Shown one piece after another: positions 1-64,000 of a DNA stretch of 64,000 nucleotides. Source of the DNA: Clostridia bacterium (GTDB lineage: Bacteria > Bacillota > TC1 > UBA5767); assembly GCA_016887505.1 (NCBI GenBank), contig CP069393.1, positions 620,001-684,000 of the forward strand, given 5' to 3'. Under the pieces are notes generated by a model, which saw only the letters and a list, made by a program, of their open reading frames with translations, did not search any database and had not been told where the DNA came from. Both the position numbers and the translations under genes were made by a program. Positions within the stretch are counted from its first letter, which is position 1. Each line of letters begins with the position of its first letter.

Positions 1-1008
1 GGGATTTACTGCTGTATTTGCAAACAAGGATAACATTATTACACCAAGCATACCACCCACACCATGGACACCCCAGACGTCCAAAGAATCGTCCCAGTTC
101 ATTTTGTTTTTCAAGGATACGGCAGCAAAGCATACTATGCCAGCTGAGATACCAATGAATATAGCGATAGTAGGACTAACAAATCCAGCTGCTGGCGTTA
201 TGGTTGCAAGTCCTGCTACAGCACCTGTAAGAAGACCAACAAATTTGGGCTTTCCCACTTTTTTCCATTCAATAATCAGCCAAGTAATTGCCGCAAAAGA
301 TGCAGCGATATCTGTGTTTAAAAAAGCGAGTGCGGTAGTGCTATCTACCCTCAGCTCAGAGCCTGCGTTGAAACCGTACCAGCCAAACCACAAAAGTGCT
401 GTACCAATCGCTATCAGAGGGATACTGTGTGGATTATTAGCTTTAACATGGCGTTGGCCTACATAGAAGACTGAGGCTAAAGCAGCCATACCTGCAGTGG
501 TATGTACGACAATTCCTCCTGCAAAATCAAGGACACCTAATTGTGCTAAAATACCACCACCCCATACCATATGTGTAAGAGGAAAATATACAATAAACAA
601 CCACATCACTTGAAAGAATAGATAGGCTTTAAATCTTATACGTTCAGTGAAAGCACCTGTAATCAGAGCAGGGGTGATAACCGCAAACATCATCTGATAT
701 GCCACAAATACCAATAGTGGTATGTTATTAGTAGGCGAGAGTGCATCATTTAAACCAATTCCTTTTAAGAATGCCATATCTAGATTACCAATAATTCCAT
801 AGACATCTCCGCTAAAACATAGTGAATATCCAAAGGTAACCCAAATTATTGTAGTAATTCCTAAAGACACAAAACTTTGTAACATAATTGCTAGAACACT
901 TTTTCGACCTACAAGACCTCCATAAAAAAAGGCTAACCCCGGTGTCATCAGCATTACTAAACTTGTAGCCAATAACATAAATCCCGTGCTGCCAGTATCA
1001 AAAGCCAT
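1..1008 (-). CDS. amt: Ammonium transporter (Amt family), 3' end cut by window edge
   Basis: Read on the minus strand from ATG at 1008, the frame stays open to the window edge, giving about 336 residues of an Amt/MEP ammonium channel. The N-terminus has the typical segment ending in TPGLAFFYGGLVGRK. Further on are a GGIVVHTTAG segment with the first pore histidine and, close to the cut, DVWGVHGVGG with the second. The protein is hydrophobic throughout, as expected for an 11-helix membrane channel. An AGGAG lies just upstream of the ATG. A PII gene often follows amt, but that side is outside the window. The IS256 element begins 80 bp upstream of the start codon, so the native upstream region has been displaced. 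Confidence 0.93.
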   Translation of the reverse strand, partial: MAFDTGSTGFMLLATSLVMLMTPGLAFFYGGLVGRKSVLAIMLQSFVSLGITTIIWVTFGYSLCFSGDVYGIIGNLDMAFLKGIGLNDALSPTNNIPLLVFVAYQMMFAVITPALITGAFTERIRFKAYLFFQVMWLFIVYFPLTHMVWGGGILAQLGVLDFAGGIVVHTTAGMAALASVFYVGQRHVKANNPHSIPLIAIGTALLWFGWYGFNAGSELRVDSTTALAFLNTDIAASFAAITWLIIEWKKVGKPKFVGLLTGAVAGLATITPAAGFVSPTIAIFIGISAGIVCFAAVSLKNKMNWDDSLDVWGVHGVGGMLGVIMLSLFANTAVNP

Positions 1009-1080
1009 ACAAATCACTCCTTTTAATTTATTATGTGAAATATTAAGTAAAGTAGAGGTTAAACAGATATAGATTTTTCT

Positions 1081-1088
1081 TAATTCAG
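1081..1088. repeat. Target site duplication, left copy
   Basis: TAATTCAG directly precedes the left end of the IS256-family element and is repeated exactly at 2440-2447. An 8-bp duplication is typical of this family. Confidence 0.9.
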
Positions 1089-2439
1089 GAGGGTGTAAAA
1101 TAATTGGTGTAAACTCCTGAGATTGTATAAACTAAATCTATCTTCAAGGAGGAACACTATAATGGCCCAGAAAAAACTCATCGACAAACAACTGATCCGC
1201 GAACTCATGAAAGAAGGCGAGCTTAAGGATGTCAAAGACATCCAGTCCCTACTAAAAGCACAGTTCAAAGACATCATGCAAGAAATGCTGGAAGCTGAAC
1301 TGGATCATGAACTCGGATATAGCAAGTATGACTATAAGAACAAGGATACTACAAACAGCCGTAACGGCATTCGTTCTAAAAAGGTTCGTTCCGATTATGG
1401 AGAAATGGAAATTGACATACCTAGAGACCGTAATGGGGATTTTGAACCTGTAATCATTAAGAAAAACCAACGTGATGTTTCAAGTATTGATGACCAGGTC
1501 ATAAGCATGTATGCCAAAGGGATGACTGTCAGAGACATTCAGGATCATCTACATAACCTTTACGGAATTGATGTATCACCAACCATGATTTCACAGATTA
1601 CTGAGAAAATATTACCTGTAATAAAGGAATGGCAGCAACGCCCACTACAAGAGGTTTATGCCCACCTAATCATGGATGCCATCCACTACAAAGTCCGTCA
1701 GGATGGAAAGATAGTCAACAAAGCAGTCTACATCATACTAGGTATTGATTTGGACGGTAAAAAGGACGTTGTAGGTATGTGGGTCGGAGAAAATGAGACC
1801 AGTAAATTTTGGCTTAAAGTGTTAACTGATTTGCAGCATCGTGGTGTTAAGGATGTGCTGATAGTGTCTATCGATGGACTGAATGGCTTTAAAGAAGCAA
1901 TACAGGCTGTTTATCCAGACACCAGAATTCAGCGGTGCATCGTTCATATGATTCGCAATTCAACGAAATACCTGTCCTGGAAGGACCGTAAAGCATTCGT
2001 CAATGATCTTAAACCAATCTACAAAGCAATCAACGAAGATTCCGCTTTGAACGCTCTACAAGATTTAGAAGACAAGTGGGGCGAGAAGTATTATATCGCG
2101 GTAAAACCTTGGAAAGACAACTGGGATGAAGTAGCAACAATGTTCGAGTATCCGGCTGAAATCAGAAGGATGATATACACAACAAACGCCATCGAAAGCT
2201 TTAACCGCCAGCTACGCAAAGTCACGAAATCCAAGAGTGTGTTTCCAACCGATGATGCCCTGTTGAAAATGCTGTATCTGGCAATGATTGATATAACCAA
2301 GAAATGGACTATGAGGACTCGGGACTGGGGTAAAATTATTAATCAGCTAGCAATTCACTTCGAGGGACGTATTTGACCTTCCACGAATTGAGTTAAGAAA
2401 AATCTTTAAGGAAGTTTACACCAATTTCTTGACAGACTC
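1089..2439 (+). mobile_element. IS256-family insertion sequence, complete, 1351 bp
   Basis: The element is bounded by imperfect inverted repeats. The left end starts GAGGGTGT and the right end, inverted, starts GAGTCTGT. Both continue into a shared 13-base segment ATTGGTGTAAACT. It is flanked by perfect 8-bp direct repeats (1081-1088 and 2440-2447) and contains one full-length transposase gene. Intact repeats, intact gene and unchanged target duplication suggest a recent, probably still active insertion. Confidence 0.93.
1162..2376 (+). CDS. IS256-family transposase (DDE type)
   Basis: This 404-residue transposase catalyses movement of the surrounding element by a DDE mechanism. The start at 1162 (MAQKKLIDK) is chosen because AAGGAGG sits just upstream; an in-frame ATG at 1123 has no such site. 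The catalytic triad is visible as D172 in LIMDAIHYK, D238 in SIDGLNGF and E345 in NAIESFNRQLRK. The spacing and the C-x2-H after the second Asp (RCIVHMIRN) match the mutator/IS256 family. The usual length is about 390-410 residues, so it appears intact. Confidence 0.96.
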   Translation: MAQKKLIDKQLIRELMKEGELKDVKDIQSLLKAQFKDIMQEMLEAELDHELGYSKYDYKNKDTTNSRNGIRSKKVRSDYGEMEIDIPRDRNGDFEPVIIKKNQRDVSSIDDQVISMYAKGMTVRDIQDHLHNLYGIDVSPTMISQITEKILPVIKEWQQRPLQEVYAHLIMDAIHYKVRQDGKIVNKAVYIILGIDLDGKKDVVGMWVGENETSKFWLKVLTDLQHRGVKDVLIVSIDGLNGFKEAIQAVYPDTRIQRCIVHMIRNSTKYLSWKDRKAFVNDLKPIYKAINEDSALNALQDLEDKWGEKYYIAVKPWKDNWDEVATMFEYPAEIRRMIYTTNAIESFNRQLRKVTKSKSVFPTDDALLKMLYLAMIDITKKWTMRTRDWGKIINQLAIHFEGRI

Positions 2440-2447
2440 TAATTCAG
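2440..2447. repeat. Target site duplication, right copy
   Basis: TAATTCAG, identical to 1081-1088, directly follows the right inverted repeat. Confidence 0.9.
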
Positions 2448-2745
2448 TTTTCTAATAAATCTATTATTTTGCTGAAATCTATAAATATAATAACTTCAAC
2501 TGTGAACAATACAATTCGATTATACACCTCGTGAACAATTTCTCTACACAAATATGACATAAGTTTGTTCATTCGGATTATTTTATAAAAATTTATTCAA
2601 AAAATTCGAATTATCTTAAGTCAATAAAGATTAAGGCATACAAGGCATCCAGAATCTTTACTAAGTTTGACGTGTGATATGATATACTATCTATGACTAA
2701 CAAGTTCAGAAAATTATATAATAGTAAGATTATAAGGAGAAAAGA
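2448..2745. other. Intergenic region between IS256 element and NYN gene
   Basis: This is very AT-rich sequence without a convincing reading frame. The only signals I see are an extended -10 (TGATATACT, 2680-2688) and a second TATAAT at 2717-2722 close to the ribosome binding site of the next gene. Before the insertion this stretch was probably joined to the region upstream of amt, so the two genes were likely divergently transcribed. Confidence 0.6.
2680..2688 (+). promoter_or_regulatory. Extended -10 promoter for NYN-glxK operon
   Basis: TGATATACT fits TGnTATAAT with one mismatch. No good -35 is found at 17 bp, which extended -10 promoters can tolerate. A TATAAT at 2717-2722 is an alternative. 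Confidence 0.45.
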
Positions 2746-3516
2746 ATGGATAAGAGAATTGCGGTATTGATTGACGCAGACAATGTTTCGGAAAAGTATC
2801 TAAAGTATATTTTTGACGAGATATCCAACCATGGTACACCGACGTATAAAAGAATCTACGGGGACTGGACAAACCCTCATTTGGGATCATGGAAAAAACA
2901 ACTTTTGGATAACTCCATCACCCCAATCCAGCAATACAGCTATACTACGGGAAAAAATGCCACGGATGCAGCCCTCATCATTGATGCGATGGATATTTTA
3001 TATTCCGGTAATATTGAAGGATTCTGCATCGTGTCCAGTGATAGTGATTTCACAAAATTAGCAGCAAGACTTCGTGAATCAGGAATGCTGGTTATTGGTA
3101 TGGGAGAGAAAAAGACGCCAAAGCCCTTTATTGCCTCTTGTGAGAAGTTTAAATATCTCGAAGTATTAGCAGGTATGGACAAGGACGAGGAAAAAGAAGT
3201 TTCTGAAAGCAATGCAAAGGGGAGCAAAAAGAGCTCAACTAGTAAGACGAATGGTAGTAGTGAACCAAATATCATGAGCAGGCGCCGCCTGATCCAGGTT
3301 GTAAAAAATATTGTGACTGAGATTTCAGATGAAGATGGATGGGCAAACTTATCTGAAGTGGGCAACATTCTAAACAAACGTTATCCTGACTTTGATACTA
3401 GGAATTATGGACATGCTAAGCTTACACCACTTGTCGCTTCTTTGAATAAATTCAACATAAGCTCAAGACCCTCTAGCAATCCGAATATAAAGCTCAAGTT
3501 TATTAAGATAAAATAG
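2746..3516 (+). CDS. NYN-domain ribonuclease-like protein with OST-HTH/LOTUS domain
   Basis: This 256-residue protein has two parts. Residues 4-141 are an NYN (PIN-like, LabA/DUF88) domain with acidic metal-binding candidates D10 and D12 (LIDADN), D74, D80 (ALIIDAMD) and D99/D101 (SSDSDF). A Ser/Lys-rich linker (about 145-178) leads to an OST-HTH/LOTUS winged-helix domain at about 180-256, a fold known to bind RNA. Family knowledge suggests an RNA-processing nuclease; the substrate is unknown. AAGGAG precedes the ATG. The next gene follows after 8 bp, so they are probably cotranscribed, though glycerate metabolism gives no obvious link. Confidence 0.88.
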   Translation: MDKRIAVLIDADNVSEKYLKYIFDEISNHGTPTYKRIYGDWTNPHLGSWKKQLLDNSITPIQQYSYTTGKNATDAALIIDAMDILYSGNIEGFCIVSSDSDFTKLAARLRESGMLVIGMGEKKTPKPFIASCEKFKYLEVLAGMDKDEEKEVSESNAKGSKKSSTSKTNGSSEPNIMSRRRLIQVVKNIVTEISDEDGWANLSEVGNILNKRYPDFDTRNYGHAKLTPLVASLNKFNISSRPSSNPNIKLKFIKIK

Positions 3517-3524
3517 GAGTACTT

Positions 3525-4679
3525 ATGATAGATAGACAACTTCATGTAGTAGTGGCTCCGGATAGTTTCAAAGGTAGCCTGAGCGCTCATGAGGCTGCCG
3601 TAGCCATAGAAAAAGGTGTCCACGATGTGCTACCAAATGCAGTTGTGGATAAAATTCCCTTATCAGATGGTGGAGAAGGGTTAGTGAAAAATACAATAAA
3701 TGCATTGGGAGGTAGTTTCCGTAGTATTGAAGTTACAGGGCCGGATTTTGAGCCAGTTGTAGCTACCTATGGTTTTCTAGATAAACAGACTGCAGTCATG
3801 GAAATGGCTCAAGCCTCCGGTATTATTCTAAGCAAATGGCACGATCCTTCTAGTACCACTACCTATGGCACTGGTGAAATGATACGTGATGCCATAAAAC
3901 AAGGTGCTAAAAAGATTATTCTAGGTATTGGAGGCAGTGCAACCAATGATGGTGGGATTGGGATGGCCGCAGCATTAGGCGCGCGGTTTCTAGATTCTCA
4001 TGGCAAGGGTGTAGAACTTTCTGGATCGGGACTATCTAGCATTGAATCCATAGATTTATCTTTTTATGACAAAAGAATAAGTGATATCGAAATTGTAGTG
4101 GCCTGTGATGTAACGAATCCACTTTATGGCGAGAATGGTGCTGCCTATGTGTATGCTGCTCAAAAAGGAGCAAATAGTGAGATGATTCGAAGACTGGATA
4201 AAGGGCTTCGAAATTACCACAGAGCTCTACAAAAATCCTTAGGTCTAGATTGTGCAAACAAAGAGGGGGCTGGAGCTGCTGGCGGTTTAGGTGCGGGCTT
4301 GCTGGCTTTTACAAACGCTACCCTAAGACCGGGTATAGAAATAGTTTTCGAACTTCTTGACTTTGATAATAAACTTGCTGGTGTAGACTTGGTTATTACA
4401 GGAGAAGGAAGTATTGATGCGCAGACTTTGGAAGGAAAAGTACTATTAGGTGTAGGCAGGTACACGAAGAAAAGAGGAATTCCGACAATCGCCCTATGCG
4501 GTCAATATAAAGGAGATTTAAGCATATTAAACCAAGAAGGTATTACATCTGTGTTTAGCATCAACCACGAACTGATTGATGAGCAGCTGGCTATCATGAA
4601 GACAGCTGAAACTGTAACACTGACTACAAGACAGATTATCCGCACTGTGAATGCTTTGGGAGTAATGCAGGGAGAGTAA
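3525..4679 (+). CDS. glxK: Glycerate kinase (GckA/GlxK family)
   Basis: This cytoplasmic enzyme phosphorylates D-glycerate with ATP, feeding it into lower glycolysis. The 384-residue length is normal for the family. Diagnostic stretches are APDSFKGSLSA at the N-terminus, PLSDGGEGL, LGIGGSATNDGGIGMAAALG (the glycine-rich ATP/substrate region) and ITGEGSIDAQT near residue 287. The start follows GGAG by a short spacer. It is the middle gene of an apparent three-gene operon, 8 bp after the NYN gene and 5 bp before the formylglutamate amidohydrolase-like gene. The product is 2- or 3-phosphoglycerate depending on subfamily, which I cannot assign. Confidence 0.95.
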   Translation: MIDRQLHVVVAPDSFKGSLSAHEAAVAIEKGVHDVLPNAVVDKIPLSDGGEGLVKNTINALGGSFRSIEVTGPDFEPVVATYGFLDKQTAVMEMAQASGIILSKWHDPSSTTTYGTGEMIRDAIKQGAKKIILGIGGSATNDGGIGMAAALGARFLDSHGKGVELSGSGLSSIESIDLSFYDKRISDIEIVVACDVTNPLYGENGAAYVYAAQKGANSEMIRRLDKGLRNYHRALQKSLGLDCANKEGAGAAGGLGAGLLAFTNATLRPGIEIVFELLDFDNKLAGVDLVITGEGSIDAQTLEGKVLLGVGRYTKKRGIPTIALCGQYKGDLSILNQEGITSVFSINHELIDEQLAIMKTAETVTLTTRQIIRTVNALGVMQGE

Positions 4680-4684
4680 TACTG

Positions 4685-5482
4685 ATGAAGAAACTACCAA
4701 TTTTGTTATCGATTCCCCATGGAGGTGTAAAGGTACCACACTTTTTGGTAGACCGTATTAATTTGACACCATTAGAATTACTAATCGATAGCGATACAAG
4801 AACCAAGGAAGTATTTGGATTCAGCGATTTAGTAGAGGGTTACGTTGATATAGACATTGCTCGTTGCGTAGTAGATGTAAATCGTGCCTATAAAGCGGAT
4901 TCAAAAAGTGTTTTTAAGGATTTATCCCATAACAATAAGAGAATTTGGAAGAATACTGGATTAAGTAGTTTTGAACGGGAGAAGTTGCTTTGCAATTATT
5001 ACCATCCCTACCACTTGAATATAAGCAATATTCTTTCATCCTCCAATATCGAATTGGCCATAGATGCCCATGCCATGATTCCTCAAAAGAGAGCAGGAAA
5101 GCAGGAAGGTAGAATCAAAAGACCCTTATTCTGTATCAGCAACAGAGGCTCCAATGATCCTAGATTTCCTGAAAATAATATTACAGCTCCTTTTTCATTA
5201 ATGAAAAAACTGAAGAAAAATTTAGAAGATGAATTTTCGGACATGCTATTATTTGATACAGAAGATATTGTGAAAATAAATGACCCTTTTCGCGGTGGAT
5301 ATATTACGGCCTACCACGGAACGGATCCCAAGGTTCCTTTTATTCAAATAGAGATTAATCGAGCCCTTTATTTACCACCAGAACAAGCAATTAGCCTTAC
5401 AGAAAGTACGGCAGAAAAAGAACGTATCAAAATCATACGTGATAAGTTGCTACTGGTTATGGAAAAAACAATCTGTGCATAA
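4685..5482 (+). CDS. N-formylglutamate amidohydrolase family protein
   Basis: The 265-residue protein belongs to the FGase (HutG-type) family, zinc-dependent hydrolases removing formate from N-formylglutamate. Visible family features are ILLSIPHGGVKVP at the start, DIDIARCVVDVNRAY, YHPYH (about 104-108), the metal-site segment AIDAHAM and the late IEINRALY. No other histidine-degradation gene is in the window, so a role in the hut pathway is not supported by context and the substrate may differ. Its stop codon is followed at once by a hairpin and T-run (5481-5506), which ends the NYN-glxK-FGase operon. Confidence 0.85.
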   Translation: MKKLPILLSIPHGGVKVPHFLVDRINLTPLELLIDSDTRTKEVFGFSDLVEGYVDIDIARCVVDVNRAYKADSKSVFKDLSHNNKRIWKNTGLSSFEREKLLCNYYHPYHLNISNILSSSNIELAIDAHAMIPQKRAGKQEGRIKRPLFCISNRGSNDPRFPENNITAPFSLMKKLKKNLEDEFSDMLLFDTEDIVKINDPFRGGYITAYHGTDPKVPFIQIEINRALYLPPEQAISLTESTAEKERIKIIRDKLLLVMEKTICA

Positions 5483-5506
5483 TCCCTCCAGGTGGGGGGA
5501 TTTTTT
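5481..5506 (+). terminator. Rho-independent terminator
   Basis: A 9-bp GC-rich stem (AATCCCTCC with GGGGGGATT, one G-U pair), loop AGGT, followed by six T. It closes the 2.7-5.5 kb operon. Confidence 0.85.
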
Positions 5507-5523
5507 ATGCTGCAATTCCGTGA

Positions 5524-5566
5524 TTGACAAAGTAATGGCATCTGTGTATATTGTATATATACAGAA
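5524..5566 (+). promoter_or_regulatory. Promoter and probable operator of the GntR/ABC operon
   Basis: TTGACA (5524-5529) and TATATT (5547-5552) are separated by exactly 17 bp. An imperfect palindrome with arms TCTGTGTATAT and ATATATACAGA (5541-5565) overlaps the -10. YtrA-type GntR proteins usually repress their own operon from such sites, so autoregulation is inferred. Confidence 0.75.
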
Positions 5567-5582
5567 TAGCAGGGAGGAAGAG

Positions 5583-5966
5583 ATGTACATTCCAATATCG
5601 CAGGATTCAGACATACCAATATATCAACAAATAGTTGATGCAATCAAGGATGCCGTACTCTCCGAAGAATTGAAAGAAGGAGAAGCGATGCCTTCGATAC
5701 GAAGTTTGGCTAAGGAACTGGGCATTAGTGCTATTACCAGTAAACGAGCCTACGAAGAACTAGAAAAGATGGGATATATTGTAACAATTCGAAAGAAAGG
5801 CTCCTTTATCCGGGGTGTAAATAAAGCTAAATTGCTAGATGCAAGAAGGAAAATCATACAGGGAAAAATACAAGAAGCTGTTCAAATGGCTAAGAGAACC
5901 CAAATGGAATATGGTGAGTTAGAAAAAATGTTGAAAAAATCTTTTACAGATGAAAGAGAGGAGTAG
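5583..5966 (+). CDS. GntR-family transcriptional regulator, YtrA subfamily
   Basis: This 127-residue regulator has an N-terminal winged helix-turn-helix (about 11-78) with the GntR hallmarks PIYQQIVDAIKDAV, MPSIRSLAKELGIS and GSFI. Only a short helical tail of about 45 residues follows, which is the YtrA architecture lacking a large effector domain. The start at 5583 is preceded by GGGAGGAAG; an upstream in-frame ATG at 5439 overlaps the previous gene and terminator and is rejected. It lies 2 bp before an ABC ATPase gene, the standard YtrA arrangement in which the regulator controls an ABC exporter often induced by cell-wall antibiotics. The inducer is unknown. Confidence 0.93.
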   Translation: MYIPISQDSDIPIYQQIVDAIKDAVLSEELKEGEAMPSIRSLAKELGISAITSKRAYEELEKMGYIVTIRKKGSFIRGVNKAKLLDARRKIIQGKIQEAVQMAKRTQMEYGELEKMLKKSFTDEREE

Positions 5967-5968
5967 CT

Positions 5969-6859
5969 ATGGAAAATATTTTGGAAATAAATGGCATTAC
6001 CAAACGTTATAAGGACTTTACTTTGGACAATATTAATTTATCGTTACAAAAGGGAAGCATAATGGGTTTCATTGGGCCAAATGGAGCAGGAAAGAGTACC
6101 ACAATCAAAGCTATCTTGAATCTCATAAGAATAGATGAGGGAAATATTGAATTTTTTGGAAAAGACAGTAAAAAATTTGAAAGAGAAATCAAAAATAGAA
6201 TTGGATTCGTACTTGATCGAAGCCATTTCTATAAGGAAATATCGTTGGAAAATATGAAAAATATTGTGGCCCCCTTCTATGAAGATTGGAATGAGATGAT
6301 GTTTCAAGAATACTTAAAGCGATTTGAACTCAATCCTAAAAAAAAGATTAAAGCATTATCCAAAGGTATGACCATGAAATTTACACTAAGTCTAGCCTTG
6401 AGCCATAATGCAGAATTGTTAATTATGGATGAACCTACAGATGGACTGGATCCTGTGGTACGTCATGAAGTGGTAGAAATTTTAAATGAACTTACTAGAA
6501 CCGAAGAAAAGACGATACTGTATTCAACGCATATTACTTCCGATATTGATCGACTAGTAGATTATGTGACATATATTAATCGAGGGAAGATTGTGCTGAG
6601 TGAGAGCAAAGAATCTTTGTATGATACGTATGCAATGATTCAGGGGCCGGAAGAAGTTTTAAGTAAAGAACTTTTACGAAAGCAGGCGTCAGACATTGTT
6701 GGATTTAACCGCAATGCTTTTGGATTTAAGGCATTGGTGAAGAATCCTCAAAGTATACGGTCGCGTTATCAAAACAGTATACATTATGCGAATCCTACCT
6801 TGGAAGAAATTTTGATTTATCATAAGAAAGGAGAAGAAGATGTTTCAACTCGTATATAA
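5969..6859 (+). CDS. ABC transporter ATP-binding protein (YtrB-like)
   Basis: The 296-residue nucleotide-binding subunit contains Walker A GPNGAGKST (36-44), the signature-like LSKGMTMKF, Walker B LLIMDEPTDGLD and a switch histidine in STHITSDID. A C-terminal extension of about 80 residues is typical of ABC-2 exporter ATPases. It begins 2 bp after the GntR gene and overlaps the permease start by 20 bp, which indicates translational coupling. It probably energises export by the downstream membrane protein; substrate not predictable. Confidence 0.94.
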   Translation: MENILEINGITKRYKDFTLDNINLSLQKGSIMGFIGPNGAGKSTTIKAILNLIRIDEGNIEFFGKDSKKFEREIKNRIGFVLDRSHFYKEISLENMKNIVAPFYEDWNEMMFQEYLKRFELNPKKKIKALSKGMTMKFTLSLALSHNAELLIMDEPTDGLDPVVRHEVVEILNELTRTEEKTILYSTHITSDIDRLVDYVTYINRGKIVLSESKESLYDTYAMIQGPEEVLSKELLRKQASDIVGFNRNAFGFKALVKNPQSIRSRYQNSIHYANPTLEEILIYHKKGEEDVSTRI

Positions 6860-7499
6860 GGATATCGCTATCCAGAAAAAATCATTTCTTATTGTTTTGG
6901 GATATATACTTTTTTTCGTAGCAATTTTTCAATCACAGCCAAACATGATGTATTCCGCAACGGTGGTAGCTACTACCTATATTTTGGCTATGGGAGGATT
7001 TGCTTTGGATGATCAAGCTGAGGCAGATACCTTCCTAAATAGTCTGCCGGTAACCCGTGCAAATCTGGTAGGAGCCAAGTATGTATCCTTGATGCTATTT
7101 TTTCTGTTTGGAACAGTTTGCTATGGAGTGCTCTATCAGCTGCTTTATTTGTTGGGACTACCAATTCAAATGGGGAGTATCACAATCGAAAACCTAATAG
7201 GGGCGGTAGTAGCTGTAAGTTTAATTAATTCTATTTATTTTCCAATTCTATTTAAAATAGGATATCACAGGGCTAAAATATTCAATTTTATATTGTTCTT
7301 TGGTGTTTTTTCTGGTTTTTCTTTACTGTCGTTAAAAATGCAGAAAAGTACTAGCGTGGGTACATTAAGCAAACTTGAACAATTTATAAACCAAAAACCC
7401 GATATTCTACTAGCAGGAATACTTTTGGCTATGGCTGCAATATTACTTCTTATTTCTTTTGGATTTTCATTGTATTTTTACAAGCGGCGCGACTTTTAA
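6840..7499 (+). CDS. ABC-2 type permease
   Basis: This 219-residue membrane protein shows about six hydrophobic helices (for example SFLIVLGYILFFVAIF and ILLAGILLAMAAILLLISF). The LNSLPVTRANLVGAKYVSL stretch is typical of ABC-2 exporters of the YtrC/bacitracin type. AAAGGAG lies inside the end of the ATPase gene, supporting the 6840 start. It is the last gene of the gntR-ABC operon. Its stop codon overlaps that of the convergent small gene at 7496-7759, and I see no hairpin terminator between them. Confidence 0.88.
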   Translation: MFQLVYKDIAIQKKSFLIVLGYILFFVAIFQSQPNMMYSATVVATTYILAMGGFALDDQAEADTFLNSLPVTRANLVGAKYVSLMLFFLFGTVCYGVLYQLLYLLGLPIQMGSITIENLIGAVVAVSLINSIYFPILFKIGYHRAKIFNFILFFGVFSGFSLLSLKMQKSTSVGTLSKLEQFINQKPDILLAGILLAMAAILLLISFGFSLYFYKRRDF

Positions 7500-7759
7500 A
7501 TTTTATAGAGTATCCAACGGCACTCCTGAATCAAGTATTTTAATTCGTAGCGCCGTTCGGTTTCATCAATCAGACTCTGACAACGATAAATTAAGCTTGC
7601 AATACCGGCTATTTTTTGAGGGTGGACTTCCAGAATCCGGTCCACGTTAATTAAAGTATAACTACCATCTTCTTCCTTTATGCGAAATCTTACGGGACGA
7701 GGATGGTCTTTTTCTTTGAACCAGACGATGGTTTCGATAGGGCTTGAAACGATTTTCAT
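7496..7759 (-). CDS. Small protein of unknown function, cotranscribed with dinB
   Basis: This is an 87-residue soluble protein that I do not recognise. It has a likely beta-rich first half (PVRFRIKEEDGSYTLINVD) and a helical second half rich in Arg/Glu (LIDETERRYELKYLIQE). It begins 23 bp after the stop of DNA polymerase IV on the same strand, with AAAGG-like bases upstream, so it is likely in the same SOS-controlled transcript. A DNA damage or polymerase accessory role is inferred from position only. Confidence 0.72.
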   Translation of the reverse strand: MKIVSSPIETIVWFKEKDHPRPVRFRIKEEDGSYTLINVDRILEVHPQKIAGIASLIYRCQSLIDETERRYELKYLIQECRWILYKI

Positions 7760-7782
7760 ATTTTTTCCTCTAAAAGGTACAA

Positions 7783-9024
7783 CTAGAGATGGCTTGACAT
7801 CATAGGATAATCACCTTCGTTGACACCACCTTGGAGTGGCTTAATGCCACTGTCTAAAAAGCAGCTACGCACCAATGACTTTTCTCCAAACCGGTTACGT
7901 AACGCATCCACGGTTTTGTCCAATTGCTGTTCTTTTTCACGGTTTTTTGGATCTAAAAATGTGAGCTGATAAAAGTCATTGGGAACCAGCTCAGACAAAT
8001 GGATGCCAATATGGCGGATCGGCTCTTTCTTCCATACCTCATCAAAGAGGTTTTTGGCTGCTTGAAATAGTTCACGTGTCTCATCCACCGGGGTAGGTAA
8101 TTTGCGTTGTAGTTGGTAGTGGACGAATTCTGCAGTCTTTACTGTAACAGCTATTACTTGAGCCATTCCACCCATACGTCTAAGTCGCATAGCAACTCGT
8201 TCACATAAGGATAAAAGTACCAAATGAGCTTCTTGAATGTCACATGCATCGAAGGCAATCGTAGTGGAATTCCCCACATTTTTTTGTAGTAATGTACTAC
8301 CTGAAACCACTCGAGAATTGTCGATGCCATTGGCATATTGATGAATGAGAGCGCCGTGACTTTTGAATACGTCTATAAGCAGTGATTGTGGTGTATTGGC
8401 CAGTTCACCTATGGTGCGAATATTCAACTTATAGAGCTTACGCTTGGTGGCCCTACCCACCATAAAAAGTTCTTCGACTGGTAGAGGCCACATCTTTTCT
8501 TCCACTTCATTCGGAAAAAGGGTATGAAAATGGTCAGGCTTCTTTAATTCCGAACCCATTTTAGCCAATAGCTTGTTGCTAGAAAGGCCAACATTAACGG
8601 TGAAGCCGAGTTCCTCACGAACGCGATTTTTTATTTCTAATCCCACTTGAAAAGGGTCTGTGGTGAAGCGGCCTTGCTTGTATTCTAGAAAACATTCGTC
8701 GACAGAATATCGTTGCACAATGGGAGAATATTCAGACAGCAAATGGTAAAGTGCATCACTACAAGATACATATAGCTGGTAGTTTGGGCTTACGACCACA
8801 AGCTCAGGGCAGAGGCTTCTCGCCTCTACTAGTGTGTCGCCAGTACGAATACCATAGTGCTTGGCTGGAATAGATTTTGCCAGCACAATACCCCGACGTT
8901 TCTGTTGGTCACCACCGACGACAGAAGGAATATCTCTAAAATCTATAGGATGCCCTTGTTCCAGTGCATAGGCTGCAGACCAGCTTAAAAAGGCACTGTT
9001 AGCATCAACGTGAAAAATAAACAT
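7783..9024 (-). CDS. dinB: DNA polymerase IV (Y-family translesion polymerase)
   Basis: This 413-residue Y-family polymerase carries out error-prone translesion DNA synthesis. Catalytic acids are D7 (FHVDANSAF) and D109/E110 (YSVDECFLEY); F12 is the probable steric gate. The fingers, palm, thumb (GRATKRKLYKLNIRTIGELA) and little-finger domains are all represented. I choose the ATG at 9024 because AAGGAG precedes it and the protein then starts like its homologues; an upstream ATG at 9060 lies inside the SOS box. A LexA-type box sits between the -35 and -10, so induction by DNA damage is likely. A small gene of unknown function follows 23 bp downstream. Confidence 0.95.
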   Translation of the reverse strand: MFIFHVDANSAFLSWSAAYALEQGHPIDFRDIPSVVGGDQQKRRGIVLAKSIPAKHYGIRTGDTLVEARSLCPELVVVSPNYQLYVSCSDALYHLLSEYSPIVQRYSVDECFLEYKQGRFTTDPFQVGLEIKNRVREELGFTVNVGLSSNKLLAKMGSELKKPDHFHTLFPNEVEEKMWPLPVEELFMVGRATKRKLYKLNIRTIGELANTPQSLLIDVFKSHGALIHQYANGIDNSRVVSGSTLLQKNVGNSTTIAFDACDIQEAHLVLLSLCERVAMRLRRMGGMAQVIAVTVKTAEFVHYQLQRKLPTPVDETRELFQAAKNLFDEVWKKEPIRHIGIHLSELVPNDFYQLTFLDPKNREKEQQLDKTVDALRNRFGEKSLVRSCFLDSGIKPLQGGVNEGDYPMMSSHL

Positions 9025-9044
9025 AATAAACTCCTTATGTCTGC

Positions 9045-9073
9045 ATTTTAACACGAACAAATGTTCTATTCAA
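9045..9073 (-). promoter_or_regulatory. SOS promoter of dinB with LexA box
   Basis: On the minus strand, TTGAAT (9073-9068) and TAAAAT (9050-9045) are 17 bp apart, with a TG one base before the -10. CGAACAAATGTTCT (9054-9067 on the plus strand) fits the Gram-positive LexA consensus CGAAC-N4-GTTCG with one end mismatch. It fills the spacer, an ideal repressing position. Confidence 0.88.
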
Positions 9074-9267
9074 CTAAAAAAGAAGGGGAACAGCAAGCAA
9101 GAGAGAAGTAAGAAATATATATAATCTTCTAGCATAAAAGTCAGAAAGACTAACTATATGAAGTCAAGCAAAACATTTAATTGTTCAAGAGAACTATAAT
9201 GGGGATTTTCGCATCATAAAAAGACGTAGCAATTTTGCTACATGTGGCAAACAATTTCAACTAGTTA
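9074..9267. other. Non-coding flank downstream of the IS110 transposase
   Basis: About 190 bp with no supported gene. A small hairpin (TAGCAATTTTGCTA, around 9227-9240) is the only structure noted. The element boundary lies somewhere in this stretch. Confidence 0.4.
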
Positions 9268-10431
9268 CTACTGCTCGACGTAGTTCTGGTTGCTAGACAA
9301 TAGTTTAAAGATGACCCGGATCAGCTTTTTAGTTGTATGAGACAGAGCGACATAGTGATGTTTGCCTTCAGAACGTTTCTTCTTATAGTACTCTTTGAAG
9401 GTCGCATCTCGCATCACAATCAACCTGGCGGCTTGCAAGAGGGCCCAGCGCAAGTAAGGGGATCCTCGCTTGACCATTCTGGTTTGAGTCGCTGTGAACT
9501 TGCCAGACTGATGTGTGGATGGATCCAACCCTGCGAAGGCAAGCAGCTTAGCGGGAGATTCAAACCTGGTGATGTCTCCGATTTCCGAGAGGATGACAGC
9601 TGCCAACCGATGGGAAATGCCAGGTATGCTGAGCAAGGGAGAATTCAGTTCACCAACAAGCTGTTCAATTATTTGATCCAGCTCTTTAATCTCGTTCTGC
9701 AGGTTTTGTATCAAGTGAATGGTTTGCTTAAGTTCATAGGATAAAGATGGTGAACATGTGCCAATAGATGTTCTGGCAGAATCACGAATAGCTACAGCTT
9801 CTTCTTTTCCATAACGTCCATGGGAAGCTTTACTAAGGACATGAGTAAGCTTGGTTAGGTGAGCATCGGCAATTTCTCGAGTGTTAGGAAAAGCCAGTAG
9901 GAGCTGATAGACAGAAGCCTGATGGATAGACCAGACCAAGGCTGGGAGCTCCGGGAAAACGATATCTAACAATCTAGTGATGGACATTTTGTAAGAAGCT
10001 CTGGTTTTGACAAGACGCGATCGGTGTCTAGAAAGTGACTTGAGCTCTCTATGGTGGTAAGATACAGGTGAGTGGGATTTGAAGTCACCTGTTCTGAGCA
10101 TCATAGTAATGGTTTTTGCATCAACCGAATCTGTTTTGGTCTTTCTAAGCGTTTGAGCTTTTCTGAAAAGACTGGTTTGCAGAGGATTGAGAATAATCAC
10201 GGGAAGATTGTTTTCTGTCAGGAAGTTGATGAGATTATTGCTGTAATGTCCAGTGGCTTCAAGTCCTATTAGTATTTGCGAGTGACTCACGTCAGGAATG
10301 GTTTGCAGTAATAGGTTGAAACCCTGGCGAGAGTTTTTGAAGGTGAATACGTTATGGATGATTTCACCCTCCGAATCAACAATAAAGCAGTCATGTTTAT
10401 TCTTGGCGACATCGATACCAACATAGATCAT
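9268..10431 (-). CDS. IS110-family transposase (DEDD type)
   Basis: The 387-residue recombinase has the RuvC-like N-terminal domain with D7 (GIDVAKNKHD), E58 (GLEATGHY), D101 and D104 (KTDSVDAKT). The C-terminal Tnp2 region contains SIPGISHRLAAVILSEIGD and KRGSPYLRWAL, where the catalytic serine is expected. Length is normal and no frameshift is visible. It lies between the dinB promoter and the extradiol-dioxygenase-like gene, both of which keep intact promoters. IS110 elements leave no clear inverted repeats, so exact ends are not assigned. Confidence 0.95.
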   Translation of the reverse strand: MIYVGIDVAKNKHDCFIVDSEGEIIHNVFTFKNSRQGFNLLLQTIPDVSHSQILIGLEATGHYSNNLINFLTENNLPVIILNPLQTSLFRKAQTLRKTKTDSVDAKTITMMLRTGDFKSHSPVSYHHRELKSLSRHRSRLVKTRASYKMSITRLLDIVFPELPALVWSIHQASVYQLLLAFPNTREIADAHLTKLTHVLSKASHGRYGKEEAVAIRDSARTSIGTCSPSLSYELKQTIHLIQNLQNEIKELDQIIEQLVGELNSPLLSIPGISHRLAAVILSEIGDITRFESPAKLLAFAGLDPSTHQSGKFTATQTRMVKRGSPYLRWALLQAARLIVMRDATFKEYYKKKRSEGKHHYVALSHTTKKLIRVIFKLLSSNQNYVEQ

Positions 10432-10631
10432 AGTGACACATCCTTTACTAAAAAGTTGCTGCGCTCCACAAGCATCTATGTCATGTAACCTTGCCCGAGA
10501 TAAAACATCTACGTGTTATCTAACTCATTAACAAAAAAACATAGAGATGTGGTTAGAGCCTTTACGAAATAGTCAAAGCTATAGGAGAAAGCACTAATCC
10601 ACAGCACTATGTAAATTATATCAAAATACTT
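10432..10631 (-). other. Non-coding flank upstream of the IS110 transposase; candidate guide-RNA region
   Basis: About 200 bp without a reading frame precede the transposase start. Several complementary segments can be seen, such as ACATCT near 10507 with AGATGT near 10545. IS110-group elements encode a structured bridge (seek) RNA in this position; assignment here is inference only. Confidence 0.35.
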
Positions 10632-10661
10632 TTGAACTATAGCTTGCTATAAGTTCATAAT
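10632..10661 (+). promoter_or_regulatory. Promoter of the AmmeMemoRadiSam-type cluster
   Basis: TTGAAC (10632-10637) and CATAAT (10656-10661) are 18 bp apart and lie 14 bp before the ATG at 10675, with AAGGAG between. Confidence 0.55.
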
Positions 10662-10674
10662 ACAAGGAGAGAGT

Positions 10675-11517
10675 ATGGGAAAAATTATTCGGGGATATTT
10701 AGTTCCCCATCCACCCATCATTATTCCAGAAGTTGGTGGAATCACGCGAAAACGAGTGCAGAAAACCATAAAGGCGATGGAGCGTATGGCAAAAGAGGTT
10801 GCAGAACTTCGACCCGATACCATCATCGTCACGACACCTCATGCTCAGAGCTTTAGAGACTTTTTTTACTTGCCAGATGGAGATATATTGGGAGGAGACT
10901 TTTCTGCATTTGGGGCCAAAGAACCTAGTTTCATTTTCCGACATAATATGGTTCTGATGGGTGCTTTATGCAAGGCTTGTGAAAAAGAAGGGTTCTTTGC
11001 TGGTTTTTTAAACAAAGAAGAAAAAAAACGATTTTCTATAGAGGAACGATTGGACCATGGAGCATTGGTCCCCTTGTACTTTGTTCAGCAAAGGATTGAA
11101 AATATATCCATTCTCTATTTGCCGACACCGTACCAGGACATCAAACAGATGGTGCGCTTTGGTGAAATTTTGGGGCAGACAGTACGGGAATCTTCAGAGC
11201 GAGTAGTATTCCTTGCCAGTGGAGATTTATCACACTGCTTAAATGAATCGGCACCAGCAGGCTATAATGAGGCTGGAAAACGCTATGACAAGAAACTTTA
11301 TGATATCGTGGAACGGTTAGATGAAGAGACTTTTATGAATATTACAATTGAGGAAATGCAAGATGCGGCGGAATGTGGGACACGCTCATTTGCTACCCTA
11401 TGGGGTTCAATGCATGAGTGCAAGTTGGAAAGTGAAATTTACTCCTATGAAGGGACACTAGGTGTAGGTTATTTGGTTGCTGCCATCCAGCAAAGTAAGG
11501 AGAAAAAGCATGAATAG
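10675..11517 (+). CDS. LigB-like class III extradiol dioxygenase-fold protein (AmmeMemoRadiSam cluster)
   Basis: The 280-residue protein resembles the catalytic subunit (LigB) of class III extradiol dioxygenases, a fold shared by MEMO proteins. Candidate metal-binding residues are H12 (VPHPPIIIPEVG), H56 (TTPHAQ) and the segment FLASGDLSHCL. It is the first gene of a three-gene unit with an AMMECR1 protein (8-bp overlap) and a radical SAM enzyme. It occupies the place of the Memo component and probably acts in the same unknown modification pathway, not in aromatic ring cleavage, since no aromatic-degradation genes are nearby. Confidence 0.85.
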   Translation: MGKIIRGYLVPHPPIIIPEVGGITRKRVQKTIKAMERMAKEVAELRPDTIIVTTPHAQSFRDFFYLPDGDILGGDFSAFGAKEPSFIFRHNMVLMGALCKACEKEGFFAGFLNKEEKKRFSIEERLDHGALVPLYFVQQRIENISILYLPTPYQDIKQMVRFGEILGQTVRESSERVVFLASGDLSHCLNESAPAGYNEAGKRYDKKLYDIVERLDEETFMNITIEEMQDAAECGTRSFATLWGSMHECKLESEIYSYEGTLGVGYLVAAIQQSKEKKHE

Positions 11518-12061
11518 TGAAAAAAAAGCTATTTTGCGCTTAGCCAAGGAAGCCGTGGAATCTTATGCTAGAGGAAACGGAAAAATTGATATCCCCGAGT
11601 GGTTGCCAAAACAATTATCTCAAAAAAAAGCAGCAGTTTTTGTCAGCCTAAAGAAAGAACATTTGCTCAGAGGATGCATCGGAACCTTGGAACCAACATG
11701 TTCTTCTTTGGCCCAAGAAGTCATAGAAATGGCTGTAGAAGCTTCTAGCCATGATCCCCGGTTTCCCAAAGTACAGGCAGAAGAATTGGAAAATTTAACA
11801 TATTCGGTAGACATCTTGTCAGAGACGGAACCAGTTGCTAGCGTGGAAGAATTAGATGTTAAGCGCTATGGGGTGATTGTGAGCAGTGCTTGGCGACGTG
11901 GTGTACTCCTGCCTTGTCTAGAAGGTGTAGACAGTGTGCAAACGCAAATTGAAATTGCCTTGAAAAAGGCGGGAATAAAACCGAATGAAAAATATGAAAT
12001 GGAACGGTTTGAAGTTACACGCTGCTCTGTGGAAGAAGATGATTTATGTGAAGGAAGCTAG
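11510..12061 (+). CDS. amrA: AMMECR1-domain protein (AmmeMemoRadiSam protein A)
   Basis: This 183-residue protein is an AMMECR1-domain protein, recognised from the conserved LRGCIGTLEP motif, the EASSHDPRFP segment and the late RRGVLLPCLEGVDS. The ATG at 11510 is preceded by AAGGAG inside the previous gene and overlaps its stop by 8 bp; an upstream in-frame ATG at 11477 lacks such a site. In some anaerobes the LigB-like and AMMECR1 domains form one polypeptide. Here they are separate but translationally coupled. The biochemical function of the family remains unsettled. Confidence 0.92.
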   Translation: MNSEKKAILRLAKEAVESYARGNGKIDIPEWLPKQLSQKKAAVFVSLKKEHLLRGCIGTLEPTCSSLAQEVIEMAVEASSHDPRFPKVQAEELENLTYSVDILSETEPVASVEELDVKRYGVIVSSAWRRGVLLPCLEGVDSVQTQIEIALKKAGIKPNEKYEMERFEVTRCSVEEDDLCEGS

Positions 12062-12917
12062 ATATTATCAGAAACTGAAAGACAATAGTACCCATTGCTT
12101 GCTTTGTCCGCACCAATGTCATATCAAAGTAGGAGAAATGGGGCTGTGTAATACTCGGGAAAACAAAGAAGGAAGGTTGTTGGCCTTAAACTATGAAGAA
12201 GTTGCTTCCCTAGCATTAGATCCAATCGAAAAAAAACCTCTTCGACGTTTTCATCCAGGCAGTACCATTCTTTCCGCAGGAACGTATGGTTGTAATATGT
12301 TCTGTCCATACTGCCAGAATTATGAGCTCTCTCGAGCTAAACCGGGAAAGCTGCGAACTAACCATATTAGCGCCAGTAAATTGGTGAATATAGCAAGGCA
12401 AGAAAAAAGCAAGGGCAACATCGGTCTGGCATTTACCTACAACGAGCCTACCGTCTGGTACGAATATGTGTTGGAAGCTGCTAAATTGGCTAAGGAAAAT
12501 AATCTCCTTGTGGTGTTGGTTACCAATGGATGTATTGAAGAAGAACCGTTACGAGAACTGCTCCCCTATGTTGATGCGATGAATATAGATTTAAAATCCA
12601 TCAATCCAACTACGTACCGAAAAACACTAAAAGGGGATATATGTGCAACGAAGCGTACCATCGAACTGGCTGTTCAATCCACCCATGTGGAAATTACTAC
12701 GCTAATGGTACCAGGACTCAATGATAGTGAGGGAGAATTTGATGAAACACTCAGTTATCTAGCAGGTATATCACGAAATCTTCCGTTGCATATATCACGA
12801 TTCTTCCCACGCTATAAGATGAATCATATTCCGGCAACGGATACGGATGCCATCTATGCAGCAATGAGAAGAGCCAAAAAGAAACTTAAATATGTATACA
12901 GCGGCAATCTGAAATAA
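12048..12917 (+). CDS. amrS: AmmeMemoRadiSam system radical SAM enzyme
   Basis: This is a 289-residue radical SAM protein related to pyruvate formate-lyase activating enzymes. The cluster motif C-x3-C-x2-C is visible in TYGCNMFCPYCQNY. An additional N-terminal C-x2-C-x3-C pattern (CLLCPHQC) is typical of AmrS. GTG at 12048 is preferred: GGAAGAAG lies 9 bp upstream and homologues begin at KEARYYQKL. ATG at 12039 directly abuts that site. It overlaps amrA by 14 bp. Family knowledge says a glycyl- or protein-modifying radical reaction; the target is unknown. No terminator is evident downstream. Confidence 0.92.
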   Translation: MKEARYYQKLKDNSTHCLLCPHQCHIKVGEMGLCNTRENKEGRLLALNYEEVASLALDPIEKKPLRRFHPGSTILSAGTYGCNMFCPYCQNYELSRAKPGKLRTNHISASKLVNIARQEKSKGNIGLAFTYNEPTVWYEYVLEAAKLAKENNLLVVLVTNGCIEEEPLRELLPYVDAMNIDLKSINPTTYRKTLKGDICATKRTIELAVQSTHVEITTLMVPGLNDSEGEFDETLSYLAGISRNLPLHISRFFPRYKMNHIPATDTDAIYAAMRRAKKKLKYVYSGNLK

Positions 12918-13039
12918 GAAATTAGAAAGACCCTGAGGCTTGCTAACCAGTTGTATGGCTAGAAAAAGGGGAATATCGAGCAAAGAAGGATTCCAACCTA
13001 TCTTCACGAATAATTACTAATATAGGATAAAAATATCAA

Positions 13040-13067
13040 CACCCGTGTGGGTGGTATGATATACAAT
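13040..13067 (+). promoter_or_regulatory. Promoter with palindrome before the baeRF gene
   Basis: An extended -10 (TGATATACA, 13057-13065) is preceded by a perfect inverted repeat CACCC-GTGT-GGGTG (13040-13053) just upstream, a possible operator. Confidence 0.5.
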
Positions 13068-13083
13068 AGAAAAGGCAGGTGTT

Positions 13084-14247
13084 ATGGATATGTTGTATCA
13101 AGTAATGCACGAATTTCCAGAACCGACATTGCTAGAGCAGAATGATATCATGATATCACTTTATCAACCTACGCACAGACACGCGCCGGAAAATAGGGGA
13201 GATTTGGTCATGTTTGGCAATTTGCTTCGTGATATTGAATCAATCCTAAAAAAGAAAATCAGCTCAGAAGAGTTAGAGAAGCGTCTGAGACCATTCCGAC
13301 AGTTGCTAGAAGACAGAGAATTTTGGAATACGACATTAGATGGATTAGCAGTGCTTTCTTCTTCTGAAAAATGCTATGTTTACAAGTTGGCTGATAGCAT
13401 GGCTGCAAGAATAGACGTTGCTAAAAGTCTTAACCTAAGACCTCTAATCCGCTATTTCCAAACAGCAGACCGTTTTCAAATCTTGGGTATTGGATTGGAT
13501 GGATTTGCTATCTTTGAAGGAAATCGGTACCAAATTAGTGAGTTGCCCTTGGATGAGGATATTCCTGTAACTATGGATCAAGTATTAGGAGAAGAACATA
13601 CTGAGAGTTACCTTGCACATGGCTCCTATGGGGGTGGTGGCGAATCTGCTATGTTCCATGGGCACGGGGCAAAAAAAGATGATAAGGATCAGGATATCGA
13701 GCGGTATTTCCGTTATATAGATGCCCTGATTAAAGAAAAATATAGTCGCGAGTCTGGATTGCCACTTATACTTTTATCCCATAAGGAACAAAGTGGTGCC
13801 TTTAGAAAAATTAGCACTAATAATCTATTAATTTCTGAGGGGATAAGAGGGCACTACCAGGATCTTTCAATAGAACAAATAAAGGATTTAGCTTGGAAGG
13901 CAATGTACCCTGCTTACCAAAAGCGTCTAGATATGATGCTTGATGATTATTTCAAAGCACAAAAGAAAGAATTAGCAACAGACAATTTGGTCGATATAGC
14001 CCAAGCTACTTTAGAAGGAAATGTCGATATTTTGTTTTTAGAGGAAAAAGCAAATTTCCTCGGAATATGGGATGAAGAAACGGGAGAAATTTTGCAAAAT
14101 GAGTTGAATCATTTAGAAGAATCAGATGTACTGAATGATTTGGCAACAGCAGTATTAAAACGAAAAGGGAGGGTAGTCATACTTGCAAGTGAACGAATTC
14201 CAGGCAAAGATGGGGTAGCCGCACGACTACGACATGAATTACCATAA
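13084..14247 (+). CDS. Bacterial archaeo-eukaryotic release factor-like protein (baeRF family 3)
   Basis: The 387-residue protein resembles the baeRF family, bacterial relatives of archaeal/eukaryotic peptide chain release factor 1. Features are an N-terminal ISLYQPTHR segment, a central LAVLSSSEKCYVYKL, an internal Gly/His-rich stretch (residues about 180-200, GHGAKKDD) and a C-terminal VDILFLEEKANFLGIWDEE. Family knowledge proposes ribosome-associated roles in stress or stalled translation, mostly untested. It is monocistronic, with its own promoter upstream and a strong terminator at 14271. Confidence 0.75.
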   Translation: MDMLYQVMHEFPEPTLLEQNDIMISLYQPTHRHAPENRGDLVMFGNLLRDIESILKKKISSEELEKRLRPFRQLLEDREFWNTTLDGLAVLSSSEKCYVYKLADSMAARIDVAKSLNLRPLIRYFQTADRFQILGIGLDGFAIFEGNRYQISELPLDEDIPVTMDQVLGEEHTESYLAHGSYGGGGESAMFHGHGAKKDDKDQDIERYFRYIDALIKEKYSRESGLPLILLSHKEQSGAFRKISTNNLLISEGIRGHYQDLSIEQIKDLAWKAMYPAYQKRLDMMLDDYFKAQKKELATDNLVDIAQATLEGNVDILFLEEKANFLGIWDEETGEILQNELNHLEESDVLNDLATAVLKRKGRVVILASERIPGKDGVAARLRHELP

Positions 14248-14270
14248 GTGACTTGCTAGATAAATGTAGA

Positions 14271-14319
14271 GTGTAGATTTAAAAACCGTTATGGTCTTTA
14301 AATCTACACTTATTTTTTT
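14271..14319 (+). terminator. Rho-independent terminator after baeRF gene
   Basis: A perfect 13-bp stem (14271-14283 with 14297-14309) is followed by a T-rich tract ending in seven T. Confidence 0.8.
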
Positions 14320-14579
14320 GAATTTGAATGAACAGGGTATTGGGTATAAAAGGATAGCATTCTTTTTAACTATGCAACAGGTGTTACATGAAAAAGAGGG
14401 ACATAAAAGAAGATAAACGTATATATCTGTTATTTGAAAGAAATAAATGACTGAAACAAAAGAAATTTCCTGAATATCAAAAAAAAAGGTGGAAAGTTTC
14501 CTCTAAATATAGCAAAATAGTAAATATAAATGTAAACGTTTACAAAAGAATTAAGTGAGCATAAAAAGGGGGGAGTAGA
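14320..14579. other. Intergenic region upstream of the nucleoside importer
   Basis: AT-rich sequence with no supported gene. It contains the 14-bp palindrome at 14531-14544 and the GGGGGGAG ribosome binding site of the next gene. No clear -35/-10 pair was found. Confidence 0.5.
14531..14544. promoter_or_regulatory. LacI-family operator, importer copy
   Basis: TGTAAACGTTTACA is a perfect 14-bp palindrome with the central CG typical of LacI/CcpA-family operators. It shares TGTAA-N4-TTACA with two sites near lacI (21743-21756, 21834-21847). It could also be a CcpA cre site. Confidence 0.72.
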
Positions 14580-16103
14580 TTGAACGTAATCGAGCTGAAC
14601 AATATTTGTAAAGCTTTCGGTAGCAACAAAGCAAACCACAATGTTTGTTTCAATCTTAAAAAAGGAGAAATCCACGCCTTGCTTGGTGAGAACGGAGCAG
14701 GAAAGAGCACACTTATGAACATCCTGTATGGCTTATATAGTTGTGATTCTGGGAATATCATGATCAATGGTGAATTGGTCGATGTTGAAAATCCTAGCAA
14801 AGCAATTGCGCACGGAGTAGGTATGGTTCACCAACACTTTATGTTGGTACCACAACTCAGTGTTACCCAAAACATATTTTTGGGTATGAAAGAAACAGGA
14901 TTGTTTCTTAAGATGGATGAGCTTAAAAAGAGAGTATCGGACTTGAATGAAAGTTTTGGCTTCAATGTTGATCCATCTGCTTTTATATGGCAACTGCCAG
15001 TAGGGGTGCAACAGAAGGTGGAAATTTTGAAAGCTCTAATGCGAGATGCAAAAATTCTTATTCTGGATGAACCGACTGCTGTTTTAACACCAAATGAAGT
15101 AGAAGAACTGTTTGCGTCAATTAAGAAATTAACAGATAGCGGTTATTCAATCATTCTAATTACGCACAAGATGGAAGAAGTATTAGATTATTGCGACCGT
15201 GTAACCATCATGCGTGAAGGTAAGGTTGTCGATACAATAAACGTATCTGAAGCAGATCAAGATATTCTGGCGAAAGCCATGGTAGGACGTGATGTTTGTC
15301 TTGATCGCATCATAGAAGACCAAGAGCCAGGAGAAGTTCTCCTGAAGCTAAATGAAATAACCGTTTTAAATGATAAAAAATTACCGGCTGTAAATAACCT
15401 TAGCTTGGAAGTAGCAAGAGGTGAAATCTTAGGAATAGCCGGTGTCGATGGGAATGGCCAGTTGGAATTGGGTGAGGCTATCGTAGGGCTTAGAAAGATT
15501 GAACATGGCAGTATGAGCCTACTCAATCAAGATACCACCAATGCTGTACCGAGAACCATGATGGATTTAGGTATGGCACACATACCGGATGACCGGCATA
15601 AAAAGGGATTGGTGCTAGACTTTTCGATTAAGGAAAACCTAATACTGGGTTCTCAAAGAGATAAAAAGTATCGAAGTGGAATGATGATGAACTATGGTAC
15701 GGTAAAAGATGAAGCAGAACGTCTAGTGGAAGAATTCGACGTTCGTCCTCGTAATATTGAATTAACGGGTGGAATGCTTTCAGGTGGCAACCAGCAAAAA
15801 GTTATCTTGGCAAGGGAAGTATCTAGAAACCCAGAGGTACTGATTGCGTTGCAACCGACCCGAGGTTTAGATATTGGTGCGATTGAATTTGTACGAGGAA
15901 AAATTATCGAAGAAAGAAAGAATAATAAAGCAATCCTTTTGGTTTCTACGGATTTAGATGAAATTCTTACTTTAAGTGATCGTATTGCCATTATGTATAA
16001 AGGTGAAATAATCGGCATTGTATCTCCGGATACCCCTGTTGAAGAAATTGGTCTTCTTATGGGTGGTATCAAGGATAAGAAAGCAAAAGGAGGGGTGGCA
16101 TAA
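14580..16103 (+). CDS. Nucleoside ABC importer, ATP-binding protein (BMP-type)
   Basis: The 507-residue protein carries two fused ABC domains, as in sugar and nucleoside importers. The first has Walker A GENGAGKST and Walker B ILILDEPTAVLTP. The second has a degenerate Walker A-like GVDGNGQLELGEA, signature LSGGNQQKVILAREV and the LQPTRGLDIGAIEFV segment that marks the nucleoside (NupO/YufO) group. It starts at TTG (14580) behind GGGGGGAG. Two permeases and a lipoprotein follow with 1-50 bp spacing, forming a complete importer. The palindrome at 14531 suggests LacI-family control. Confidence 0.95.
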   Translation: MNVIELNNICKAFGSNKANHNVCFNLKKGEIHALLGENGAGKSTLMNILYGLYSCDSGNIMINGELVDVENPSKAIAHGVGMVHQHFMLVPQLSVTQNIFLGMKETGLFLKMDELKKRVSDLNESFGFNVDPSAFIWQLPVGVQQKVEILKALMRDAKILILDEPTAVLTPNEVEELFASIKKLTDSGYSIILITHKMEEVLDYCDRVTIMREGKVVDTINVSEADQDILAKAMVGRDVCLDRIIEDQEPGEVLLKLNEITVLNDKKLPAVNNLSLEVARGEILGIAGVDGNGQLELGEAIVGLRKIEHGSMSLLNQDTTNAVPRTMMDLGMAHIPDDRHKKGLVLDFSIKENLILGSQRDKKYRSGMMMNYGTVKDEAERLVEEFDVRPRNIELTGGMLSGGNQQKVILAREVSRNPEVLIALQPTRGLDIGAIEFVRGKIIEERKNNKAILLVSTDLDEILTLSDRIAIMYKGEIIGIVSPDTPVEEIGLLMGGIKDKKAKGGVA

Positions 16104-17170
16104 TGAAAGATAGATTGAAACTTCTGATTCACCCTGCGATTGCTATCGCAATATCCTTAGCCATTGGTGCTTTAATTCTTTTAGTAGCAGGTTATGATGT
16201 GGGCAAAGCATTCCTAGCTATTTGGAATGCGTCATTCAGAAATTTGAGAACCATAACGACTACATTCAATAAATCTTCACCATTGTTGTATGTAGGTTTG
16301 GCTGTGGCGATATCCTTTAGAGGCAATGTATTCAATATTGGAGCGGAAGGTCAGCTTCTCATGGGAGCCGTATTTGCAACCTTCGTGGGACTTTATTTAC
16401 AATTTCTTCCTGGCTTTTTATTGATCGCCTTGATGCTGCTAGCGGGTTGTGTAGGCGGTGCATTGTGGGCCTTTATTCCTGGCTATCTGAAAGCTAAATA
16501 TGATGTAAGTGAAGTTATAACCACCATTATGTTTAACTATATTGCACTCAATTTCATTGGGTATTTGGTCCGTGGACCTATTCGAGATACTAGCCAAGCA
16601 GAACCACAGACTGTTGCGATTGCCAAACAAGGATTTCTTCCCTCATTAATTCCTGGTACGCCATTACATTTAGGGTATTTATTAGGTATTATCTTGGCTA
16701 TTGGTTTGTTCTATCTTCTATTTAAAACCTATATTGGGTATGAAGTAAGGGCAGTTGGCCTTAACAAGAGTGCGGCAAAGGTCGCAGGTATTAATGTTCA
16801 AAAAACCATCGTTGGTACCATGCTTATATCTGGCGCATTGGCTGGTTTGGGCGGAGCGATAGAATTGGCCAATATTCACTACTTATTAGAAGGAATTTCT
16901 CCAGGATATGGCTTTACTGGTATTGCAATCGCGGTTTTGGCAAATTCCAACCCAATTGGGGTAATATTCAGTTCATTCTTGTTTGGTTTTTTAAATGCAG
17001 GAGCTACTTCCATGCAACGATCTGCTGGTGTATCTGCTTCATTTGTACAAATTTTCCAAGGTATTATGATTATTGCTATTGCCTTGGCTAGCGTGAATAA
17101 AACAAAACTTACTAAAAAAATAAAGAAAACGCTAAGCCAGGATACGACAAAAACTAGGGAGGTGGAGTAA
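16103..17170 (+). CDS. Nucleoside ABC importer, permease 1
   Basis: This 355-residue inner-membrane permease of the BPD_transp_2 class has about ten hydrophobic helices. Family-typical segments are RGNVFNIGAEGQLLMGA, the NYIALNFIGYLVRGP region and VRAVGLNKSAAKVAGINV, the cytoplasmic coupling loop contacting the ATPase. The C-terminus is a Lys-rich tail. It overlaps the ATPase stop by one base and precedes the second permease by 2 bp. Confidence 0.94.
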   Translation: MKDRLKLLIHPAIAIAISLAIGALILLVAGYDVGKAFLAIWNASFRNLRTITTTFNKSSPLLYVGLAVAISFRGNVFNIGAEGQLLMGAVFATFVGLYLQFLPGFLLIALMLLAGCVGGALWAFIPGYLKAKYDVSEVITTIMFNYIALNFIGYLVRGPIRDTSQAEPQTVAIAKQGFLPSLIPGTPLHLGYLLGIILAIGLFYLLFKTYIGYEVRAVGLNKSAAKVAGINVQKTIVGTMLISGALAGLGGAIELANIHYLLEGISPGYGFTGIAIAVLANSNPIGVIFSSFLFGFLNAGATSMQRSAGVSASFVQIFQGIMIIAIALASVNKTKLTKKIKKTLSQDTTKTREVE

Positions 17171-17172
17171 AC

Positions 17173-18108
17173 ATGTCAGAATTGCAATTTATAAATTTTC
17201 TTGCTTCTTCTGTACGCATGGCCACGCCACTATTATTGGCTTCTCTAGGGCTAGTAATTTCAGAACGATCAGGATTGATTAATATTGGTGTAGAAGGTAT
17301 CATGCTTATGGCTGCTTTTGCTGGATATGCTGGTTCTAAGCTAGCAGGAGGCTATTGGTATGGATTGATTGTCGCCATTTTGGTTTCAATGGTCATTATA
17401 TCAATATTTGCCGTCACCACAATTAAGTATAAGTCACAGCAGGTCATCATTGGTGCAGCACTGAACATGTTTTGCGCAGGGCTCAGTAGTTTCTTGTATC
17501 GGTTAATATTCTACAATACGGGACGTTTTGATGAAGGTATTGCCGCAGCAAGCTTTCCGAATGTTAGTATACCGGTACTGTCAAAAATACCCATATTGGG
17601 ACCAGTATTTTTCAACCATAACTTATTGGTCTATTTCTCATACATAATGGTGATTGTCTTATGGATTGTAATCAACAAGACTTCGATAGGACTCAAAGTA
17701 ATTGCAGCAGGTGAACATCCTAAAGCGGCGGAAAGCTTGGGCATAAATGTAATTCACGTCAGATATTTGGCAACCTTATTTTCAGGTGTCATGATGGGTG
17801 TCGCCGGTGCATATCTATCAATTGCACAAGCTTCATCATTTGGTGAGGATATGACCTCAGGACGTGGCTTTATCGCCATGGCTGTCGTTATTTTAGGAAA
17901 ATGGAGCCCAATCGGATCCATGTTCGGTGCGCTTTTCTTCGGAGCAGCGACTGCTTTGCAACTCATGTTTCAAATTACTGGTGTGGAAATACCAAGAAAT
18001 GTAATCATGATGATACCCTATATTGCAACAGTAATAGCGGTGTTGGCAGTGAGTCAGAACAAAGTAGGGGCGCCGAGTGCCTTGGGTGTACCGTACGAAA
18101 AATCCTGA
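17173..18108 (+). CDS. Nucleoside ABC importer, permease 2
   Basis: This 311-residue paralogue of the first permease has SERSGLINIGVEGIMLMAAF near the N-terminus and the coupling loop VIAAGEHPKAAESLGINV. The two permeases presumably form a heterodimeric channel. AGGGAGGTGG in the end of the previous gene supplies the ribosome binding site. The lipoprotein gene starts 49 bp later. Confidence 0.94.
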   Translation: MSELQFINFLASSVRMATPLLLASLGLVISERSGLINIGVEGIMLMAAFAGYAGSKLAGGYWYGLIVAILVSMVIISIFAVTTIKYKSQQVIIGAALNMFCAGLSSFLYRLIFYNTGRFDEGIAAASFPNVSIPVLSKIPILGPVFFNHNLLVYFSYIMVIVLWIVINKTSIGLKVIAAGEHPKAAESLGINVIHVRYLATLFSGVMMGVAGAYLSIAQASSFGEDMTSGRGFIAMAVVILGKWSPIGSMFGALFFGAATALQLMFQITGVEIPRNVIMMIPYIATVIAVLAVSQNKVGAPSALGVPYEKS

Positions 18109-18157
18109 TAGAGAACAACGAAGGTTGTCTTTATAATAAAATTTAGGAGGAAATTGA

Positions 18158-19168
18158 ATGAAGAAAGTATTTGCAGTACTATTGGTAGTGATGATGCTTG
18201 CCTCTGTTGTAGGTTGTGCCGGTGGCGATGAAGGTGCAGTTAGGGTTACAGAACCGGAAGATTTGAAAATGGCTACATTGCTTCCATCTTCACCGACTGA
18301 CGGTGGTTGGGGACAAACTGGTGCTAATGCCATCAACGCAGCAAAAGAATATTTTGGCTGTGAAGCTGTTATCGTAGAAGCTGGAACCGCGGATCTTATG
18401 AAATCGGAAGCTGTTTCTTTAGCTGAAGAAGGTTTCAATATTATCATTGGTCATGGTGGTCAGTATGCAGCTCCGTTTGCAGAAATTTCTGCTGACTATC
18501 CCAACACATATTTCTTTACCGCTGGTGGAGATATTGTAACGGAAAACCAAATGCCTGTAGAATTCATGGTTGAAGAATTAACCTACATCATGGGTGCAAT
18601 GGCAGCAAACATTTCAGAAACTGGTGTTGTTGGCCTTACTGTGGGTGGAGAATATCCTTCCTACACCAAAACGTCTAGAGGTTTTGAACTAGGCGCTAAA
18701 GCAACTGATCCTGATATTGAAATATTGTATGCTGCAACCCAAGACTCAAGTGATATGAACGAAGCGTATGAAATTGCAATGGCTCAGATTGATGCCGGCG
18801 CAGATATCATTTGGACCAATGCCAACCAATCTTCTTTGGGTTCAATTCAAGCAGCCAAAGAACGTGGCGTTTATGTTTTCGGAATGGTTCAAGACCAAAA
18901 AGCGGAAGCTCCTGACTTGGTAATTGCTTCTGTAGTACAAGACTTTAATGGTTTTGCTATTGCAATTGGCGAAAGATACCTTAATGATTCTCTAAACGGA
19001 GAAACCATCAAGATCAGAGCCGGAGTAGACGATGAGAGCTTATACTGGGCTTGGAATGACGCTGTAAAAGATACTCTTCCGGAAGATGTAGTTGGATTGT
19101 ATGATGAATTGCTTCCTAAGATTCAAAGTGGAGAAATCTATGTACCAAGTGAAACCGAAGGCTGGTGA
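18158..19168 (+). CDS. BMP-family nucleoside-binding lipoprotein
   Basis: This 336-residue extracellular substrate-binding lipoprotein of the BMP/PnrA/Med family serves the importer encoded upstream. A signal peptide with lipobox VVGC puts the lipid-modified Cys at position 20. Binding-protein features are LPSSPTDGGWGQTGANA, IIIGHGGQYAAPFAEI and the late FGMVQDQKAEAPDLVIASVVQD. Family knowledge gives purine or pyrimidine nucleosides as ligands; the nearby deoC and deoxynucleotidase-like gene fit that. The operon ends in a strong terminator at 19198. A diverged copy of this domain forms the C-terminus of the next gene. Confidence 0.95.
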   Translation: MKKVFAVLLVVMMLASVVGCAGGDEGAVRVTEPEDLKMATLLPSSPTDGGWGQTGANAINAAKEYFGCEAVIVEAGTADLMKSEAVSLAEEGFNIIIGHGGQYAAPFAEISADYPNTYFFTAGGDIVTENQMPVEFMVEELTYIMGAMAANISETGVVGLTVGGEYPSYTKTSRGFELGAKATDPDIEILYAATQDSSDMNEAYEIAMAQIDAGADIIWTNANQSSLGSIQAAKERGVYVFGMVQDQKAEAPDLVIASVVQDFNGFAIAIGERYLNDSLNGETIKIRAGVDDESLYWAWNDAVKDTLPEDVVGLYDELLPKIQSGEIYVPSETEGW

Positions 19169-19197
19169 TTCTAGATAAACACCATAAGTAAAACAGG

Positions 19198-19226
19198 GGA
19201 CCCGAACAATGTTCGGGTCCTTTATT
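19198..19226 (+). terminator. Terminator of the nucleoside importer operon
   Basis: A 10-bp perfect stem GGACCCGAAC / GTTCGGGTCC with loop AAT is followed by TTTATT. Confidence 0.92.
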
Positions 19227-19273
19227 GTATATAACTTTATTCTGTGGAAATCTTTCATAGTGGACTTATAAAA

Positions 19274-19282
19274 TGGTATAAT
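19274..19282 (+). promoter_or_regulatory. Extended -10 promoter of the J-like/BMP fusion gene
   Basis: TGGTATAAT is a perfect extended -10. A weak TTCATA lies 17 bp further upstream. The gene thus has its own promoter, separate from the importer. Confidence 0.65.
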
Positions 19283-19312
19283 CGATAAGAAGAAAGAGGA
19301 AAGGAACCGCAT

Positions 19313-20638
19313 ATGGACCGTTATCATTTCATAGACTACTACAAAGTCCTGAGTGTAGAACGAAATGCTTCAAAACAGGAAATTGAAGAATCTTACAAAT
19401 TGCTAGCCTTTCGTTATAAGATGAAGGATATTTTGCCAGAAGCCACGGATGCAGATCAGAGAAAAGAACTGATTGATAAAGCGTATACTATCCTAATTGA
19501 TTCCAAAAAGAAAAAAGAATATGATGCAATATATGATGATGTATACGGAAGATTAAAGAATCAAGAAACAGAAATACCAAAAATTAGAAGACGCAAGAGC
19601 CCCCAACATTTGAAAAGCATAATTGCCTTTGTAATGATAAGTATGGTGTTGGTATTATCCTTTATTGCAGTGAATGGCATTGATAAAGAAACCGAACAAG
19701 AAGACCCTAGCACAATTTTAGCAGGTGATGATGGAGTCTTTAAAGTAGCCCTTCTCGTTCCCAGTACTATTACCGATGGTGGATGGTCAGAATCAGCATA
19801 TCAAGGGCTCTTACAGATTGAAAGGGAATTGAATGCCCAAGTTATTTATACGGAAGTGGTCAGCAAAGAAGAAATTATTGAGAAGGCCAATCAATATGGG
19901 CAAGAAAACTATGATTTGATTATTGGTCATGGATACCAATATTCTGAACCCTTTAAGGATATTTCTCCTAAATACAAAGATAGTATTTATATTACCAATG
20001 GCGGAAAGTACATCAACAATAATTTGACAGCCATAGAATTCGAATTGGAAAAAGTTAGCTATATTGCAGGAGCTGTAGCTGCTAAGCTAACAAACACCAA
20101 TATTTTAGGTTGCATCGGTGGAGAGAATATACCTTCCGTATCCAAGACCTTCCTTGGATTTAAGCTGGGCGCCAAAAGCATTAATCCAGATATACAGGTA
20201 AGTATCAGCTATATTGGAAGTTGGAATGATCCAAGAGCAGGATATGAAGAAGCACTAAGAATGATTCGAACTGGAGCTGATGTTTTGTATGGAAATGCAA
20301 ATGCTACAGGTTTAGGCGTGATTCAGGCTGCTGATGAAAATCAAGTCTACGTATTTGGTCAGGATTCCGACCAATCAGCCTATTCGCCAGATTATCTAGT
20401 AGCTTCCATGTTTCAGGATACGCCCAATACATATATGATGGTGGCAAGGAGTATTTCAGAAAATAGGTTTGATAATGGGGAACGAATTGTAGTGGGTTTT
20501 GAGGATGAATACGTCAAGCTACTTTGGAATAATAATGTAAAACAAAATTTACCAGAAAGTGTATTGGCTATAGAGCAGGCCATAAAGGAAGAGTTTATTA
20601 CTGGTAATTTAGAAATCCCTGGTGAAAAGGATATGTAA
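19313..20638 (+). CDS. Membrane protein: degenerate J-like domain, one TM helix, BMP-type binding domain
   Basis: The 441-residue protein has an unusual domain order. Residues 8-80 match a DnaJ J domain (DYYKVLSVERNASKQEIEES, then a helix ending KKKEYD), but the HPD loop is replaced by KMK (36-38). A basic stretch (RRRK, 92-95) precedes one transmembrane helix (about 102-121). Residues 143-441 form a BMP-family binding domain with LLVPSTITDGGWSESAYQG and IIGHGYQYSEPF, clearly related to the lipoprotein encoded just upstream. The positive-inside rule places the J-like part in the cytoplasm and the binding domain outside. I infer a nucleoside sensor or receptor. Without HPD, canonical DnaK stimulation is unlikely. 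It has its own promoter and terminator. Confidence 0.9.
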   Translation: MDRYHFIDYYKVLSVERNASKQEIEESYKLLAFRYKMKDILPEATDADQRKELIDKAYTILIDSKKKKEYDAIYDDVYGRLKNQETEIPKIRRRKSPQHLKSIIAFVMISMVLVLSFIAVNGIDKETEQEDPSTILAGDDGVFKVALLVPSTITDGGWSESAYQGLLQIERELNAQVIYTEVVSKEEIIEKANQYGQENYDLIIGHGYQYSEPFKDISPKYKDSIYITNGGKYINNNLTAIEFELEKVSYIAGAVAAKLTNTNILGCIGGENIPSVSKTFLGFKLGAKSINPDIQVSISYIGSWNDPRAGYEEALRMIRTGADVLYGNANATGLGVIQAADENQVYVFGQDSDQSAYSPDYLVASMFQDTPNTYMMVARSISENRFDNGERIVVGFEDEYVKLLWNNNVKQNLPESVLAIEQAIKEEFITGNLEIPGEKDM

Positions 20639-20642
20639 AATA

Positions 20643-20669
20643 AAAAAAGTCGCTAATGCGGCTTTTTTT
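20643..20669. terminator. Terminator between J-BMP gene and lacI, usable in both directions
   Basis: An A-run, stem around AGTCGC/GCGGCT with loop TAAT (one G-U pair), then seven T. The final T-run touches the stop codon of the convergent lacI gene. Confidence 0.75.
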
Positions 20670-21678
20670 AACAGGATTCTCTTACAATAAGGGTTGGTGG
20701 AAGGTAGATTCTTTGGGGTGGCAGATTGGGGTTAGAAATTTTATTCAAAAGAATTCGAGCTGCCGTTTTACCTAAGTCTTCAGTAGGTACTTTTATACTG
20801 GTAAGGGATGGGCTAAAATATTTAGAAAAAGAAATATCATCACTGCCTATGATGGCAAAGTCTTTGGGAATCCGATAACCCTTATCTAGTATCGCTCTGC
20901 TGATACCAATGGCAATTAAGTCGTTGATACACAAAAAGACTCGCGGTAGTTTTTGACCAGATTGCAAAAGGTTCGTCATCAACCGATAGGACTCATCAAT
21001 AGTATCGAATGAACTTTCATAGATCCATTCATCTTTTAAGTTTAAATCAAAGTCAGATAGAAGTTCTCTTATATATTTTAACTTATGCCTTGTAATTTCT
21101 ATATGATGTCCTCCATGGATAATACCGATATCGGTGTAACCTCTTTTTTTAAGATGTTCAAATGTAAGCCAAATACCAGTACGTTCATCAACCAAGACGC
21201 TGTCTAATTCCTTAATATCAGGATTGGGGTTGATACATACCATTGGTTTGGTTAAATTTGGGATACCTGGTATAAAATGTGAGTTCATAAATAGAGTACC
21301 CGCTACAATCATTCCATCAAAAAAGCCTTCATTACCAAGGTCATCGATAACTTTGAAAAGCTGATCAGGGTCGTTTAGATGCTGATTCACATTATGGGCA
21401 TGCAAATAATAACCATATTCAGTAAACACAGATTCGGCTCCCTTGACTAACTCAAAGAAAAACGGATTCACCAGGTTTGGAATGATCATTACAATATTGT
21501 TGGTGCGTCCAGGAGAGGCCAAATTGCGAGCGAATGGATTTAAACTGTATTGGTTATCATCAATAATGCGCATAACCCGTTCCAAGGTATCTTTTTTTAC
21601 TTTTTCAGGGTTGTTCAGAGCCCGTGAGACAGTGGCGGTGGAAACGCCTGCCTGCTTGGCGATGTCTTTTATATTCAT
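20668..21678 (-). CDS. LacI-family transcriptional regulator
   Basis: The 336-residue repressor has an N-terminal LacI helix-turn-helix and hinge (MNIKDIAKQAGVSTATVSRALNNP, residues 1-24 and on to about 60), followed by a periplasmic-binding-protein-like effector domain. AAAGGA precedes the ATG. TGTAA-N4-TTACA palindromes in its upstream region (21743, 21834) and before the nucleoside importer (14531) are the likely targets. A nucleoside or deoxyribose-derived effector is inferred from neighbours only. An extended -10 TGTTACAAT lies on the minus strand at 21715-21707. Confidence 0.93.
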   Translation of the reverse strand: MNIKDIAKQAGVSTATVSRALNNPEKVKKDTLERVMRIIDDNQYSLNPFARNLASPGRTNNIVMIIPNLVNPFFFELVKGAESVFTEYGYYLHAHNVNQHLNDPDQLFKVIDDLGNEGFFDGMIVAGTLFMNSHFIPGIPNLTKPMVCINPNPDIKELDSVLVDERTGIWLTFEHLKKRGYTDIGIIHGGHHIEITRHKLKYIRELLSDFDLNLKDEWIYESSFDTIDESYRLMTNLLQSGQKLPRVFLCINDLIAIGISRAILDKGYRIPKDFAIIGSDDISFSKYFSPSLTSIKVPTEDLGKTAARILLNKISNPNLPPQRIYLPPTLIVRESC

Positions 21679-21706
21679 AATTATCCTTTGATTCGTTATT
21701 ACTAAT

Positions 21707-21715
21707 ATTGTAACA
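21707..21715 (-). promoter_or_regulatory. Extended -10 promoter of lacI
   Basis: Read on the minus strand, TGTTACAAT fits TGnTATAAT with one mismatch and lies 29 bp before the lacI ATG. Confidence 0.5.
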
Positions 21716-21742
21716 GAATAGATATAAAAGAACCATTATTTA

Positions 21743-21756
21743 TGTAAAGGGTTACA
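21743..21756. promoter_or_regulatory. LacI-family operator, lacI-proximal copy
   Basis: TGTAAAGGGTTACA shares the arms TGTAA and TTACA with the sites at 14531 and 21834. It lies about 30 bp upstream of the lacI -10. Confidence 0.6.
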
Positions 21757-21833
21757 TTTTCCAAATGAAGAAATCGGTCAATAGAATTTATTAGATTAGA
21801 CTGGAAAAGAACCTTGTTTCAGAGTATTATTAA

Positions 21834-21847
21834 TGTAATTAGTTACA
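21834..21847. promoter_or_regulatory. LacI-family operator, flavoprotein-proximal copy
   Basis: TGTAATTAGTTACA has the same arms and spacing as the two other sites and lies 24 bp before the ATG of the flavoprotein gene. Repressor bound there could block transcription start or elongation. Confidence 0.6.
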
Positions 21848-21870
21848 TCAAAAAAATTATGGAGGTTATG

Positions 21871-22485
21871 ATGGCAAAAATAATTGGAGTATGTGGTAGT
21901 ACAAGAAAGAATGCAACAGAGTATGCACTAGTAGAAGCTCTGAAGGAAGCTGAAAAAGTAGATGGTATTGAAACGGAAATGATATCGATCCGTGGTAAAA
22001 AAATAAGCCCTTGCATTCACTGCGATAAATGCATCAAGGATGAGTTTCTAGGTTGCTCAATTTACAAAGATGATGATATGAATGAACTGTTTCACAAATG
22101 CTTAGAAGCAGATGGTATAATTTTTGCCTCGCCAGTATTTGAAATGGGAATTAGTCCACAACTTAGTGCTTTCATGTCAAGATTTCGCTCATGCTACCTT
22201 GATTTAAGAAATGACCCTGAAGTATATGGTAAACATGTAGGGGCAGCTATAGCGGTAGGTGGAACCAGAAATGGTGGTCAAGAAATGACCATAGCTTGTA
22301 TGCATAACTTTTTCCATACGCATGGCTACGTAGTTACCGGTGGTGCCTTGGGCGTTTATGCTGGCGCAGCAGTATGGTCTCAAGACAATACTAAGTTTGA
22401 TGATAGCATTGATCCTATTGGCATTGAAAATGCTCGTAAATTAGGTGGTAAGGTTGCAAGAACAGTTTTGCAAATGCATAAATAA
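21871..22485 (+). CDS. Iron-sulfur flavoprotein (NADPH-dependent FMN reductase family)
   Basis: The 204-residue protein has a flavodoxin-like FMN-binding fold (IIGVCGSTRKNATEYAL phosphate loop; FASPVFEMGISPQLSAFMSR). It also has a compact cysteine motif C-x2-C-x2-C-x7-C at C48, C51, C54 and C62, as in Methanosarcina-type iron-sulfur flavoproteins that bind a 4Fe-4S cluster. It is thus a probable electron carrier or oxidoreductase of an anaerobe. The ATG at 21871 is chosen since GGAGG lies 5 bp upstream; a longer frame from 21814 would run through the operator. A terminator follows at 22490. Its divergent position to lacI and the operator suggest LacI control. Confidence 0.88.
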   Translation: MAKIIGVCGSTRKNATEYALVEALKEAEKVDGIETEMISIRGKKISPCIHCDKCIKDEFLGCSIYKDDDMNELFHKCLEADGIIFASPVFEMGISPQLSAFMSRFRSCYLDLRNDPEVYGKHVGAAIAVGGTRNGGQEMTIACMHNFFHTHGYVVTGGALGVYAGAAVWSQDNTKFDDSIDPIGIENARKLGGKVARTVLQMHK

Positions 22486-22489
22486 GATG

Positions 22490-22516
22490 AAGGAGCTTCG
22501 GCTCCTTTTATTTTTG
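22490..22516 (+). terminator. Terminator after flavoprotein gene
   Basis: Stem AAGGAGC / GCTCCTT with a stable TTCG tetraloop, followed by a T-rich tract. Confidence 0.9.
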
Positions 22517-22524
22517 CCATTAGA

Positions 22525-22533
22525 TGTTATAAT
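22525..22533 (+). promoter_or_regulatory. Extended -10 promoter of deoxynucleotidase-like gene
   Basis: TGTTATAAT is a perfect extended -10, 42 bp before the ATG at 22576. Confidence 0.6.
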
Positions 22534-22575
22534 TTGTAAAAGATTGAATAGAATGAATTATGCGGAAAGGTTGGA

Positions 22576-23151
22576 ATGAAAATGAAAAAACTTAAGATTG
22601 GTATTGATTTAGATGGTGTGGTGTTTCGCACCCTAGACAAAGTACTTGAAAGATACAACGAGGATAAGGGAACAGAATACGTATCTGACCAAATTAAGGA
22701 TTGGAATACTCATGAATGGATGGAGGGGGATGCTAGTGTCTATGACTATTTTTGTGATCCCAAAACATTCATAGACCTACCCATTAACGAAAATGCAATC
22801 GAGGTACTTTATCGTTTGGATAAAAAGCATGATGTATACATTGTGACAGATACACATTATCATTGTTTGGATACACGAATGAATGAACTGTTTAGAATCT
22901 TCCCAAAAGAAAAATTTTCTTTTATGGAACATAGAAAGATTTTTATTGGAAAGTTTAAGGAAATGCTTATGCTGGATGTACTCTTAGACGATAAGCCAGA
23001 AAATGTTATGCATTTTAATAACAGGGGATATGGCAAGGCCATCATGTATGATTGGGTACTCAATCGATATGTAAAGGATGTAGACCGAGTTTACAGTTGG
23101 TTGGAGTTTGAAAAGAGAATCGAAGAGATGGAAAAGCAAGAAAGAAGTTAG
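22576..23151 (+). CDS. 5'(3')-deoxyribonucleotidase-like HAD phosphatase (NT5C type)
   Basis: This 191-residue protein belongs to the HAD superfamily, close to the NT5C deoxyribonucleotidase group that dephosphorylates deoxynucleoside monophosphates. The catalytic DxD motif is D11-L-D13 (IGIDLDGVVF). Motif II is near VYIVTDTHY and the acidic motif IV is VLLDDKPEN. AAAGG precedes the ATG. Convergent deoC shares the terminator at 23135-23168, and both point to (deoxy)nucleoside salvage. Exact substrate specificity cannot be read from the sequence. Confidence 0.8.
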   Translation: MKMKKLKIGIDLDGVVFRTLDKVLERYNEDKGTEYVSDQIKDWNTHEWMEGDASVYDYFCDPKTFIDLPINENAIEVLYRLDKKHDVYIVTDTHYHCLDTRMNELFRIFPKEKFSFMEHRKIFIGKFKEMLMLDVLLDDKPENVMHFNNRGYGKAIMYDWVLNRYVKDVDRVYSWLEFEKRIEEMEKQERS

Positions 23152-23168
23152 TTAACTTCTTTCTTGCT
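23135..23168. terminator. Bidirectional terminator inside the overlapping 3' ends of two genes
   Basis: A 16-bp perfect inverted repeat (23135-23150 with 23153-23168) with a 2-bp centre covers both stop codons. The T/C-rich flank on the right side serves the plus strand. It encodes the last residues of both proteins. Confidence 0.8.
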
Positions 23169-23822
23169 TTCTTTTATAATTGCAACACTTGCACTAGCGC
23201 CAATCCGAGTAGCTCCAGCTTCAATCATGGCAAGGGTATCGCCTAGAGTACGAATACCTCCAGATGCTTTAACACCAAGATTCGGCCCTACCGTATCGCG
23301 CATCAGCTTAACATGATGCGTAGTCGCACCGGCACTAGAAAATCCTGTTGAAGTTTTAACAAAATCAGCTCCAGCCTGCATGGACATCTGGCAAGCCTTA
23401 ATAATTTGTTCATCTGTTAGCAGACAGGTTTCTAAAATAACCTTTAGTGTGATTTTTTGGCCACAAGCTTTTTTCACTTCTAATATTTCTTGCTTTAATT
23501 TATCCCATTTGCCATCCAATGCATACGATACATTGATGACCATATCTACTTCCTCAGCCCCCATTGTGACTGCATCTTTGGCTTCAAAGACTTTTGCTTT
23601 CGTGCTCATAGAGCCTAAGGGAAAGCCGATTACTGTGCATACAGCTGTATCACTTCCAGCTAGAATATCTTTTGCCAGGGGGATGTGACATGGGTTAATA
23701 CACACGGAAATAAAATTATACTCCAGTGCCTGGGCGCACAATTCACGAATCTGTGCTTCCGTAGTCTGTGGTTTAAGAGCTGTGTGATCAAAATAACGAT
23801 TTAAAGACTCAATCTTTAACAT
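23148..23822 (-). CDS. deoC: Deoxyribose-phosphate aldolase
   Basis: The 224-residue DeoC cleaves 2-deoxyribose 5-phosphate into glyceraldehyde 3-phosphate and acetaldehyde, the end of deoxynucleoside breakdown. The TIM-barrel catalytic residues are visible: D93 in EEVDMVINV, Schiff-base K156 in ADFVKTSTGF, and the lysine in GVKASGGIRT. The start at 23822 follows AAGGGG; a longer frame from 23873 would extend into the upstream gene. It overlaps the end of the 23816-24523 gene by 7 bp, so it is the last gene of a three-gene minus-strand operon. Phosphopentomutase and phosphorylase genes are not in the window. Confidence 0.96.
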   Translation of the reverse strand: MLKIESLNRYFDHTALKPQTTEAQIRELCAQALEYNFISVCINPCHIPLAKDILAGSDTAVCTVIGFPLGSMSTKAKVFEAKDAVTMGAEEVDMVINVSYALDGKWDKLKQEILEVKKACGQKITLKVILETCLLTDEQIIKACQMSMQAGADFVKTSTGFSSAGATTHHVKLMRDTVGPNLGVKASGGIRTLGDTLAMIEAGATRIGASASVAIIKESKKEVN

Positions 23823-24523
23823 GATATACCCCTTTCTAACACCCGAAGATCTTTTTCCATCCGGGTCACACAATATTCGAGAAAATCAGTGTAGTCTTTT
23901 TCAATATGAGTCTGTGCTTTGTCAATCAGCCTTGAGACAATGGGGCCGGAAATTTCTGTTTCATAAAATGCATTTAGTTTTTGACTATAGTGTTTAGAAA
24001 GAATATTTTGGTCTCCATCTAATGAAACAAAGAGGGATAGCGGGGTAGTTAGGTCAATATCATGGCCAATGCTATCGCTTAGTGATTGTTCTAGGGTATG
24101 TAACAAATCCGTTTGTTCAATTGCGTGTCGCATAGGTTCAAAGGTCATTCGGGTAAACCGTTTAATATTTACTTCAACAGCCATTTCGATGACGTTATGA
24201 CCTCGCCACAAGCAGTCACGTTCTGGTACACCCAAGGAAGATAAATCTTCTTTAATATGACCAGCCTTGTAGAAGGCAAAACCATTTCCATTGCGATAGG
24301 ATTTATCCGTATAATAATCGAGACCAGGAAGTGCTACGCCATGTAATGCATCAGCAAGAAAGACATCTCTTGGTAGCATGAATTTCTTCTTTATACTATG
24401 TGCATCTTCCCAATCAATGCCGTTGTATACTAATAAATCTGGAAGTACACTTCCTATTGCCCGTGCAGGATTCATGGAACCCAATATTATTTGATTTACG
24501 TAAAGATGTGTTAGTGGGAACAT
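23816..24523 (-). CDS. Conserved-looking protein of unknown function with His/Asp metal-site pattern
   Basis: I do not recognise this 235-residue soluble protein with certainty. His and Asp residues sit in suggestive motifs: THLYVNQ with GSVLPD near the N-terminus, LADALHG, LDYYTD, YKAGH and WRGHNVIEMAVE. The pattern recalls helical metal-dependent hydrolases such as zinc phospholipase C or ACP phosphodiesterase-type proteins, which is only a guess. It has no signal peptide. It overlaps deoC by 7 bp and follows the DUF1648 membrane gene by 3 bp, so the three are translated from one message. Confidence 0.7.
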   Translation of the reverse strand: MFPLTHLYVNQIILGSMNPARAIGSVLPDLLVYNGIDWEDAHSIKKKFMLPRDVFLADALHGVALPGLDYYTDKSYRNGNGFAFYKAGHIKEDLSSLGVPERDCLWRGHNVIEMAVEVNIKRFTRMTFEPMRHAIEQTDLLHTLEQSLSDSIGHDIDLTTPLSLFVSLDGDQNILSKHYSQKLNAFYETEISGPIVSRLIDKAQTHIEKDYTDFLEYCVTRMEKDLRVLERGISC

Positions 24524-24526
24524 AGC

Positions 24527-25090
24527 TTACTTCCCAATTGCTTCTTGCACAGTTTTGCGTGTAGATCTGGTACGAATAAACTGTAAAATTGCACAAACAA
24601 AGGCAATAATGTAGAACAGCCAAGGAAGAATTCCAATATAAGCAATGGCTTTTCCTAAAGAAGCTTGAATCTGTATGAATGAAGAAAGCGATGTTGCAAG
24701 AACTAGTCCTGCAATAGAGGCAAAAATCATACGTACAGAAAATGCACGATAAGATTCTAAAAACTGTGGTGAGAGTTTTTTGCGCATCTTTTTAGTCATA
24801 TTCAGTTCACCATCAGGTCCTTCAAGCTTTGACATACGGCTATAGGAAAAATAAGTAAGAACCAAATATAGTATAAGACCAGAAATTGGAGAATACAGTA
24901 CTTGCATTAAGGTTTTATCCATATAGGCTGTAATCGAACCATCGATTGCTGTACCCGCTGCAATGCTATCAGGAAGAGCGGGGTATTGTAACAATGCATA
25001 GGCGAAGGTAAACACAATCGCAAGAATCGGAATTAATTCTAAGTAACTTGGGTAAAATCTCCAGAGCTTTTTGTAAGAAAATGATTTCAT
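24527..25090 (-). CDS. DUF1648-type membrane protein
   Basis: This 187-residue protein has four to five hydrophobic helices. An N-terminal segment contains YPALPDSIAAGTAIDG, resembling the short DUF1648 motif in which LPD is followed by a glycine-rich turn. A long charged cytoplasmic loop (about 85-105) separates the helices. AGGAGG lies 7 bp before the ATG. It is the first gene of the operon with the unknown His-rich protein and deoC. Its function is unknown; some relatives are SdpI-like immunity proteins, but nothing here supports that role. Confidence 0.75.
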   Translation of the reverse strand: MKSFSYKKLWRFYPSYLELIPILAIVFTFAYALLQYPALPDSIAAGTAIDGSITAYMDKTLMQVLYSPISGLILYLVLTYFSYSRMSKLEGPDGELNMTKKMRKKLSPQFLESYRAFSVRMIFASIAGLVLATSLSSFIQIQASLGKAIAYIGILPWLFYIIAFVCAILQFIRTRSTRKTVQEAIGK

Positions 25091-25157
25091 ATTATCTGCC
25101 TCCTATTAATCTCATATTATTATACCTTATCTTGAGAGGAATGACAGTCCTGTCTTG

Positions 25158-25166
25158 TGTTATAAT
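25158..25166 (+). promoter_or_regulatory. Extended -10 promoter of priA
   Basis: TGTTATAAT is a perfect extended -10, 31 bp before the priA ATG. A GACAG-TC-CTGTC repeat sits just upstream (25144-25155). A TATAAT-like element for the divergent DUF1648 gene lies nearby. Confidence 0.6.
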
Positions 25167-25197
25167 ATTTACAGAATATGAACAGATAAGAGGAAAT

Positions 25198-27357
25198 ATG
25201 TACGCTCAAATTTTAACGAATGTAAATAACAGAAAGCTTGACCGATTCTTTACCTACCGGGTTCCGGAAAAACTTAAAAACAGCGTAAAGAAGGGAAGCA
25301 AGGTTGAAATAGTTTTTTCAGGTCGTATTCTTCAAGGGTTTGTTATAGCCTTATCGGAAGAAACAGAGTACACAGGAACGATTTTAGATATACGAGACGT
25401 AGTGCGAGATGATTTAGTGCTATCTGAAAATCAAATCGACTTGGCCTATTGGCTGGCGGATGAAAGTTTTATTTCATTGGCAAAGGCATTTGCAACAATA
25501 TTTCCATCAGTAGGAATTGGTCGCAAGGATAGAAAACGGATGCCACTGTTTTTGACTGAAAAAGGACGCAAAGCGATTGGTGATTTACGTGCCTCCAAAT
25601 CCAAGACGGCCTTGATAAATTTATCGGAAAATCCAGGACTTCAGTTTTCTGCACTCAATATTTCTCAAGAAATATTTCGAAGATTATGCAAAGAAGAATG
25701 GATAGAATTCAAAGAAGCAGAAATTAGTAAGGACCCTATTTGCATTAATAAACTAAATAATGAACAAAAGAAATTGATGGTTTCAATTGAGAATGATTTG
25801 ATGAACAACGAAAAGGAATTCTTAATTCATGGGGTAACTGGAAGTGGTAAAACGGAAATTTATTTTCATTTGATAAAGCGATGTCTAGAAGAGGGAAAAC
25901 AGGCGATGGTATTATTTCCAGAGATTGCACTTACCCAGGAAATGGTTGGCCGCTTCAAACGTGCCTTTGGAAATAGGGTAAGACCATGGCATAGCCAACT
26001 AACGCCATATCAGAAAAAAGGAATCTGGGATGACTTGATGCAACAAAAAGCAGATATCTTGATTGGCCCTAGGTCTGCTTCGCTGGTTGGGATGAAGAAC
26101 CTAGGCCTGATTATTGTTGATGAAGAACATGATGCAAGTTATTTGCAAAGCTCAACACCGTGCTATGATGGCAGAAAGGTCGCACGCTACCGCGCAACGC
26201 AGGTGGATGCACCGCTAGTTATGGGGTCAGCAACACCGTCCGTAGATGTGCTCTACAGAGTGAAAACCGAAGAGGTAAAGCTATATTCACTGCTGAAGCG
26301 ACATCGAGGTGCAAATTTACCACAAATTACGACGGTAGATATGCGGGAAGAACTAAAGGCCGACAATTACAGCATCTTCAGTAGACTTCTCAAGCAAGAA
26401 ATAGAAAGATCCTTAGAGGAAAAGAAAGGTGTTCTACTGTTTCTGAATCGGAGAGGATATTCGGGGAGTTTTGTCTGTAGGGATTGTGGGCATACGATGA
26501 TGTGTGAGAATTGTGATATTCCTCTTACTTACCATAAGCAAGGAGACATCTTGAAATGTCATTACTGTGGTTATGAAAAGAAGGCCATCACAGTTTGTCC
26601 TGAATGTAAATCGAAAAGAATACGGAGTTTCGGGGTTGGCACTCAAAAGGTGGAACAGGAAGTTAAAAATGTATTTCCAAATGCCCGTGTAGCTAGAATC
26701 GATGGAGATACGGATAATAAGAATGGTGCTAGGGAACGTTTGATTGAGGACCTAAAAGAAGGAAGAACAGACATCCTTATCGGTACCCAGATTATCACCA
26801 AAGGAATTGACTTTCCAAAGGTTGGACTGGTAGCAGTTCTTGCGGCTGATTTAGCCTTGAATGTACCCGATTTTAGGGCTCGCGAAAAAGCCTGCCAACA
26901 GTTGGTACAGGTTGCAGGACGTTCTGGAAGGGAAGATGGGATGGGACTATGCTTGATACAAACCTACCAACCAGATAACCTTGCCGTTCAGTATGCTAAG
27001 GAGGAAAACTACTTGGCCTTTGTTGAACTCGAAATGCAAGAACGCTACCGGATGAATTATCCGCCATATTCACAAACCATCCGTATCCTAATATCTGCAG
27101 AACAAGAGGAAATATTAGCCAAAAGGGCCGTTATTTTTTCGAATTACATACCCAAGGCACCGTTTAAAGTACTCGGTCCTGTTCCTGCTAACTACAGCAG
27201 AATCAAAGGACTGTATCGATGGCATATCATTATTCTTGGAGATGACTTGGAAAAAATGAAAAATACGGTACAATATGCACTTAGGGAGTTTTATGATAAG
27301 GAAAATTCGAGCAATATATACTTCACTATCGAAGTGAATCCGGGCTCTATGTTGTAA
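25198..27357 (+). CDS. priA: Primosomal protein N' (replication restart helicase PriA)
   Basis: The 719-residue superfamily 2 helicase reloads the replisome at stalled forks. An N-terminal DNA-binding domain (LDRFFTYRVPEKL) is followed by Walker A GVTGSGKTEIYF and the DEEHD box. Then comes a zinc-binding insert with C-x2-C pairs (CRDCGHTMMCENC and CHYCGYEK...CPECK), and the helicase C half with GVGTQKVEQEV, QIITKGIDFPKVGLV and QVAGRSGRE. The start at 25198 follows AGAGGAAAT and matches homologues; a frame from 25048 would overlap the divergent gene. It heads the priA-def-fmt-yugP-rsmB block. Confidence 0.97.
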   Translation: MYAQILTNVNNRKLDRFFTYRVPEKLKNSVKKGSKVEIVFSGRILQGFVIALSEETEYTGTILDIRDVVRDDLVLSENQIDLAYWLADESFISLAKAFATIFPSVGIGRKDRKRMPLFLTEKGRKAIGDLRASKSKTALINLSENPGLQFSALNISQEIFRRLCKEEWIEFKEAEISKDPICINKLNNEQKKLMVSIENDLMNNEKEFLIHGVTGSGKTEIYFHLIKRCLEEGKQAMVLFPEIALTQEMVGRFKRAFGNRVRPWHSQLTPYQKKGIWDDLMQQKADILIGPRSASLVGMKNLGLIIVDEEHDASYLQSSTPCYDGRKVARYRATQVDAPLVMGSATPSVDVLYRVKTEEVKLYSLLKRHRGANLPQITTVDMREELKADNYSIFSRLLKQEIERSLEEKKGVLLFLNRRGYSGSFVCRDCGHTMMCENCDIPLTYHKQGDILKCHYCGYEKKAITVCPECKSKRIRSFGVGTQKVEQEVKNVFPNARVARIDGDTDNKNGARERLIEDLKEGRTDILIGTQIITKGIDFPKVGLVAVLAADLALNVPDFRAREKACQQLVQVAGRSGREDGMGLCLIQTYQPDNLAVQYAKEENYLAFVELEMQERYRMNYPPYSQTIRILISAEQEEILAKRAVIFSNYIPKAPFKVLGPVPANYSRIKGLYRWHIIILGDDLEKMKNTVQYALREFYDKENSSNIYFTIEVNPGSML

Positions 27358-27371
27358 ATAAGGAGGAAAAG

Positions 27372-27812
27372 ATGTCAGTATTAAAAGTAGTAACAATAGG
27401 TGATCCAATCTTGAGAGAGAAAGCAATTACTGTAAAGAACTTCAATAAAAACTTATCCAAATTGATTGATAATATGGTTGAAACAATGGCCGAATACGAT
27501 GGAGTCGGTCTGGCCGCGCCCCAAATAGGGATTCCCAAGCGTGTCGTTGTGATCGATGTTGGTGATGGCTTAATAGAACTCATCAACCCAGAGATTATTG
27601 AAACCAAGGGAGAACAGATTGGGCAAGAAGGTTGCCTAAGTGTTCCTGGAAAATATGCAGAAGTAAGACGCTCCAAATATGCTAAGGTAAAAGCCCAAGA
27701 CAGAACGGGTAAAGAATTTATAATTGATGGAGAAGATTTATTGGCGAGGGCCTTTCTTCATGAAGTTGACCATTTGAATGGAATCCTATTTGTCGATAAA
27801 ATTGATAACTAG
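27372..27812 (+). CDS. def: Peptide deformylase
   Basis: The 146-residue enzyme removes the formyl group from N-terminal methionine of new proteins. All three family motifs are present: GVGLAAPQIG, EGCLSVPG with the metal-binding Cys, and HEVDHLNG with two metal-binding His and the catalytic Glu. It is next to fmt, whose product adds the formyl group. AAGGAGG precedes the start. Confidence 0.97.
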   Translation: MSVLKVVTIGDPILREKAITVKNFNKNLSKLIDNMVETMAEYDGVGLAAPQIGIPKRVVVIDVGDGLIELINPEIIETKGEQIGQEGCLSVPGKYAEVRRSKYAKVKAQDRTGKEFIIDGEDLLARAFLHEVDHLNGILFVDKIDN

Positions 27813-27831
27813 AAAGGCAGTAGGTGATGTA

Positions 27832-28803
27832 ATGAGGATTGTATTCATGGGAACAGCGCCTTTTGCTATTCCTTGCTTGCAAGCGTTGGCTCAAGAAAAT
27901 GACATAGAGGTACCCTTGGTTGTAACACAGCCAGATAAAGCAGTGGGACGGGGTCATAAGGTTCGTTATACCGCATTCAAACAGGCCGCCTTAGAACTGG
28001 AAATGCCAATCTATCAGCCTAATAGTGTTAAAGACGAGGAATCAATCGAATTTATCAAAAAATTGAAACCTGATTTTTTAGTTGTGGTGGCTTATGGACA
28101 AATTCTAAGTCAGAAGGTACTTGATCTTCCCAAGCTAGCCTGTATCAACGTGCACGGCAGTTTGCTTCCCAAATACCGCGGTGCAGCCCCCATACACTGG
28201 GCTGTGATTCACGGTGAAAAGGAGACGGGTGTCTGCACCATGCACATGGCCAAAACACTTGATGCGGGAGATATCATCTACTGCGACAGGACCGATATAG
28301 ATCCAGAGGAAACGACAGGAGAGCTGTATGATCGCTTACAAGAAATGGGTGCGAATCTACTCGTAAAAACCCTAAAAGATATTGAAGCTGGCGTAGCACC
28401 TCGTATACCACAGGATGATCGTATATCCACCTATGCTCCTATGATATTCAAAAAAGACCGATATATTGATTGGAACCAAGCAGGGTTATGCATTCTTAAT
28501 AAAATACGTGGCTTGTATCCAGCCCCTCGAGCAATTACCAAATACCAAGCAGAAGACTATATCATTTGTGAGGCTAAATTCCATTTAGAGGAGCCTGTTG
28601 GGAAATTGGACTCTACTATATTGGAGCCTGGCGTAATTGTAGGCATTTCACCTAAGCATGGATTATTTGTTCGTTGTAAGGATGGTTGGATAGAAATACT
28701 TCGTCTAAAGGCACCTGGTAAAAAAGAAATGGAAGCCAAAGCCTATTTGAATGGTGCAAAAATAAATTTGCATAGCAAATTTGAAAGTGAGGAAACATTA
28801 TGA
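27832..28803 (+). CDS. fmt: Methionyl-tRNA formyltransferase
   Basis: The 323-residue enzyme formylates initiator Met-tRNA using 10-formyltetrahydrofolate. The catalytic domain has RIVFMGTAPFAIPCL, the folate-site segment CINVHGSLLPKYRGAAPIHWAVIHGE with the catalytic Asn-His, and a C-terminal OB-like tRNA-binding domain. I choose ATG 27832, since GGTGA precedes it and it begins like homologues. The stop overlaps the next start in an ATGA, indicating coupling. Confidence 0.97.
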   Translation: MRIVFMGTAPFAIPCLQALAQENDIEVPLVVTQPDKAVGRGHKVRYTAFKQAALELEMPIYQPNSVKDEESIEFIKKLKPDFLVVVAYGQILSQKVLDLPKLACINVHGSLLPKYRGAAPIHWAVIHGEKETGVCTMHMAKTLDAGDIIYCDRTDIDPEETTGELYDRLQEMGANLLVKTLKDIEAGVAPRIPQDDRISTYAPMIFKKDRYIDWNQAGLCILNKIRGLYPAPRAITKYQAEDYIICEAKFHLEEPVGKLDSTILEPGVIVGISPKHGLFVRCKDGWIEILRLKAPGKKEMEAKAYLNGAKINLHSKFESEETL

Positions 28804-29477
28804 CATTTTGGCAAATAAGTTTTTTTCTTATGATACCAGTCATGATTTTTGCTGGATATGCACAAAGAAAAATTAGTCGAACCTATAAACAGTATTCCCA
28901 AGTACCCGCTAGGCGTGGTATCTCTGGTGAGATGGTTGCTCGAAACCTCTTAACAGATAATGGCATAACAGATGTATCTATAGAAAGAACCAAAGGCAAT
29001 CTAACAGATCATTATGATCCTAGAAACAAGGTACTTAGGCTTTCTACTGGCGTAGCGCAGGGACAGTCCATAGCAGCCATTGGTGTGGCTGCACATGAAA
29101 TTGGACACGCAGTGCAACATAACCAGCGAAATTTCTTACTTGCTTTTAGAAATCGATTCGCTCCCATAGCCCAAATTGGTAGCAGTATGGCTATCCCTTT
29201 GGTGCTAGCTGGATATTTCATCGGCTTTATCGGACTGGCCAAATTTGGTGTCATACTCTTCGGTTTGGTGGTGTTTTTTCAATTGATTACGGTGCCTGTT
29301 GAAAAAGATGCTTCTAGACGGGCCTTGTTGATGCTCCAAAACGGCGGATATTTAGATGAGACAGAATTGGTTGGCGCTAAACGTGTCTTGGATGCCGCGG
29401 CTCTGACCTATATTGCTTCGCTGTTGGTAGCTATAGCACAATTGTTTAGACTGATGGCGCTTACTAGAGATGATTAA
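28800..29477 (+). CDS. Membrane zinc metallopeptidase (YugP family)
   Basis: The 225-residue protein has an N-terminal transmembrane helix, the zinc motif HEIGHAVQH (about residues 99-107) and two further hydrophobic segments (SMAIPLVLAGYFIGFIGLA and neighbours). The general M48-like architecture is clear, but physiological substrates are unknown for this family. Its gene is commonly found between fmt and rsmB in Clostridia, as here. It overlaps fmt by 4 bp. Confidence 0.9.
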   Translation: MTFWQISFFLMIPVMIFAGYAQRKISRTYKQYSQVPARRGISGEMVARNLLTDNGITDVSIERTKGNLTDHYDPRNKVLRLSTGVAQGQSIAAIGVAAHEIGHAVQHNQRNFLLAFRNRFAPIAQIGSSMAIPLVLAGYFIGFIGLAKFGVILFGLVVFFQLITVPVEKDASRRALLMLQNGGYLDETELVGAKRVLDAAALTYIASLLVAIAQLFRLMALTRDD

Positions 29478-29487
29478 GGTGACGAAA

Positions 29488-30819
29488 ATGAATCCAAGAA
29501 GAATTGCAATAAGTATTTTACTCCGTGTGGAAGAGGGCGCATATAGCCATATTGCCCTAAAAGAAGCCTTGCTAAAAAATGACTTGAGTTCTCTCGATAA
29601 AGCTTTTGTCACAGAATTGGTTTATGGAACGATTCGCAGACGGAACACACTAGATTTTATTATCAACAGTTTTTTACAAAAGAAAACGCAACGAGATGAA
29701 ATTCGCTGTATTCTACGCATGGGTGTATACCAGTTGCGTTACATGCGAGTTCCACCCTCGGCCGCAGTAAATGAATCGGTCAAGCTCGTATCTGAGTTCC
29801 ATCTTGAGAGTCAAAAGGGCTTTGTTAATGCGGTGCTTCGAAACATTGAGCGCAGTAAAGACAAGGACTTTTACGAAAAAGTCACAGATAAGACCAAAAG
29901 GATGGCACTTACGTATTCACATCCATCTTGGATTGTTGCACGCTACATCGAAAAATATGGTATTGAAAAAGCTGCCGAATTGTTAGATTACAACAATAAA
30001 CCATCTAGAAATATTGCAAGAGTAAACATCATCAAGACTAGCATAGCCGATCTGATTGAACTTCTGGAAAAGGAAGGTATTGAAGCAGAACCGTACAAAA
30101 TTCCGAATACCATTCGTTTGAAAGGGCAAGGTAAGATTTTGTCTAGTAATGCATACCGAAAGGGTCTTTTTATGATTCAGTCGCCATCTAGTGTGGCAGC
30201 AGCCCTGATGTTGGATGCTAGAGCTGGTGAAAGTGTGCTGGATACTTGTGCAGCACCAGGTGGAAAGAGTTTTGTTCTAGCACAGCAGATGGATAATCTA
30301 GGAGAAATTCTATCGACCGACATCCATCCTCACAAGATAGAACTGATGCAGAAGGGCTTTCAGTTTTTGGGTATCCAAAATGCTGAAGCAAAATGCCAAG
30401 ACTGGGAAGAGTGGAATCCTGCTTTTGATCAGAGATATGACCGCGTATTGGTGGATGCACCCTGCAGCGGACTAGGTGTGCTTGGAAAAAGACCTGACTC
30501 TAGATGGAGAAAGAAAGCGAGCGATATTGAAGCTCTAGTGCAACTGCAACGCAAAATATTGAACAATGCAGTTTTGGCCGTAAAACCAGGTGGTTTACTA
30601 ATGTATGCCACATGTACGTTAACGTATGAAGAAAATCAGGCACAGAGGGCATGGATTCTTGAGAACTTTACGGAATTTAAACCGGAACCGTTGCCATATA
30701 TTTCTGAGGCATTTGCTTCTGACAAGAAGGCTCTTGAAAGAGGTGAATTGGAGATTACACCATTCATGCACGATATGGAAGGCTTCTATCTAACCTTGCT
30801 CAGAAAAGATACAAACTAA
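29488..30819 (+). CDS. rsmB: 16S rRNA (cytosine-967 C5)-methyltransferase
   Basis: The 443-residue enzyme methylates C967 of 16S rRNA with S-adenosylmethionine. An N-terminal NusB-like domain (residues about 1-130) precedes the methyltransferase domain with TCAAPGGKS, the VDAPCSGLG motif and catalytic TCTLTYEEN. ATG 29488 is preferred over 29470 because AAGGTG lies 6 bp before it. The stop codon lies inside the stem of a strong terminator. Confidence 0.95.
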   Translation: MNPRRIAISILLRVEEGAYSHIALKEALLKNDLSSLDKAFVTELVYGTIRRRNTLDFIINSFLQKKTQRDEIRCILRMGVYQLRYMRVPPSAAVNESVKLVSEFHLESQKGFVNAVLRNIERSKDKDFYEKVTDKTKRMALTYSHPSWIVARYIEKYGIEKAAELLDYNNKPSRNIARVNIIKTSIADLIELLEKEGIEAEPYKIPNTIRLKGQGKILSSNAYRKGLFMIQSPSSVAAALMLDARAGESVLDTCAAPGGKSFVLAQQMDNLGEILSTDIHPHKIELMQKGFQFLGIQNAEAKCQDWEEWNPAFDQRYDRVLVDAPCSGLGVLGKRPDSRWRKKASDIEALVQLQRKILNNAVLAVKPGGLLMYATCTLTYEENQAQRAWILENFTEFKPEPLPYISEAFASDKKALERGELEITPFMHDMEGFYLTLLRKDTN

Positions 30820-30849
30820 AAATCCGAAATAATTCGGATTTTTAGTTTG
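30812..30849. terminator. Bidirectional terminator between rsmB and uppP
   Basis: A perfect 17-bp stem (30812-30828 with 30833-30849), loop ATAA, A-rich on the left and T-rich on the right. It includes the rsmB stop codon and could also stop uppP transcripts from the other side. Confidence 0.85.
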
Positions 30850-30873
30850 TTTGGCTAAGCTCATATTGTTACG

Positions 30874-31674
30874 TTAAAATATGAGGTGTAGTACGGAACC
30901 ATCTAAGAGGATAAATAGTCCGAGCGCAGCTACATAGTAGGCAAAGGGTCTAAGTGAATGCTTCTGTAGAAGTTTGATCATAAAAGATATTGCCAGATAC
31001 CCACTAAGTGCAGAAGCCAAGAAGCCTGCGAAGAGTTGGACAATGGAAATATTAATATTTCCTGACAACAGTGCGGGAACTTCCAATACATTGGCACCCA
31101 GGATTAAAATAATGGAATTCAGAAAAGATATTTCGGCTGCTATTTCTTTGTTTACATTCCGAAATAATCCGGCTGAAATTGTTGAACCAGACCTCGAAAT
31201 ACCAGGAAAGATGGCTAAACACTGCATCAAACCAATAAACAATATGTCTAGTACTCCAACATTGTCACGGGTTTTCCCCATATATCCAATGGTATTTTTG
31301 GACTCAGCCAAGCTACTTAGATATAAGACTACAGCAGTAAAGAGAAATGCAGGTCCTAAAAGATTTGCAGATGCATACACACTTTTAAAGAAATCTGAAA
31401 AAAGCACTCCGACGATACCGGCTGGAACAGCTGTAAGAAGAATCAACATGTTATAGCGGGAAAAGGGCTTTTTCAACATGGTGCGAATTCTTTTTTGGTA
31501 ATAAAAAAGAACCGAAAAAAGGGTACCCAAGTGTAAGACAACGTCCAACGACAGTGCTGCTTCATTGATGCCGAACCACTGCTGAAAAATGATGAGATGG
31601 CCAGAACTGGATACCGGCAGGAATTCTGTAAGGCCTTGAATGACCCCCAGTAGGATAACTTTCAATAGTTCCAT
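30874..31674 (-). CDS. uppP: Undecaprenyl-diphosphatase
   Basis: The 266-residue polytopic membrane enzyme (BacA family) dephosphorylates undecaprenyl diphosphate to recycle the wall lipid carrier and can confer bacitracin resistance. Both conserved motifs are present: QGLTEFLPVSSSGHLII near the N-terminus and FPGISRSGSTISAGL in the middle. AAGGAGG precedes the ATG. It is a single gene on the minus strand interrupting a plus-strand block. Confidence 0.97.
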   Translation of the reverse strand: MELLKVILLGVIQGLTEFLPVSSSGHLIIFQQWFGINEAALSLDVVLHLGTLFSVLFYYQKRIRTMLKKPFSRYNMLILLTAVPAGIVGVLFSDFFKSVYASANLLGPAFLFTAVVLYLSSLAESKNTIGYMGKTRDNVGVLDILFIGLMQCLAIFPGISRSGSTISAGLFRNVNKEIAAEISFLNSIILILGANVLEVPALLSGNINISIVQLFAGFLASALSGYLAISFMIKLLQKHSLRPFAYYVAALGLFILLDGSVLHLIF

Positions 31675-31701
31675 AGATGCCTCCTTGATTTCGTCTTTAA
31701 C

Positions 31702-31710
31702 ATTATATCA
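31702..31710 (-). promoter_or_regulatory. Extended -10 promoter of uppP
   Basis: Read on the minus strand, TGATATAAT is a perfect extended -10, 27 bp upstream of the ATG. Confidence 0.6.
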
Positions 31711-31782
31711 AAAGAGTTATATGGAAAGAAGGGGCTAATTACGTTATAATTTAGTCAATTGAGAAAAAGGAGCAAAATTTGT

Positions 31783-33138
31783 ATGGCACAATGGTTTTCA
31801 AGGAATAAGAAATTGAAACCGGAGCAAGCGCTTGTATTCGGTTTCCTCATACTGATATTGGTCGGTTCTGCTTTGTTGTCTCTACCTATAGCGACTGCTT
31901 CGGGAGAATCTACTTCCTATCTAGATACTTTATTCACATCCACCTCAGCTGTTTGTGTAACTGGATTGGTGGTATATGACACAGGAACTCACTGGAGTGG
32001 CTTTGGTCAAGCATTGATTCTTTTGCTGATTCATATCGGCGGTTTAGGATTCATGACCTTTGGTGTACTATTTGCGATCTTGCTTGGGCGTAAAATAGGA
32101 CTTCGTTCTAGGCTCTTATTACAAGAAGCCTTGAGCGAGTTTACCTTGCAAGGGGTCGTTAAGTTGGCAACCAGGGTACTGATGATAACCTTGGCCATTG
32201 AATTGTCTGCAACCTTTCTGCTGGCTTTGAAATTTGTGCCTGATTTAGGTTGGAAACAGGGCTTATGGGTTTCTTTCTTTCATGCTGTTTCCGCTTTTAA
32301 TAATGCAGGTTTTGATATTTTCGGGTCAATCAATGGGCCTTTCAGTAGTATTACATCGTATATGAGTGATCCAATAGTCGTTCTAACACTTGCCTTGCTA
32401 TTCATTGTAGGTGGTATTGGATTTACGGTCATGATTGATGTCGTCAAAAAGCATCGTTTCAGAGATCTTGTATTACATACTAAATTAGTATTGTATACGA
32501 CAGCACTTCTCATACTAGTAGGTACGGTACTGATTTATTTGCTTGAGATTCACAATGCCCAAACTTTAGGGAGCATGAGCATCTCAACGGGGATAATGAA
32601 TGCCTTCTTCCAAGCTGTGACACCTAGAACGGCTGGATTTAACAGTATTCCAATTTCGTCAATGACCATGGCCTCACAATTCATCATCATCATACTGATG
32701 TTTATTGGGGCTTCACCGGGTTCGACTGGTGGTGGTATAAAAACGACTACTTTTGCAACTATTTTGGCTGGAGCAACTACCATGCTAAGCCAAAGAAAAG
32801 ATGTTGTTCTATATAACCGTAAGATACCTGAAGCGCAGATTAGTAAGGTGTTTTTGATTTTGGTGATATCTCTTGGTGTGATCTTGTTTAATACATTTCT
32901 TCTTTGTATTAGCGAACAAGCGGAATTTTTAGAGATATTCTTTGAAGTCGTTTCAGCGTTTGGAACGGTAGGGCTTTCTATGGGCATCACGACACACTTA
33001 TCAAGCATGGGACGTGCCATTATTATTGTGACGATGTTTATTGGCAGATTAGGACCAGCTACCGTGGCTTTTGCTATTGCTAGGGATCGCAAAAAGACAG
33101 ATATTGGTTTCCCTGAAGAAAAAATTATTTTAGGGTAG
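31783..33138 (+). CDS. ktrB: Potassium uptake protein, TrkH/KtrB family
   Basis: This 451-residue membrane protein has four pore-loop repeats, e.g. TSTSAVCVTGLVVYD, FHAVSAFNNAGFDIFG, QAVTPRTAGFNSIP and EVVSAFGTVGLSMG. Each repeat contains the conserved filter glycine. The length suits KtrB, the membrane subunit of the Ktr potassium/sodium system. ATG 31783 is chosen because AAGGAG lies 10 bp upstream; a TTG at 31759 precedes that site. No ktrA (regulatory RCK subunit) is adjacent, so it must be encoded elsewhere or be absent. A TATAAT lies at 31745-31750. Confidence 0.92.
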   Translation: MAQWFSRNKKLKPEQALVFGFLILILVGSALLSLPIATASGESTSYLDTLFTSTSAVCVTGLVVYDTGTHWSGFGQALILLLIHIGGLGFMTFGVLFAILLGRKIGLRSRLLLQEALSEFTLQGVVKLATRVLMITLAIELSATFLLALKFVPDLGWKQGLWVSFFHAVSAFNNAGFDIFGSINGPFSSITSYMSDPIVVLTLALLFIVGGIGFTVMIDVVKKHRFRDLVLHTKLVLYTTALLILVGTVLIYLLEIHNAQTLGSMSISTGIMNAFFQAVTPRTAGFNSIPISSMTMASQFIIIILMFIGASPGSTGGGIKTTTFATILAGATTMLSQRKDVVLYNRKIPEAQISKVFLILVISLGVILFNTFLLCISEQAEFLEIFFEVVSAFGTVGLSMGITTHLSSMGRAIIIVTMFIGRLGPATVAFAIARDRKKTDIGFPEEKIILG

Positions 33139-33142
33139 GAAT

Positions 33143-34198
33143 ATGGACAATAATCTATATGGATATAGTATTGAAGAATTGACAAGTTTAATGAAAAGAG
33201 AAAATCTGCCACGTTTTCGAGCCAAGCAGATATTCAATTGGATACAAATAAACCATGCTTCCAGTTTTACAGAAATGACGAATATTCCCAAAACAATTGC
33301 TACTAGGTTGGAGGATGCAGGTTATTCTTGTACATTGCCAACTGTACTACAAAAAAGCATCTCTGATGACCAGATGACCATTAAATGCTTGCTTGAATTA
33401 GAGGATGGGCAACAGATTGAAACAGTACTTATGCGTTACCACAGAAGTAGTGCGCGTAATAGAAATACAGTATGTGTGAGCTCTCAAGCAGGCTGTGCTA
33501 TGGGGTGTCCATTTTGTGCTACTGGAAATGCTGGATTTAAGAGGAATCTGAGTACTGCGGAAATCGTAGGGCAAATTGCACTTATGAACAAATTGCTACA
33601 AGAATTAGAAGCAGAAGAGAACGTTACAAATGTAGTATATATGGGTATGGGTGAGCCACTCAACAATTATGAACAAGTGGTCCGTTCCATCCGTTTATTA
33701 AATGAAGACCAAGGTCTTAATATCGGGATGCGTAGAATCACTGTTTCAACTTGTGGACTAGTGCCACAAATTTTAAGACTAGCAGAGGAAGGCATGCAAG
33801 TTACCTTGGCTGTTTCATTGCATGCGACAACAAATGCGAAACGAGACATATTGGTTCCTGTGAACAAAAAGTACCCATTAGAAGTGCTTTTAAAGACTTG
33901 TGAGAGATATTATGAGACAACTAAGCGAAAACTTACCTTTGAATATACTCTTATTGAAGGAGAAAACGACAGTGAACAAGATGCAAGGAATTTGAAAAGC
34001 CTACTAAGGAACTTACATTGTAATATCAATGTCATTCCTCTAAATGTAGTAAGTCATGCCGACTACAAAAGGTCTCATTTCGCTCAGCATTTTGCAAAAC
34101 GCTTAAATGACATGAATCTAGAAGCATTTATCAGGGAAGAAATGGGTCTAGGTATAGACGCAGCCTGTGGTCAATTAAAAGGCAACGGAGGAAAATGA
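33143..34198 (+). CDS. rlmN: Dual-specificity 23S rRNA/tRNA adenine C2-methyltransferase RlmN
   Basis: The 351-residue radical SAM enzyme methylates A2503 of 23S rRNA and A37 of some tRNAs. The cluster motif C-x3-C-x2-C is in AGCAMGCPFCATG. GMGEPLNNY and SLHATTNAKRD are family signatures, and the late DAACGQL holds the catalytic cysteine of the methyl-transfer mechanism. It starts 4 bp after ktrB and its stop TGA adjoins the next start ATG. Confidence 0.97.
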   Translation: MDNNLYGYSIEELTSLMKRENLPRFRAKQIFNWIQINHASSFTEMTNIPKTIATRLEDAGYSCTLPTVLQKSISDDQMTIKCLLELEDGQQIETVLMRYHRSSARNRNTVCVSSQAGCAMGCPFCATGNAGFKRNLSTAEIVGQIALMNKLLQELEAEENVTNVVYMGMGEPLNNYEQVVRSIRLLNEDQGLNIGMRRITVSTCGLVPQILRLAEEGMQVTLAVSLHATTNAKRDILVPVNKKYPLEVLLKTCERYYETTKRKLTFEYTLIEGENDSEQDARNLKSLLRNLHCNINVIPLNVVSHADYKRSHFAQHFAKRLNDMNLEAFIREEMGLGIDAACGQLKGNGGK

Positions 34199-34906
34199 AT
34201 GAATATTCAGGTATTCAGCAAGACGGGTTCTGTACGCCTACACAATGAAGATAGCTACGCATATGATAAGGAAAAGAAAATTTTTGTAATTGCAGATGGT
34301 ATGGGTGGGCATAAAAAGGGAGAAATCGCCTCCTCGATGGCGGTTAAAACCGTAATGCAAGAGCTCACCAGTAAAGATCCAAAAGAGATCATAGAAGCAA
34401 TTGAAGAATCGATGCTTACCGCTAATCAGGCAGTATATGCACATGCGATAACACATCCGGACCACAAAGGCATGGGCACGACCTTGACCGTGGTCCATTT
34501 TGTTGCTAATAAGCTGTATTGGGGCCATGTGGGAGACAGTAGAATATATTTATTCCACGATGATAAATTGACTCAACTAACGAAGGACCATACCATGGTA
34601 GAAGAGTTGGTAGAAATTGGAACCATTTCTAGTGAGCAAGCAAAGAATCATCCGAAAAAAAATGTGCTCGTAAAAGCCTTAGGAACACAAAAGGAAGTAG
34701 AAGTGGATACTGGATGTGCAGAGGTTGCAATGGGAAACATCATCGTTATGATGACAGATGGTGTCTATGAATATATTGAGGAAGATATGATGGCTGCACT
34801 TTTAAAAGAGGAGCCACTACTCCAAGTAGAAAAAAGAATTGATGAAATTATCTGTGAGGGTGGAGCAAAGGATAATTATACACTACTTATGGTCGGACTA
34901 AATTAG
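34199..34906 (+). CDS. stp: PP2C-type serine/threonine phosphatase
   Basis: This 235-residue metal-dependent phosphatase reverses phosphorylation by the kinase encoded next. PP2C motifs are visible: NEDS, VIADGMGGH, GMGTTLTVV, GHVGDSRIY and MMTDGVYEY with the metal-binding Asp. There is no transmembrane segment. The stp-prkC pair, with 8 bp between the genes, is a conserved signalling unit in Firmicutes controlling wall synthesis and translation. Confidence 0.96.
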   Translation: MNIQVFSKTGSVRLHNEDSYAYDKEKKIFVIADGMGGHKKGEIASSMAVKTVMQELTSKDPKEIIEAIEESMLTANQAVYAHAITHPDHKGMGTTLTVVHFVANKLYWGHVGDSRIYLFHDDKLTQLTKDHTMVEELVEIGTISSEQAKNHPKKNVLVKALGTQKEVEVDTGCAEVAMGNIIVMMTDGVYEYIEEDMMAALLKEEPLLQVEKRIDEIICEGGAKDNYTLLMVGLN

Positions 34907-34914
34907 GTGATAAG

Positions 34915-36702
34915 ATGAATTTAATTGGAAAAGTTTTTTCAAAAAGATATGAGGTAAAGAAACGCATAGGAGCAGGCGGTATGTCTATCGTCTATCTAGC
35001 GGAAGACATTTTGCTAAATCGGTCTGTTGCGGTAAAAATTTTACGTGACCAATATGCTGATGATGATCGGAACATCCGTTTCTTCCAAAATGAAGCTAGA
35101 TCCATTGCGGCTCTTTCCCATCCCAACATCGTGAAGATATATGATATTGGTAAGGAAGATCAATACTATTTTATTGTGATGGAATATCTTGAAGGAGAAA
35201 CCCTCAAAGAAGTAATACAAGATAAAGCTCCGATGAATCCTATTGAGGCCATCAACCTTATCCGAAGCATACTTAAGGCTCTGGAGCATTCCCATAAGAA
35301 GGGGATTATTCATCGTGACATCAAACCACATAACATAATGCTGGACAAAGCACATAAAGTTAAAGTGACAGATTTTGGAATAGCGAGAAATGCGGGAGCA
35401 TCTACCGTTACTTATTCAGGACAGATGGTAGGCTCCGTTTACTATATTTCTCCAGAACAAGCCAAGGGGGAAAGAACTACCTTCGCAACAGACATCTATT
35501 CTACTGGTGCTATGCTTTACGAGATGCTTACGGGAAAGGTTCCATTTACTGGAAGTAATCCAGTTAGTATTGCTTTATCACATGTTGAAAAGCAGGCAAG
35601 ACCTATGAGCGATTTTAATAAAAAGGTCCCAGAGTGCCTTGAAGAAATCGTCGAAACAGCTATGATGAAAAATCCGAAAGACCGTTATTCTTCAGCTATG
35701 GAAATGGCTAGGGCACTAACACAAGCAAAAATGCTCATTGAAAGTGGAAAAGCTAAAGTTCGAAAAGAACGAATAAAAATTGGAAAATGGAAATGGCTAG
35801 GTGTGCTAGCCGGGTTATTTGCAATTCTAATTCCAATATCTATGGCTGTAGCCAATTATTTTGCTCCAGTTGCTGTACCCGATGTCGTAGGGAAACCGCG
35901 TACTGAAGCAGAAAGCATTCTTACCGATGCAGGATTTGCTTTTAAAATCGATCGTACTATAGTTACCACTGATTTTGAAGCCGATATCGTTATGCATCAG
36001 GACCCCAAAGCCGACCAAAAAGTAAAAACATCTAGAACGATTCTTTTAACCCTGAGTGAGCAACCGGAACTGTTCATTGTTCCAGATGTTGTCGGAAAAA
36101 TGGAACGGATTGCTACTGTTGCAATAGAAAATGCAAGATTGAAAACTGTTATTGTACACGACTATTCTTCAGATATAACCATACCCGTAGGGGCTGTCAT
36201 TAAGCAGGAACCGCAGGCAGGCTCAAAATTATTAGAAGATTCAGAAATAGTACTAACCATCAGTGATGGGATAAAACCAGGACTGATAACCATGGAGGAT
36301 TTAAAAGGCAAAACTTTTGCGGAAGCAGAAGATTACTTGAAAACAAATAACCTGAAGATGGGTGAAATAAGCTACGAGAGTTCACCGTTATATTTTCTTG
36401 GAACAGTCATGGATCAAAGTGTCGTTGCAAAAACTGAGATTCCATCCGGTACGACAGTAAATATTGTCATTTCTAGAGGTCCTGGCATAGAAGTGCAGGA
36501 AAAGGAAATATCCTTCACACTACCAGGAATCAAAATGAGTGAGGTTACGATTGTTGTAACCGATTTAAGCGGTACGCATGAAGAATATCGTGACAATCAT
36601 AATGGTGGTGAACCTTTACAGTTGACCATAAAGCATTGGGGTGAAGGAAGCGCAAGTGTTTACCAGGACGACCAGCTTATTATGACGGTGGACCTGCCAT
36701 AG
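34915..36702 (+). CDS. prkC: PASTA-domain serine/threonine protein kinase
   Basis: The 595-residue membrane kinase senses muropeptides or lipid II and phosphorylates cell-division and translation proteins. The kinase domain (about 10-270) shows GAGGMSIVYLAED, HRDIKPHNIML and DFGIAR. A transmembrane helix lies at about 299-322. Three extracellular PASTA repeats start near VPDVVGKPRTEA, VPDVVGKMERIA and MEDLKGKTFAEA. A C-terminal tail of about 80 residues follows that is not a PASTA unit. Neighbouring stp and rsgA complete the usual cluster. Confidence 0.96.
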   Translation: MNLIGKVFSKRYEVKKRIGAGGMSIVYLAEDILLNRSVAVKILRDQYADDDRNIRFFQNEARSIAALSHPNIVKIYDIGKEDQYYFIVMEYLEGETLKEVIQDKAPMNPIEAINLIRSILKALEHSHKKGIIHRDIKPHNIMLDKAHKVKVTDFGIARNAGASTVTYSGQMVGSVYYISPEQAKGERTTFATDIYSTGAMLYEMLTGKVPFTGSNPVSIALSHVEKQARPMSDFNKKVPECLEEIVETAMMKNPKDRYSSAMEMARALTQAKMLIESGKAKVRKERIKIGKWKWLGVLAGLFAILIPISMAVANYFAPVAVPDVVGKPRTEAESILTDAGFAFKIDRTIVTTDFEADIVMHQDPKADQKVKTSRTILLTLSEQPELFIVPDVVGKMERIATVAIENARLKTVIVHDYSSDITIPVGAVIKQEPQAGSKLLEDSEIVLTISDGIKPGLITMEDLKGKTFAEAEDYLKTNNLKMGEISYESSPLYFLGTVMDQSVVAKTEIPSGTTVNIVISRGPGIEVQEKEISFTLPGIKMSEVTIVVTDLSGTHEEYRDNHNGGEPLQLTIKHWGEGSASVYQDDQLIMTVDLP

Positions 36703-36714
36703 GAGGAAACAGAT

Positions 36715-37593
36715 TTGCAACAAGGTGTCATATTACGAGGTTATAGTGGTTTCTATTACGTGAAGCTTGAGGACCGGGTGATGGAATGCTCTTTACGCGG
36801 TCGCACAAAGAAGAAAACAAAGAGCTTTTATCCTGGGGACGTAGTTTGGATAAGTATAGAAAATGAGAAACAAGGTGTTATTGAAAAAGCAGAGCCTCGA
36901 AAAACGCTTCTTTTAAGGCCGCCAGTAGCCAATGTAAGTCTTTTGGTAATCGTGATGTCACTAAGTTACCCTGAGGCAGAACTTACCTTATTAGACCGTC
37001 TTCTGGTTCTTGCTGAGCATGCTGGAATACGTCCGCTAATTGTGCTAAGTAAGTTAGATATTGCAAACCAAGCCAGAGCTGAAGAAATTATGGCTGATTA
37101 CCGTTCTACTGGGTATACCTTCATCGCAACTAGCATCACAGACCTGGTCGGTATGGATGAATTGATGAATGAATTGGTCGGCGAGACTACCGTGTTTGCT
37201 GGTCAATCCGGTGCAGGTAAAACCAGTTTAATGAACCTATTATTACCCGAAATGCATCTAAAAACGGGTACACTTGGTGATAAGAGTAAACGAGGAAAAC
37301 ATACAACGAGACATATTGAACTGTTTGACTATAAAGGTGGATATTTAGTAGACACACCCGGTTTTAATCGACTTTATGTTCCTGAGATGGAAGAAAGCCA
37401 ATTGCCACATTGTTTTCCGGAATTTAGTCCATATTTGAATCGATGCAGATTTGCCACATGCCTGCATTACAAAGAACCCGATTGTTGCGTAAAAGATCAT
37501 GTGAATGAAAGAGACATAAGCACAAGAAGATATCAAAATTATCTTCAATTTTTAGAAGAAATCAAAAATAAGGAGAAACGATATAATGATTAA
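36715..37593 (+). CDS. rsgA: Ribosome small subunit-dependent GTPase A
   Basis: The 292-residue circularly permuted GTPase assists late 30S maturation. An N-terminal OB-fold is followed by G4 (LSKLD), then G1 (GQSGAGKTSLMNLL) and G3 (DTPGF), the permuted order. A C-terminal zinc knuckle (CRFATCLHYKEPDCCVKDHV) ends the protein. It uses a TTG start behind AGGAGGA. It is 12 bp after prkC and overlaps rpe by 8 bp. Confidence 0.96.
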   Translation: MQQGVILRGYSGFYYVKLEDRVMECSLRGRTKKKTKSFYPGDVVWISIENEKQGVIEKAEPRKTLLLRPPVANVSLLVIVMSLSYPEAELTLLDRLLVLAEHAGIRPLIVLSKLDIANQARAEEIMADYRSTGYTFIATSITDLVGMDELMNELVGETTVFAGQSGAGKTSLMNLLLPEMHLKTGTLGDKSKRGKHTTRHIELFDYKGGYLVDTPGFNRLYVPEMEESQLPHCFPEFSPYLNRCRFATCLHYKEPDCCVKDHVNERDISTRRYQNYLQFLEEIKNKEKRYND

Positions 37594-38251
37594 GATTGGA
37601 CCTTCTTTATTGGCTGCGGATTTTCGTAAGCTAGCTGAAGATATTAGACGTGTGGAACTAGGAAAAGCAGATTATTTGCATCTCGATATTATGGATGGGC
37701 ATTTTGTTCCCAATATTAGCTATGGTCCCGATGTAGTTAAACAACTCCGCCAGGACTCAGCGCTTTATTTTGATGTTCACCTTATGATTGAAAACCCAGA
37801 TTTATATCTACAAAATTTCAAGGATGCTGGAGCAAACCTTATTACGGTCCATCAAGAAGCGTGTGTGCATTTACACCGCACAATCCAGTGCATCAAGGAA
37901 ATGGGACTAGATGCCGGAGTCGCGCTAAATCCAGCCACACCAGTATCTGTACTGGAAGAAATCATCAATGATTTAGACTTAGTACTCATTATGAGTGTCA
38001 ATCCCGGATTTGGCGGACAAAAATTTATACCTAGGTCTGTGGAAAAAATTAAAAAGTTGAAGCAATTGATTGATCAAAGCGGCTCAAAGGCCAAAATACA
38101 AGTGGATGGTGGGGTCAATATTGAAACAGCCAGCTTAGTAGCTGAAGCAGGGGCAACCTATTTGGTTGCTGGATCCGCAATATATAAGCAGGATGATGTA
38201 CAAAAAGCAATTTCAGATATTCGCTCTTCGGCAGAACGTGCTATTGATTGA
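37586..38251 (+). CDS. rpe: Ribulose-phosphate 3-epimerase
   Basis: The 221-residue TIM-barrel enzyme interconverts ribulose 5-phosphate and xylulose 5-phosphate. Metal-binding and catalytic motifs are LHLDIMDGHFVPNI, DVHLMI, SVNPGFGGQKF and QVDGGVN. The start is preceded by AAGGAG inside rsgA. The promoter of the following riboswitch overlaps its 3' end. Confidence 0.96.
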   Translation: MIKIGPSLLAADFRKLAEDIRRVELGKADYLHLDIMDGHFVPNISYGPDVVKQLRQDSALYFDVHLMIENPDLYLQNFKDAGANLITVHQEACVHLHRTIQCIKEMGLDAGVALNPATPVSVLEEIINDLDLVLIMSVNPGFGGQKFIPRSVEKIKKLKQLIDQSGSKAKIQVDGGVNIETASLVAEAGATYLVAGSAIYKQDDVQKAISDIRSSAERAID

Positions 38252-38275
38252 TTTATGATGATGTTGTGATATACT
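38248..38275 (+). promoter_or_regulatory. Promoter of the FMN riboswitch-ribU unit
   Basis: TTGATT (38248-38253) and TATACT (38270-38275) are 16 bp apart, with TGA directly before the -10 giving an extended -10. Confidence 0.7.
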
Positions 38276-38289
38276 AAGAGAAATTAAAT

Positions 38290-38396
38290 ATTTCGGGGAT
38301 AGGTGTAATTCCTTACCGGCGGTATAGCCCGCGAGCCTTCTTGGTTGATTCGGTTTGATTCCGAAGCCGACAGTTATAGTCTGGATGATAGAAAAA
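38290..38396 (+). ncRNA. FMN riboswitch (RFN element)
   Basis: The aptamer core is recognised from conserved blocks: TTCGGGG, GGTGTAATTCC, ACCGGCGGTATAGCCCGCGA and the closing CCGACAGTTATAGTCTGGATG. High FMN normally stabilises the aptamer and allows the following terminator (38407-38432) to form, switching off ribU. Confidence 0.95.
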
Positions 38397-38406
38397 TTGA
38401 ATGATT

Positions 38407-38432
38407 CCCTGCCTTGCAGGGTTCTTTTTTTT
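38407..38432 (+). terminator. Riboswitch expression-platform terminator
   Basis: Stem CCCTGC / GCAGGG with a 3-base loop, followed by TTCTTTTTTTT, between the aptamer and the ribU ribosome binding site. Confidence 0.85.
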
Positions 38433-38457
38433 CTCACCCGAAAAAAAAGGAGGAAAT

Positions 38458-38997
38458 ATGAACAGTACTAGTAAAACACGAAAAATGATTCAAATCACAA
38501 TGTTAGCGGTTATATCTTTCCTATTGGTCTACTTTGTAGAATTTCCTTTGTTGGCAGCAGCTCCTTACCTTAAATACGATCCGAGCCAAGTACCAACTTT
38601 AATTGCATCCTTTGCCTTCGGGCCCATGGCCGGCTTGATTGCTGAAGTCATAAAATCCTTTTTGTTTTTCATATCAGGAAAATCAACTTCTGGAATCGTA
38701 GGAGTATCGGCTGCACTTGTAGCAGGCGCATCCTTCACCATGGCTGCAGGCCTAGTCTATAAGTTCAAAAAAACTAGAAAGGGAGCCTTGCTTGCCCTGA
38801 TTATCGGAACGTTGGTAATGACGGTTGCCATGGCCATAGGGAATAAATATATATTTTTACCTTTATGGGGAATACCACAGCAGGGTATAAACGGTCTCGT
38901 GAAAACTGTTATTCTTCCTTTTAACTTAATCAAAGGCTTAATTACATCAATCATAACCTTTATGTTGTATAAGAGGATTCATAAAATTTTGGGATAA
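38458..38997 (+). CDS. ribU: Riboflavin ECF transporter, S component
   Basis: This 179-residue membrane protein with about five helices matches RibU, the substrate-capture subunit for riboflavin in ECF transporters. Family features are the segment PLLAAAPYLKYDPSQVPTLI and FGPMAGLIAEVIKSF. ATG 38458 follows AAGGAGG; the upstream frame start at 38401 lies in the riboswitch platform. The FMN riboswitch directly upstream independently supports the substrate. The energising module (EcfA/A'/T) is not in the window. Confidence 0.95.
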   Translation: MNSTSKTRKMIQITMLAVISFLLVYFVEFPLLAAAPYLKYDPSQVPTLIASFAFGPMAGLIAEVIKSFLFFISGKSTSGIVGVSAALVAGASFTMAAGLVYKFKKTRKGALLALIIGTLVMTVAMAIGNKYIFLPLWGIPQQGINGLVKTVILPFNLIKGLITSIITFMLYKRIHKILG

Positions 38998-39004
38998 AAG
39001 AAAG

Positions 39005-39032
39005 CGGCTTTCCTAAAGGAAAGTCGTTTTTT
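39005..39032 (+). terminator. Terminator after ribU
   Basis: Nine-bp stem CGGCTTTCC / GGAAAGTCG (one G-U), loop TAAA, then six T. Confidence 0.85.
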
Positions 39033-39117
39033 CTTGAAAAGCCTTTTTCTTAAAGATATTTTGTGATAGCTTTACTATGGTTGCAAGCAATTGAAAAATA
39101 AAGAGGGTAAACATAAT

Positions 39118-39717
39118 ATGACAGAAATATACTTAATAAGACATGGGCAAACTACTTGGAACAATGAACGTCGTTTTCAAGGTCATACAGATATTGAGTT
39201 AGATAAAGAAGGAATTGCACAAGCAAACCGCTTAAAGGAAAGATTACGTGATGTGCATTTTGATGCTTTCTATTCAAGCGATTTAATCCGTGCAAACAAA
39301 ACGGCTAACATCGTAGCCCAAGATAGAGGGATGCCTGTACATATTTTAAAAGAAGTTAAAGAAATAAAATTTGGTGAGTGGGAAGGTAAAAAATTTTCCG
39401 AAGTAATGGGTGGAGAACAGAATTTCAAAAAATGGCACGATGATTCCTCACTAAAGATGGTACCTGGGGGAGAAAGAGCAGAAGAAGTCCTAAACCGAGT
39501 AGAGGGTGCCATACAGCACATTTTAAGAGTACATCCAAAAGAGCGGGTTGCTGTATTTAGCCATGGAGGACCTATCCGCTATATGCTAATCAGCTGTTTG
39601 AAAATGCCGATTGAAATGTGTTGGAAAATTGATATAGGCAACACATCCATCAGTGTAATGCGCTGGGAAAACAATAACTTTCACTTACACTGCATAAATG
39701 ATTGTGCACATTTGTAA
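39118..39717 (+). CDS. Histidine phosphatase family protein (phosphoglycerate mutase-like)
   Basis: This 199-residue protein contains the phosphohistidine motif LIRHGQTTWN at the N-terminus (catalytic His 9) and the second His in FSHGGPIRYML. The length and the EIKFGEWEGKKF motif match the GpmB/CobC/PhoE group, which includes alpha-ribazole phosphatases and broad phosphatases; no cobalamin genes are nearby to decide. ATG 39118 is used; an in-frame TTG at 39091 precedes the GAGGG ribosome binding site. Confidence 0.9.
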   Translation: MTEIYLIRHGQTTWNNERRFQGHTDIELDKEGIAQANRLKERLRDVHFDAFYSSDLIRANKTANIVAQDRGMPVHILKEVKEIKFGEWEGKKFSEVMGGEQNFKKWHDDSSLKMVPGGERAEEVLNRVEGAIQHILRVHPKERVAVFSHGGPIRYMLISCLKMPIEMCWKIDIGNTSISVMRWENNNFHLHCINDCAHL

Positions 39718-39775
39718 TAAGGGGTTTAAATTTGGTAGCTGAGTGGTTATAATTATTTAGTATGGCGAGGTAACG

Positions 39776-40330
39776 ATGAGAATTATTGCAGGAAAAAAAA
39801 GGGGTTTAAAACTCCAAGCACCGAAGGGGATGAACACGCGACCTACAACGGATCGGGTCAAGGAGAACTTGTTTAATATCCTACAGAATGAAGTCAGTGG
39901 AAAAAAGGTTTTGGACCTGTTTGCAGGTACAGGAGCCTTGGGTATAGAGGCTATGAGTCGAGGTGCAGAAAACGCTGTCTTTGTTGAGAGAGACCGCCAA
40001 ACATTCGTCCAATTATGTGAAAATTTGCATAAAGTCGAAGATTTGTGTTGTCTAGACGCAATACAAAAGGACTCATTTTCCTTTTTAAACGATTGTAAAA
40101 AGCAGTTTGATTTGGTTTTTTTGGATCCACCGTATAAAAAAGGCTTGGCTGTACGTGCTACTGAAATTCTTATTCAACGAGAACTCCTCATAGCTGGTGG
40201 ACTCATTGTGCTAGAAACGAATCAGGGTGAAGAGTTGTTTTCAGAAAATGAATTGTCTAGACTAGGACTAGGAATTAGAAAAAGTGTACGCTATGGCAAT
40301 ACCTGCATAACAATTTTAGAAAAGATTTAA
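39776..40330 (+). CDS. rsmD: 16S rRNA (guanine-966 N2)-methyltransferase
   Basis: The 184-residue SAM-dependent enzyme modifies G966 of 16S rRNA. Markers are MRIIAGKKRGLKL, the TRPTTDRVKENLFNIL segment, the SAM-binding DLFAGTGALGIEAMSRGA and catalytic LDPPYKKG. In most Clostridia coaD follows; here the next gene is a coiled-coil protein instead. Confidence 0.96.
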   Translation: MRIIAGKKRGLKLQAPKGMNTRPTTDRVKENLFNILQNEVSGKKVLDLFAGTGALGIEAMSRGAENAVFVERDRQTFVQLCENLHKVEDLCCLDAIQKDSFSFLNDCKKQFDLVFLDPPYKKGLAVRATEILIQRELLIAGGLIVLETNQGEELFSENELSRLGLGIRKSVRYGNTCITILEKI

Positions 40331-40396
40331 CAAAGGGCTTTTAATGGCCTTCTTAAATAAGGATCGAATAAAGAAAATACCTTTAGGAGGAAAAGC

Positions 40397-40846
40397 ATGG
40401 ATGCATTGGCTTTGTTAGAACAAATTGAGGACATCATCAATAACGCAAATCGTAGTTTTTCTGGGACTGCTATCAAGATAAACAGTCTAGAAATGCAAGG
40501 TCTGATTGAAGATTTGCGACAAGCGTTGATTGAAGAAGTACGGCAAGCAAAAAAAATCATTCAAGATAAGGACAATATTTTAAGTGAAGCTCAACAAGAG
40601 GCCTCATCCATTATGGAAGAGGTTGAAGAAAATATCAGTACTTTGATTGATGAGAATAAAATTGTTGATGAAGCAAATAAAGAGGCTGAACGAGTACTGG
40701 CGGAAGCAACGGAAAAAGCGGAAAAAATCAGTTCTGGTGCCAAAGATTACGCAGATGGTGTATTGGCTAACCTTCAAGGACATCTAAAACAGACTTTGGA
40801 GACGGTAGAACGAGGCCGAACTCAATTGCGTGAGCATGATGAATAG
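40397..40846 (+). CDS. Coiled-coil protein of unknown function
   Basis: This 149-residue acidic protein is almost wholly alpha-helical with heptad-like repeats rich in Glu, Lys and Ala (ERVLAEATEKAEKISSGA). It resembles the F-type ATPase b subunit or DivIVA-like stalk proteins but has no membrane anchor or DivIVA N-terminal motif. A gene of this sort often lies before ackA in Clostridia. AGGAGG precedes the ATG. Its function is unknown; a scaffold role is a guess. Confidence 0.8.
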   Translation: MDALALLEQIEDIINNANRSFSGTAIKINSLEMQGLIEDLRQALIEEVRQAKKIIQDKDNILSEAQQEASSIMEEVEENISTLIDENKIVDEANKEAERVLAEATEKAEKISSGAKDYADGVLANLQGHLKQTLETVERGRTQLREHDE

Positions 40847-40897
40847 GATAGATAATTCTTTTACTAAAGAAATAATATATTCACTGGGAGGAAAGTA

Positions 40898-42088
40898 ATG
40901 AAAATATTAGTATTAAACTGTGGTAGCTCGTCTATCAAGTATCAATTGCTGGACATGGATAACGAGAAAGCAATTGCCAAGGGCTTGGTGGAACGAATTG
41001 GTTTGGATGGTTCCAAATTAACCCACAAAGCAAATAAGGAAAAATATGTAATTGAGCAACCAATTGCAGAACATGTAACTGGTATTCAATTGATTCTTAA
41101 GGCTTTAACCGACAAGGATATGGGTGTCATCACCACAATTGAAGAAATCAAGGCGGTAGGACACAGAACTACTCATGGTGGTGAAAAATTCAGCGAGTCC
41201 GTTAAGGTTGACGATGCTGTCTTACATTCTCTAGATGAACTTAGTGAATTGGCACCATTACACAATCCACCTCAAATCAAAGGCATCAAAGCAATCCAAG
41301 AAGTGTTGCCTAATGTTCCAAACGTGAGCGTTTTCGATACGGCTTTCCACAGCAGTATGCCTCCAGAGGCTTATATGTATGCCATACCGTATAAATACTA
41401 CACGGACTTTGGCATTCGCCGCTATGGCTTCCATGGACATTCTCACCAGTATGTTTCTAAAAGAGCTGCAGAAATGTTGGGAAAAGATATAAAAGATCTG
41501 AAAATCATTACCTGTCATTTGGGCAATGGCGCTAGTTTAGCAGCTGTGAAAAATGGTGTATCCATAGATACTTCCATGGGTTTCACACCCCTACCTGGTT
41601 TGGTAATGGGTACTAGATGTGGCGATATTGATCCAGCCATCATTTTTTATCTAAGCAATAAGGAAAACATCGATTGTCAAGAATTGGATTCCATACTTAA
41701 TAAAGAAAGCGGTGCATTAGGCTTATCTGGCATTTCTAGCGATTTCCGGGACTTGGAAGAAGCCTCTAGCGAAGGAAATCAGCGTGCGAAAATGACATTG
41801 GATATTTTCCATTACAGAATTAAAGGCTATATTGGAAAGTATGTTGCTGCCATGAATGGTGTTGATGCAATCGTATTTACAGCTGGAATTGGTGAAAACT
41901 CAGTACATACTCGTTCGGAAGCCTTAAAGGATTTGGATTTCTTAGGTATCAAAATTGATCCAGAGAAAAACAAGACGCGTGGAGAAGAAAAAATTATTTC
42001 TGCAGATGATTCTAAAGTGAAAGTTATGGTCATTCCTACCAATGAGGAATTGGTTATTGCACGTGAAACACTACGAATCGTAGAATAG
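40898..42088 (+). CDS. ackA: Acetate kinase
   Basis: The 396-residue enzyme makes ATP from acetyl phosphate, the last step of acetate fermentation. Signature regions are [42 protein letters not shown] and [19 protein letters not shown] precedes the start. The partner pta is not in the window, so the two are not adjacent as in many clostridia. Confidence 0.97.
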
Positions 42089-42091
42089 GAC

Positions 42092-42120
42092 TTGTCAAAT
42101 GTCGTGAGCTTCGCTATAAT
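42092..42120 (+). promoter_or_regulatory. Promoter of yceD-rpmF
   Basis: TTGTCA (42092-42097) and TATAAT (42115-42120) with exactly 17 bp between, starting just after the ackA stop. Confidence 0.85.
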
Positions 42121-42152
42121 GTTTGAGGCAAGCTGAAATGGTAGGGTAAATC

Positions 42153-42653
42153 ATGGAATTGGATATTTCGAAAATCAGGAGTAAATCCGGGAGTGAAAAA
42201 TCCATCGATTTTATTCAACCGGTGGAAGACATTGCAGAAAAAAAGATTCATTTTCTGCAACCAGTTCATTTCAAGGGCAAAATTCGGAATTTAGACGGCA
42301 CATTGTATTTGGACGGTGAGGCGGATATTCTAATAGAACGTGTGTGTGACCGTTGTCTATGCGCTTACAAACAGTCTCTAACAATCCGAATTGAAGAAAA
42401 CTTCTGCCCGGAGAACAAAATAATTGATGACATTGATTTCTTAAAGACGTATAATGGAAATCAGTTGGTATTGGACAGAAGCATACAAGATTGCGTTTTG
42501 TTGAATACAAACATGAATTCAATCTGCAAAGAGGACTGTAAAGGTATATGTCCTACGTGTGGAAAGGATTTAAATGAGGGTCCATGTTCCTGTGAAAAGG
42601 ATACGATTGACCCAAGGATGGAAATACTAAAAAACCTCGTTTCAGAGGAATAG
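42153..42653 (+). CDS. YceD/DUF177 family protein
   Basis: The 166-residue protein is recognised by the ERVCDRCLCAYKQ motif (C-x2-C) and a second C-x2-C plus C-x-C region near the end (GICPTCGKDLNEGPCSC), as in the YceD family. It nearly always precedes rpmF, and family work in other organisms links it to 23S rRNA accumulation. Here it shares a promoter and a 15-bp junction with rpmF. Confidence 0.93.
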   Translation: MELDISKIRSKSGSEKSIDFIQPVEDIAEKKIHFLQPVHFKGKIRNLDGTLYLDGEADILIERVCDRCLCAYKQSLTIRIEENFCPENKIIDDIDFLKTYNGNQLVLDRSIQDCVLLNTNMNSICKEDCKGICPTCGKDLNEGPCSCEKDTIDPRMEILKNLVSEE

Positions 42654-42668
42654 AGAGGAGGCATGGTG

Positions 42669-42860
42669 ATGGGAGTACAAAAGAGAAGACATTCTAAAGC
42701 AAGAAAAAATAAGAGGCGTTCAATCTGGGCTCAACTGACGGCGCCAAACCTGTCGGAATGTCCACAGTGCCACGAGCTAAGAAAACCGCACAGAGCATGT
42801 CCATCTTGTGGATATTATAATGGAAAAAAAGTTGTAGAAGTTGAGACAAAGAAAAACTAG
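42669..42860 (+). CDS. rpmF: 50S ribosomal protein L32
   Basis: The 63-residue protein begins MGVQKRRHSKARKNKRRS and contains two C-x2-C pairs (CPQC, CPSC) forming a zinc ribbon, so it is the zinc-containing (C+) form. ATG 42669 is 7 bp after AGGAGG; ATG 42663 is too close to it. A terminator at 42874 separates it from plsX, which has its own promoter. Confidence 0.95.
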   Translation: MGVQKRRHSKARKNKRRSIWAQLTAPNLSECPQCHELRKPHRACPSCGYYNGKKVVEVETKKN

Positions 42861-42873
42861 GGACGTTAAACAT

Positions 42874-42901
42874 AAGAACCGCTATTTGCGGTTCTTTTTT
42901 C
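42874..42901 (+). terminator. Terminator after rpmF
   Basis: Nine-bp perfect stem AAGAACCGC / GCGGTTCTT, loop TATTT, followed by TTTT. Confidence 0.88.
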
Positions 42902-42930
42902 TTGAAAGATACTATTTCTTACGATAAACT
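42902..42930 (+). promoter_or_regulatory. Promoter of plsX-acpP
   Basis: TTGAAA (42902-42907) and TAAACT (42925-42930) at 17 bp, directly after the rpmF terminator. No FapR-like palindrome was noticed. Confidence 0.55.
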
Positions 42931-42956
42931 CATTATAGACATGAGGAGGATGAATG

Positions 42957-43940
42957 ATGAAGATAGCGTTAGACGCATTTGGTGGCGATTTTGCTCCGTC
43001 TGAGATTGTTAAAGGAGCCGTGTTAGCTGCTAACCAGAATACATTTATCTATTTGGTAGGTGATGAAACCAAGCTGAAGAAAGAACTTTCTAGTTACGAA
43101 GCAAACCCTTACATAGAAATTGTGCATGCTTCACAAAACATATCTATGGAAGAGGAACCTGCCAAAGCAGTAAGACAAAAAAGAGATTCTTCCATCGTGG
43201 TTGCCGCCAAATTAGTAGGCGACAAGAAGGCAGATGCACTTGTATCTGCAGGAAGTACTGGAGCACAGCTAGCAGCATCGATATTCTATATCGGGAGAAT
43301 TAAAGGCGTTAAGCGACCAGCCATCTGTATTAACTATCCCACACGAAAAGGGATGAAATTAATTACAGACGCGGGCGCGAATCCAATGGCAAATGCTGAA
43401 CAAATTGAGCAGTTCGCAGTCATGGGATCTATTTATGCCAAAAAGGTTTTACACGTTGATAATCCTAGTGTTGCCTTGATCAACAATGGAACTGAAGATA
43501 AAAAAGGTACCGACACTACAAAAGAAGCTTTTGAGAGAATGAAAACCAATGAGAACTTAAATTTTATTGGAAACATAGAAGGTAAAGATATACCGTTGGG
43601 CGAAGTTGACGTTATGGTTTGCGATGGCTTTACCGGCAATATTGTCCTTAAGCTGTCTGAAGGTCTATCGAAGACCCTGTTTTCTTTGATTAAAGAAAGT
43701 CTACTTTCTAAGTGGTATCGGAAAATTGGTGCCATGCTTATTAAAGGTGGCCTAGTAAATATTAAGAAGAGCTTAGATTCAACAGAATACGGTGGAGCAC
43801 CTTTGCTTGGAGTAGATGGAGTCAGCATTATATGCCACGGCTCTTCAAATGCCAAAGCAATTGTGAGCGCTATCAATGCAACACACGCAGCTGTAGAGGC
43901 TGGGTATGTAGACGAGATGAAAGAACAGTTTAAGAATTAA
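42957..43940 (+). CDS. plsX: Phosphate acyltransferase PlsX
   Basis: The 327-residue enzyme converts acyl-ACP to acyl phosphate for phospholipid synthesis. Family motifs are KIALDAFGGDFAP, ALVSAGSTGAQLA, LITDAGANPMANAEQ and VCDGFTGNIVLK. Start 42957 lies 7 bp after AGGAGG; ATG 42954 directly before it is possible. Acyl carrier protein follows after 10 bp. The other fatty acid genes (fab) are not in the window. Confidence 0.96.
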   Translation: MKIALDAFGGDFAPSEIVKGAVLAANQNTFIYLVGDETKLKKELSSYEANPYIEIVHASQNISMEEEPAKAVRQKRDSSIVVAAKLVGDKKADALVSAGSTGAQLAASIFYIGRIKGVKRPAICINYPTRKGMKLITDAGANPMANAEQIEQFAVMGSIYAKKVLHVDNPSVALINNGTEDKKGTDTTKEAFERMKTNENLNFIGNIEGKDIPLGEVDVMVCDGFTGNIVLKLSEGLSKTLFSLIKESLLSKWYRKIGAMLIKGGLVNIKKSLDSTEYGGAPLLGVDGVSIICHGSSNAKAIVSAINATHAAVEAGYVDEMKEQFKN

Positions 43941-43950
43941 TGGAGGAGTT

Positions 43951-44184
43951 ATGAAAACTAGCGAAAAAATTATTTCTATTGCAACGGAACAGTTGGAAGT
44001 TGACTTTTCAGAAATGCCATTAGATACTGACCTCACATCATTGGATGTGGATTCACTAGATTTAGTGGAATTAATTATGGCAATTGAGCAGGAGTTTGAA
44101 ATTGAGATTTCTGATGAGGAAATAGAAGAGATAACCAGTTTAGAAGCTGCTATCAATCTAGTAGAAGGCAAAATCAAAGAATAA
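43951..44184 (+). CDS. acpP: Acyl carrier protein
   Basis: This 77-residue acidic four-helix protein carries the phosphopantetheine attachment serine S35 in DVDSLDLVELIMAIE. It carries growing acyl chains for fatty acid synthesis and is the donor for PlsX. A hairpin at 44190-44211 separates it from rnc. Confidence 0.96.
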   Translation: MKTSEKIISIATEQLEVDFSEMPLDTDLTSLDVDSLDLVELIMAIEQEFEIEISDEEIEEITSLEAAINLVEGKIKE

Positions 44185-44189
44185 GGTCG

Positions 44190-44211
44190 ACCCGTAGTCT
44201 CGGCTACGGGT
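44190..44211 (+). terminator. Hairpin between acpP and rnc
   Basis: Eight-bp stem ACCCGTAG / CTACGGGT with loop TCTCGG. The T-run after it is poor, so it may be an attenuator or RNA-processing site, not a full terminator. Confidence 0.5.
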
Positions 44212-44230
44212 TCATTATTATGGGGGGAAA

Positions 44231-44932
44231 ATGAAAGACGTAAAAGAAAAGATATGGGCTGAACTGATGCAGCAAATTGGACTATCTGAACCAAGTGTAG
44301 AAATCAGTCAAGCATTTGTGCATCCCACATATGCGCTAGAAACAGGCGATATCAGGCATGACAATCAACGACTTGAGTTTCTCGGAGATGCTGTTTTAGG
44401 TCTCATTGTAGGAGAAATGCTTTATAGAGACCATCCAGAAATGAAAGAAGGCGAGCTATCTAGTATTCGCAGTGTGGCAGTATCTGAGGCAACACTGTCG
44501 AATCTCGCACGTCAGCTATCCTTTCCAGAGCTTATGCTTCTAGGTAAAGGTGAAGAACGTTCAGGTGGACGATACAGATCGTCGACGCTAGCAGATGCCT
44601 TTGAAGCCTTTCTTGGAGGCATATATGTATCGGCTGGATTTGCATCAGCAAAAGATTTTCTTTCACCCCTCATGCAACCGGTTCTAGAAGAAATTATCAC
44701 TACTGGTTATAAAGACCCCAAAACAACTTTGCAAGAAATAGTCCAAAGCAAGTACAAGAAAAACATATCGTATCGGCTTTTGGATGAACGTGGACCGGAC
44801 CATGATAAAGAGTTTACCTGCGGTGTCGTATGGGATGAAGAAATTATTGCCCTGGGTAGAGGAAAAAGCAAAAAAGAAGCACAGAGGCAGGCAGCTATGG
44901 TGGCCATCGAGTATTTCAATAGTCAAGTGTAG
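44231..44932 (+). CDS. rnc: Ribonuclease III
   Basis: The 233-residue enzyme cleaves double-stranded RNA in rRNA maturation and RNA decay. The catalytic signature QRLEFLGDAVLGLIVGEML is followed by EAFLGGIYV and a C-terminal double-stranded RNA-binding domain from about residue 155 (DPKTTLQEIVQSKYKK to KKEAQRQAAMVAIEYF). It is next to smc, a conserved order. Confidence 0.96.
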   Translation: MKDVKEKIWAELMQQIGLSEPSVEISQAFVHPTYALETGDIRHDNQRLEFLGDAVLGLIVGEMLYRDHPEMKEGELSSIRSVAVSEATLSNLARQLSFPELMLLGKGEERSGGRYRSSTLADAFEAFLGGIYVSAGFASAKDFLSPLMQPVLEEIITTGYKDPKTTLQEIVQSKYKKNISYRLLDERGPDHDKEFTCGVVWDEEIIALGRGKSKKEAQRQAAMVAIEYFNSQV

Positions 44933-44941
44933 GAGAAAGAT

Positions 44942-47900
44942 ATGTTTTTAAAAAAATTCGAGTTACACGGTTTTAAATCTTTTGCCGATAAGACAGATCT
45001 GGATTTCAAAGATGGTATCTCGACGATTGTCGGACCAAATGGTAGTGGGAAAAGTAATATCAGTGATGCAATCCTTTGGGTTATGGGCGAACAAAGAATG
45101 AAATCTCTTCGTGGTGCGAAGGTAGAGGATATAATTTTTTCTGGTAGCGATACCCGTAAACCTTTGGGTATGGCAGCTGTATCAATTACGATGAATAACG
45201 AAGAGGGTGTACTGCCGCTACCCTATGAAGAAGTTACGGTAACTAGAAAAGCCTTTCGCTCAGGGGAAAGTGAATTCTACATCAACAAGACACCATGCCG
45301 TCTGAAGGACATCCAAACTCTATTCAATGATACGGGAATTGGAAGGGATTCTTTTGCCATGATTGGTCAAGGTCGTGTCAATGAAATTATCATGGCGAAA
45401 CCAGAGGATCGCCGTGCAATGATTGAAGAATTGGCTGGTATCGTAAAATATCGAAATCGAAAAAATGAAGCTTTACGAAAAATAGCCAATACCGAATCGA
45501 ATTTAGTACGTGTTATGGACATTATTTCTGAGCTGAGCGTAAATTTGGAGCCACTAAGTGATGAAGCGCAAAAAGCGCAAACTTTTCTGGACATAAAGGA
45601 TGAACTAGATGATTTAGATATTAATCTATTGGTTCGAGATATTGAAAATGGTCAAAAAGATAAGGATGATCTTTCGGCACGAATTGCTCGCATGGAAGAA
45701 GAAACTGCGGCACTAGAAGCCAATATTGCCCAAGAAGAAGCTACTTTTGAAACAGAAAGGCTTTCTCTCGACGCGATTAATGAAGAACTATCTAAAAAAC
45801 AAGCACAACTATATGAACTTAAAAGTACCTCTACCCAACTGAGTGGTCAGTTGGAATTAAGTGAAACCATGCTGGACAATTTGCGTAATCGAAAAGAAAA
45901 ACTGGAAGAAGAAGAAAGCTGGCAAAGCAAAAAGATAGAGAATCTTAACAGCATTCACCAAGAAAAGATAGAAGTACACAATAAGCTTAAGGCATTATTG
46001 GAAGAAAAATCTAATGAACAGCATCTGTTGCAGAATCGCGTACAGTTTTTATTTGATAAAAAGAAAGAAAAGGAAGAATCGATTGATTCCCTAAACGGGA
46101 AATCACTAGACGAAATACAATATTTGGCAAGTTTGCGAAATGAATACAATAAAGTTGTTTACGATAAACAGGCTACTTTAACACGAGAAGATAAAAATAA
46201 AGAGGAAGCCAAAAAGATTAAAAAACAGATAGAGCAATTGGAAACACAAAGCAATGACCTATCTAATGTTGTGAATCAACTGGATACAGAGTATCGTAGT
46301 TTGAGCACAGACTTAGGCAAGCAAAAGCTTGATGCTGACACATATCGTAAAAAGTCAGAACAGATGGGACTCTTGTTAGGACAAAAACAGCGAGAACTAC
46401 ATGAAGTTGAATCTAAGAAAAAAGTCTTAGAGGATATCCAAAAAGAACATGAAGGCTATTATTTTGGAGTCAAATCTGTGCTAAGGGCAAAGCAGGCTGG
46501 TGAAAAAGGCTTTAATCTTATACATGGGGTAGTTGCTGATCTGATTAAGATTGATAAGAGCTATCTTAGAGCCATTGAGACAGCATTAGGAAATTCGATT
46601 CAAGACTTGATTGTAGAAAGTCAAGAAGCAGCAAAACAAACAATAAGTTATCTCAAAAAGAGCAAGGGCGGTCGGGCTACATTTTTGCCTTTGGATACCA
46701 TTGTGCCAAGAACACTGCGAGATAAAAACAGGAATGTTTTGGAGTTAGACGGTATTTTAGGTACAGCCAATGAGTTAGTGGAACATGATCCTAAGATTCG
46801 TACTGCAATTGACTATCTATTAGGATCTGTCTTAGTAGCGAAAGACCTTGATGTGGCTGCAAAAGCTTCAAGATTAGCCAATCAATCACTTAAGATTGTA
46901 ACCTTAGACGGTGATGTAATTCATCCTGGTGGCTCTATGAGTGGTGGACAGCAAGATAATAAGCGTTCTAGTATTTTGAGCCGAAACATTGAAATACAAG
47001 AACTCAAAAAATCAATTGAAAAAATACAGCGCGAGATTGGTAAGGGCAACATTGCTTTTGAAAAGCTCGCCAATACAATTGGAGAATTAGATAGCTCTGT
47101 TGAAACGATTAGCGCAAAAAGACGTGAACGAGAGGAACTGCTCTTTCAAAAACGTCAGGAATTGGATTTTTTAAATCGTAATCTTAAAGCCAAAAAGGAA
47201 TCGTTGGAGCTCTATTCCTTAGACGGTCAGGACTTGTCTAGTCAAAAGCAAGAGCTACTGCGGAGTGAAGAGGAATTAGAAGAGAAAATTCGTATTTGTA
47301 CATCTCGCACTGAAGAGTTTGATGCTGAATTGAGCAAGCTGCAAAATGAATACAAGCAATGCTTAGAACAGATTGAAGTAGCTAAAGATGAGCAAAATAA
47401 GGCAAATATCGAATTTGCATCTTTACAAGAAAAAGAATCTGGCATGAAGGATGCCTTATCCGTCTACTATGGACAAACAGAAGAAATAAATGGTCGACTA
47501 GAACAGTTAGTAGAAGAAAAAAACAGTCTTATCGTTAGCATGCAAGAGCATGAAGAAAAGTTGGTTCAATTCAATGAAAATATTGAGCATCTAGGCAGTA
47601 CCATAGAAGACCTAACTTTTGAAATGCAGGATAAAAACAAGGAAAAAGATGCACTAGCGGATTCTATAAAAAGTAAGGCGACTGGTAGTAAAGAACTACG
47701 CAAGATTTTAGCAGAGAAAAATAAAATACTGAATGCAGACAATGTTAAAATGGCAAAACGGGAAAGTGATTTAGAGAATAAACTGAAGCGTTTAGAGGAA
47801 CGGCATGAAGTTTCATATGAAGAAGCTTTGCAAAAGAAACGAGATATTGAAGATTTAAAGAGTGCTGAAAAAAGATTGAAAGAGTTAAAACGGGAGATGG

Positions 47901-48541
47901 CTTTCCTAGGAACTGTTAATTTGGCCTCCATAGATGAGTATACTCGTGTCAAAGAACGGTATGATTTTTTAAGTAAGCAAGAATCTGATTTGCGTGATTC
48001 TATTGAAAAATTGGGCAAAGTAATTTCTGAAATAGATGGTGTTATGGTAGAACGCTTTAAGGATAGTTTTGATAAAATTGCGATATCCTTTAAAGAATCC
48101 TTCCACAGCCTATTTGGTGGAGGAGATGCATCACTATTTTTGACTGATCCAGATGATTTATTGAACACAGGGGTAGATATTGAAGCCAGACCTCCTGGTA
48201 AGGGGCTGAAAAACATGAACCTTTTGTCAGGTGGAGAAAAGGCCTTAACGGCAATATCACTTTTGTTTGCATTTTTGAAGATAAAACCCTCTCCCTTCTG
48301 TGTTCTTGACGAGATTGATGCTGCATTAGATGAAGTGAATGTAAATAATTTTTCAAATTATTTGAGAGAGTTTTCTGGTGAAACTCAGTTTGTGGTTATC
48401 TCCCATAGACAGGGAACCATTGAAAATTCAGATTCCTTATTTGGGGTTACGATGGATAAGAAATCAGGAATTACCAAAATGGTATCTGTTAGATTGGCTG
48501 AAGCAGAAGAAGTAAAAAGCGAAGCAAAGGAGTTACAATGA
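44942..48541 (+). CDS. smc: Chromosome segregation protein SMC
   Basis: This 1199-residue condensin ATPase has Walker A GPNGSGKSNISDAILWVMGE at the N-terminus, long coiled coils on both sides of a hinge (about 520-660, GVVADLIKIDKSYLRAIE to GGSMSGGQQD), the signature LLSGGEKALTAISLLFA and Walker B FCVLDEIDAALDEVN. It organises and segregates the chromosome with ScpA/ScpB, which are not in the window. Its stop overlaps the ftsY start in ATGA. Confidence 0.97.
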   Translation: MFLKKFELHGFKSFADKTDLDFKDGISTIVGPNGSGKSNISDAILWVMGEQRMKSLRGAKVEDIIFSGSDTRKPLGMAAVSITMNNEEGVLPLPYEEVTVTRKAFRSGESEFYINKTPCRLKDIQTLFNDTGIGRDSFAMIGQGRVNEIIMAKPEDRRAMIEELAGIVKYRNRKNEALRKIANTESNLVRVMDIISELSVNLEPLSDEAQKAQTFLDIKDELDDLDINLLVRDIENGQKDKDDLSARIARMEEETAALEANIAQEEATFETERLSLDAINEELSKKQAQLYELKSTSTQLSGQLELSETMLDNLRNRKEKLEEEESWQSKKIENLNSIHQEKIEVHNKLKALLEEKSNEQHLLQNRVQFLFDKKKEKEESIDSLNGKSLDEIQYLASLRNEYNKVVYDKQATLTREDKNKEEAKKIKKQIEQLETQSNDLSNVVNQLDTEYRSLSTDLGKQKLDADTYRKKSEQMGLLLGQKQRELHEVESKKKVLEDIQKEHEGYYFGVKSVLRAKQAGEKGFNLIHGVVADLIKIDKSYLRAIETALGNSIQDLIVESQEAAKQTISYLKKSKGGRATFLPLDTIVPRTLRDKNRNVLELDGILGTANELVEHDPKIRTAIDYLLGSVLVAKDLDVAAKASRLANQSLKIVTLDGDVIHPGGSMSGGQQDNKRSSILSRNIEIQELKKSIEKIQREIGKGNIAFEKLANTIGELDSSVETISAKRREREELLFQKRQELDFLNRNLKAKKESLELYSLDGQDLSSQKQELLRSEEELEEKIRICTSRTEEFDAELSKLQNEYKQCLEQIEVAKDEQNKANIEFASLQEKESGMKDALSVYYGQTEEINGRLEQLVEEKNSLIVSMQEHEEKLVQFNENIEHLGSTIEDLTFEMQDKNKEKDALADSIKSKATGSKELRKILAEKNKILNADNVKMAKRESDLENKLKRLEERHEVSYEEALQKKRDIEDLKSAEKRLKELKREMAFLGTVNLASIDEYTRVKERYDFLSKQESDLRDSIEKLGKVISEIDGVMVERFKDSFDKIAISFKESFHSLFGGGDASLFLTDPDDLLNTGVDIEARPPGKGLKNMNLLSGGEKALTAISLLFAFLKIKPSPFCVLDEIDAALDEVNVNNFSNYLREFSGETQFVVISHRQGTIENSDSLFGVTMDKKSGITKMVSVRLAEAEEVKSEAKELQ

Positions 48542-49449
48542 TATTAGATTATCTTAAGAAAGGGCTTTCTAAGACAAGAGAAGGCTTTGTTGGAAAAATT
48601 GAAGAATTGGTAACTGGATACAAAAAACTAGATGATGATTTTTTTGATGAATTAGAGGAGATACTAATCCAAGCAGATATTGGTGCTGTAACCAGCATGG
48701 AATTAGTTGAAAGGTTAAAGAAGGAAGCTCATGAACAAAAGATCGATGACAGTAGTGAAGCCATCACTTTACTGAAAAAGCAGATTGAACGTATTATGGG
48801 ACACGACAGCCCACATCTAAATCTTCAAGAAAATGGCCTAACTGTAATTTTGGTCGTGGGTGTAAATGGGGCAGGTAAAACGACTTCGATAGGTAAAATA
48901 GCCTATACCTTAAGACAGCAGGGTAAAAAAGTGGTGCTGGCGGCAGGAGATACGTTTAGGGCCGCTGCCACAGAACAACTGGAGCGTTGGGCCGAGGATG
49001 TTGGGGCCAGTATCATAAAACAAAATGAAGGAGCTGATCCAGCTTCAGTGGCCTATGATGCCTTGCAGTCTGCCAAAGCCAAGAATGCAGATGTACTACT
49101 TGTAGATACTGCTGGTCGTTTGCATACGAAAGTCAACCTTATGGAAGAAATTAAAAAAATCAAACGAGTCTTAGAAAGAGAATACCCAGGCGCACCCCAT
49201 GAAACCTTATTAGTAGTTGATGCAACTACCGGACAAAATGCAATAGAACAGGCAAAACTGTTTAACAAGGCTACTGGAATCACCGGTATTGTACTTACAA
49301 AACTGGACGGAAGTGCAAAGGGTGGTATTGTGATTCCGATTGCAGATAGGCTGGAAATACCCGTTAAACTGATAGGGGTGGGCGAGGGTAAGGATGATCT
49401 TCGACAGTTTTCACCAAAGGATTATGCTGACACCTTATTTTCAAAATAG
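48538..49449 (+). CDS. ftsY: Signal recognition particle receptor FtsY
   Basis: The 303-residue membrane-associated GTPase docks SRP-ribosome complexes at the translocon. The N domain (1-85) is followed by the G domain with GVNGAGKTTSIGKIA, AGDTFRAAATEQL, LVDTAGRLHT and TKLDGSAKGG. It lacks a long acidic A domain, normal for Firmicutes. It is separated from the ylxM-ffh genes by about 200 bp holding a new promoter. Confidence 0.97.
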   Translation: MILDYLKKGLSKTREGFVGKIEELVTGYKKLDDDFFDELEEILIQADIGAVTSMELVERLKKEAHEQKIDDSSEAITLLKKQIERIMGHDSPHLNLQENGLTVILVVGVNGAGKTTSIGKIAYTLRQQGKKVVLAAGDTFRAAATEQLERWAEDVGASIIKQNEGADPASVAYDALQSAKAKNADVLLVDTAGRLHTKVNLMEEIKKIKRVLEREYPGAPHETLLVVDATTGQNAIEQAKLFNKATGITGIVLTKLDGSAKGGIVIPIADRLEIPVKLIGVGEGKDDLRQFSPKDYADTLFSK

Positions 49450-49517
49450 AAGTGCTTTCGAATAAATGGTATGCAGTATAGCAACGATTAGCTGAGAATA
49501 GTAACACCTGAACGGAT

Positions 49518-49551
49518 GTTAGTTAAAAGCGAAAGCGCTCTTTTATCTAAC
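49518..49551 (+). other. Imperfect hairpin between ftsY and ylxM
   Basis: Arms GTTAG...AAAAGCG and CGCTCTTTT...CTAAC can pair with mismatches around a small loop. A poor T-run makes termination of ftsY transcripts possible but unproven. Confidence 0.4.
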
Positions 49552-49576
49552 AGGATAATTAAATACTGCGATTCTA

Positions 49577-49610
49577 TTGACAAGCATTGTACCTTGACGT
49601 ACAATGCTTG
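49577..49610 (+). promoter_or_regulatory. ylxM-ffh promoter overlapped by a 12-bp perfect palindrome
   Basis: TTGACA (49577-49582) and TACAAT (49600-49605) are exactly 17 bp apart. Arms CAAGCATTGTAC (49581-49592) and GTACAATGCTTG (49599-49610) are perfect inverted repeats around CTTGAC, covering both promoter elements, as expected for a repressor operator. Confidence 0.75.
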
Positions 49611-49646
49611 TGGTGTAAAGAAAGAAAACTTTACAGGAGAGATAAT

Positions 49647-49982
49647 ATGCTTGAAGAAAGAATGAAAATAATTAACTATCTCGATGCATATAACCCGTTG
49701 CTCACAGAGCACCAAAAAGAGACCATGGGCTTGTACTATCTTCAGGACTTATCTTTAGGTGAAATATCAGATAATATGCAGATTAGTCGACAAGCTGTAC
49801 ATGATGTAATCAAGAGAACTACCAAGGCTTTAATTGAGTACGAAAAAAAGTTGGGTGTAGTGAAGAAACAAGAAACAACCAAAAAGCATTTATCCAACGT
49901 TATTGACAACTTAGAAACAGGGTTGCCCAAACAGGTGGAATATGCAATGCTGATGCTAAAAAAAATAAGAGATGATTTTTAG
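49647..49982 (+). CDS. ylxM: YlxM/p13-like DNA-binding protein (UPF0122)
   Basis: The 111-residue protein has a sigma-70 region 4-like helix-turn-helix (LSLGEISDNMQISRQAVHDVIKRT, about residues 37-60). YlxM proteins are encoded before ffh in most Firmicutes and influence SRP function or expression. ATG 49647 follows AGGAGAG; the frame start at 49587 lies inside the promoter palindrome. The next gene starts 11 bp later. Confidence 0.93.
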   Translation: MLEERMKIINYLDAYNPLLTEHQKETMGLYYLQDLSLGEISDNMQISRQAVHDVIKRTTKALIEYEKKLGVVKKQETTKKHLSNVIDNLETGLPKQVEYAMLMLKKIRDDF

Positions 49983-49993
49983 ATAGAGGTACT

Positions 49994-51325
49994 ATGGCTA
50001 TATTTTCAAATTTAACAGAAAAACTACAACACGCCTTTGCAGGCTTGCGAAAAAAAGGGAAGCTAAGTGAAGACGATGTAAAAGCTGCCTTAAAAGAAGT
50101 TCAAATTGCACTTCTTGAAGCGGATGTAAACTACAAAGTGGTGAAACAATTCATCAAGGATCTTAGAGAAAAGTCCATCGGTAAGGACATACTAGAAAGC
50201 CTTACACCAGCTCAGCAAGTAATCAAATTGGTGAATGAAGAATTGACAAAATTGATGGGTGGAGAAAAGTCATCCATTACTTTGGCTTCAACGGCTCCAA
50301 CTGTTATCATGATGTGTGGATTACAAGGGGCTGGTAAATCAACGACCTGTGCGAAACTGGCTAATCATTTTAAAAGCCAAAATAGGAAGGTCCTACTTGC
50401 AGCCTGTGACATTTACCGTCCAGCTGCTATAAAACAGCTCCAAGTACTTGGAGAATCTTTGGAAATACCAGTATTTACATTGGGTGAAAACACCAATCCA
50501 GTTGACATTGCAAAAGGTGCTGTTGAAAAAGCAAAAAAATCAGCTTTAGACATCGTTATTATCGATACAGCTGGTAGACTCCATTTAGATGTGGAAATGA
50601 TGAATGAGCTTGTTGAAATAAAAAAAGCAGTACACCCACATGAGATATTATTAGCAGTAGATGCTATGACAGGTCAAGATGCACTGAATGTCGCCGAGAC
50701 CTTCGATAAGGAATTGGGTATCAACGGCATATTGATGACTAAAATGGATGGTGACGCTAGAGGCGGTGCAGCAATATCGGCTAAAGCGGTCACTGGCAAA
50801 CCGATAAAGTTCATGGGGACTGGGGAGAAAATCACAGACTTAGAAGTTTTTCACCCAGAACGAATGGCCTCTCGTATCTTAGGCATGGGTGATGTGCTTA
50901 CGCTTATTGAAAAGGCCCAAGAAAATTTTGATGAAAAAAAAGCGCTTGAATTGGAAGAAAAGATTCGCAATTCAACCTTTACTTTAGATGACTTTTTAGA
51001 GCAAATGGAAAGCATGAAAAACATGGGCTCCATGGAAGACATCATGGGTATGATTCCTGGAATGAATAAACAAATGAAAAATGTCCAGGTTGACGAAAGA
51101 CAAATGGTTCGAAACAAGGCAATCATCCAGTCTATGACTAAGGAAGAAAGAAATGATCCTCAAATGATTAATGCAAGTAGGCGAAAAAGGATTGCCAGAG
51201 GAAGCGGTACGAGTGTACAACAGGTAAATGTATTGCTGAAACAGTTTAAAGAAACACAAAAAATGATGAAAAGAATCGGACAAATGGGAAAGGGCAAAAT
51301 GCCCAAAATCCCTGGTCTGTTCTAA
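49994..51325 (+). CDS. ffh: Signal recognition particle protein Ffh
   Basis: The 443-residue SRP GTPase binds signal sequences and 4.5S RNA. It has an N domain, a G domain with [37 protein letters not shown] and [12 protein letters not shown], and a Met-rich M domain (from about 325) containing the RNA-binding [14 protein letters not shown]. It pairs with FtsY encoded upstream. Confidence 0.97.
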
Positions 51326-51351
51326 ATAAAACCATATAAGGAGGTGAAAAC

Positions 51352-51609
51352 ATGGCAACTAAAATTAGACTGAAAAGATTAGGCGCGAAAAAAACACCAT
51401 TCTATAGAATCGTGGTCGCTGACTCTAGAGCTCCAAGAGACGGACGCTTCATCGAGGAAATTGGATATTTCAACCCGATTAGTGAACCCAATGAACTGAA
51501 GATTGATGAGGAAAAAGCTTTGAAATGGTTATCCACTGGCGCACAGCCATCTGAAACTGTTAAATCTCTTCTCAAAAAATCCGGCGTTTGGAAGCAATAT
51601 AAGAAGTAG
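51352..51609 (+). CDS. rpsP: 30S ribosomal protein S16
   Basis: The 85-residue protein begins [20 protein letters not shown] and contains [21 protein letters not shown], the S16 signature. AAGGAGG precedes it. It belongs to the ffh-rpsP-khpA-rimM-trmD-rplS operon. Confidence 0.97.
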
Positions 51610-51626
51610 TACTTAGGAGGAAGATT

Positions 51627-51860
51627 ATGGAAAAACTCGTTGAAACCATTGCAAAATCATTGGTGAATCAACCAGAAGAAGTCCATGTGAATACGGTTCA
51701 AAAAGACGACCTAACCATAATTGAACTTAGAGTAGCTGACGATGACATGGGAAAAGTCATTGGTAAACAAGGCCGAATTGCGAAAGCGATTCGCTCGGTT
51801 GTTAAAGCTGCGGCCATCAAAAAGAATCTTAAGGTCAACGTAGACATTATTGAGGATTAG
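51627..51860 (+). CDS. khpA: KH-domain RNA-binding protein KhpA
   Basis: The 77-residue single KH domain has the GxxG loop in GKVIGKQGRIAKAIRS. KhpA partners with KhpB in RNA binding and cell-length control in other Firmicutes. It sits between rpsP and rimM, its usual place. Confidence 0.95.
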   Translation: MEKLVETIAKSLVNQPEEVHVNTVQKDDLTIIELRVADDDMGKVIGKQGRIAKAIRSVVKAAAIKKNLKVNVDIIED

Positions 51861-51861
51861 T

Positions 51862-52362
51862 ATGGATAAAGCAGTCATAGCCCAAATTGTGAATACACAT
51901 GGTGTGAAAGGTGAGGTCAAAGTTCTTCCGCTGATGGACTCTCCGGAAATGGTGTTACACTATGACCGGTTCTATCTAGAAAATGAAAGTGGCGAGCTTC
52001 ATGTGCTACGCGCTAGACTTCACAAACAGATGCTTCTTATCGAATTTAAAGAGATAGACACCATGGACAAAGCAGAATCTTTTAAAGGAAAATATCTCAC
52101 CATTCCCAAGAGTGAGTTGCCTGCTTTAAAAAAAGGATCCTATTATCTGCATGATTTGGAAGGGATTTCAGTCTATACAGATGAGGATGAGTACCTTGGA
52201 AAAATAGATTCGATATTAGAGACTGGTTCAAGAAATGTTTTTTCAGTGTTGGATGAAGAGAATAAAGAAATTCTATTGCCTAACATAGAAGATGTAGTGC
52301 TGAACATAGATCTTGAGAGTCAACGGATGGTTGTTCATCTGATGCCCGGTTTGCGGGATTAG
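51862..52362 (+). CDS. rimM: Ribosome maturation factor RimM
   Basis: The 166-residue protein helps 30S head assembly and binds S19. It has AQIVNTHGVKGEVKVLPL in the N-terminal beta barrel and a C-terminal PRC-barrel (YYLHDLEGISVYTDEDEYLG). ATG 51862 follows GAGG by 6 bp and starts after the khpA stop. trmD follows after 8 bp. Confidence 0.96.
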   Translation: MDKAVIAQIVNTHGVKGEVKVLPLMDSPEMVLHYDRFYLENESGELHVLRARLHKQMLLIEFKEIDTMDKAESFKGKYLTIPKSELPALKKGSYYLHDLEGISVYTDEDEYLGKIDSILETGSRNVFSVLDEENKEILLPNIEDVVLNIDLESQRMVVHLMPGLRD

Positions 52363-52370
52363 GAGTAGAT

Positions 52371-53066
52371 ATGATTTTTGATGTATTGACATTATTCCCT
52401 AGCCTTTTTGATAATTTCAGAAATGAAAGTCTGATACAAAAGGCAATAGAAAATGGAATCCTAGAAATCAGAACAACAAACTTTCGTGATTATACGTACG
52501 ATAGGCATAATACAGTAGACGATTACCCTTTTGGCGGCGGTTCTGGTATGCTTTTAAAGCCTGAACCAATTTTCATGGCTCATGCGGATTTAATGCAGAA
52601 AACAGAAGCGTCAAAGACACGAACTATTTACATGTCTCCTAGCGGTACAACGCTGAATCATCAAAAAGTTATTGAGTTAACAAACTATGACCATCTGGTG
52701 ATTCTTTGTGGCAGATATGAGGGCGTGGACCAAAGAGTAATTGATAAACTAGTAGATGAAGAAATATCAATTGGTGATTATGTACTCTTCGGTGGTGAGC
52801 TACCAGCTATGGTGCTTATCGAAGCAATCAGTCGACAATTAGAAGGTGTTTTAGGCAATAATGAAAGTCTGTTGAGTGAAAGCTTTAGCAATGGTTTGCT
52901 GGAGTATCCTCAATACACAAAGCCTAGAGAATATTGTGGACTTAAGGTTCCCGAAGTATTGCTAAGTGGTAACCACAAAGCTATCGCACAATGGAAAAAA
53001 GAAAAATCGCTAGAAAAAACCAAAGAAAGAAGACCAGATCTTCTTTTGAAAATCAAGAAGCAATAG
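52371..53066 (+). CDS. trmD: tRNA (guanine-37 N1)-methyltransferase
   Basis: This 231-residue SPOUT enzyme methylates G37 of tRNAs reading CNN codons. The trefoil-knot SAM site is seen in [17 protein letters not shown] and [32 protein letters not shown] and the C-terminal HxxI-like segment are also present. rplS follows after 14 bp. Confidence 0.97.
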
Positions 53067-53080
53067 GAAGGAGGACGAAT

Positions 53081-53422
53081 ATGGATATTATTCAAGCTAT
53101 TGAAAATGAACAAAAAAGAGACGATATACCTAAGTTCAATCCAGGAGACACGATTACAGTAAGTGTAAAAGTTGTTGAGGGAACGAAAGAAAGAATCCAG
53201 GACTTCACTGGTATCGTAATTGCCATGAATGGCGGAGGCATCCAAGAGAACTTCACTGTTAGAAGAATCTCTTATGGTGTAGGAGTGGAAAGAGTATTCC
53301 CACTGCATTCTCCAAGAATTGCAGGCATAAAAGTGCTCAGAAAAGGTAGAGTAAGAAGAGCTAAAATCTACTATCTGCGTAATAGAACAGGCAAAGCCGC
53401 AAGAATCAGAGATAAAAAGTAA
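53081..53422 (+). CDS. rplS: 50S ribosomal protein L19
   Basis: The 113-residue protein contains [20 protein letters not shown] and [13 protein letters not shown], the L19 hallmarks. ATG 53081 follows AAGGAGG; the longer frame start at 52991 lies inside trmD. It ends the operon with a strong terminator. Confidence 0.97.
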
Positions 53423-53424
53423 TT

Positions 53425-53455
53425 CAAGGACCGGGTTTCCGGTCCTTGCCTTGTT
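53425..53455 (+). terminator. Terminator after rplS
   Basis: Ten-bp perfect stem CAAGGACCGG / CCGGTCCTTG, loop GTTT, followed by CCTTGTT. Confidence 0.8.
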
Positions 53456-53479
53456 ATTGCTAGAAAGAAGTGTTATATT
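53451..53479 (+). promoter_or_regulatory. Promoter of lepB
   Basis: TTGTTA (53451-53456) and TATATT (53474-53479) at 17 bp with TGT before the -10 (extended -10). The -35 overlaps the rplS terminator tail. Confidence 0.6.
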
Positions 53480-53515
53480 TTAAAGGCAATATAAGGAAGG
53501 GTAGGAAGGCTTGCA

Positions 53516-54073
53516 ATGACAGAAATTGATAAAAATGTTGAAAAAAAAGAGCAACAAAATAAATCGTTTAAACCTTTTTTGGAATTAATCCAGGCCTTGG
53601 TAATTGCCTTGGTAATTACCTTTGTGATTCGCACATTTATATTCCAGCCATTTTGGGTTCCAACGACCTCGATGGTGCCAACACTAAAGGTGAACGACCG
53701 AATCCTAGTCAATGAGCTTTTCACACGTTATGGCGAGGTGCAAAGAGGGGATGTAATGGTTTTCCATTATCCACTGGATCCCAATGATATCTATGTTAAA
53801 CGTATGATTGCACTTCCTGGAGAAAGTTTAGAAATCAAGGAAGACGGTATCTATATTGATGGCGAACAGATTGAAGAACCATATTTGGTCCATGACTACA
53901 AGTATGAACCGATGGGTCCTGTCTTGGTGCCGGAAAACTCATATTTTGCCATGGGCGACAATAGAGACCATAGTGCAGATTCAAGAATTTGGGGATTTGT
54001 TCCTGAAGAAAACTTCATTGGAAAAGCCTTTTTGATTTATTGGCCATTTTCTGAGATGGGACAAATTGAATAA
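53516..54073 (+). CDS. lepB: Signal peptidase I
   Basis: The 185-residue membrane protease removes signal peptides. One N-terminal transmembrane helix (about 22-42) is followed by the catalytic Ser in PTTSMVPTLKVND and catalytic Lys in DIYVKRMIALPGE. The GDNRDHSADSRIWGFV box is also present. It lies next to rbgA and rnhB, a common order in Firmicutes. Confidence 0.96.
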   Translation: MTEIDKNVEKKEQQNKSFKPFLELIQALVIALVITFVIRTFIFQPFWVPTTSMVPTLKVNDRILVNELFTRYGEVQRGDVMVFHYPLDPNDIYVKRMIALPGESLEIKEDGIYIDGEQIEEPYLVHDYKYEPMGPVLVPENSYFAMGDNRDHSADSRIWGFVPEENFIGKAFLIYWPFSEMGQIE

Positions 54074-54123
54074 ACCATACCCTAAATTAAAATTGTAGTG
54101 GATTAAATACAAAGTAAGTTAAT

Positions 54124-54202
54124 GGGGAAGCAGTAAACGGTTCGCTTTATCTCATATGAAAATTACGTAGGAAAGGCATTTCGTATACTGACCCCTTGAG
54201 GG
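54124..54202 (+). other. Possible structured leader upstream of rbgA
   Basis: GGGGaagCAGT (54124-54134) can pair with ACTGaCCCC (54187-54195), enclosing smaller hairpins. CCC (54193-54195) can alternatively pair with GGG (54200-54202) around TTGA. Mutually exclusive pairings are suggestive of a regulatory leader, but no known motif is recognised. Confidence 0.35.
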
Positions 54203-54223
54203 ACAGATCGATTAAGGAAAGAT

Positions 54224-55081
54224 ATGCATATACAATGGTATCCAGGTCATATGGCCAAAGCCAAGAGATTATTAAAAGAACAAATAAAGGCAGTAGATAT
54301 AGTTATTGAAATACGGGATGCTAGAATCCCTATTTCATCAACCAATCAGGATTTGATAGAACTGATTGGAGACAAGCCTAGGATTGTAGTGCTGAATAAA
54401 TCTGATTTGGCTGATCTAAATCGCTTGAACGCTTGGGAAAAAATACTACGCCAAGATGCTTTTGCCGTAGTTAAAGCAGATAGTTTGCAAAGGAAAGGCA
54501 TCAAAACAGTAATTGCAAAATGCCAAGAAGCTTCAAAAGAAATGCAAAAAAAACGGACCCAAAAGGGACTTCTGCCTAGAGCCGTCAGAGCGATGGTAAT
54601 TGGTATTCCTAACGTGGGTAAATCCTCTTTTATTAATGCTATGGTGAAACGAGGCTCCGCCAAAACCGGAAATAAACCTGGCGTCACCAGGGGAAATCAA
54701 TGGGTACGTATTTTAAAAGATATTGAACTACTTGATACACCAGGTATTCTGTGGCCACGTTTTGAGAATGAGCAAACTGGAGAATATTTAGCTTTCACAG
54801 GTGCAATCAGTGAAAAAATATTTGATGTAGAGGAAGCATCACTACAGTTGATTTGTATGCTCAGGGATGAGTATCCTGGAACGCTGTCTTCCTTTTATGG
54901 ATTGGAAAATGAAGACGATAAGAACTATATCTTAATGAACGACATCGGTATTAAACGTTGCTTTCTTGATAAAAAAGGAGAAGTTCAAACGGAACGCACT
55001 GCATTACGTTTGCTTCATGATTTTCAAGAAGGAAAACTAGGAACGTACACCTTAGATAAACCTGAAGAGGTAGGGAACTAA
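54224..55081 (+). CDS. rbgA: Ribosome biogenesis GTPase RbgA (YlqF)
   Basis: This 285-residue circularly permuted GTPase is needed for late 50S assembly. It begins with HIQWYPGHMAKAKRLL, then shows G4 (LNKSDLAD), G1 (GIPNVGKSSFINAM) and G3 (DTPGI) in permuted order, with a C-terminal helical domain. rnhB follows after 1 bp. Confidence 0.96.
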   Translation: MHIQWYPGHMAKAKRLLKEQIKAVDIVIEIRDARIPISSTNQDLIELIGDKPRIVVLNKSDLADLNRLNAWEKILRQDAFAVVKADSLQRKGIKTVIAKCQEASKEMQKKRTQKGLLPRAVRAMVIGIPNVGKSSFINAMVKRGSAKTGNKPGVTRGNQWVRILKDIELLDTPGILWPRFENEQTGEYLAFTGAISEKIFDVEEASLQLICMLRDEYPGTLSSFYGLENEDDKNYILMNDIGIKRCFLDKKGEVQTERTALRLLHDFQEGKLGTYTLDKPEEVGN

Positions 55082-55082
55082 G

Positions 55083-55841
55083 ATGAAGGTCAAGACTATT
55101 CAGCAAATATTGGCAAGCAAGAGCATTAGCCCATCTTTGATGGACAGTATAGAAAATGACTCGAGAAAAAACATACAAGAAGCACTGAAAAAAAGATCCA
55201 GAGGAATGGTAAAGGAACAAGAAGAACGATTGCGTCTGATGAATATGTATCAACTAGAAAAAGAAGGTTTGGAGTTTGGCTTAAGTGTCGGTATTGATGA
55301 AGCCGGTCGCGGACCGCTGGCCGGACCAGTGTATGCTGCCGCTGTCATTCTTCCAATGGGTTTGTATATTAAAGGATTGCGAGATAGTAAAAAAATCAAG
55401 CACGATGAAAGAGCAGATATTCGACACGAAATTGAACAAAAAGCGATTAGTATTGGGTGGGGATATGCTAGTGTAGAGGAAATTGATAATGACAATATCC
55501 TTCAAGCTACGTATCTAGCCATGAAACGAGCCTATCATAAGCTTTCTGTACGTGGAGAATATGTCTTGGTCGACGGGAACGGCAACCCTGGTATCGAGAA
55601 TGTAATCATAAAGCCAGTAATAGGTGGTGACAATCTGTCAGCCTCCATTGCGGCTGCTTCAATTATTGCTAAGGAAAGAAGGGATGAGATCATGTTGTCT
55701 TTACATGAACTGTACCCTGAGTATGGCTTTGACAAACACAAAGGATATGGTACCAAGGAACATTATCAGGCATTGGATAAATTCGGACCATCTTTAGTGC
55801 ATAGAATGAGCTTTTTGAGAAAATGGAGTTTCCATGATTAA
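55083..55841 (+). CDS. rnhB: Ribonuclease HII
   Basis: The 252-residue enzyme removes ribonucleotides from DNA. The catalytic motif GIDEAGRGPLAGPVYAAAV supplies the first Asp-Glu pair; further acids are in DVDGNGNP-like VLVDGNG and IAKERRDEIM. An N-terminal extension of about 65 residues, normal in Firmicutes, precedes the nuclease fold. Its end overlaps the next gene by 8 bp. Confidence 0.96.
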   Translation: MKVKTIQQILASKSISPSLMDSIENDSRKNIQEALKKRSRGMVKEQEERLRLMNMYQLEKEGLEFGLSVGIDEAGRGPLAGPVYAAAVILPMGLYIKGLRDSKKIKHDERADIRHEIEQKAISIGWGYASVEEIDNDNILQATYLAMKRAYHKLSVRGEYVLVDGNGNPGIENVIIKPVIGGDNLSASIAAASIIAKERRDEIMLSLHELYPEYGFDKHKGYGTKEHYQALDKFGPSLVHRMSFLRKWSFHD

Positions 55842-56592
55842 AGAAATAAGATTGCAAAAATATATGGCCGACCAAGGAGTAGCTTCTCGAAGAAAAAGTG
55901 AGGAGATTATCCTAGAGGGTCGGGTTCGTGTAAACAATAAGGTTATTAAAGAACTTGGAAGTAAGATTACTCCAGGTGTCGATAAGATTATTGTTGATGG
56001 GAAACCAATCGGTGGTCGTATTGAGTATGTTTACTTGGTGCTTAATAAACCAAAAGGTTATCTTAGTACCACTTCAGATCCAAAGGACCGGAAAACAGTC
56101 TTGGATCTTGTCAAAGATGTAAATCAACGAATCTATCCTGTGGGACGTTTAGATTACAATACTGAAGGATTGTTGATTATGACCAACGATGGTGAATTGA
56201 CTTACTCAATGACTCATCCTAGCAAAGAATTGAAAAAAACCTACCATGCAACCATAGATGGTATTTTAAGCATTGAAGATGTAGCTAAATTGCGTAAAGG
56301 TGTTGATATTGGAGATTATGTGACCGCACCAGCCGAAGTCTATATCTTAGAAGAAAAGTCAGATGGTAGTGTTGTAGAGATAATTATTCATGAAGGTAAA
56401 TATCGCCAGGTAAGACGAATGTTTGAAGCATTGGGTTACGATGTTAAACGCCTAGTAAGAACCCAGATTGGCAATATTACAAAAAAAGGAATCCCTAGGG
56501 GTAAATACCGTCATCTAAAAAAATCTGAGGTATTAGCCTTAAAAGGTCAAAATAGTAGAAAAGAAAGAGGAGGAAAACATGGCAAAAGATAG
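55834..56592 (+). CDS. Pseudouridine synthase, RsuA/RluB family
   Basis: The 252-residue protein has an N-terminal S4 RNA-binding domain (IRLQKYMADQGVASRRKSEEII) and a catalytic domain with the Asp in VGRLDYNTEGLLIMTNDGEL. This is the RsuA/RluB/E/F class that isomerises uridine in rRNA. RluB (23S U2605) is the likeliest member, though subfamily is not certain. It overlaps yajQ by 14 bp. Confidence 0.93.
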   Translation: MIKEIRLQKYMADQGVASRRKSEEIILEGRVRVNNKVIKELGSKITPGVDKIIVDGKPIGGRIEYVYLVLNKPKGYLSTTSDPKDRKTVLDLVKDVNQRIYPVGRLDYNTEGLLIMTNDGELTYSMTHPSKELKKTYHATIDGILSIEDVAKLRKGVDIGDYVTAPAEVYILEEKSDGSVVEIIIHEGKYRQVRRMFEALGYDVKRLVRTQIGNITKKGIPRGKYRHLKKSEVLALKGQNSRKERGGKHGKR

Positions 56593-57073
56593 TTCATTCG
56601 ATATAGTTTCTGAGATTGATTTGCAAGAAGTAGATAATGCAATCAACCAAACGAAAAAGGAAATTACCCAGCGCTATGATTTCAAAGGAGCAGATGCAAC
56701 GGTTGAGTTTGATCGTAAGGAAAAAATCACCTTTAATGCAGCCAATGAGTACCAAGTTGGCGCAATCTTGGACATTTTGCAATCGAAATTAGTTAAACGC
56801 GGAATTGATATCCGAGTTTTGCAGCCTGGCAAGATTGAACCAGCAGGTAAGCGATATAAGCAAGAGCTTATTGTTCAATCAGGTATTAGCAAGGAAAAGG
56901 CCAAAGATATCGTTTCTCATATTAAAAAATTGAAACTGAAAGTTCAATCTCAAATACAGGAAGAACACGTTCGTGTTAGTGGAAAGAATCGAGATGATTT
57001 ACAAGAAGTAATTACTTCTTTAAAAGAGACTGATTGGGACCAACCACTTCAATTTATTAATTTTAGAGGTTAG
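56579..57073 (+). CDS. YajQ-family nucleotide-binding protein
   Basis: This 164-residue protein matches the YajQ family (UPF0234): SSFDIVSEIDLQEVDNAI, QRYDFKGADATVEF and VRVSGKNRDDLQ. Family members bind RNA, GTP or cyclic di-GMP. AGGAGG lies in the end of the preceding gene. Confidence 0.95.
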   Translation: MAKDSSFDIVSEIDLQEVDNAINQTKKEITQRYDFKGADATVEFDRKEKITFNAANEYQVGAILDILQSKLVKRGIDIRVLQPGKIEPAGKRYKQELIVQSGISKEKAKDIVSHIKKLKLKVQSQIQEEHVRVSGKNRDDLQEVITSLKETDWDQPLQFINFRG

Positions 57074-57081
57074 TGAGTAAG

Positions 57082-58236
57082 ATGAGAGTGGCACGAGAAG
57101 GGCTTTTGATAACAATTTATTTGTTACTGGGCTTCTTGATGTTGGGAATTTATCCCAGCCCGATAGATGCGCCATTAATGCAAACAAAAAAAATATATAC
57201 GCCAGCTTCTTTAAGCCATATGGTTCTTACAGAAGACCTACGGATAAGCTTTATCGGGGATATTATGATGCATGATACTCAGATTACGGGTGCTTATCAA
57301 GGTGAGGGGGTATATGATTTTTCTGAATCATTTGCTTATGTTAAACCATATATACAAGAGTCTGATTTTGTTATAGCCAATTTGGAAACTACTTTTGCGG
57401 GTGCAAAAGCTGGTTATTCTGGATATCCTAGATTCAATGCGCCAGATGAATTGGCTACCAATTTAGCGGATATCGGAATTGATCTTTTGGTGCATTGCAA
57501 TAATCATGTTTTGGATACCGGATTCAATGGACTCGTACGAACCAAAAAGACCATTGAAGGTGCAGGCATGATGAGTGCTGGTACTAGATTGACCCAAGAT
57601 GCTGACACCGTGGTTTATTTTTCTGTACAAAATACTGATTTTGCACTCATCACTGGTACTTATGGAACCAACGGTCTTACGCTTCCTACAGATAAGAAAT
57701 ATATGCTTAATGTTTTAGACCCTGTAAGATTAGTGGAAGATATTAAGAAAGCAACCCAAAAAGCAGACTATGTCATTTGTTTTCTGCATTTTGGAACTGA
57801 ATATGAGGAACACCCCAATAGGGCACAAATTGCGCTAGCAGAAACCTTAGTAGATGCTGGTGCGGATGCAATTATTGGCTCACACCCTCATGTTATACAA
57901 ACTGATGGATTTATTGATAATAATATAGTAGTATATTCACTAGGGAACTTCATATCAGCTCAAAGAGGGGCAAAAAGACGTACCGGCATGATTTATTCTT
58001 TAAATTTGGAGAAAAATCTAACTGACGGTAATGTTAGACTCAAGAATACGGAATATTTTCCGGTTTTCACCTACAGAGCCGCTGATGGTAAACGACCTTA
58101 CTATCTTGGGCCTTTGTCGGATAATCTAGAAGAAAACTCCGAGACGCACTTTCAGAAAAGTGATTTTGCCTTGGTCGAGGAAGGTCTTTCATATCTGGAA
58201 CAAACCAATCTATTTGCTGATAATGCTGCTCAGTAA
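57082..58236 (+). CDS. CapA-family protein (poly-gamma-glutamate synthesis-like metallophosphatase fold)
   Basis: The 384-residue protein has an N-terminal hydrophobic anchor (LLITIYLLLGFLMLGIYP) and an extracellular PGA_cap domain. Motifs are SFIGDIMMHDTQI, ANLETTF, CNNHVLDTGFNG and ADAIIGSHPHVIQ, probable metal ligands of the calcineurin-like fold. GTG at 57073 is an alternative start. No other poly-gamma-glutamate genes (capB/C) are present, so a capsule role is doubtful. Confidence 0.88.
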   Translation: MRVAREGLLITIYLLLGFLMLGIYPSPIDAPLMQTKKIYTPASLSHMVLTEDLRISFIGDIMMHDTQITGAYQGEGVYDFSESFAYVKPYIQESDFVIANLETTFAGAKAGYSGYPRFNAPDELATNLADIGIDLLVHCNNHVLDTGFNGLVRTKKTIEGAGMMSAGTRLTQDADTVVYFSVQNTDFALITGTYGTNGLTLPTDKKYMLNVLDPVRLVEDIKKATQKADYVICFLHFGTEYEEHPNRAQIALAETLVDAGADAIIGSHPHVIQTDGFIDNNIVVYSLGNFISAQRGAKRRTGMIYSLNLEKNLTDGNVRLKNTEYFPVFTYRAADGKRPYYLGPLSDNLEENSETHFQKSDFALVEEGLSYLEQTNLFADNAAQ

Positions 58237-58286
58237 TCGTTTAGATGAACGGCTAAAATATTTAATATACAGACGGAGGAAGAATT

Positions 58287-59291
58287 ATGGTTAAAATGTT
58301 TTACGACAATGATGCTGATCTAAACATCATCAAGTCAAAAAAAGTTGCAGTATTGGGCTATGGTAGTCAAGGACACGCTCATTCATTGAGCTTGCATGAT
58401 AGTGGTGTTGATGTAAAAGTCGCACTAAGAAAAGAAAGCAAACGTTGGGCAGAAGCGGAAAATGATGGTTTAACTGTATGTACAGTTGACGAAGCCTGCG
58501 AATGGGCTGATGTTATTATGGTTCTTTTACCAGATGAATCACAAAAAGAAGTGTACGATACACAGATTTTACCACATCTTACTGCAGGCAAAGCCTTGGC
58601 CTTTGCGCATGGATTTAATATTCATTTCGGCAGAATTAAACCACCGAAAGATGTTGATGTATTCATGATTGCACCAAAATCACCTGGACATCTTGTTAGA
58701 AGAATGTACACGGAAGGTGCTGGTGTTCCAGCTTTGGTAGCTGTAGAACAAAATCCATCAGGCAAAGCATTGGATTTGGCATTGTCCTATGCTAAAGGTA
58801 TTGGAAATACAAGAGCTGGCGTTCTTGAAACTACCTTCAAAGAAGAAACCGAAACGGATTTATTCGGAGAACAAGCTGTTCTTTGTGGCGGTACTGCTAG
58901 ATTAATCCAAGCTGGATTTGAAACTTTAGTGGAAGCTGGATACAAGCCTGAAATTGCTTATTTTGAGTGTTTACATGAACTTAAACTGATTGTAGACCTT
59001 ATTTATGAGGCTGGTATAAGCAATATGCGCTATTCAGTAAGCGACACTGCTGAGTATGGCGATTTGACTAGAGGTCCTCGTATTGTAACAGAAGAAACCA
59101 AAAAAGAAATGAAAAAAATTCTTTATGAAATTCAATCTGGAGAATTTGCAAGAGAATACATTGCAGAGAATCAAGCAGGAAGACCTAAATTTAATGCTCT
59201 GCACAGAATGGGTGAAGAGCACTTGATTGAAACTACTGGCCATAGACTCAGAAAAATGATGCCATGGTTAGGCGATAAGAAAGCAAAATAG
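58287..59291 (+). CDS. ilvC: Ketol-acid reductoisomerase (class I)
   Basis: The 334-residue NADPH enzyme acts in valine, leucine and isoleucine synthesis. It has the Rossmann motif [15 protein letters not shown], the magnesium-site motif [12 protein letters not shown] and the late SDTAEYGD. The length fits the short class I form. It stands alone here: no other ilv or leu gene is adjacent and only 50 bp lie before it, so no T-box fits. A hairpin follows at 59302. Confidence 0.97.
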
Positions 59292-59301
59292 ATGAGACTT
59301 A

Positions 59302-59336
59302 ACAGGGTGAAAGTTTTCTTTCACCCTGTCTATTTG
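59302..59336 (+). terminator. Terminator after ilvC
   Basis: Twelve-bp perfect stem ACAGGGTGAAAG / CTTTCACCCTGT with loop TTTT and a short T-rich tail. Confidence 0.75.
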
Positions 59337-59344
59337 AGGTAAAC

Positions 59345-60592
59345 ATGTCTGTAATTGTAATCGGTGGAGGCGTATCCGGTATGATGGCTGCTATAGCTGC
59401 AGCCCAAAAGGGTGCCAAAGTAGTCCTCCTAGAACATAAACAAAAATTGGGTATAAAACTCAGCATAACAGGAAAAGGTCGTTGCAATTTGACAAACATA
59501 GCAAGCCAAGATGACTTTTTGTCCCAAGTTCCTGATAATTCCCGTTTTTTATATAGTAGCCTGAACCAATTTTCTTCTCAGGATTTAAGAGACTTCTTCG
59601 AGAATCATGGCTGTCCTCTTAAAGAAGAGCGCGGTGGACGAGTTTTCCCAAAATCCGACTCAGCGAAAGATATTGTACAAGTTTTAACGAAACAACTGCA
59701 AGTACAAACAGTTGAAGTCCGAACCAATGTTGAGGTAACGAAGGTTTTCCAAGAAAATGGGTGCATACAAGGGGTAATTTTATCGAATGGTGAAACATTA
59801 CTAGGAACAGTAATTATAGCTACCGGCGGCAAAAGTTATCCTCTTACCGGATCTGATGGAAGTGGATATCGCTTTGCGAGAGATTTTGGTCATACGACGA
59901 CTAAATTATTTCCATCCCTTGTTGGCCTATACTGCAAAGACGAGTGGATTGAACAACTAGCTGGATTAAGCCTTCGAAATGTGAATTTATGTGTTGGGCA
60001 AGGTAAAAAGAAGAGGGAAGCTTTTGGTGAGATGCTTTTTACTCATCAGGGTATTTCTGGTCCCATCGTCTTAACATTGTCTAGACATATTGTGAAACAA
60101 TTGAATGAAAAAGACAGCGTAGAAGTATTTTTAGATTTCAAGCCTGCACTAACTGAAGATATATTGGATCAACGTCTTATTAGAGAGTTTTCAGAAAATG
60201 CAAAAAAAGACCTAGTGAATGTTATGAAATCTTTACTACCCAGTGCACTTATTCCCGTCATTTTGAAAATAAGTGAATTGGAACCACATATGAAATGTCA
60301 TGCGGTGAACAAACAAGACAGACAAGGTTTAATTAGTGCCTTAAAACACCTTAGATTGACGGTTACCGGACATGCTGGATATAAGGAAGCCATCGTAACA
60401 CAAGGTGGCATCAACGTACGAGAGGTAAATCCCAAAACAATGGCCTCGAAAAAAATGGAAGGGCTATATATGGCGGGGGAAATGTTAGATCTCGACGCTT
60501 ATACTGGTGGTTACAATCTGCAGATTGCATTTTCAACCGGTTATGTCGCTGGTGTTCATGCAGCGGCTTACGATAAGGAGAAAACCGTATGA
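59345..60592 (+). CDS. FAD-dependent oxidoreductase, YhiN/HI0933 family
   Basis: This 415-residue flavoprotein starts with the dinucleotide motif VIVIGGGVSGMMAAIAAAQKG and has GKGRCNLTN, VIIATGGKSYPLTGSDGSGY and a C-terminal YMAGEMLDLDAYTGGYNLQ, all typical of the HI0933-like family (related to BaiN). The reaction is not established for most members. It overlaps cmk by 4 bp, suggesting coupled expression with cmk. Confidence 0.93.
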   Translation: MSVIVIGGGVSGMMAAIAAAQKGAKVVLLEHKQKLGIKLSITGKGRCNLTNIASQDDFLSQVPDNSRFLYSSLNQFSSQDLRDFFENHGCPLKEERGGRVFPKSDSAKDIVQVLTKQLQVQTVEVRTNVEVTKVFQENGCIQGVILSNGETLLGTVIIATGGKSYPLTGSDGSGYRFARDFGHTTTKLFPSLVGLYCKDEWIEQLAGLSLRNVNLCVGQGKKKREAFGEMLFTHQGISGPIVLTLSRHIVKQLNEKDSVEVFLDFKPALTEDILDQRLIREFSENAKKDLVNVMKSLLPSALIPVILKISELEPHMKCHAVNKQDRQGLISALKHLRLTVTGHAGYKEAIVTQGGINVREVNPKTMASKKMEGLYMAGEMLDLDAYTGGYNLQIAFSTGYVAGVHAAAYDKEKTV

Positions 60593-61269
60593 TATCTATA
60601 GCCATTGATGGTCCTGCAGGATCGGGGAAAAGTACCATAGCGAAGCAACTAGCATCTCAACTAGGGTTTCTATACATAGATACAGGTGCGATGTACCGAA
60701 GTGCTACTTACAGCGTCTTAAAGGCCGGTTTACTTCCTACAGATGAAGACCGTATCGTAAAATTGGTGTCAAATCTCACAATTGATCTTAAAGGGGGACC
60801 TTCTGAACAAAAGGTATTCGTTGATGGTATTGATGTAACCGATGAAATTCGTAAAGATGAAGTATCTTCACTAGTTTCAGAGATTGCTAAAATTGGAGCT
60901 ATTCGGAAAATCATGGTAGATAAGCAGCAAAAGATTGCATGCGAACATTCTGTCGTGATGGATGGGCGAGACATTGGAACCAAAGTTTTGCCAGAAGCAG
61001 ACTTTAAGTTCTTTTTAACGGCAAGCCTTGAAGAAAGAGCGCGACGTCGAAAAAAAGATTTCGAAGCTTTAAAAGAGAATATTAGTTTCGAACAAATTAA
61101 AGAAAGTATCAGAAAACGGGATGAAATAGACGAAGGAAGAAAGATAAGTCCCCTTAGAAAAGCAGAAAACGCCATTCTAATTGATACCACCACAAAAAGT
61201 GTGGAAGAGATTTTAGATGATATGCTCATAATAATCAATAAGAATGGAAAAAAAGAATTTACTTCTTGA
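60589..61269 (+). CDS. cmk: Cytidylate kinase
   Basis: The 226-residue enzyme phosphorylates CMP and dCMP. The P-loop is IDGPAGSGKSTIAKQLA, the substrate region includes DTGAMYRSATY, and DGRDIGTKVLPEAD and ARRRKKDF form the CMP and lid sites. It lies directly before ispH-rpsA, the usual clostridial order. Confidence 0.96.
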   Translation: MISIAIDGPAGSGKSTIAKQLASQLGFLYIDTGAMYRSATYSVLKAGLLPTDEDRIVKLVSNLTIDLKGGPSEQKVFVDGIDVTDEIRKDEVSSLVSEIAKIGAIRKIMVDKQQKIACEHSVVMDGRDIGTKVLPEADFKFFLTASLEERARRRKKDFEALKENISFEQIKESIRKRDEIDEGRKISPLRKAENAILIDTTTKSVEEILDDMLIIINKNGKKEFTS

Positions 61270-61286
61270 TAAATACCTTATATAAT
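61258..61286 (+). promoter_or_regulatory. Promoter of ispH-rpsA
   Basis: TTTACT (61258-61263) and TATAAT (61281-61286) at 17 bp. The -35 lies inside the last codons of cmk. Confidence 0.75.
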
Positions 61287-61321
61287 TATTTCCGTAGGTA
61301 TTAGAGAATTAGGAGTTAAAA

Positions 61322-63391
61322 TTGATAATCAGAGTAGCAAAAACAGCTGGATTTTGTTATGGAGTGCGACGTGCGATTGATATCGCACAAAAGGCTAGGG
61401 ATGAACATGGGTTCATTTATACCTATGGTCCACTCATACATAACGCCCAGGAAGTAGAGCGATTAAAAAGTCAAGGCATTATGGAAATCAAGGATGCATC
61501 TTCTGCCGACTATCTGGTCATTCGTTCACATGGAATTGGAAAGGATACTAGAGAAAGCTTGCAGGATAGCAATAATTTGATTGATGCAACCTGTCCAAAT
61601 GTGTCAAAGGCCCAACGACTTTGTTCCCGGCTCGAAAAAGAAGATTATCATTGTATCATCGTGGGTGATAAAGACCATCCTGAAGTGCTGGGCTTACTAG
61701 AGTGGGGTGGAAAGAATGCAATTGCTGTAACTTCTGTTGCTGAGATTCCAGAATCTATTCTAGGATGCAAAGTTGCTTTGCTGTCACAGACCACACAGGA
61801 TGAACGGCTGTTCAAGGAAATCGAGAAATGGCTAACCGAGAGGGTAGCCGATTTGAAAGTATATAACACCATCTGTCTTGCAACATCAAGTAGACAGAAG
61901 GAAGCCATAGAACTGGCAGAAATATCTGATGTAATGATTGTAATTGGCGGTAAACATAGCGCCAATACCAATAAATTATTCTCTATAATTAGAGAAACAA
62001 AAACTCCGGTGTATCACATTGAAGAAGCTTGTGAGCTAAAAAATAAATGGTTCGCAAGTACGGATACAGTTGGGGTAACAGCTGGCGCATCAACGCCAGA
62101 CTGGATCATTGAGGAGGTTGTTGTAGCAATGGAAGAGATTAAGAACGAAACAATGGAGGAAAATACGGAATTAACTATGGCCGATATTTTCACCCCCAGC
62201 AGCGATGAGACTTATAAAGTCGGCGATATTTTAAATGCAGTAGTCGTGCAAGTGGGGCAAGACGAGGTTCTCGTGGACATCGGCGCAAAACGCGAAGGCG
62301 TAGTTGCAGCTAGAGAACTGGAGAATTTTGAAGAACTTAAAGCTGGTGATGAGCTTGAGTTGATGTTGGTTAAGAAAAGCAACAGAGAAGGCGCACCTGT
62401 GCTTTCTAAAAAAGCGATTGCCAGAAGAAAATATGAGAATGAAAAAAGACAACAAAAACGCGAGATGGCTAAAAAGTTCGACGGACTTAGTGCAAGCTTT
62501 GAAGAAAAAACTGAATTCGAAGTTACCGTTACCGAAGAAGTTAAAGGTGGCGTAGTCGTCGATTTAGATGGCCTTAGAGGATTTGTACCTGCTTCTCATT
62601 TAGAGATTGGGTTTGTTAACGACCTGAGCAAGTATGTAGGTGAAAAACTTCGTGTTCGCATTATTGAACTTGATAAAAAGAAAAATAGAATCGTTTTATC
62701 TCAAAAGGATATTTTAGCTGAAGAACGTGAATCACTAAAAGTAGAAACTTGGGCTAAACTTGAAGAGGGTGCTGTAGTAGAAGGTACGGTTTGCCGTACT
62801 GCAAAATTTGGTGCCTTCGTTGACCTTGGTGGCATTGATGGTTTGCTCCACATTTCTGAAATGGGATGGAATAAGGTAGATAAACCGGAAGACGCTGTAA
62901 ACATTGGCGATAAAATCGAAGTGAAAGTTCTTTCTATCGACCGCGATAAAGAGAAAATTGCACTTAGCTTGAAAGCCCTCCAGGAAGATCCTTGGGTAGT
63001 AGCTTCTACTAAGTATCCTGAAGGTAGCGTTGTTAAAGGTAAGGTATTAAGAACCACTGATTTCGGTGCATTCGTTGAAATCGAACCTGGTTTTGAAGGC
63101 TTGCTACATATCTCCGAACTAGCTTACGAACGTGTTGAAAAGGTTGAAGATGTCGTTAAACCTGGTGACATCGTAGATGTGAAGATCATCAAGATTAATC
63201 CTGATGAGAAAAAAATTGGATTGTCTATCAAAGCTACACTTGAAAAACCTGCAGCACCTGCAAGACCTAGACCTAAGAAAAAAGTTGCTCCTAAAGTAGA
63301 GAAAAAAGAGTTCCAATACTCTACAGAAGACGATGTTCCATTGACATTGGGAGATGTATTCGGCGATTTGCTGGATAGCACAAAAGAGTAA
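61322..63391 (+). CDS. ispH: IspH (HMBPP reductase) fused to S1-domain ribosomal protein
   Basis: This 689-residue protein joins two functions. Residues 1-280 are IspH, the 4Fe-4S enzyme making IPP and DMAPP in the MEP pathway; cluster Cys are C12 (AGFCYG), the Cys in DATCPNVSKAQ and the one in TICLATSSRQ. After a linker come four S1 RNA-binding repeats beginning near GDILNAVVVQVGQ, FEVTVTEEVKGG, GAVVEGTVCRTAKFGAF and GSVVKGKVLRTTDFGAF. The frame is continuous, and the fusion is known in several Clostridia. It uses TTG behind AGGAG and ends with a strong terminator. Confidence 0.96.
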   Translation: MIIRVAKTAGFCYGVRRAIDIAQKARDEHGFIYTYGPLIHNAQEVERLKSQGIMEIKDASSADYLVIRSHGIGKDTRESLQDSNNLIDATCPNVSKAQRLCSRLEKEDYHCIIVGDKDHPEVLGLLEWGGKNAIAVTSVAEIPESILGCKVALLSQTTQDERLFKEIEKWLTERVADLKVYNTICLATSSRQKEAIELAEISDVMIVIGGKHSANTNKLFSIIRETKTPVYHIEEACELKNKWFASTDTVGVTAGASTPDWIIEEVVVAMEEIKNETMEENTELTMADIFTPSSDETYKVGDILNAVVVQVGQDEVLVDIGAKREGVVAARELENFEELKAGDELELMLVKKSNREGAPVLSKKAIARRKYENEKRQQKREMAKKFDGLSASFEEKTEFEVTVTEEVKGGVVVDLDGLRGFVPASHLEIGFVNDLSKYVGEKLRVRIIELDKKKNRIVLSQKDILAEERESLKVETWAKLEEGAVVEGTVCRTAKFGAFVDLGGIDGLLHISEMGWNKVDKPEDAVNIGDKIEVKVLSIDRDKEKIALSLKALQEDPWVVASTKYPEGSVVKGKVLRTTDFGAFVEIEPGFEGLLHISELAYERVEKVEDVVKPGDIVDVKIIKINPDEKKIGLSIKATLEKPAAPARPRPKKKVAPKVEKKEFQYSTEDDVPLTLGDVFGDLLDSTKE

Positions 63392-63394
63392 TAT

Positions 63395-63426
63395 AAAAGC
63401 GATGGCCTTGGCCATCGCTTTTTTTA
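63395..63426 (+). terminator. Terminator after ispH-rpsA
   Basis: Thirteen-bp perfect stem AAAAGCGATGGCC / GGCCATCGCTTTT with a 2-base centre, followed by a T-run. Confidence 0.9.
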
Positions 63427-63474
63427 TTCTTTCTTTTGAAAAAAGAAGTTTTAAATATGTTAAAATAAACAAAG

Positions 63475-63550
63475 TGGTGCGCTTGACAGGATTCGAACCT
63501 GCGACTTCTAGCTCCGGAGGCTAGCGCTCTATCCACTGAGCTACAAACGC
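63475..63550 (-). tRNA. tRNA-Arg (anticodon CCG)
   Basis: On the minus strand the acceptor arm GCGTTTG pairs with CAAGCGC (one G-U). The D arm has GCTCAGTGGATAGAGC, the anticodon stem CTAGC/GCTAG encloses loop CTCCGGA giving CCG, and the T arm has TTCGAAT. Discriminator A and CCA are encoded. Confidence 0.95.
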
Positions 63551-63608
63551 GAACAACTAGTAGTATACTGAATTCTATGCCAGATGTAAAGTGAGGAATA
63601 CATAAAAT

Positions 63609-64000
63609 ATGAGAAGCATACAGTACAATCAAATCGTGCAAACTTTATCCAAAGCTTGCATAGATGCCAACATTCTGGCATCAGAGGATTTGCTCTGCGC
63701 CTACCAAAATGCAATTAAACATGATACTCAAGATATTGCTACGGAAGTGCTGCAGGACCTTTTTTTGAATGCCGAAATAGCCAAAAAAAATAATATGCCA
63801 ATTTGTCAGGATACGGGTAGTGCCGTAGTGTTTTTAGAATTAGGTCAAGATATTCAAATAGAAGGCGGCTATTTGATGGATGCTATTAATGAAGGGGTAC
63901 GCAAAGGGTATCGTGAGGGGTACCTAAGAAAATCTATCGTTTCCGATCCCTTAAAACGCATAAACACTGGCGACAACACTCCAGCCATAGTTCACACAGA
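63609..64000 (+). CDS. Fumarate hydratase, Fe-S class I, alpha subunit (cut by window edge)
   Basis: From ATG 63609 the frame stays open to the window end (about 130 residues). It matches the N-terminal domain of class I Fe-S hydro-lyases (FumA/TtdA alpha), with the Cys-containing MPICQDTGSAVVF segment, a ligand of the 4Fe-4S cluster, then EGVRKGYREGYLRKS and NTGDNTPAIVHTE. It interconverts fumarate and malate, or acts on tartrate; the beta subunit should follow outside the window. GAGG lies 12 bp before the ATG, rather far. Confidence 0.92.
   Translation, partial: MRSIQYNQIVQTLSKACIDANILASEDLLCAYQNAIKHDTQDIATEVLQDLFLNAEIAKKNNMPICQDTGSAVVFLELGQDIQIEGGYLMDAINEGVRKGYREGYLRKSIVSDPLKRINTGDNTPAIVHT

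Follow-up and report, generated by a model that had tools for sequence, protein, structure and literature searches.

The reading frame at positions 19313-20638 of the window (the whole 64,000-nucleotide stretch that was analysed, positions 620,001 to 684,000 of Clostridia bacterium contig CP069393.1; all coordinates below are those of the window, and features lie on the plus strand unless stated otherwise) begins with ATG and encodes 441 amino acid residues, in which a DnaJ-like domain is joined across one membrane helix to a solute-binding domain of the BMP family. Is this join genuine, where did it come from, and what might the resulting protein, which we call J-BMP, do with a J-like domain inside the cell and a binding domain outside?

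The join is genuine. The 441-codon frame is uninterrupted in a source genome consisting of a single 2.56-Mb contig, and orthologues of 441 residues, full length and 72% and 64% identical to it, are present in both other genomes of the genus that we examined, one of them on the public MAG contig DAOUPV010000036.1. Gene order is the same in all three genomes: ABC ATPase, two permeases, BMP lipoprotein, and J-BMP, followed by a convergent lacI gene and by FMN-reductase-like and NT5C-like genes. A search for the same architecture and neighbours, as proposed in an earlier note on this DNA, recovered the same fusion in the same place in all three genomes. The note had also conceded that two separate proteins, joined here by a frameshift or assembly error, would undo its reading; as the same frame recurs uninterrupted in three separate genomes, including the single-contig genome and the public MAG contig, a frameshift, assembly, or annotation join is ruled out as the source of J-BMP, and the chance of an artefact is negligible.

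J-BMP consists of a J-like domain, one transmembrane (TM) helix, and an extracellular BMP/PnrA-type binding domain. Pfam places DnaJ on residues 8-71 (38.8 bits, cut-off 27.8) and Bmp on residues 144-429 (215.4 bits, cut-off 24.1), adds a weak Peripla_BP_4 match, and reports no other domain and none of ARC6 type. Specifically, i) the J-like domain spans residues 7-72 (19331-19528); ii) the end of helix IV and a juxtamembrane segment follow in residues 73-92 (19529-19588), where Y74, Y78, R80, and T86-P89 (TEIP, 86-89), near the membrane, are invariant in all three orthologues; iii) a single TM helix, predicted from hydropathy and charge bias in each orthologue to run N-in/C-out, covers residues 102-120 (19616-19672; residues 98-119 in the structural model); and iv) a two-lobe binding domain occupies residues 139-437 (19727-20623). 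Six lysines or arginines lie within the 15 residues preceding the TM helix, and one basic and five acidic residues come after it; by the positive-inside rule this places the J part in the cytoplasm and the BMP domain outside the cell. Residues 1-160 are free of cysteine in all three orthologues, hence there is no lipobox, and J-BMP is not a lipoprotein: by sequence and fold it belongs to PF02608, but it lacks the lipobox cysteine anchor that its sister-genus orthologue has.

Structure prediction agrees with this layout. AlphaFold2 modelling of the full-length protein (28 sequences) yields a confident two-lobe domain from residue 141 on, a TM helix, and a helical N-terminus of modest confidence (pLDDT mostly 43-77 in the J part); modelling of the N-terminus with 31 J sequences yields helices at residues 9-12, 21-39, 47-62, and 64-85, with pLDDT of about 90 within them, and these four helices, with II and III antiparallel, make up a J fold by AlphaFold2, Foldseek, and Pfam alike. 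Foldseek aligns this model with J domains in the PDB at probability 1.00, a target-normalised TM-score (TMt) of up to 0.86, and E of about 1e-3, which taken by itself is weak, owing to the small size of the domain; it aligns the outer domain with BmpD (TMt 0.86), PnrA, Lbp, AtzT, and the Med homologue 2hqb (TMt 0.78-0.87 overall), and a sequence search of the PDB agrees. The earlier note had read the protein as a cytoplasmic DnaJ-like part, a basic segment, a TM helix, and an outer BMP domain, had staked this reading on residues 1-90 resembling a J domain, and had proposed comparing the outer domain with PnrA. The outline holds by Pfam, charge bias, AlphaFold2, and Foldseek; residues 1-90 do resemble a J domain, and the outer domain matches BmpD/PnrA.

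As far as searched, J-BMP occurs in a single small genus of anaerobic bacteria. Searching 399 genomes of the phylum, including the ten obtained for the order, with a profile of residues 1-137 recovered only the three J-BMPs, at more than 220 bits, and the next-best matches were J proteins, mostly in frames of 300-430 residues, at 57 bits or less. When the full-length profile was run against 249 genomes, a sample drawn around a different centre and overlapping the first, no match outside the genus began before residue 87 (E up to 1e-55). The N-terminal profile matched nothing among viral contigs, and none of the eight plasmid matches listed for the full protein began before residue 70. About 15 BMP-family proteins are encoded in the source genome (G000:C1), including a tandem pair (C1:1237112 and C1:1238418), and other genomes of the order are rich in matches too (7-28 each, J proteins included).

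Confinement to one genus would suit a neutral fusion, in which the J segment does no work itself beyond providing a start and a signal anchor. Identity among the orthologues is 62-77% in the J domain, 70-77% in the BMP domain, and about 20% in the TM helix; dN is 0.15-0.28, 0.15-0.22, and 0.9-1.0 for the J domain, BMP domain, and TM region, respectively, with synonymous sites saturated. The TM helix and linkers thus drift while the J domain is conserved like the BMP domain, and the low dN of both points to purifying selection on both end domains. Equal dN in the two domains at saturated synonymous divergence, free change between them, and retention of the fusion in three species make a neutral fusion very unlikely. 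With only three orthologues, the conserved surfaces are not finely mappable.

Selection has very probably not preserved a DnaK co-chaperone. The HPD motif is absent from all three J-BMPs and present in 28 of 28 comparison J domains; residues 36-39 (19418-19429), at the HPD site, read KMKD, with KTKD and QTKN in the orthologues. Replacement of HPD by KMK at residues 36-38, as initially reported, is correct as to the loss of HPD but not as to a plain KMK, the alignment giving K36, an inserted M37, K38, and D39. Helix II (residues 22-35, 19376-19417, QEIEESYKLLAFRY) is acidic and hydrophobic, not basic, with a net charge of -1, -2, and -1 in the three J-BMPs versus +3.9 (sd 0.84) in the 28 comparison domains, and its L30 and F33, invariant in the three orthologues, occupy positions that are K and R in canonical J domains. 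At the positions of the basic residues through which E. coli DnaJ contacts DnaK (R22, K26, R27, K48, and K51; PMC8215388), the J-BMPs have E/E/D, K/Q/Q, L/L/L, E/T/E, and D/E/D, respectively. The J fold and its hydrophobic core are intact (alignment, AlphaFold2), and J-BMP accordingly classes as an HPD-less J-like (DNAJD-type) protein. An intact fold and core might suggest a genuine ligand-controlled membrane co-chaperone of DnaK that works without HPD, but four of the five contact residues (R22, R27, K48, and K51) are lost or reversed, the helix II charge has gone from about +4 to -1 or -2, and changes of H to Q or D to N in HPD abolish stimulation in every system tested (PMC8215388). We rejected this candidate on the HPD and contact residues and consider it extremely improbable; J-BMP presumably acts independently of Hsp70.

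Ordinary chaperone work is covered elsewhere in the cell, since the source genome encodes one DnaK and three HPD-bearing J proteins (DnaJ, CbpA-like, and TerB-J). Each genome of the genus has one DnaK and no genus-specific Hsp70 partner; the other PF00012 matches are short and partial, fall on frames of 343-374 residues, and look like MreB-type proteins. The DjlA-like TerB-J protein (G000:C1:311276), whose gene follows a BMP gene (C1:306821) at a distance of a few kb and adjoins an amidohydrolase-like gene, has orthologues in the two other genus genomes; we considered it as a possibly related system, but found no link, and its HPD is present. The same complement of one DnaK and three true J proteins would allow J-BMP to act as a pseudo-J at the membrane, pairing with one of these J proteins to regulate DnaK in response to a ligand outside. 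HPD-less J-like regulators of true J partners do exist, as PMC3806816 and PMC8605242 describe for Pam16 and Pam18, and Pam16/Tim16, like J-BMP, has an HPD-less J-like domain near a membrane; unlike J-BMP, it pairs with Pam18 in protein import and has no solute-binding domain. We found no dedicated J partner or Hsp70 either near the J-BMP locus or specific to the genus, and the J-like face is changed but not complementary in any obvious way, so that pairing of this kind seems distinctly unlikely. The conserved J fold with its re-made, partly hydrophobic face is most plausibly a surface on which another protein docks. The suggestion that the domain serves protein-protein contact and not DnaK activation is thus strongly supported as regards DnaK, whose contact residues are lost, while the contact itself we infer.

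The gene stands at the end of a BMP-type importer operon, which it closes: genes for an ABC importer ATPase with a TTG start (14580-16103, Pfam ABC_tran in two stretches), two permeases (16103-17170 and 17173-18108, both BPD_transp_2), and a BMP lipoprotein that is presumably the importer's solute-binding protein (18158-19168, Bmp 140 bits, lipobox VVGC) lie directly 5' of J-BMP in all three genus genomes. The lipoprotein gene was earlier placed 145 bp upstream; it is there, and the exact gap from its end at 19168 is 144 bases. Convergent to J-BMP on the minus strand is a gene for a LacI-family regulator (20668-21678, Pfam LacI and Peripla_BP_3), a neighbour kept in four genomes. The gene preceding the operon (13084-14247) matches baeRF families 3, 6, and 7 and also, with a score short of the cut-off, a model for a ribosome hibernation factor, and a gene of the same type also precedes the operon in locus L038. 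Transposase genes of the Mutator family (1168-2373) and the IS110 family (9268-10431) are present in the window; neither adjoins J-BMP.

J-BMP has a promoter of its own, as the earlier note had proposed. A TTCATA-17-TATAAT promoter with an extended -10 (TGGTATAAT, 19254-19282) precedes the gene, and ATGGTATAAT within it is invariant in the three genomes while the flanks diverge. Upstream of it, a terminator hairpin follows the lipoprotein gene (19195-19223), the hairpin being kept in three genomes with its sequence changed; downstream, an A-tract/GTCGC-TAAT-GCGGC/T-tract hairpin between J-BMP and the convergent lacI (20642-20669) is a probable bidirectional terminator. A perfect palindromic operator of LacI/PurR type, TGTAAACGTTTACA, lies before the importer operon (14531-14544), where it alone in the window matches TGNAANCGNTTNCA exactly, and is found in the same place in loci L038 and L096; a second, near-matching site, TGTAAAGGGTTACA, lies between lacI and the FMN-reductase gene (21743-21756), with counterparts in L038, L096, and L095 (the two sites being at 3206 and 10424 in L038 and 4476 and 11673 in L096, with one at 8645 in L095). 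Unlike the importer and lacI, the J-BMP promoter has no LacI-type operator that we could find. From consensus and conservation of the operators, then, the importer is probably under the control of the neighbouring LacI-family protein and J-BMP on its own, and the conserved, operator-free promoter and the flanking terminators support separate expression of J-BMP. Besides the operator at 21743, a second palindrome-like site, TGTAATTAGTTACA, is present at 21834-21847 between lacI and the FMN-reductase-like gene, and strong terminator-like hairpins occur at 22489-22508 and, with 17 pairs, at 23133-23170 between the convergent NT5C-like and deoC genes.

The BMP domain was earlier attributed to duplication of the upstream lipoprotein, but this is not borne out. 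When 44 BMP proteins were placed in a tree, the three J-BMPs clustered with a lipoprotein of the sister genus (support 100/92), the upstream lipoproteins formed a separate clade, and the next branch, weakly supported (80/49), was a binding protein from a different ABC operon, found in genome G001. J-BMP is 34% identical to its own upstream lipoprotein versus 45-46% identical to that sister-genus protein, and both tree and identity rule out a recent duplicate of the upstream lipoprotein; the split between J-BMP and its neighbour predates the genus. In the sister genus (G003, L011), the slot between the first BMP lipoprotein and the convergent lacI is filled by this lipoprotein, an ordinary one that has a lipobox but lacks a J domain. 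Since the J-BMP slot there holds the closest, J-less relative of J-BMP, the data are most simply explained if a J domain and TM helix took the place of the second binding protein's lipid anchor within this genus. One species of the genus has a further ABC operon, separate and complete (L094 3251-7949, G001:C43), that encodes a lipoprotein binding protein 45% identical to the BMP part of J-BMP, possibly its donor or an older paralogue.

What might the outer domain bind? With the binding-site residues of BmpA as reference (PMC13325309), the aromatic sandwich of Phe27 and Phe176 is kept as W158 and W304 (F in G002), and Asp24 and Asp225 are kept as D155 and D351; Ala200 corresponds to N328, and the ribose-binding Asp98 and Lys242 are not kept, with N229/G230 and Q368 in their places in all three J-BMPs. 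In the alignment, an NAN motif and W304 bring J-BMP closer to AtzT than to PnrA. The nearest NCBIfam BMP model is ABC_BMP_B6, a putative B6 importer binding protein, with 100.4 bits for J-BMP and 95.1 bits for the upstream lipoprotein against a cut-off of 400. Ligands of solved BMP-family members (PDB entries) are nucleosides, riboflavin, and, for AtzT, atrazine-related compounds. The nearby NT5C-like and DeoC genes fit nucleoside use, but "nucleoside-binding", the label first given to the domain, is not established, the sandwich being kept and the ribose Asp and Lys of PnrA/BmpA missing; a small aromatic ligand is likely.

We propose that J-BMP is a single-pass membrane receptor derived from the binding lipoprotein of an ABC importer, whose J-like domain binds a cytoplasmic partner, and give this reading about an even chance (roughly 0.5). 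The second of two binding lipoproteins encoded at the operon's end would, in the ancestor of the genus, have lost its lipid anchor and signal peptide and gained a cytoplasmic J domain and a TM helix instead. Its BMP domain would close, outside the cell, on a small solute of aromatic or heterocyclic type. In the cytoplasm, the J-like domain would no longer serve DnaK, and the acidic helix II face, where Leu30 and Phe33 replace Lys and Arg, might together with the conserved TEIP juxtamembrane segment form a protein-docking surface, for which the adjacent importer ATPase or a regulator of the operon would be candidate partners. A separate promoter without an operator would fit a detector made before the importer is induced. 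We wish to stress that ligand class, cytoplasmic partner, transmission across the membrane, and sensing itself are all inferred for J-BMP, and that two points speak against a receptor: with one TM helix and no domain recognisable as catalytic or dimerising, there is no known route for a signal, and J-BMP could still feed the importer as an ordinary, differently anchored binding protein. Indeed, it could be an accessory binding protein of the importer in which a TM anchor replaces lipid and the J-like domain is a cytoplasmic tether, perhaps on the ATPase, with no signalling at all. The position of the gene at the end of the importer operon, the plain lipoprotein binding protein orthologous to it in the same slot of the sister genus, the retained pocket residues, and the nearest named BMP and ATPase models, which are ABC-importer components, all suit such a protein; its own conserved promoter behind a terminator and free of the importer operator speaks against fixed co-expression, and a mere anchor needs no purifying selection on a J fold as strong as that on the binding domain, so that we think the accessory role somewhat unlikely.

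J-BMP is, most simply, a transporter binding protein caught soon after becoming transmembrane, the ancestral lipoprotein form persisting in the sister-genus slot, and it contains a bacterial J fold that remains under selection after losing its DnaK interface, tied to a small-molecule binding domain. More tentatively, it may found a new class of single-pass receptor in which an ABC-type binder senses a solute and an HPD-less J-like output, bypassing DnaK, uses protein contact to control the neighbouring importer or the regulator of that importer. If the J-like domain does turn out to be an output module, this would show that J folds can serve generally as docking parts for proteins in signalling receptors.

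Several known systems share parts of this design. PnrA, BmpA, BmpD, Lbp, and AtzT (PF02608) resemble residues 139-437 in fold, HMM match, aromatic sandwich, and an adjacent ABC importer operon; J-BMP differs from them in lacking a lipid anchor and Asp98 and Lys242, and in its added TM helix and cytoplasmic J-like domain. The class C membrane J proteins DjlA, DjlB, and DjlC likewise have a J fold that is tied to the inner membrane and faces the cytoplasm, but they work with DnaK or HscC (PMC8215388), whereas J-BMP is without HPD and the basic face. The second-best PDB sequence match of the outer domain is 2hqb, a homologue of Bacillus Med, a PnrA-like protein and positive regulator of comK (PMC12892991) that is reported to be cell-surface; unlike J-BMP, the solved protein has no J-like domain, and Med acts on competence. 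A literature search, which did not take in the prokaryote-wide J-domain survey (Barriot 2020), found neither J-BMP nor any other fusion of a J domain to a solute-binding protein. Closest in layout are ZipN/Ftn2 of cyanobacteria and ARC6 of chloroplasts, which like J-BMP have an N-terminal cytoplasmic J-like domain, one TM helix, and an extracytoplasmic C-terminal part; the J-like region of ZipN/ARC6 is needed for FtsZ binding, and ARC6 is classed as an Hsp70-independent J-like protein (PMC6391411). In ZipN, however, more than 500 residues separate the J-like domain from the TM helix, the outer part is no solute-binding protein, and the role is in division. Neither ZipN/ARC6 nor Med has the architecture of J-BMP, which is probably a kind of receptor not described before.
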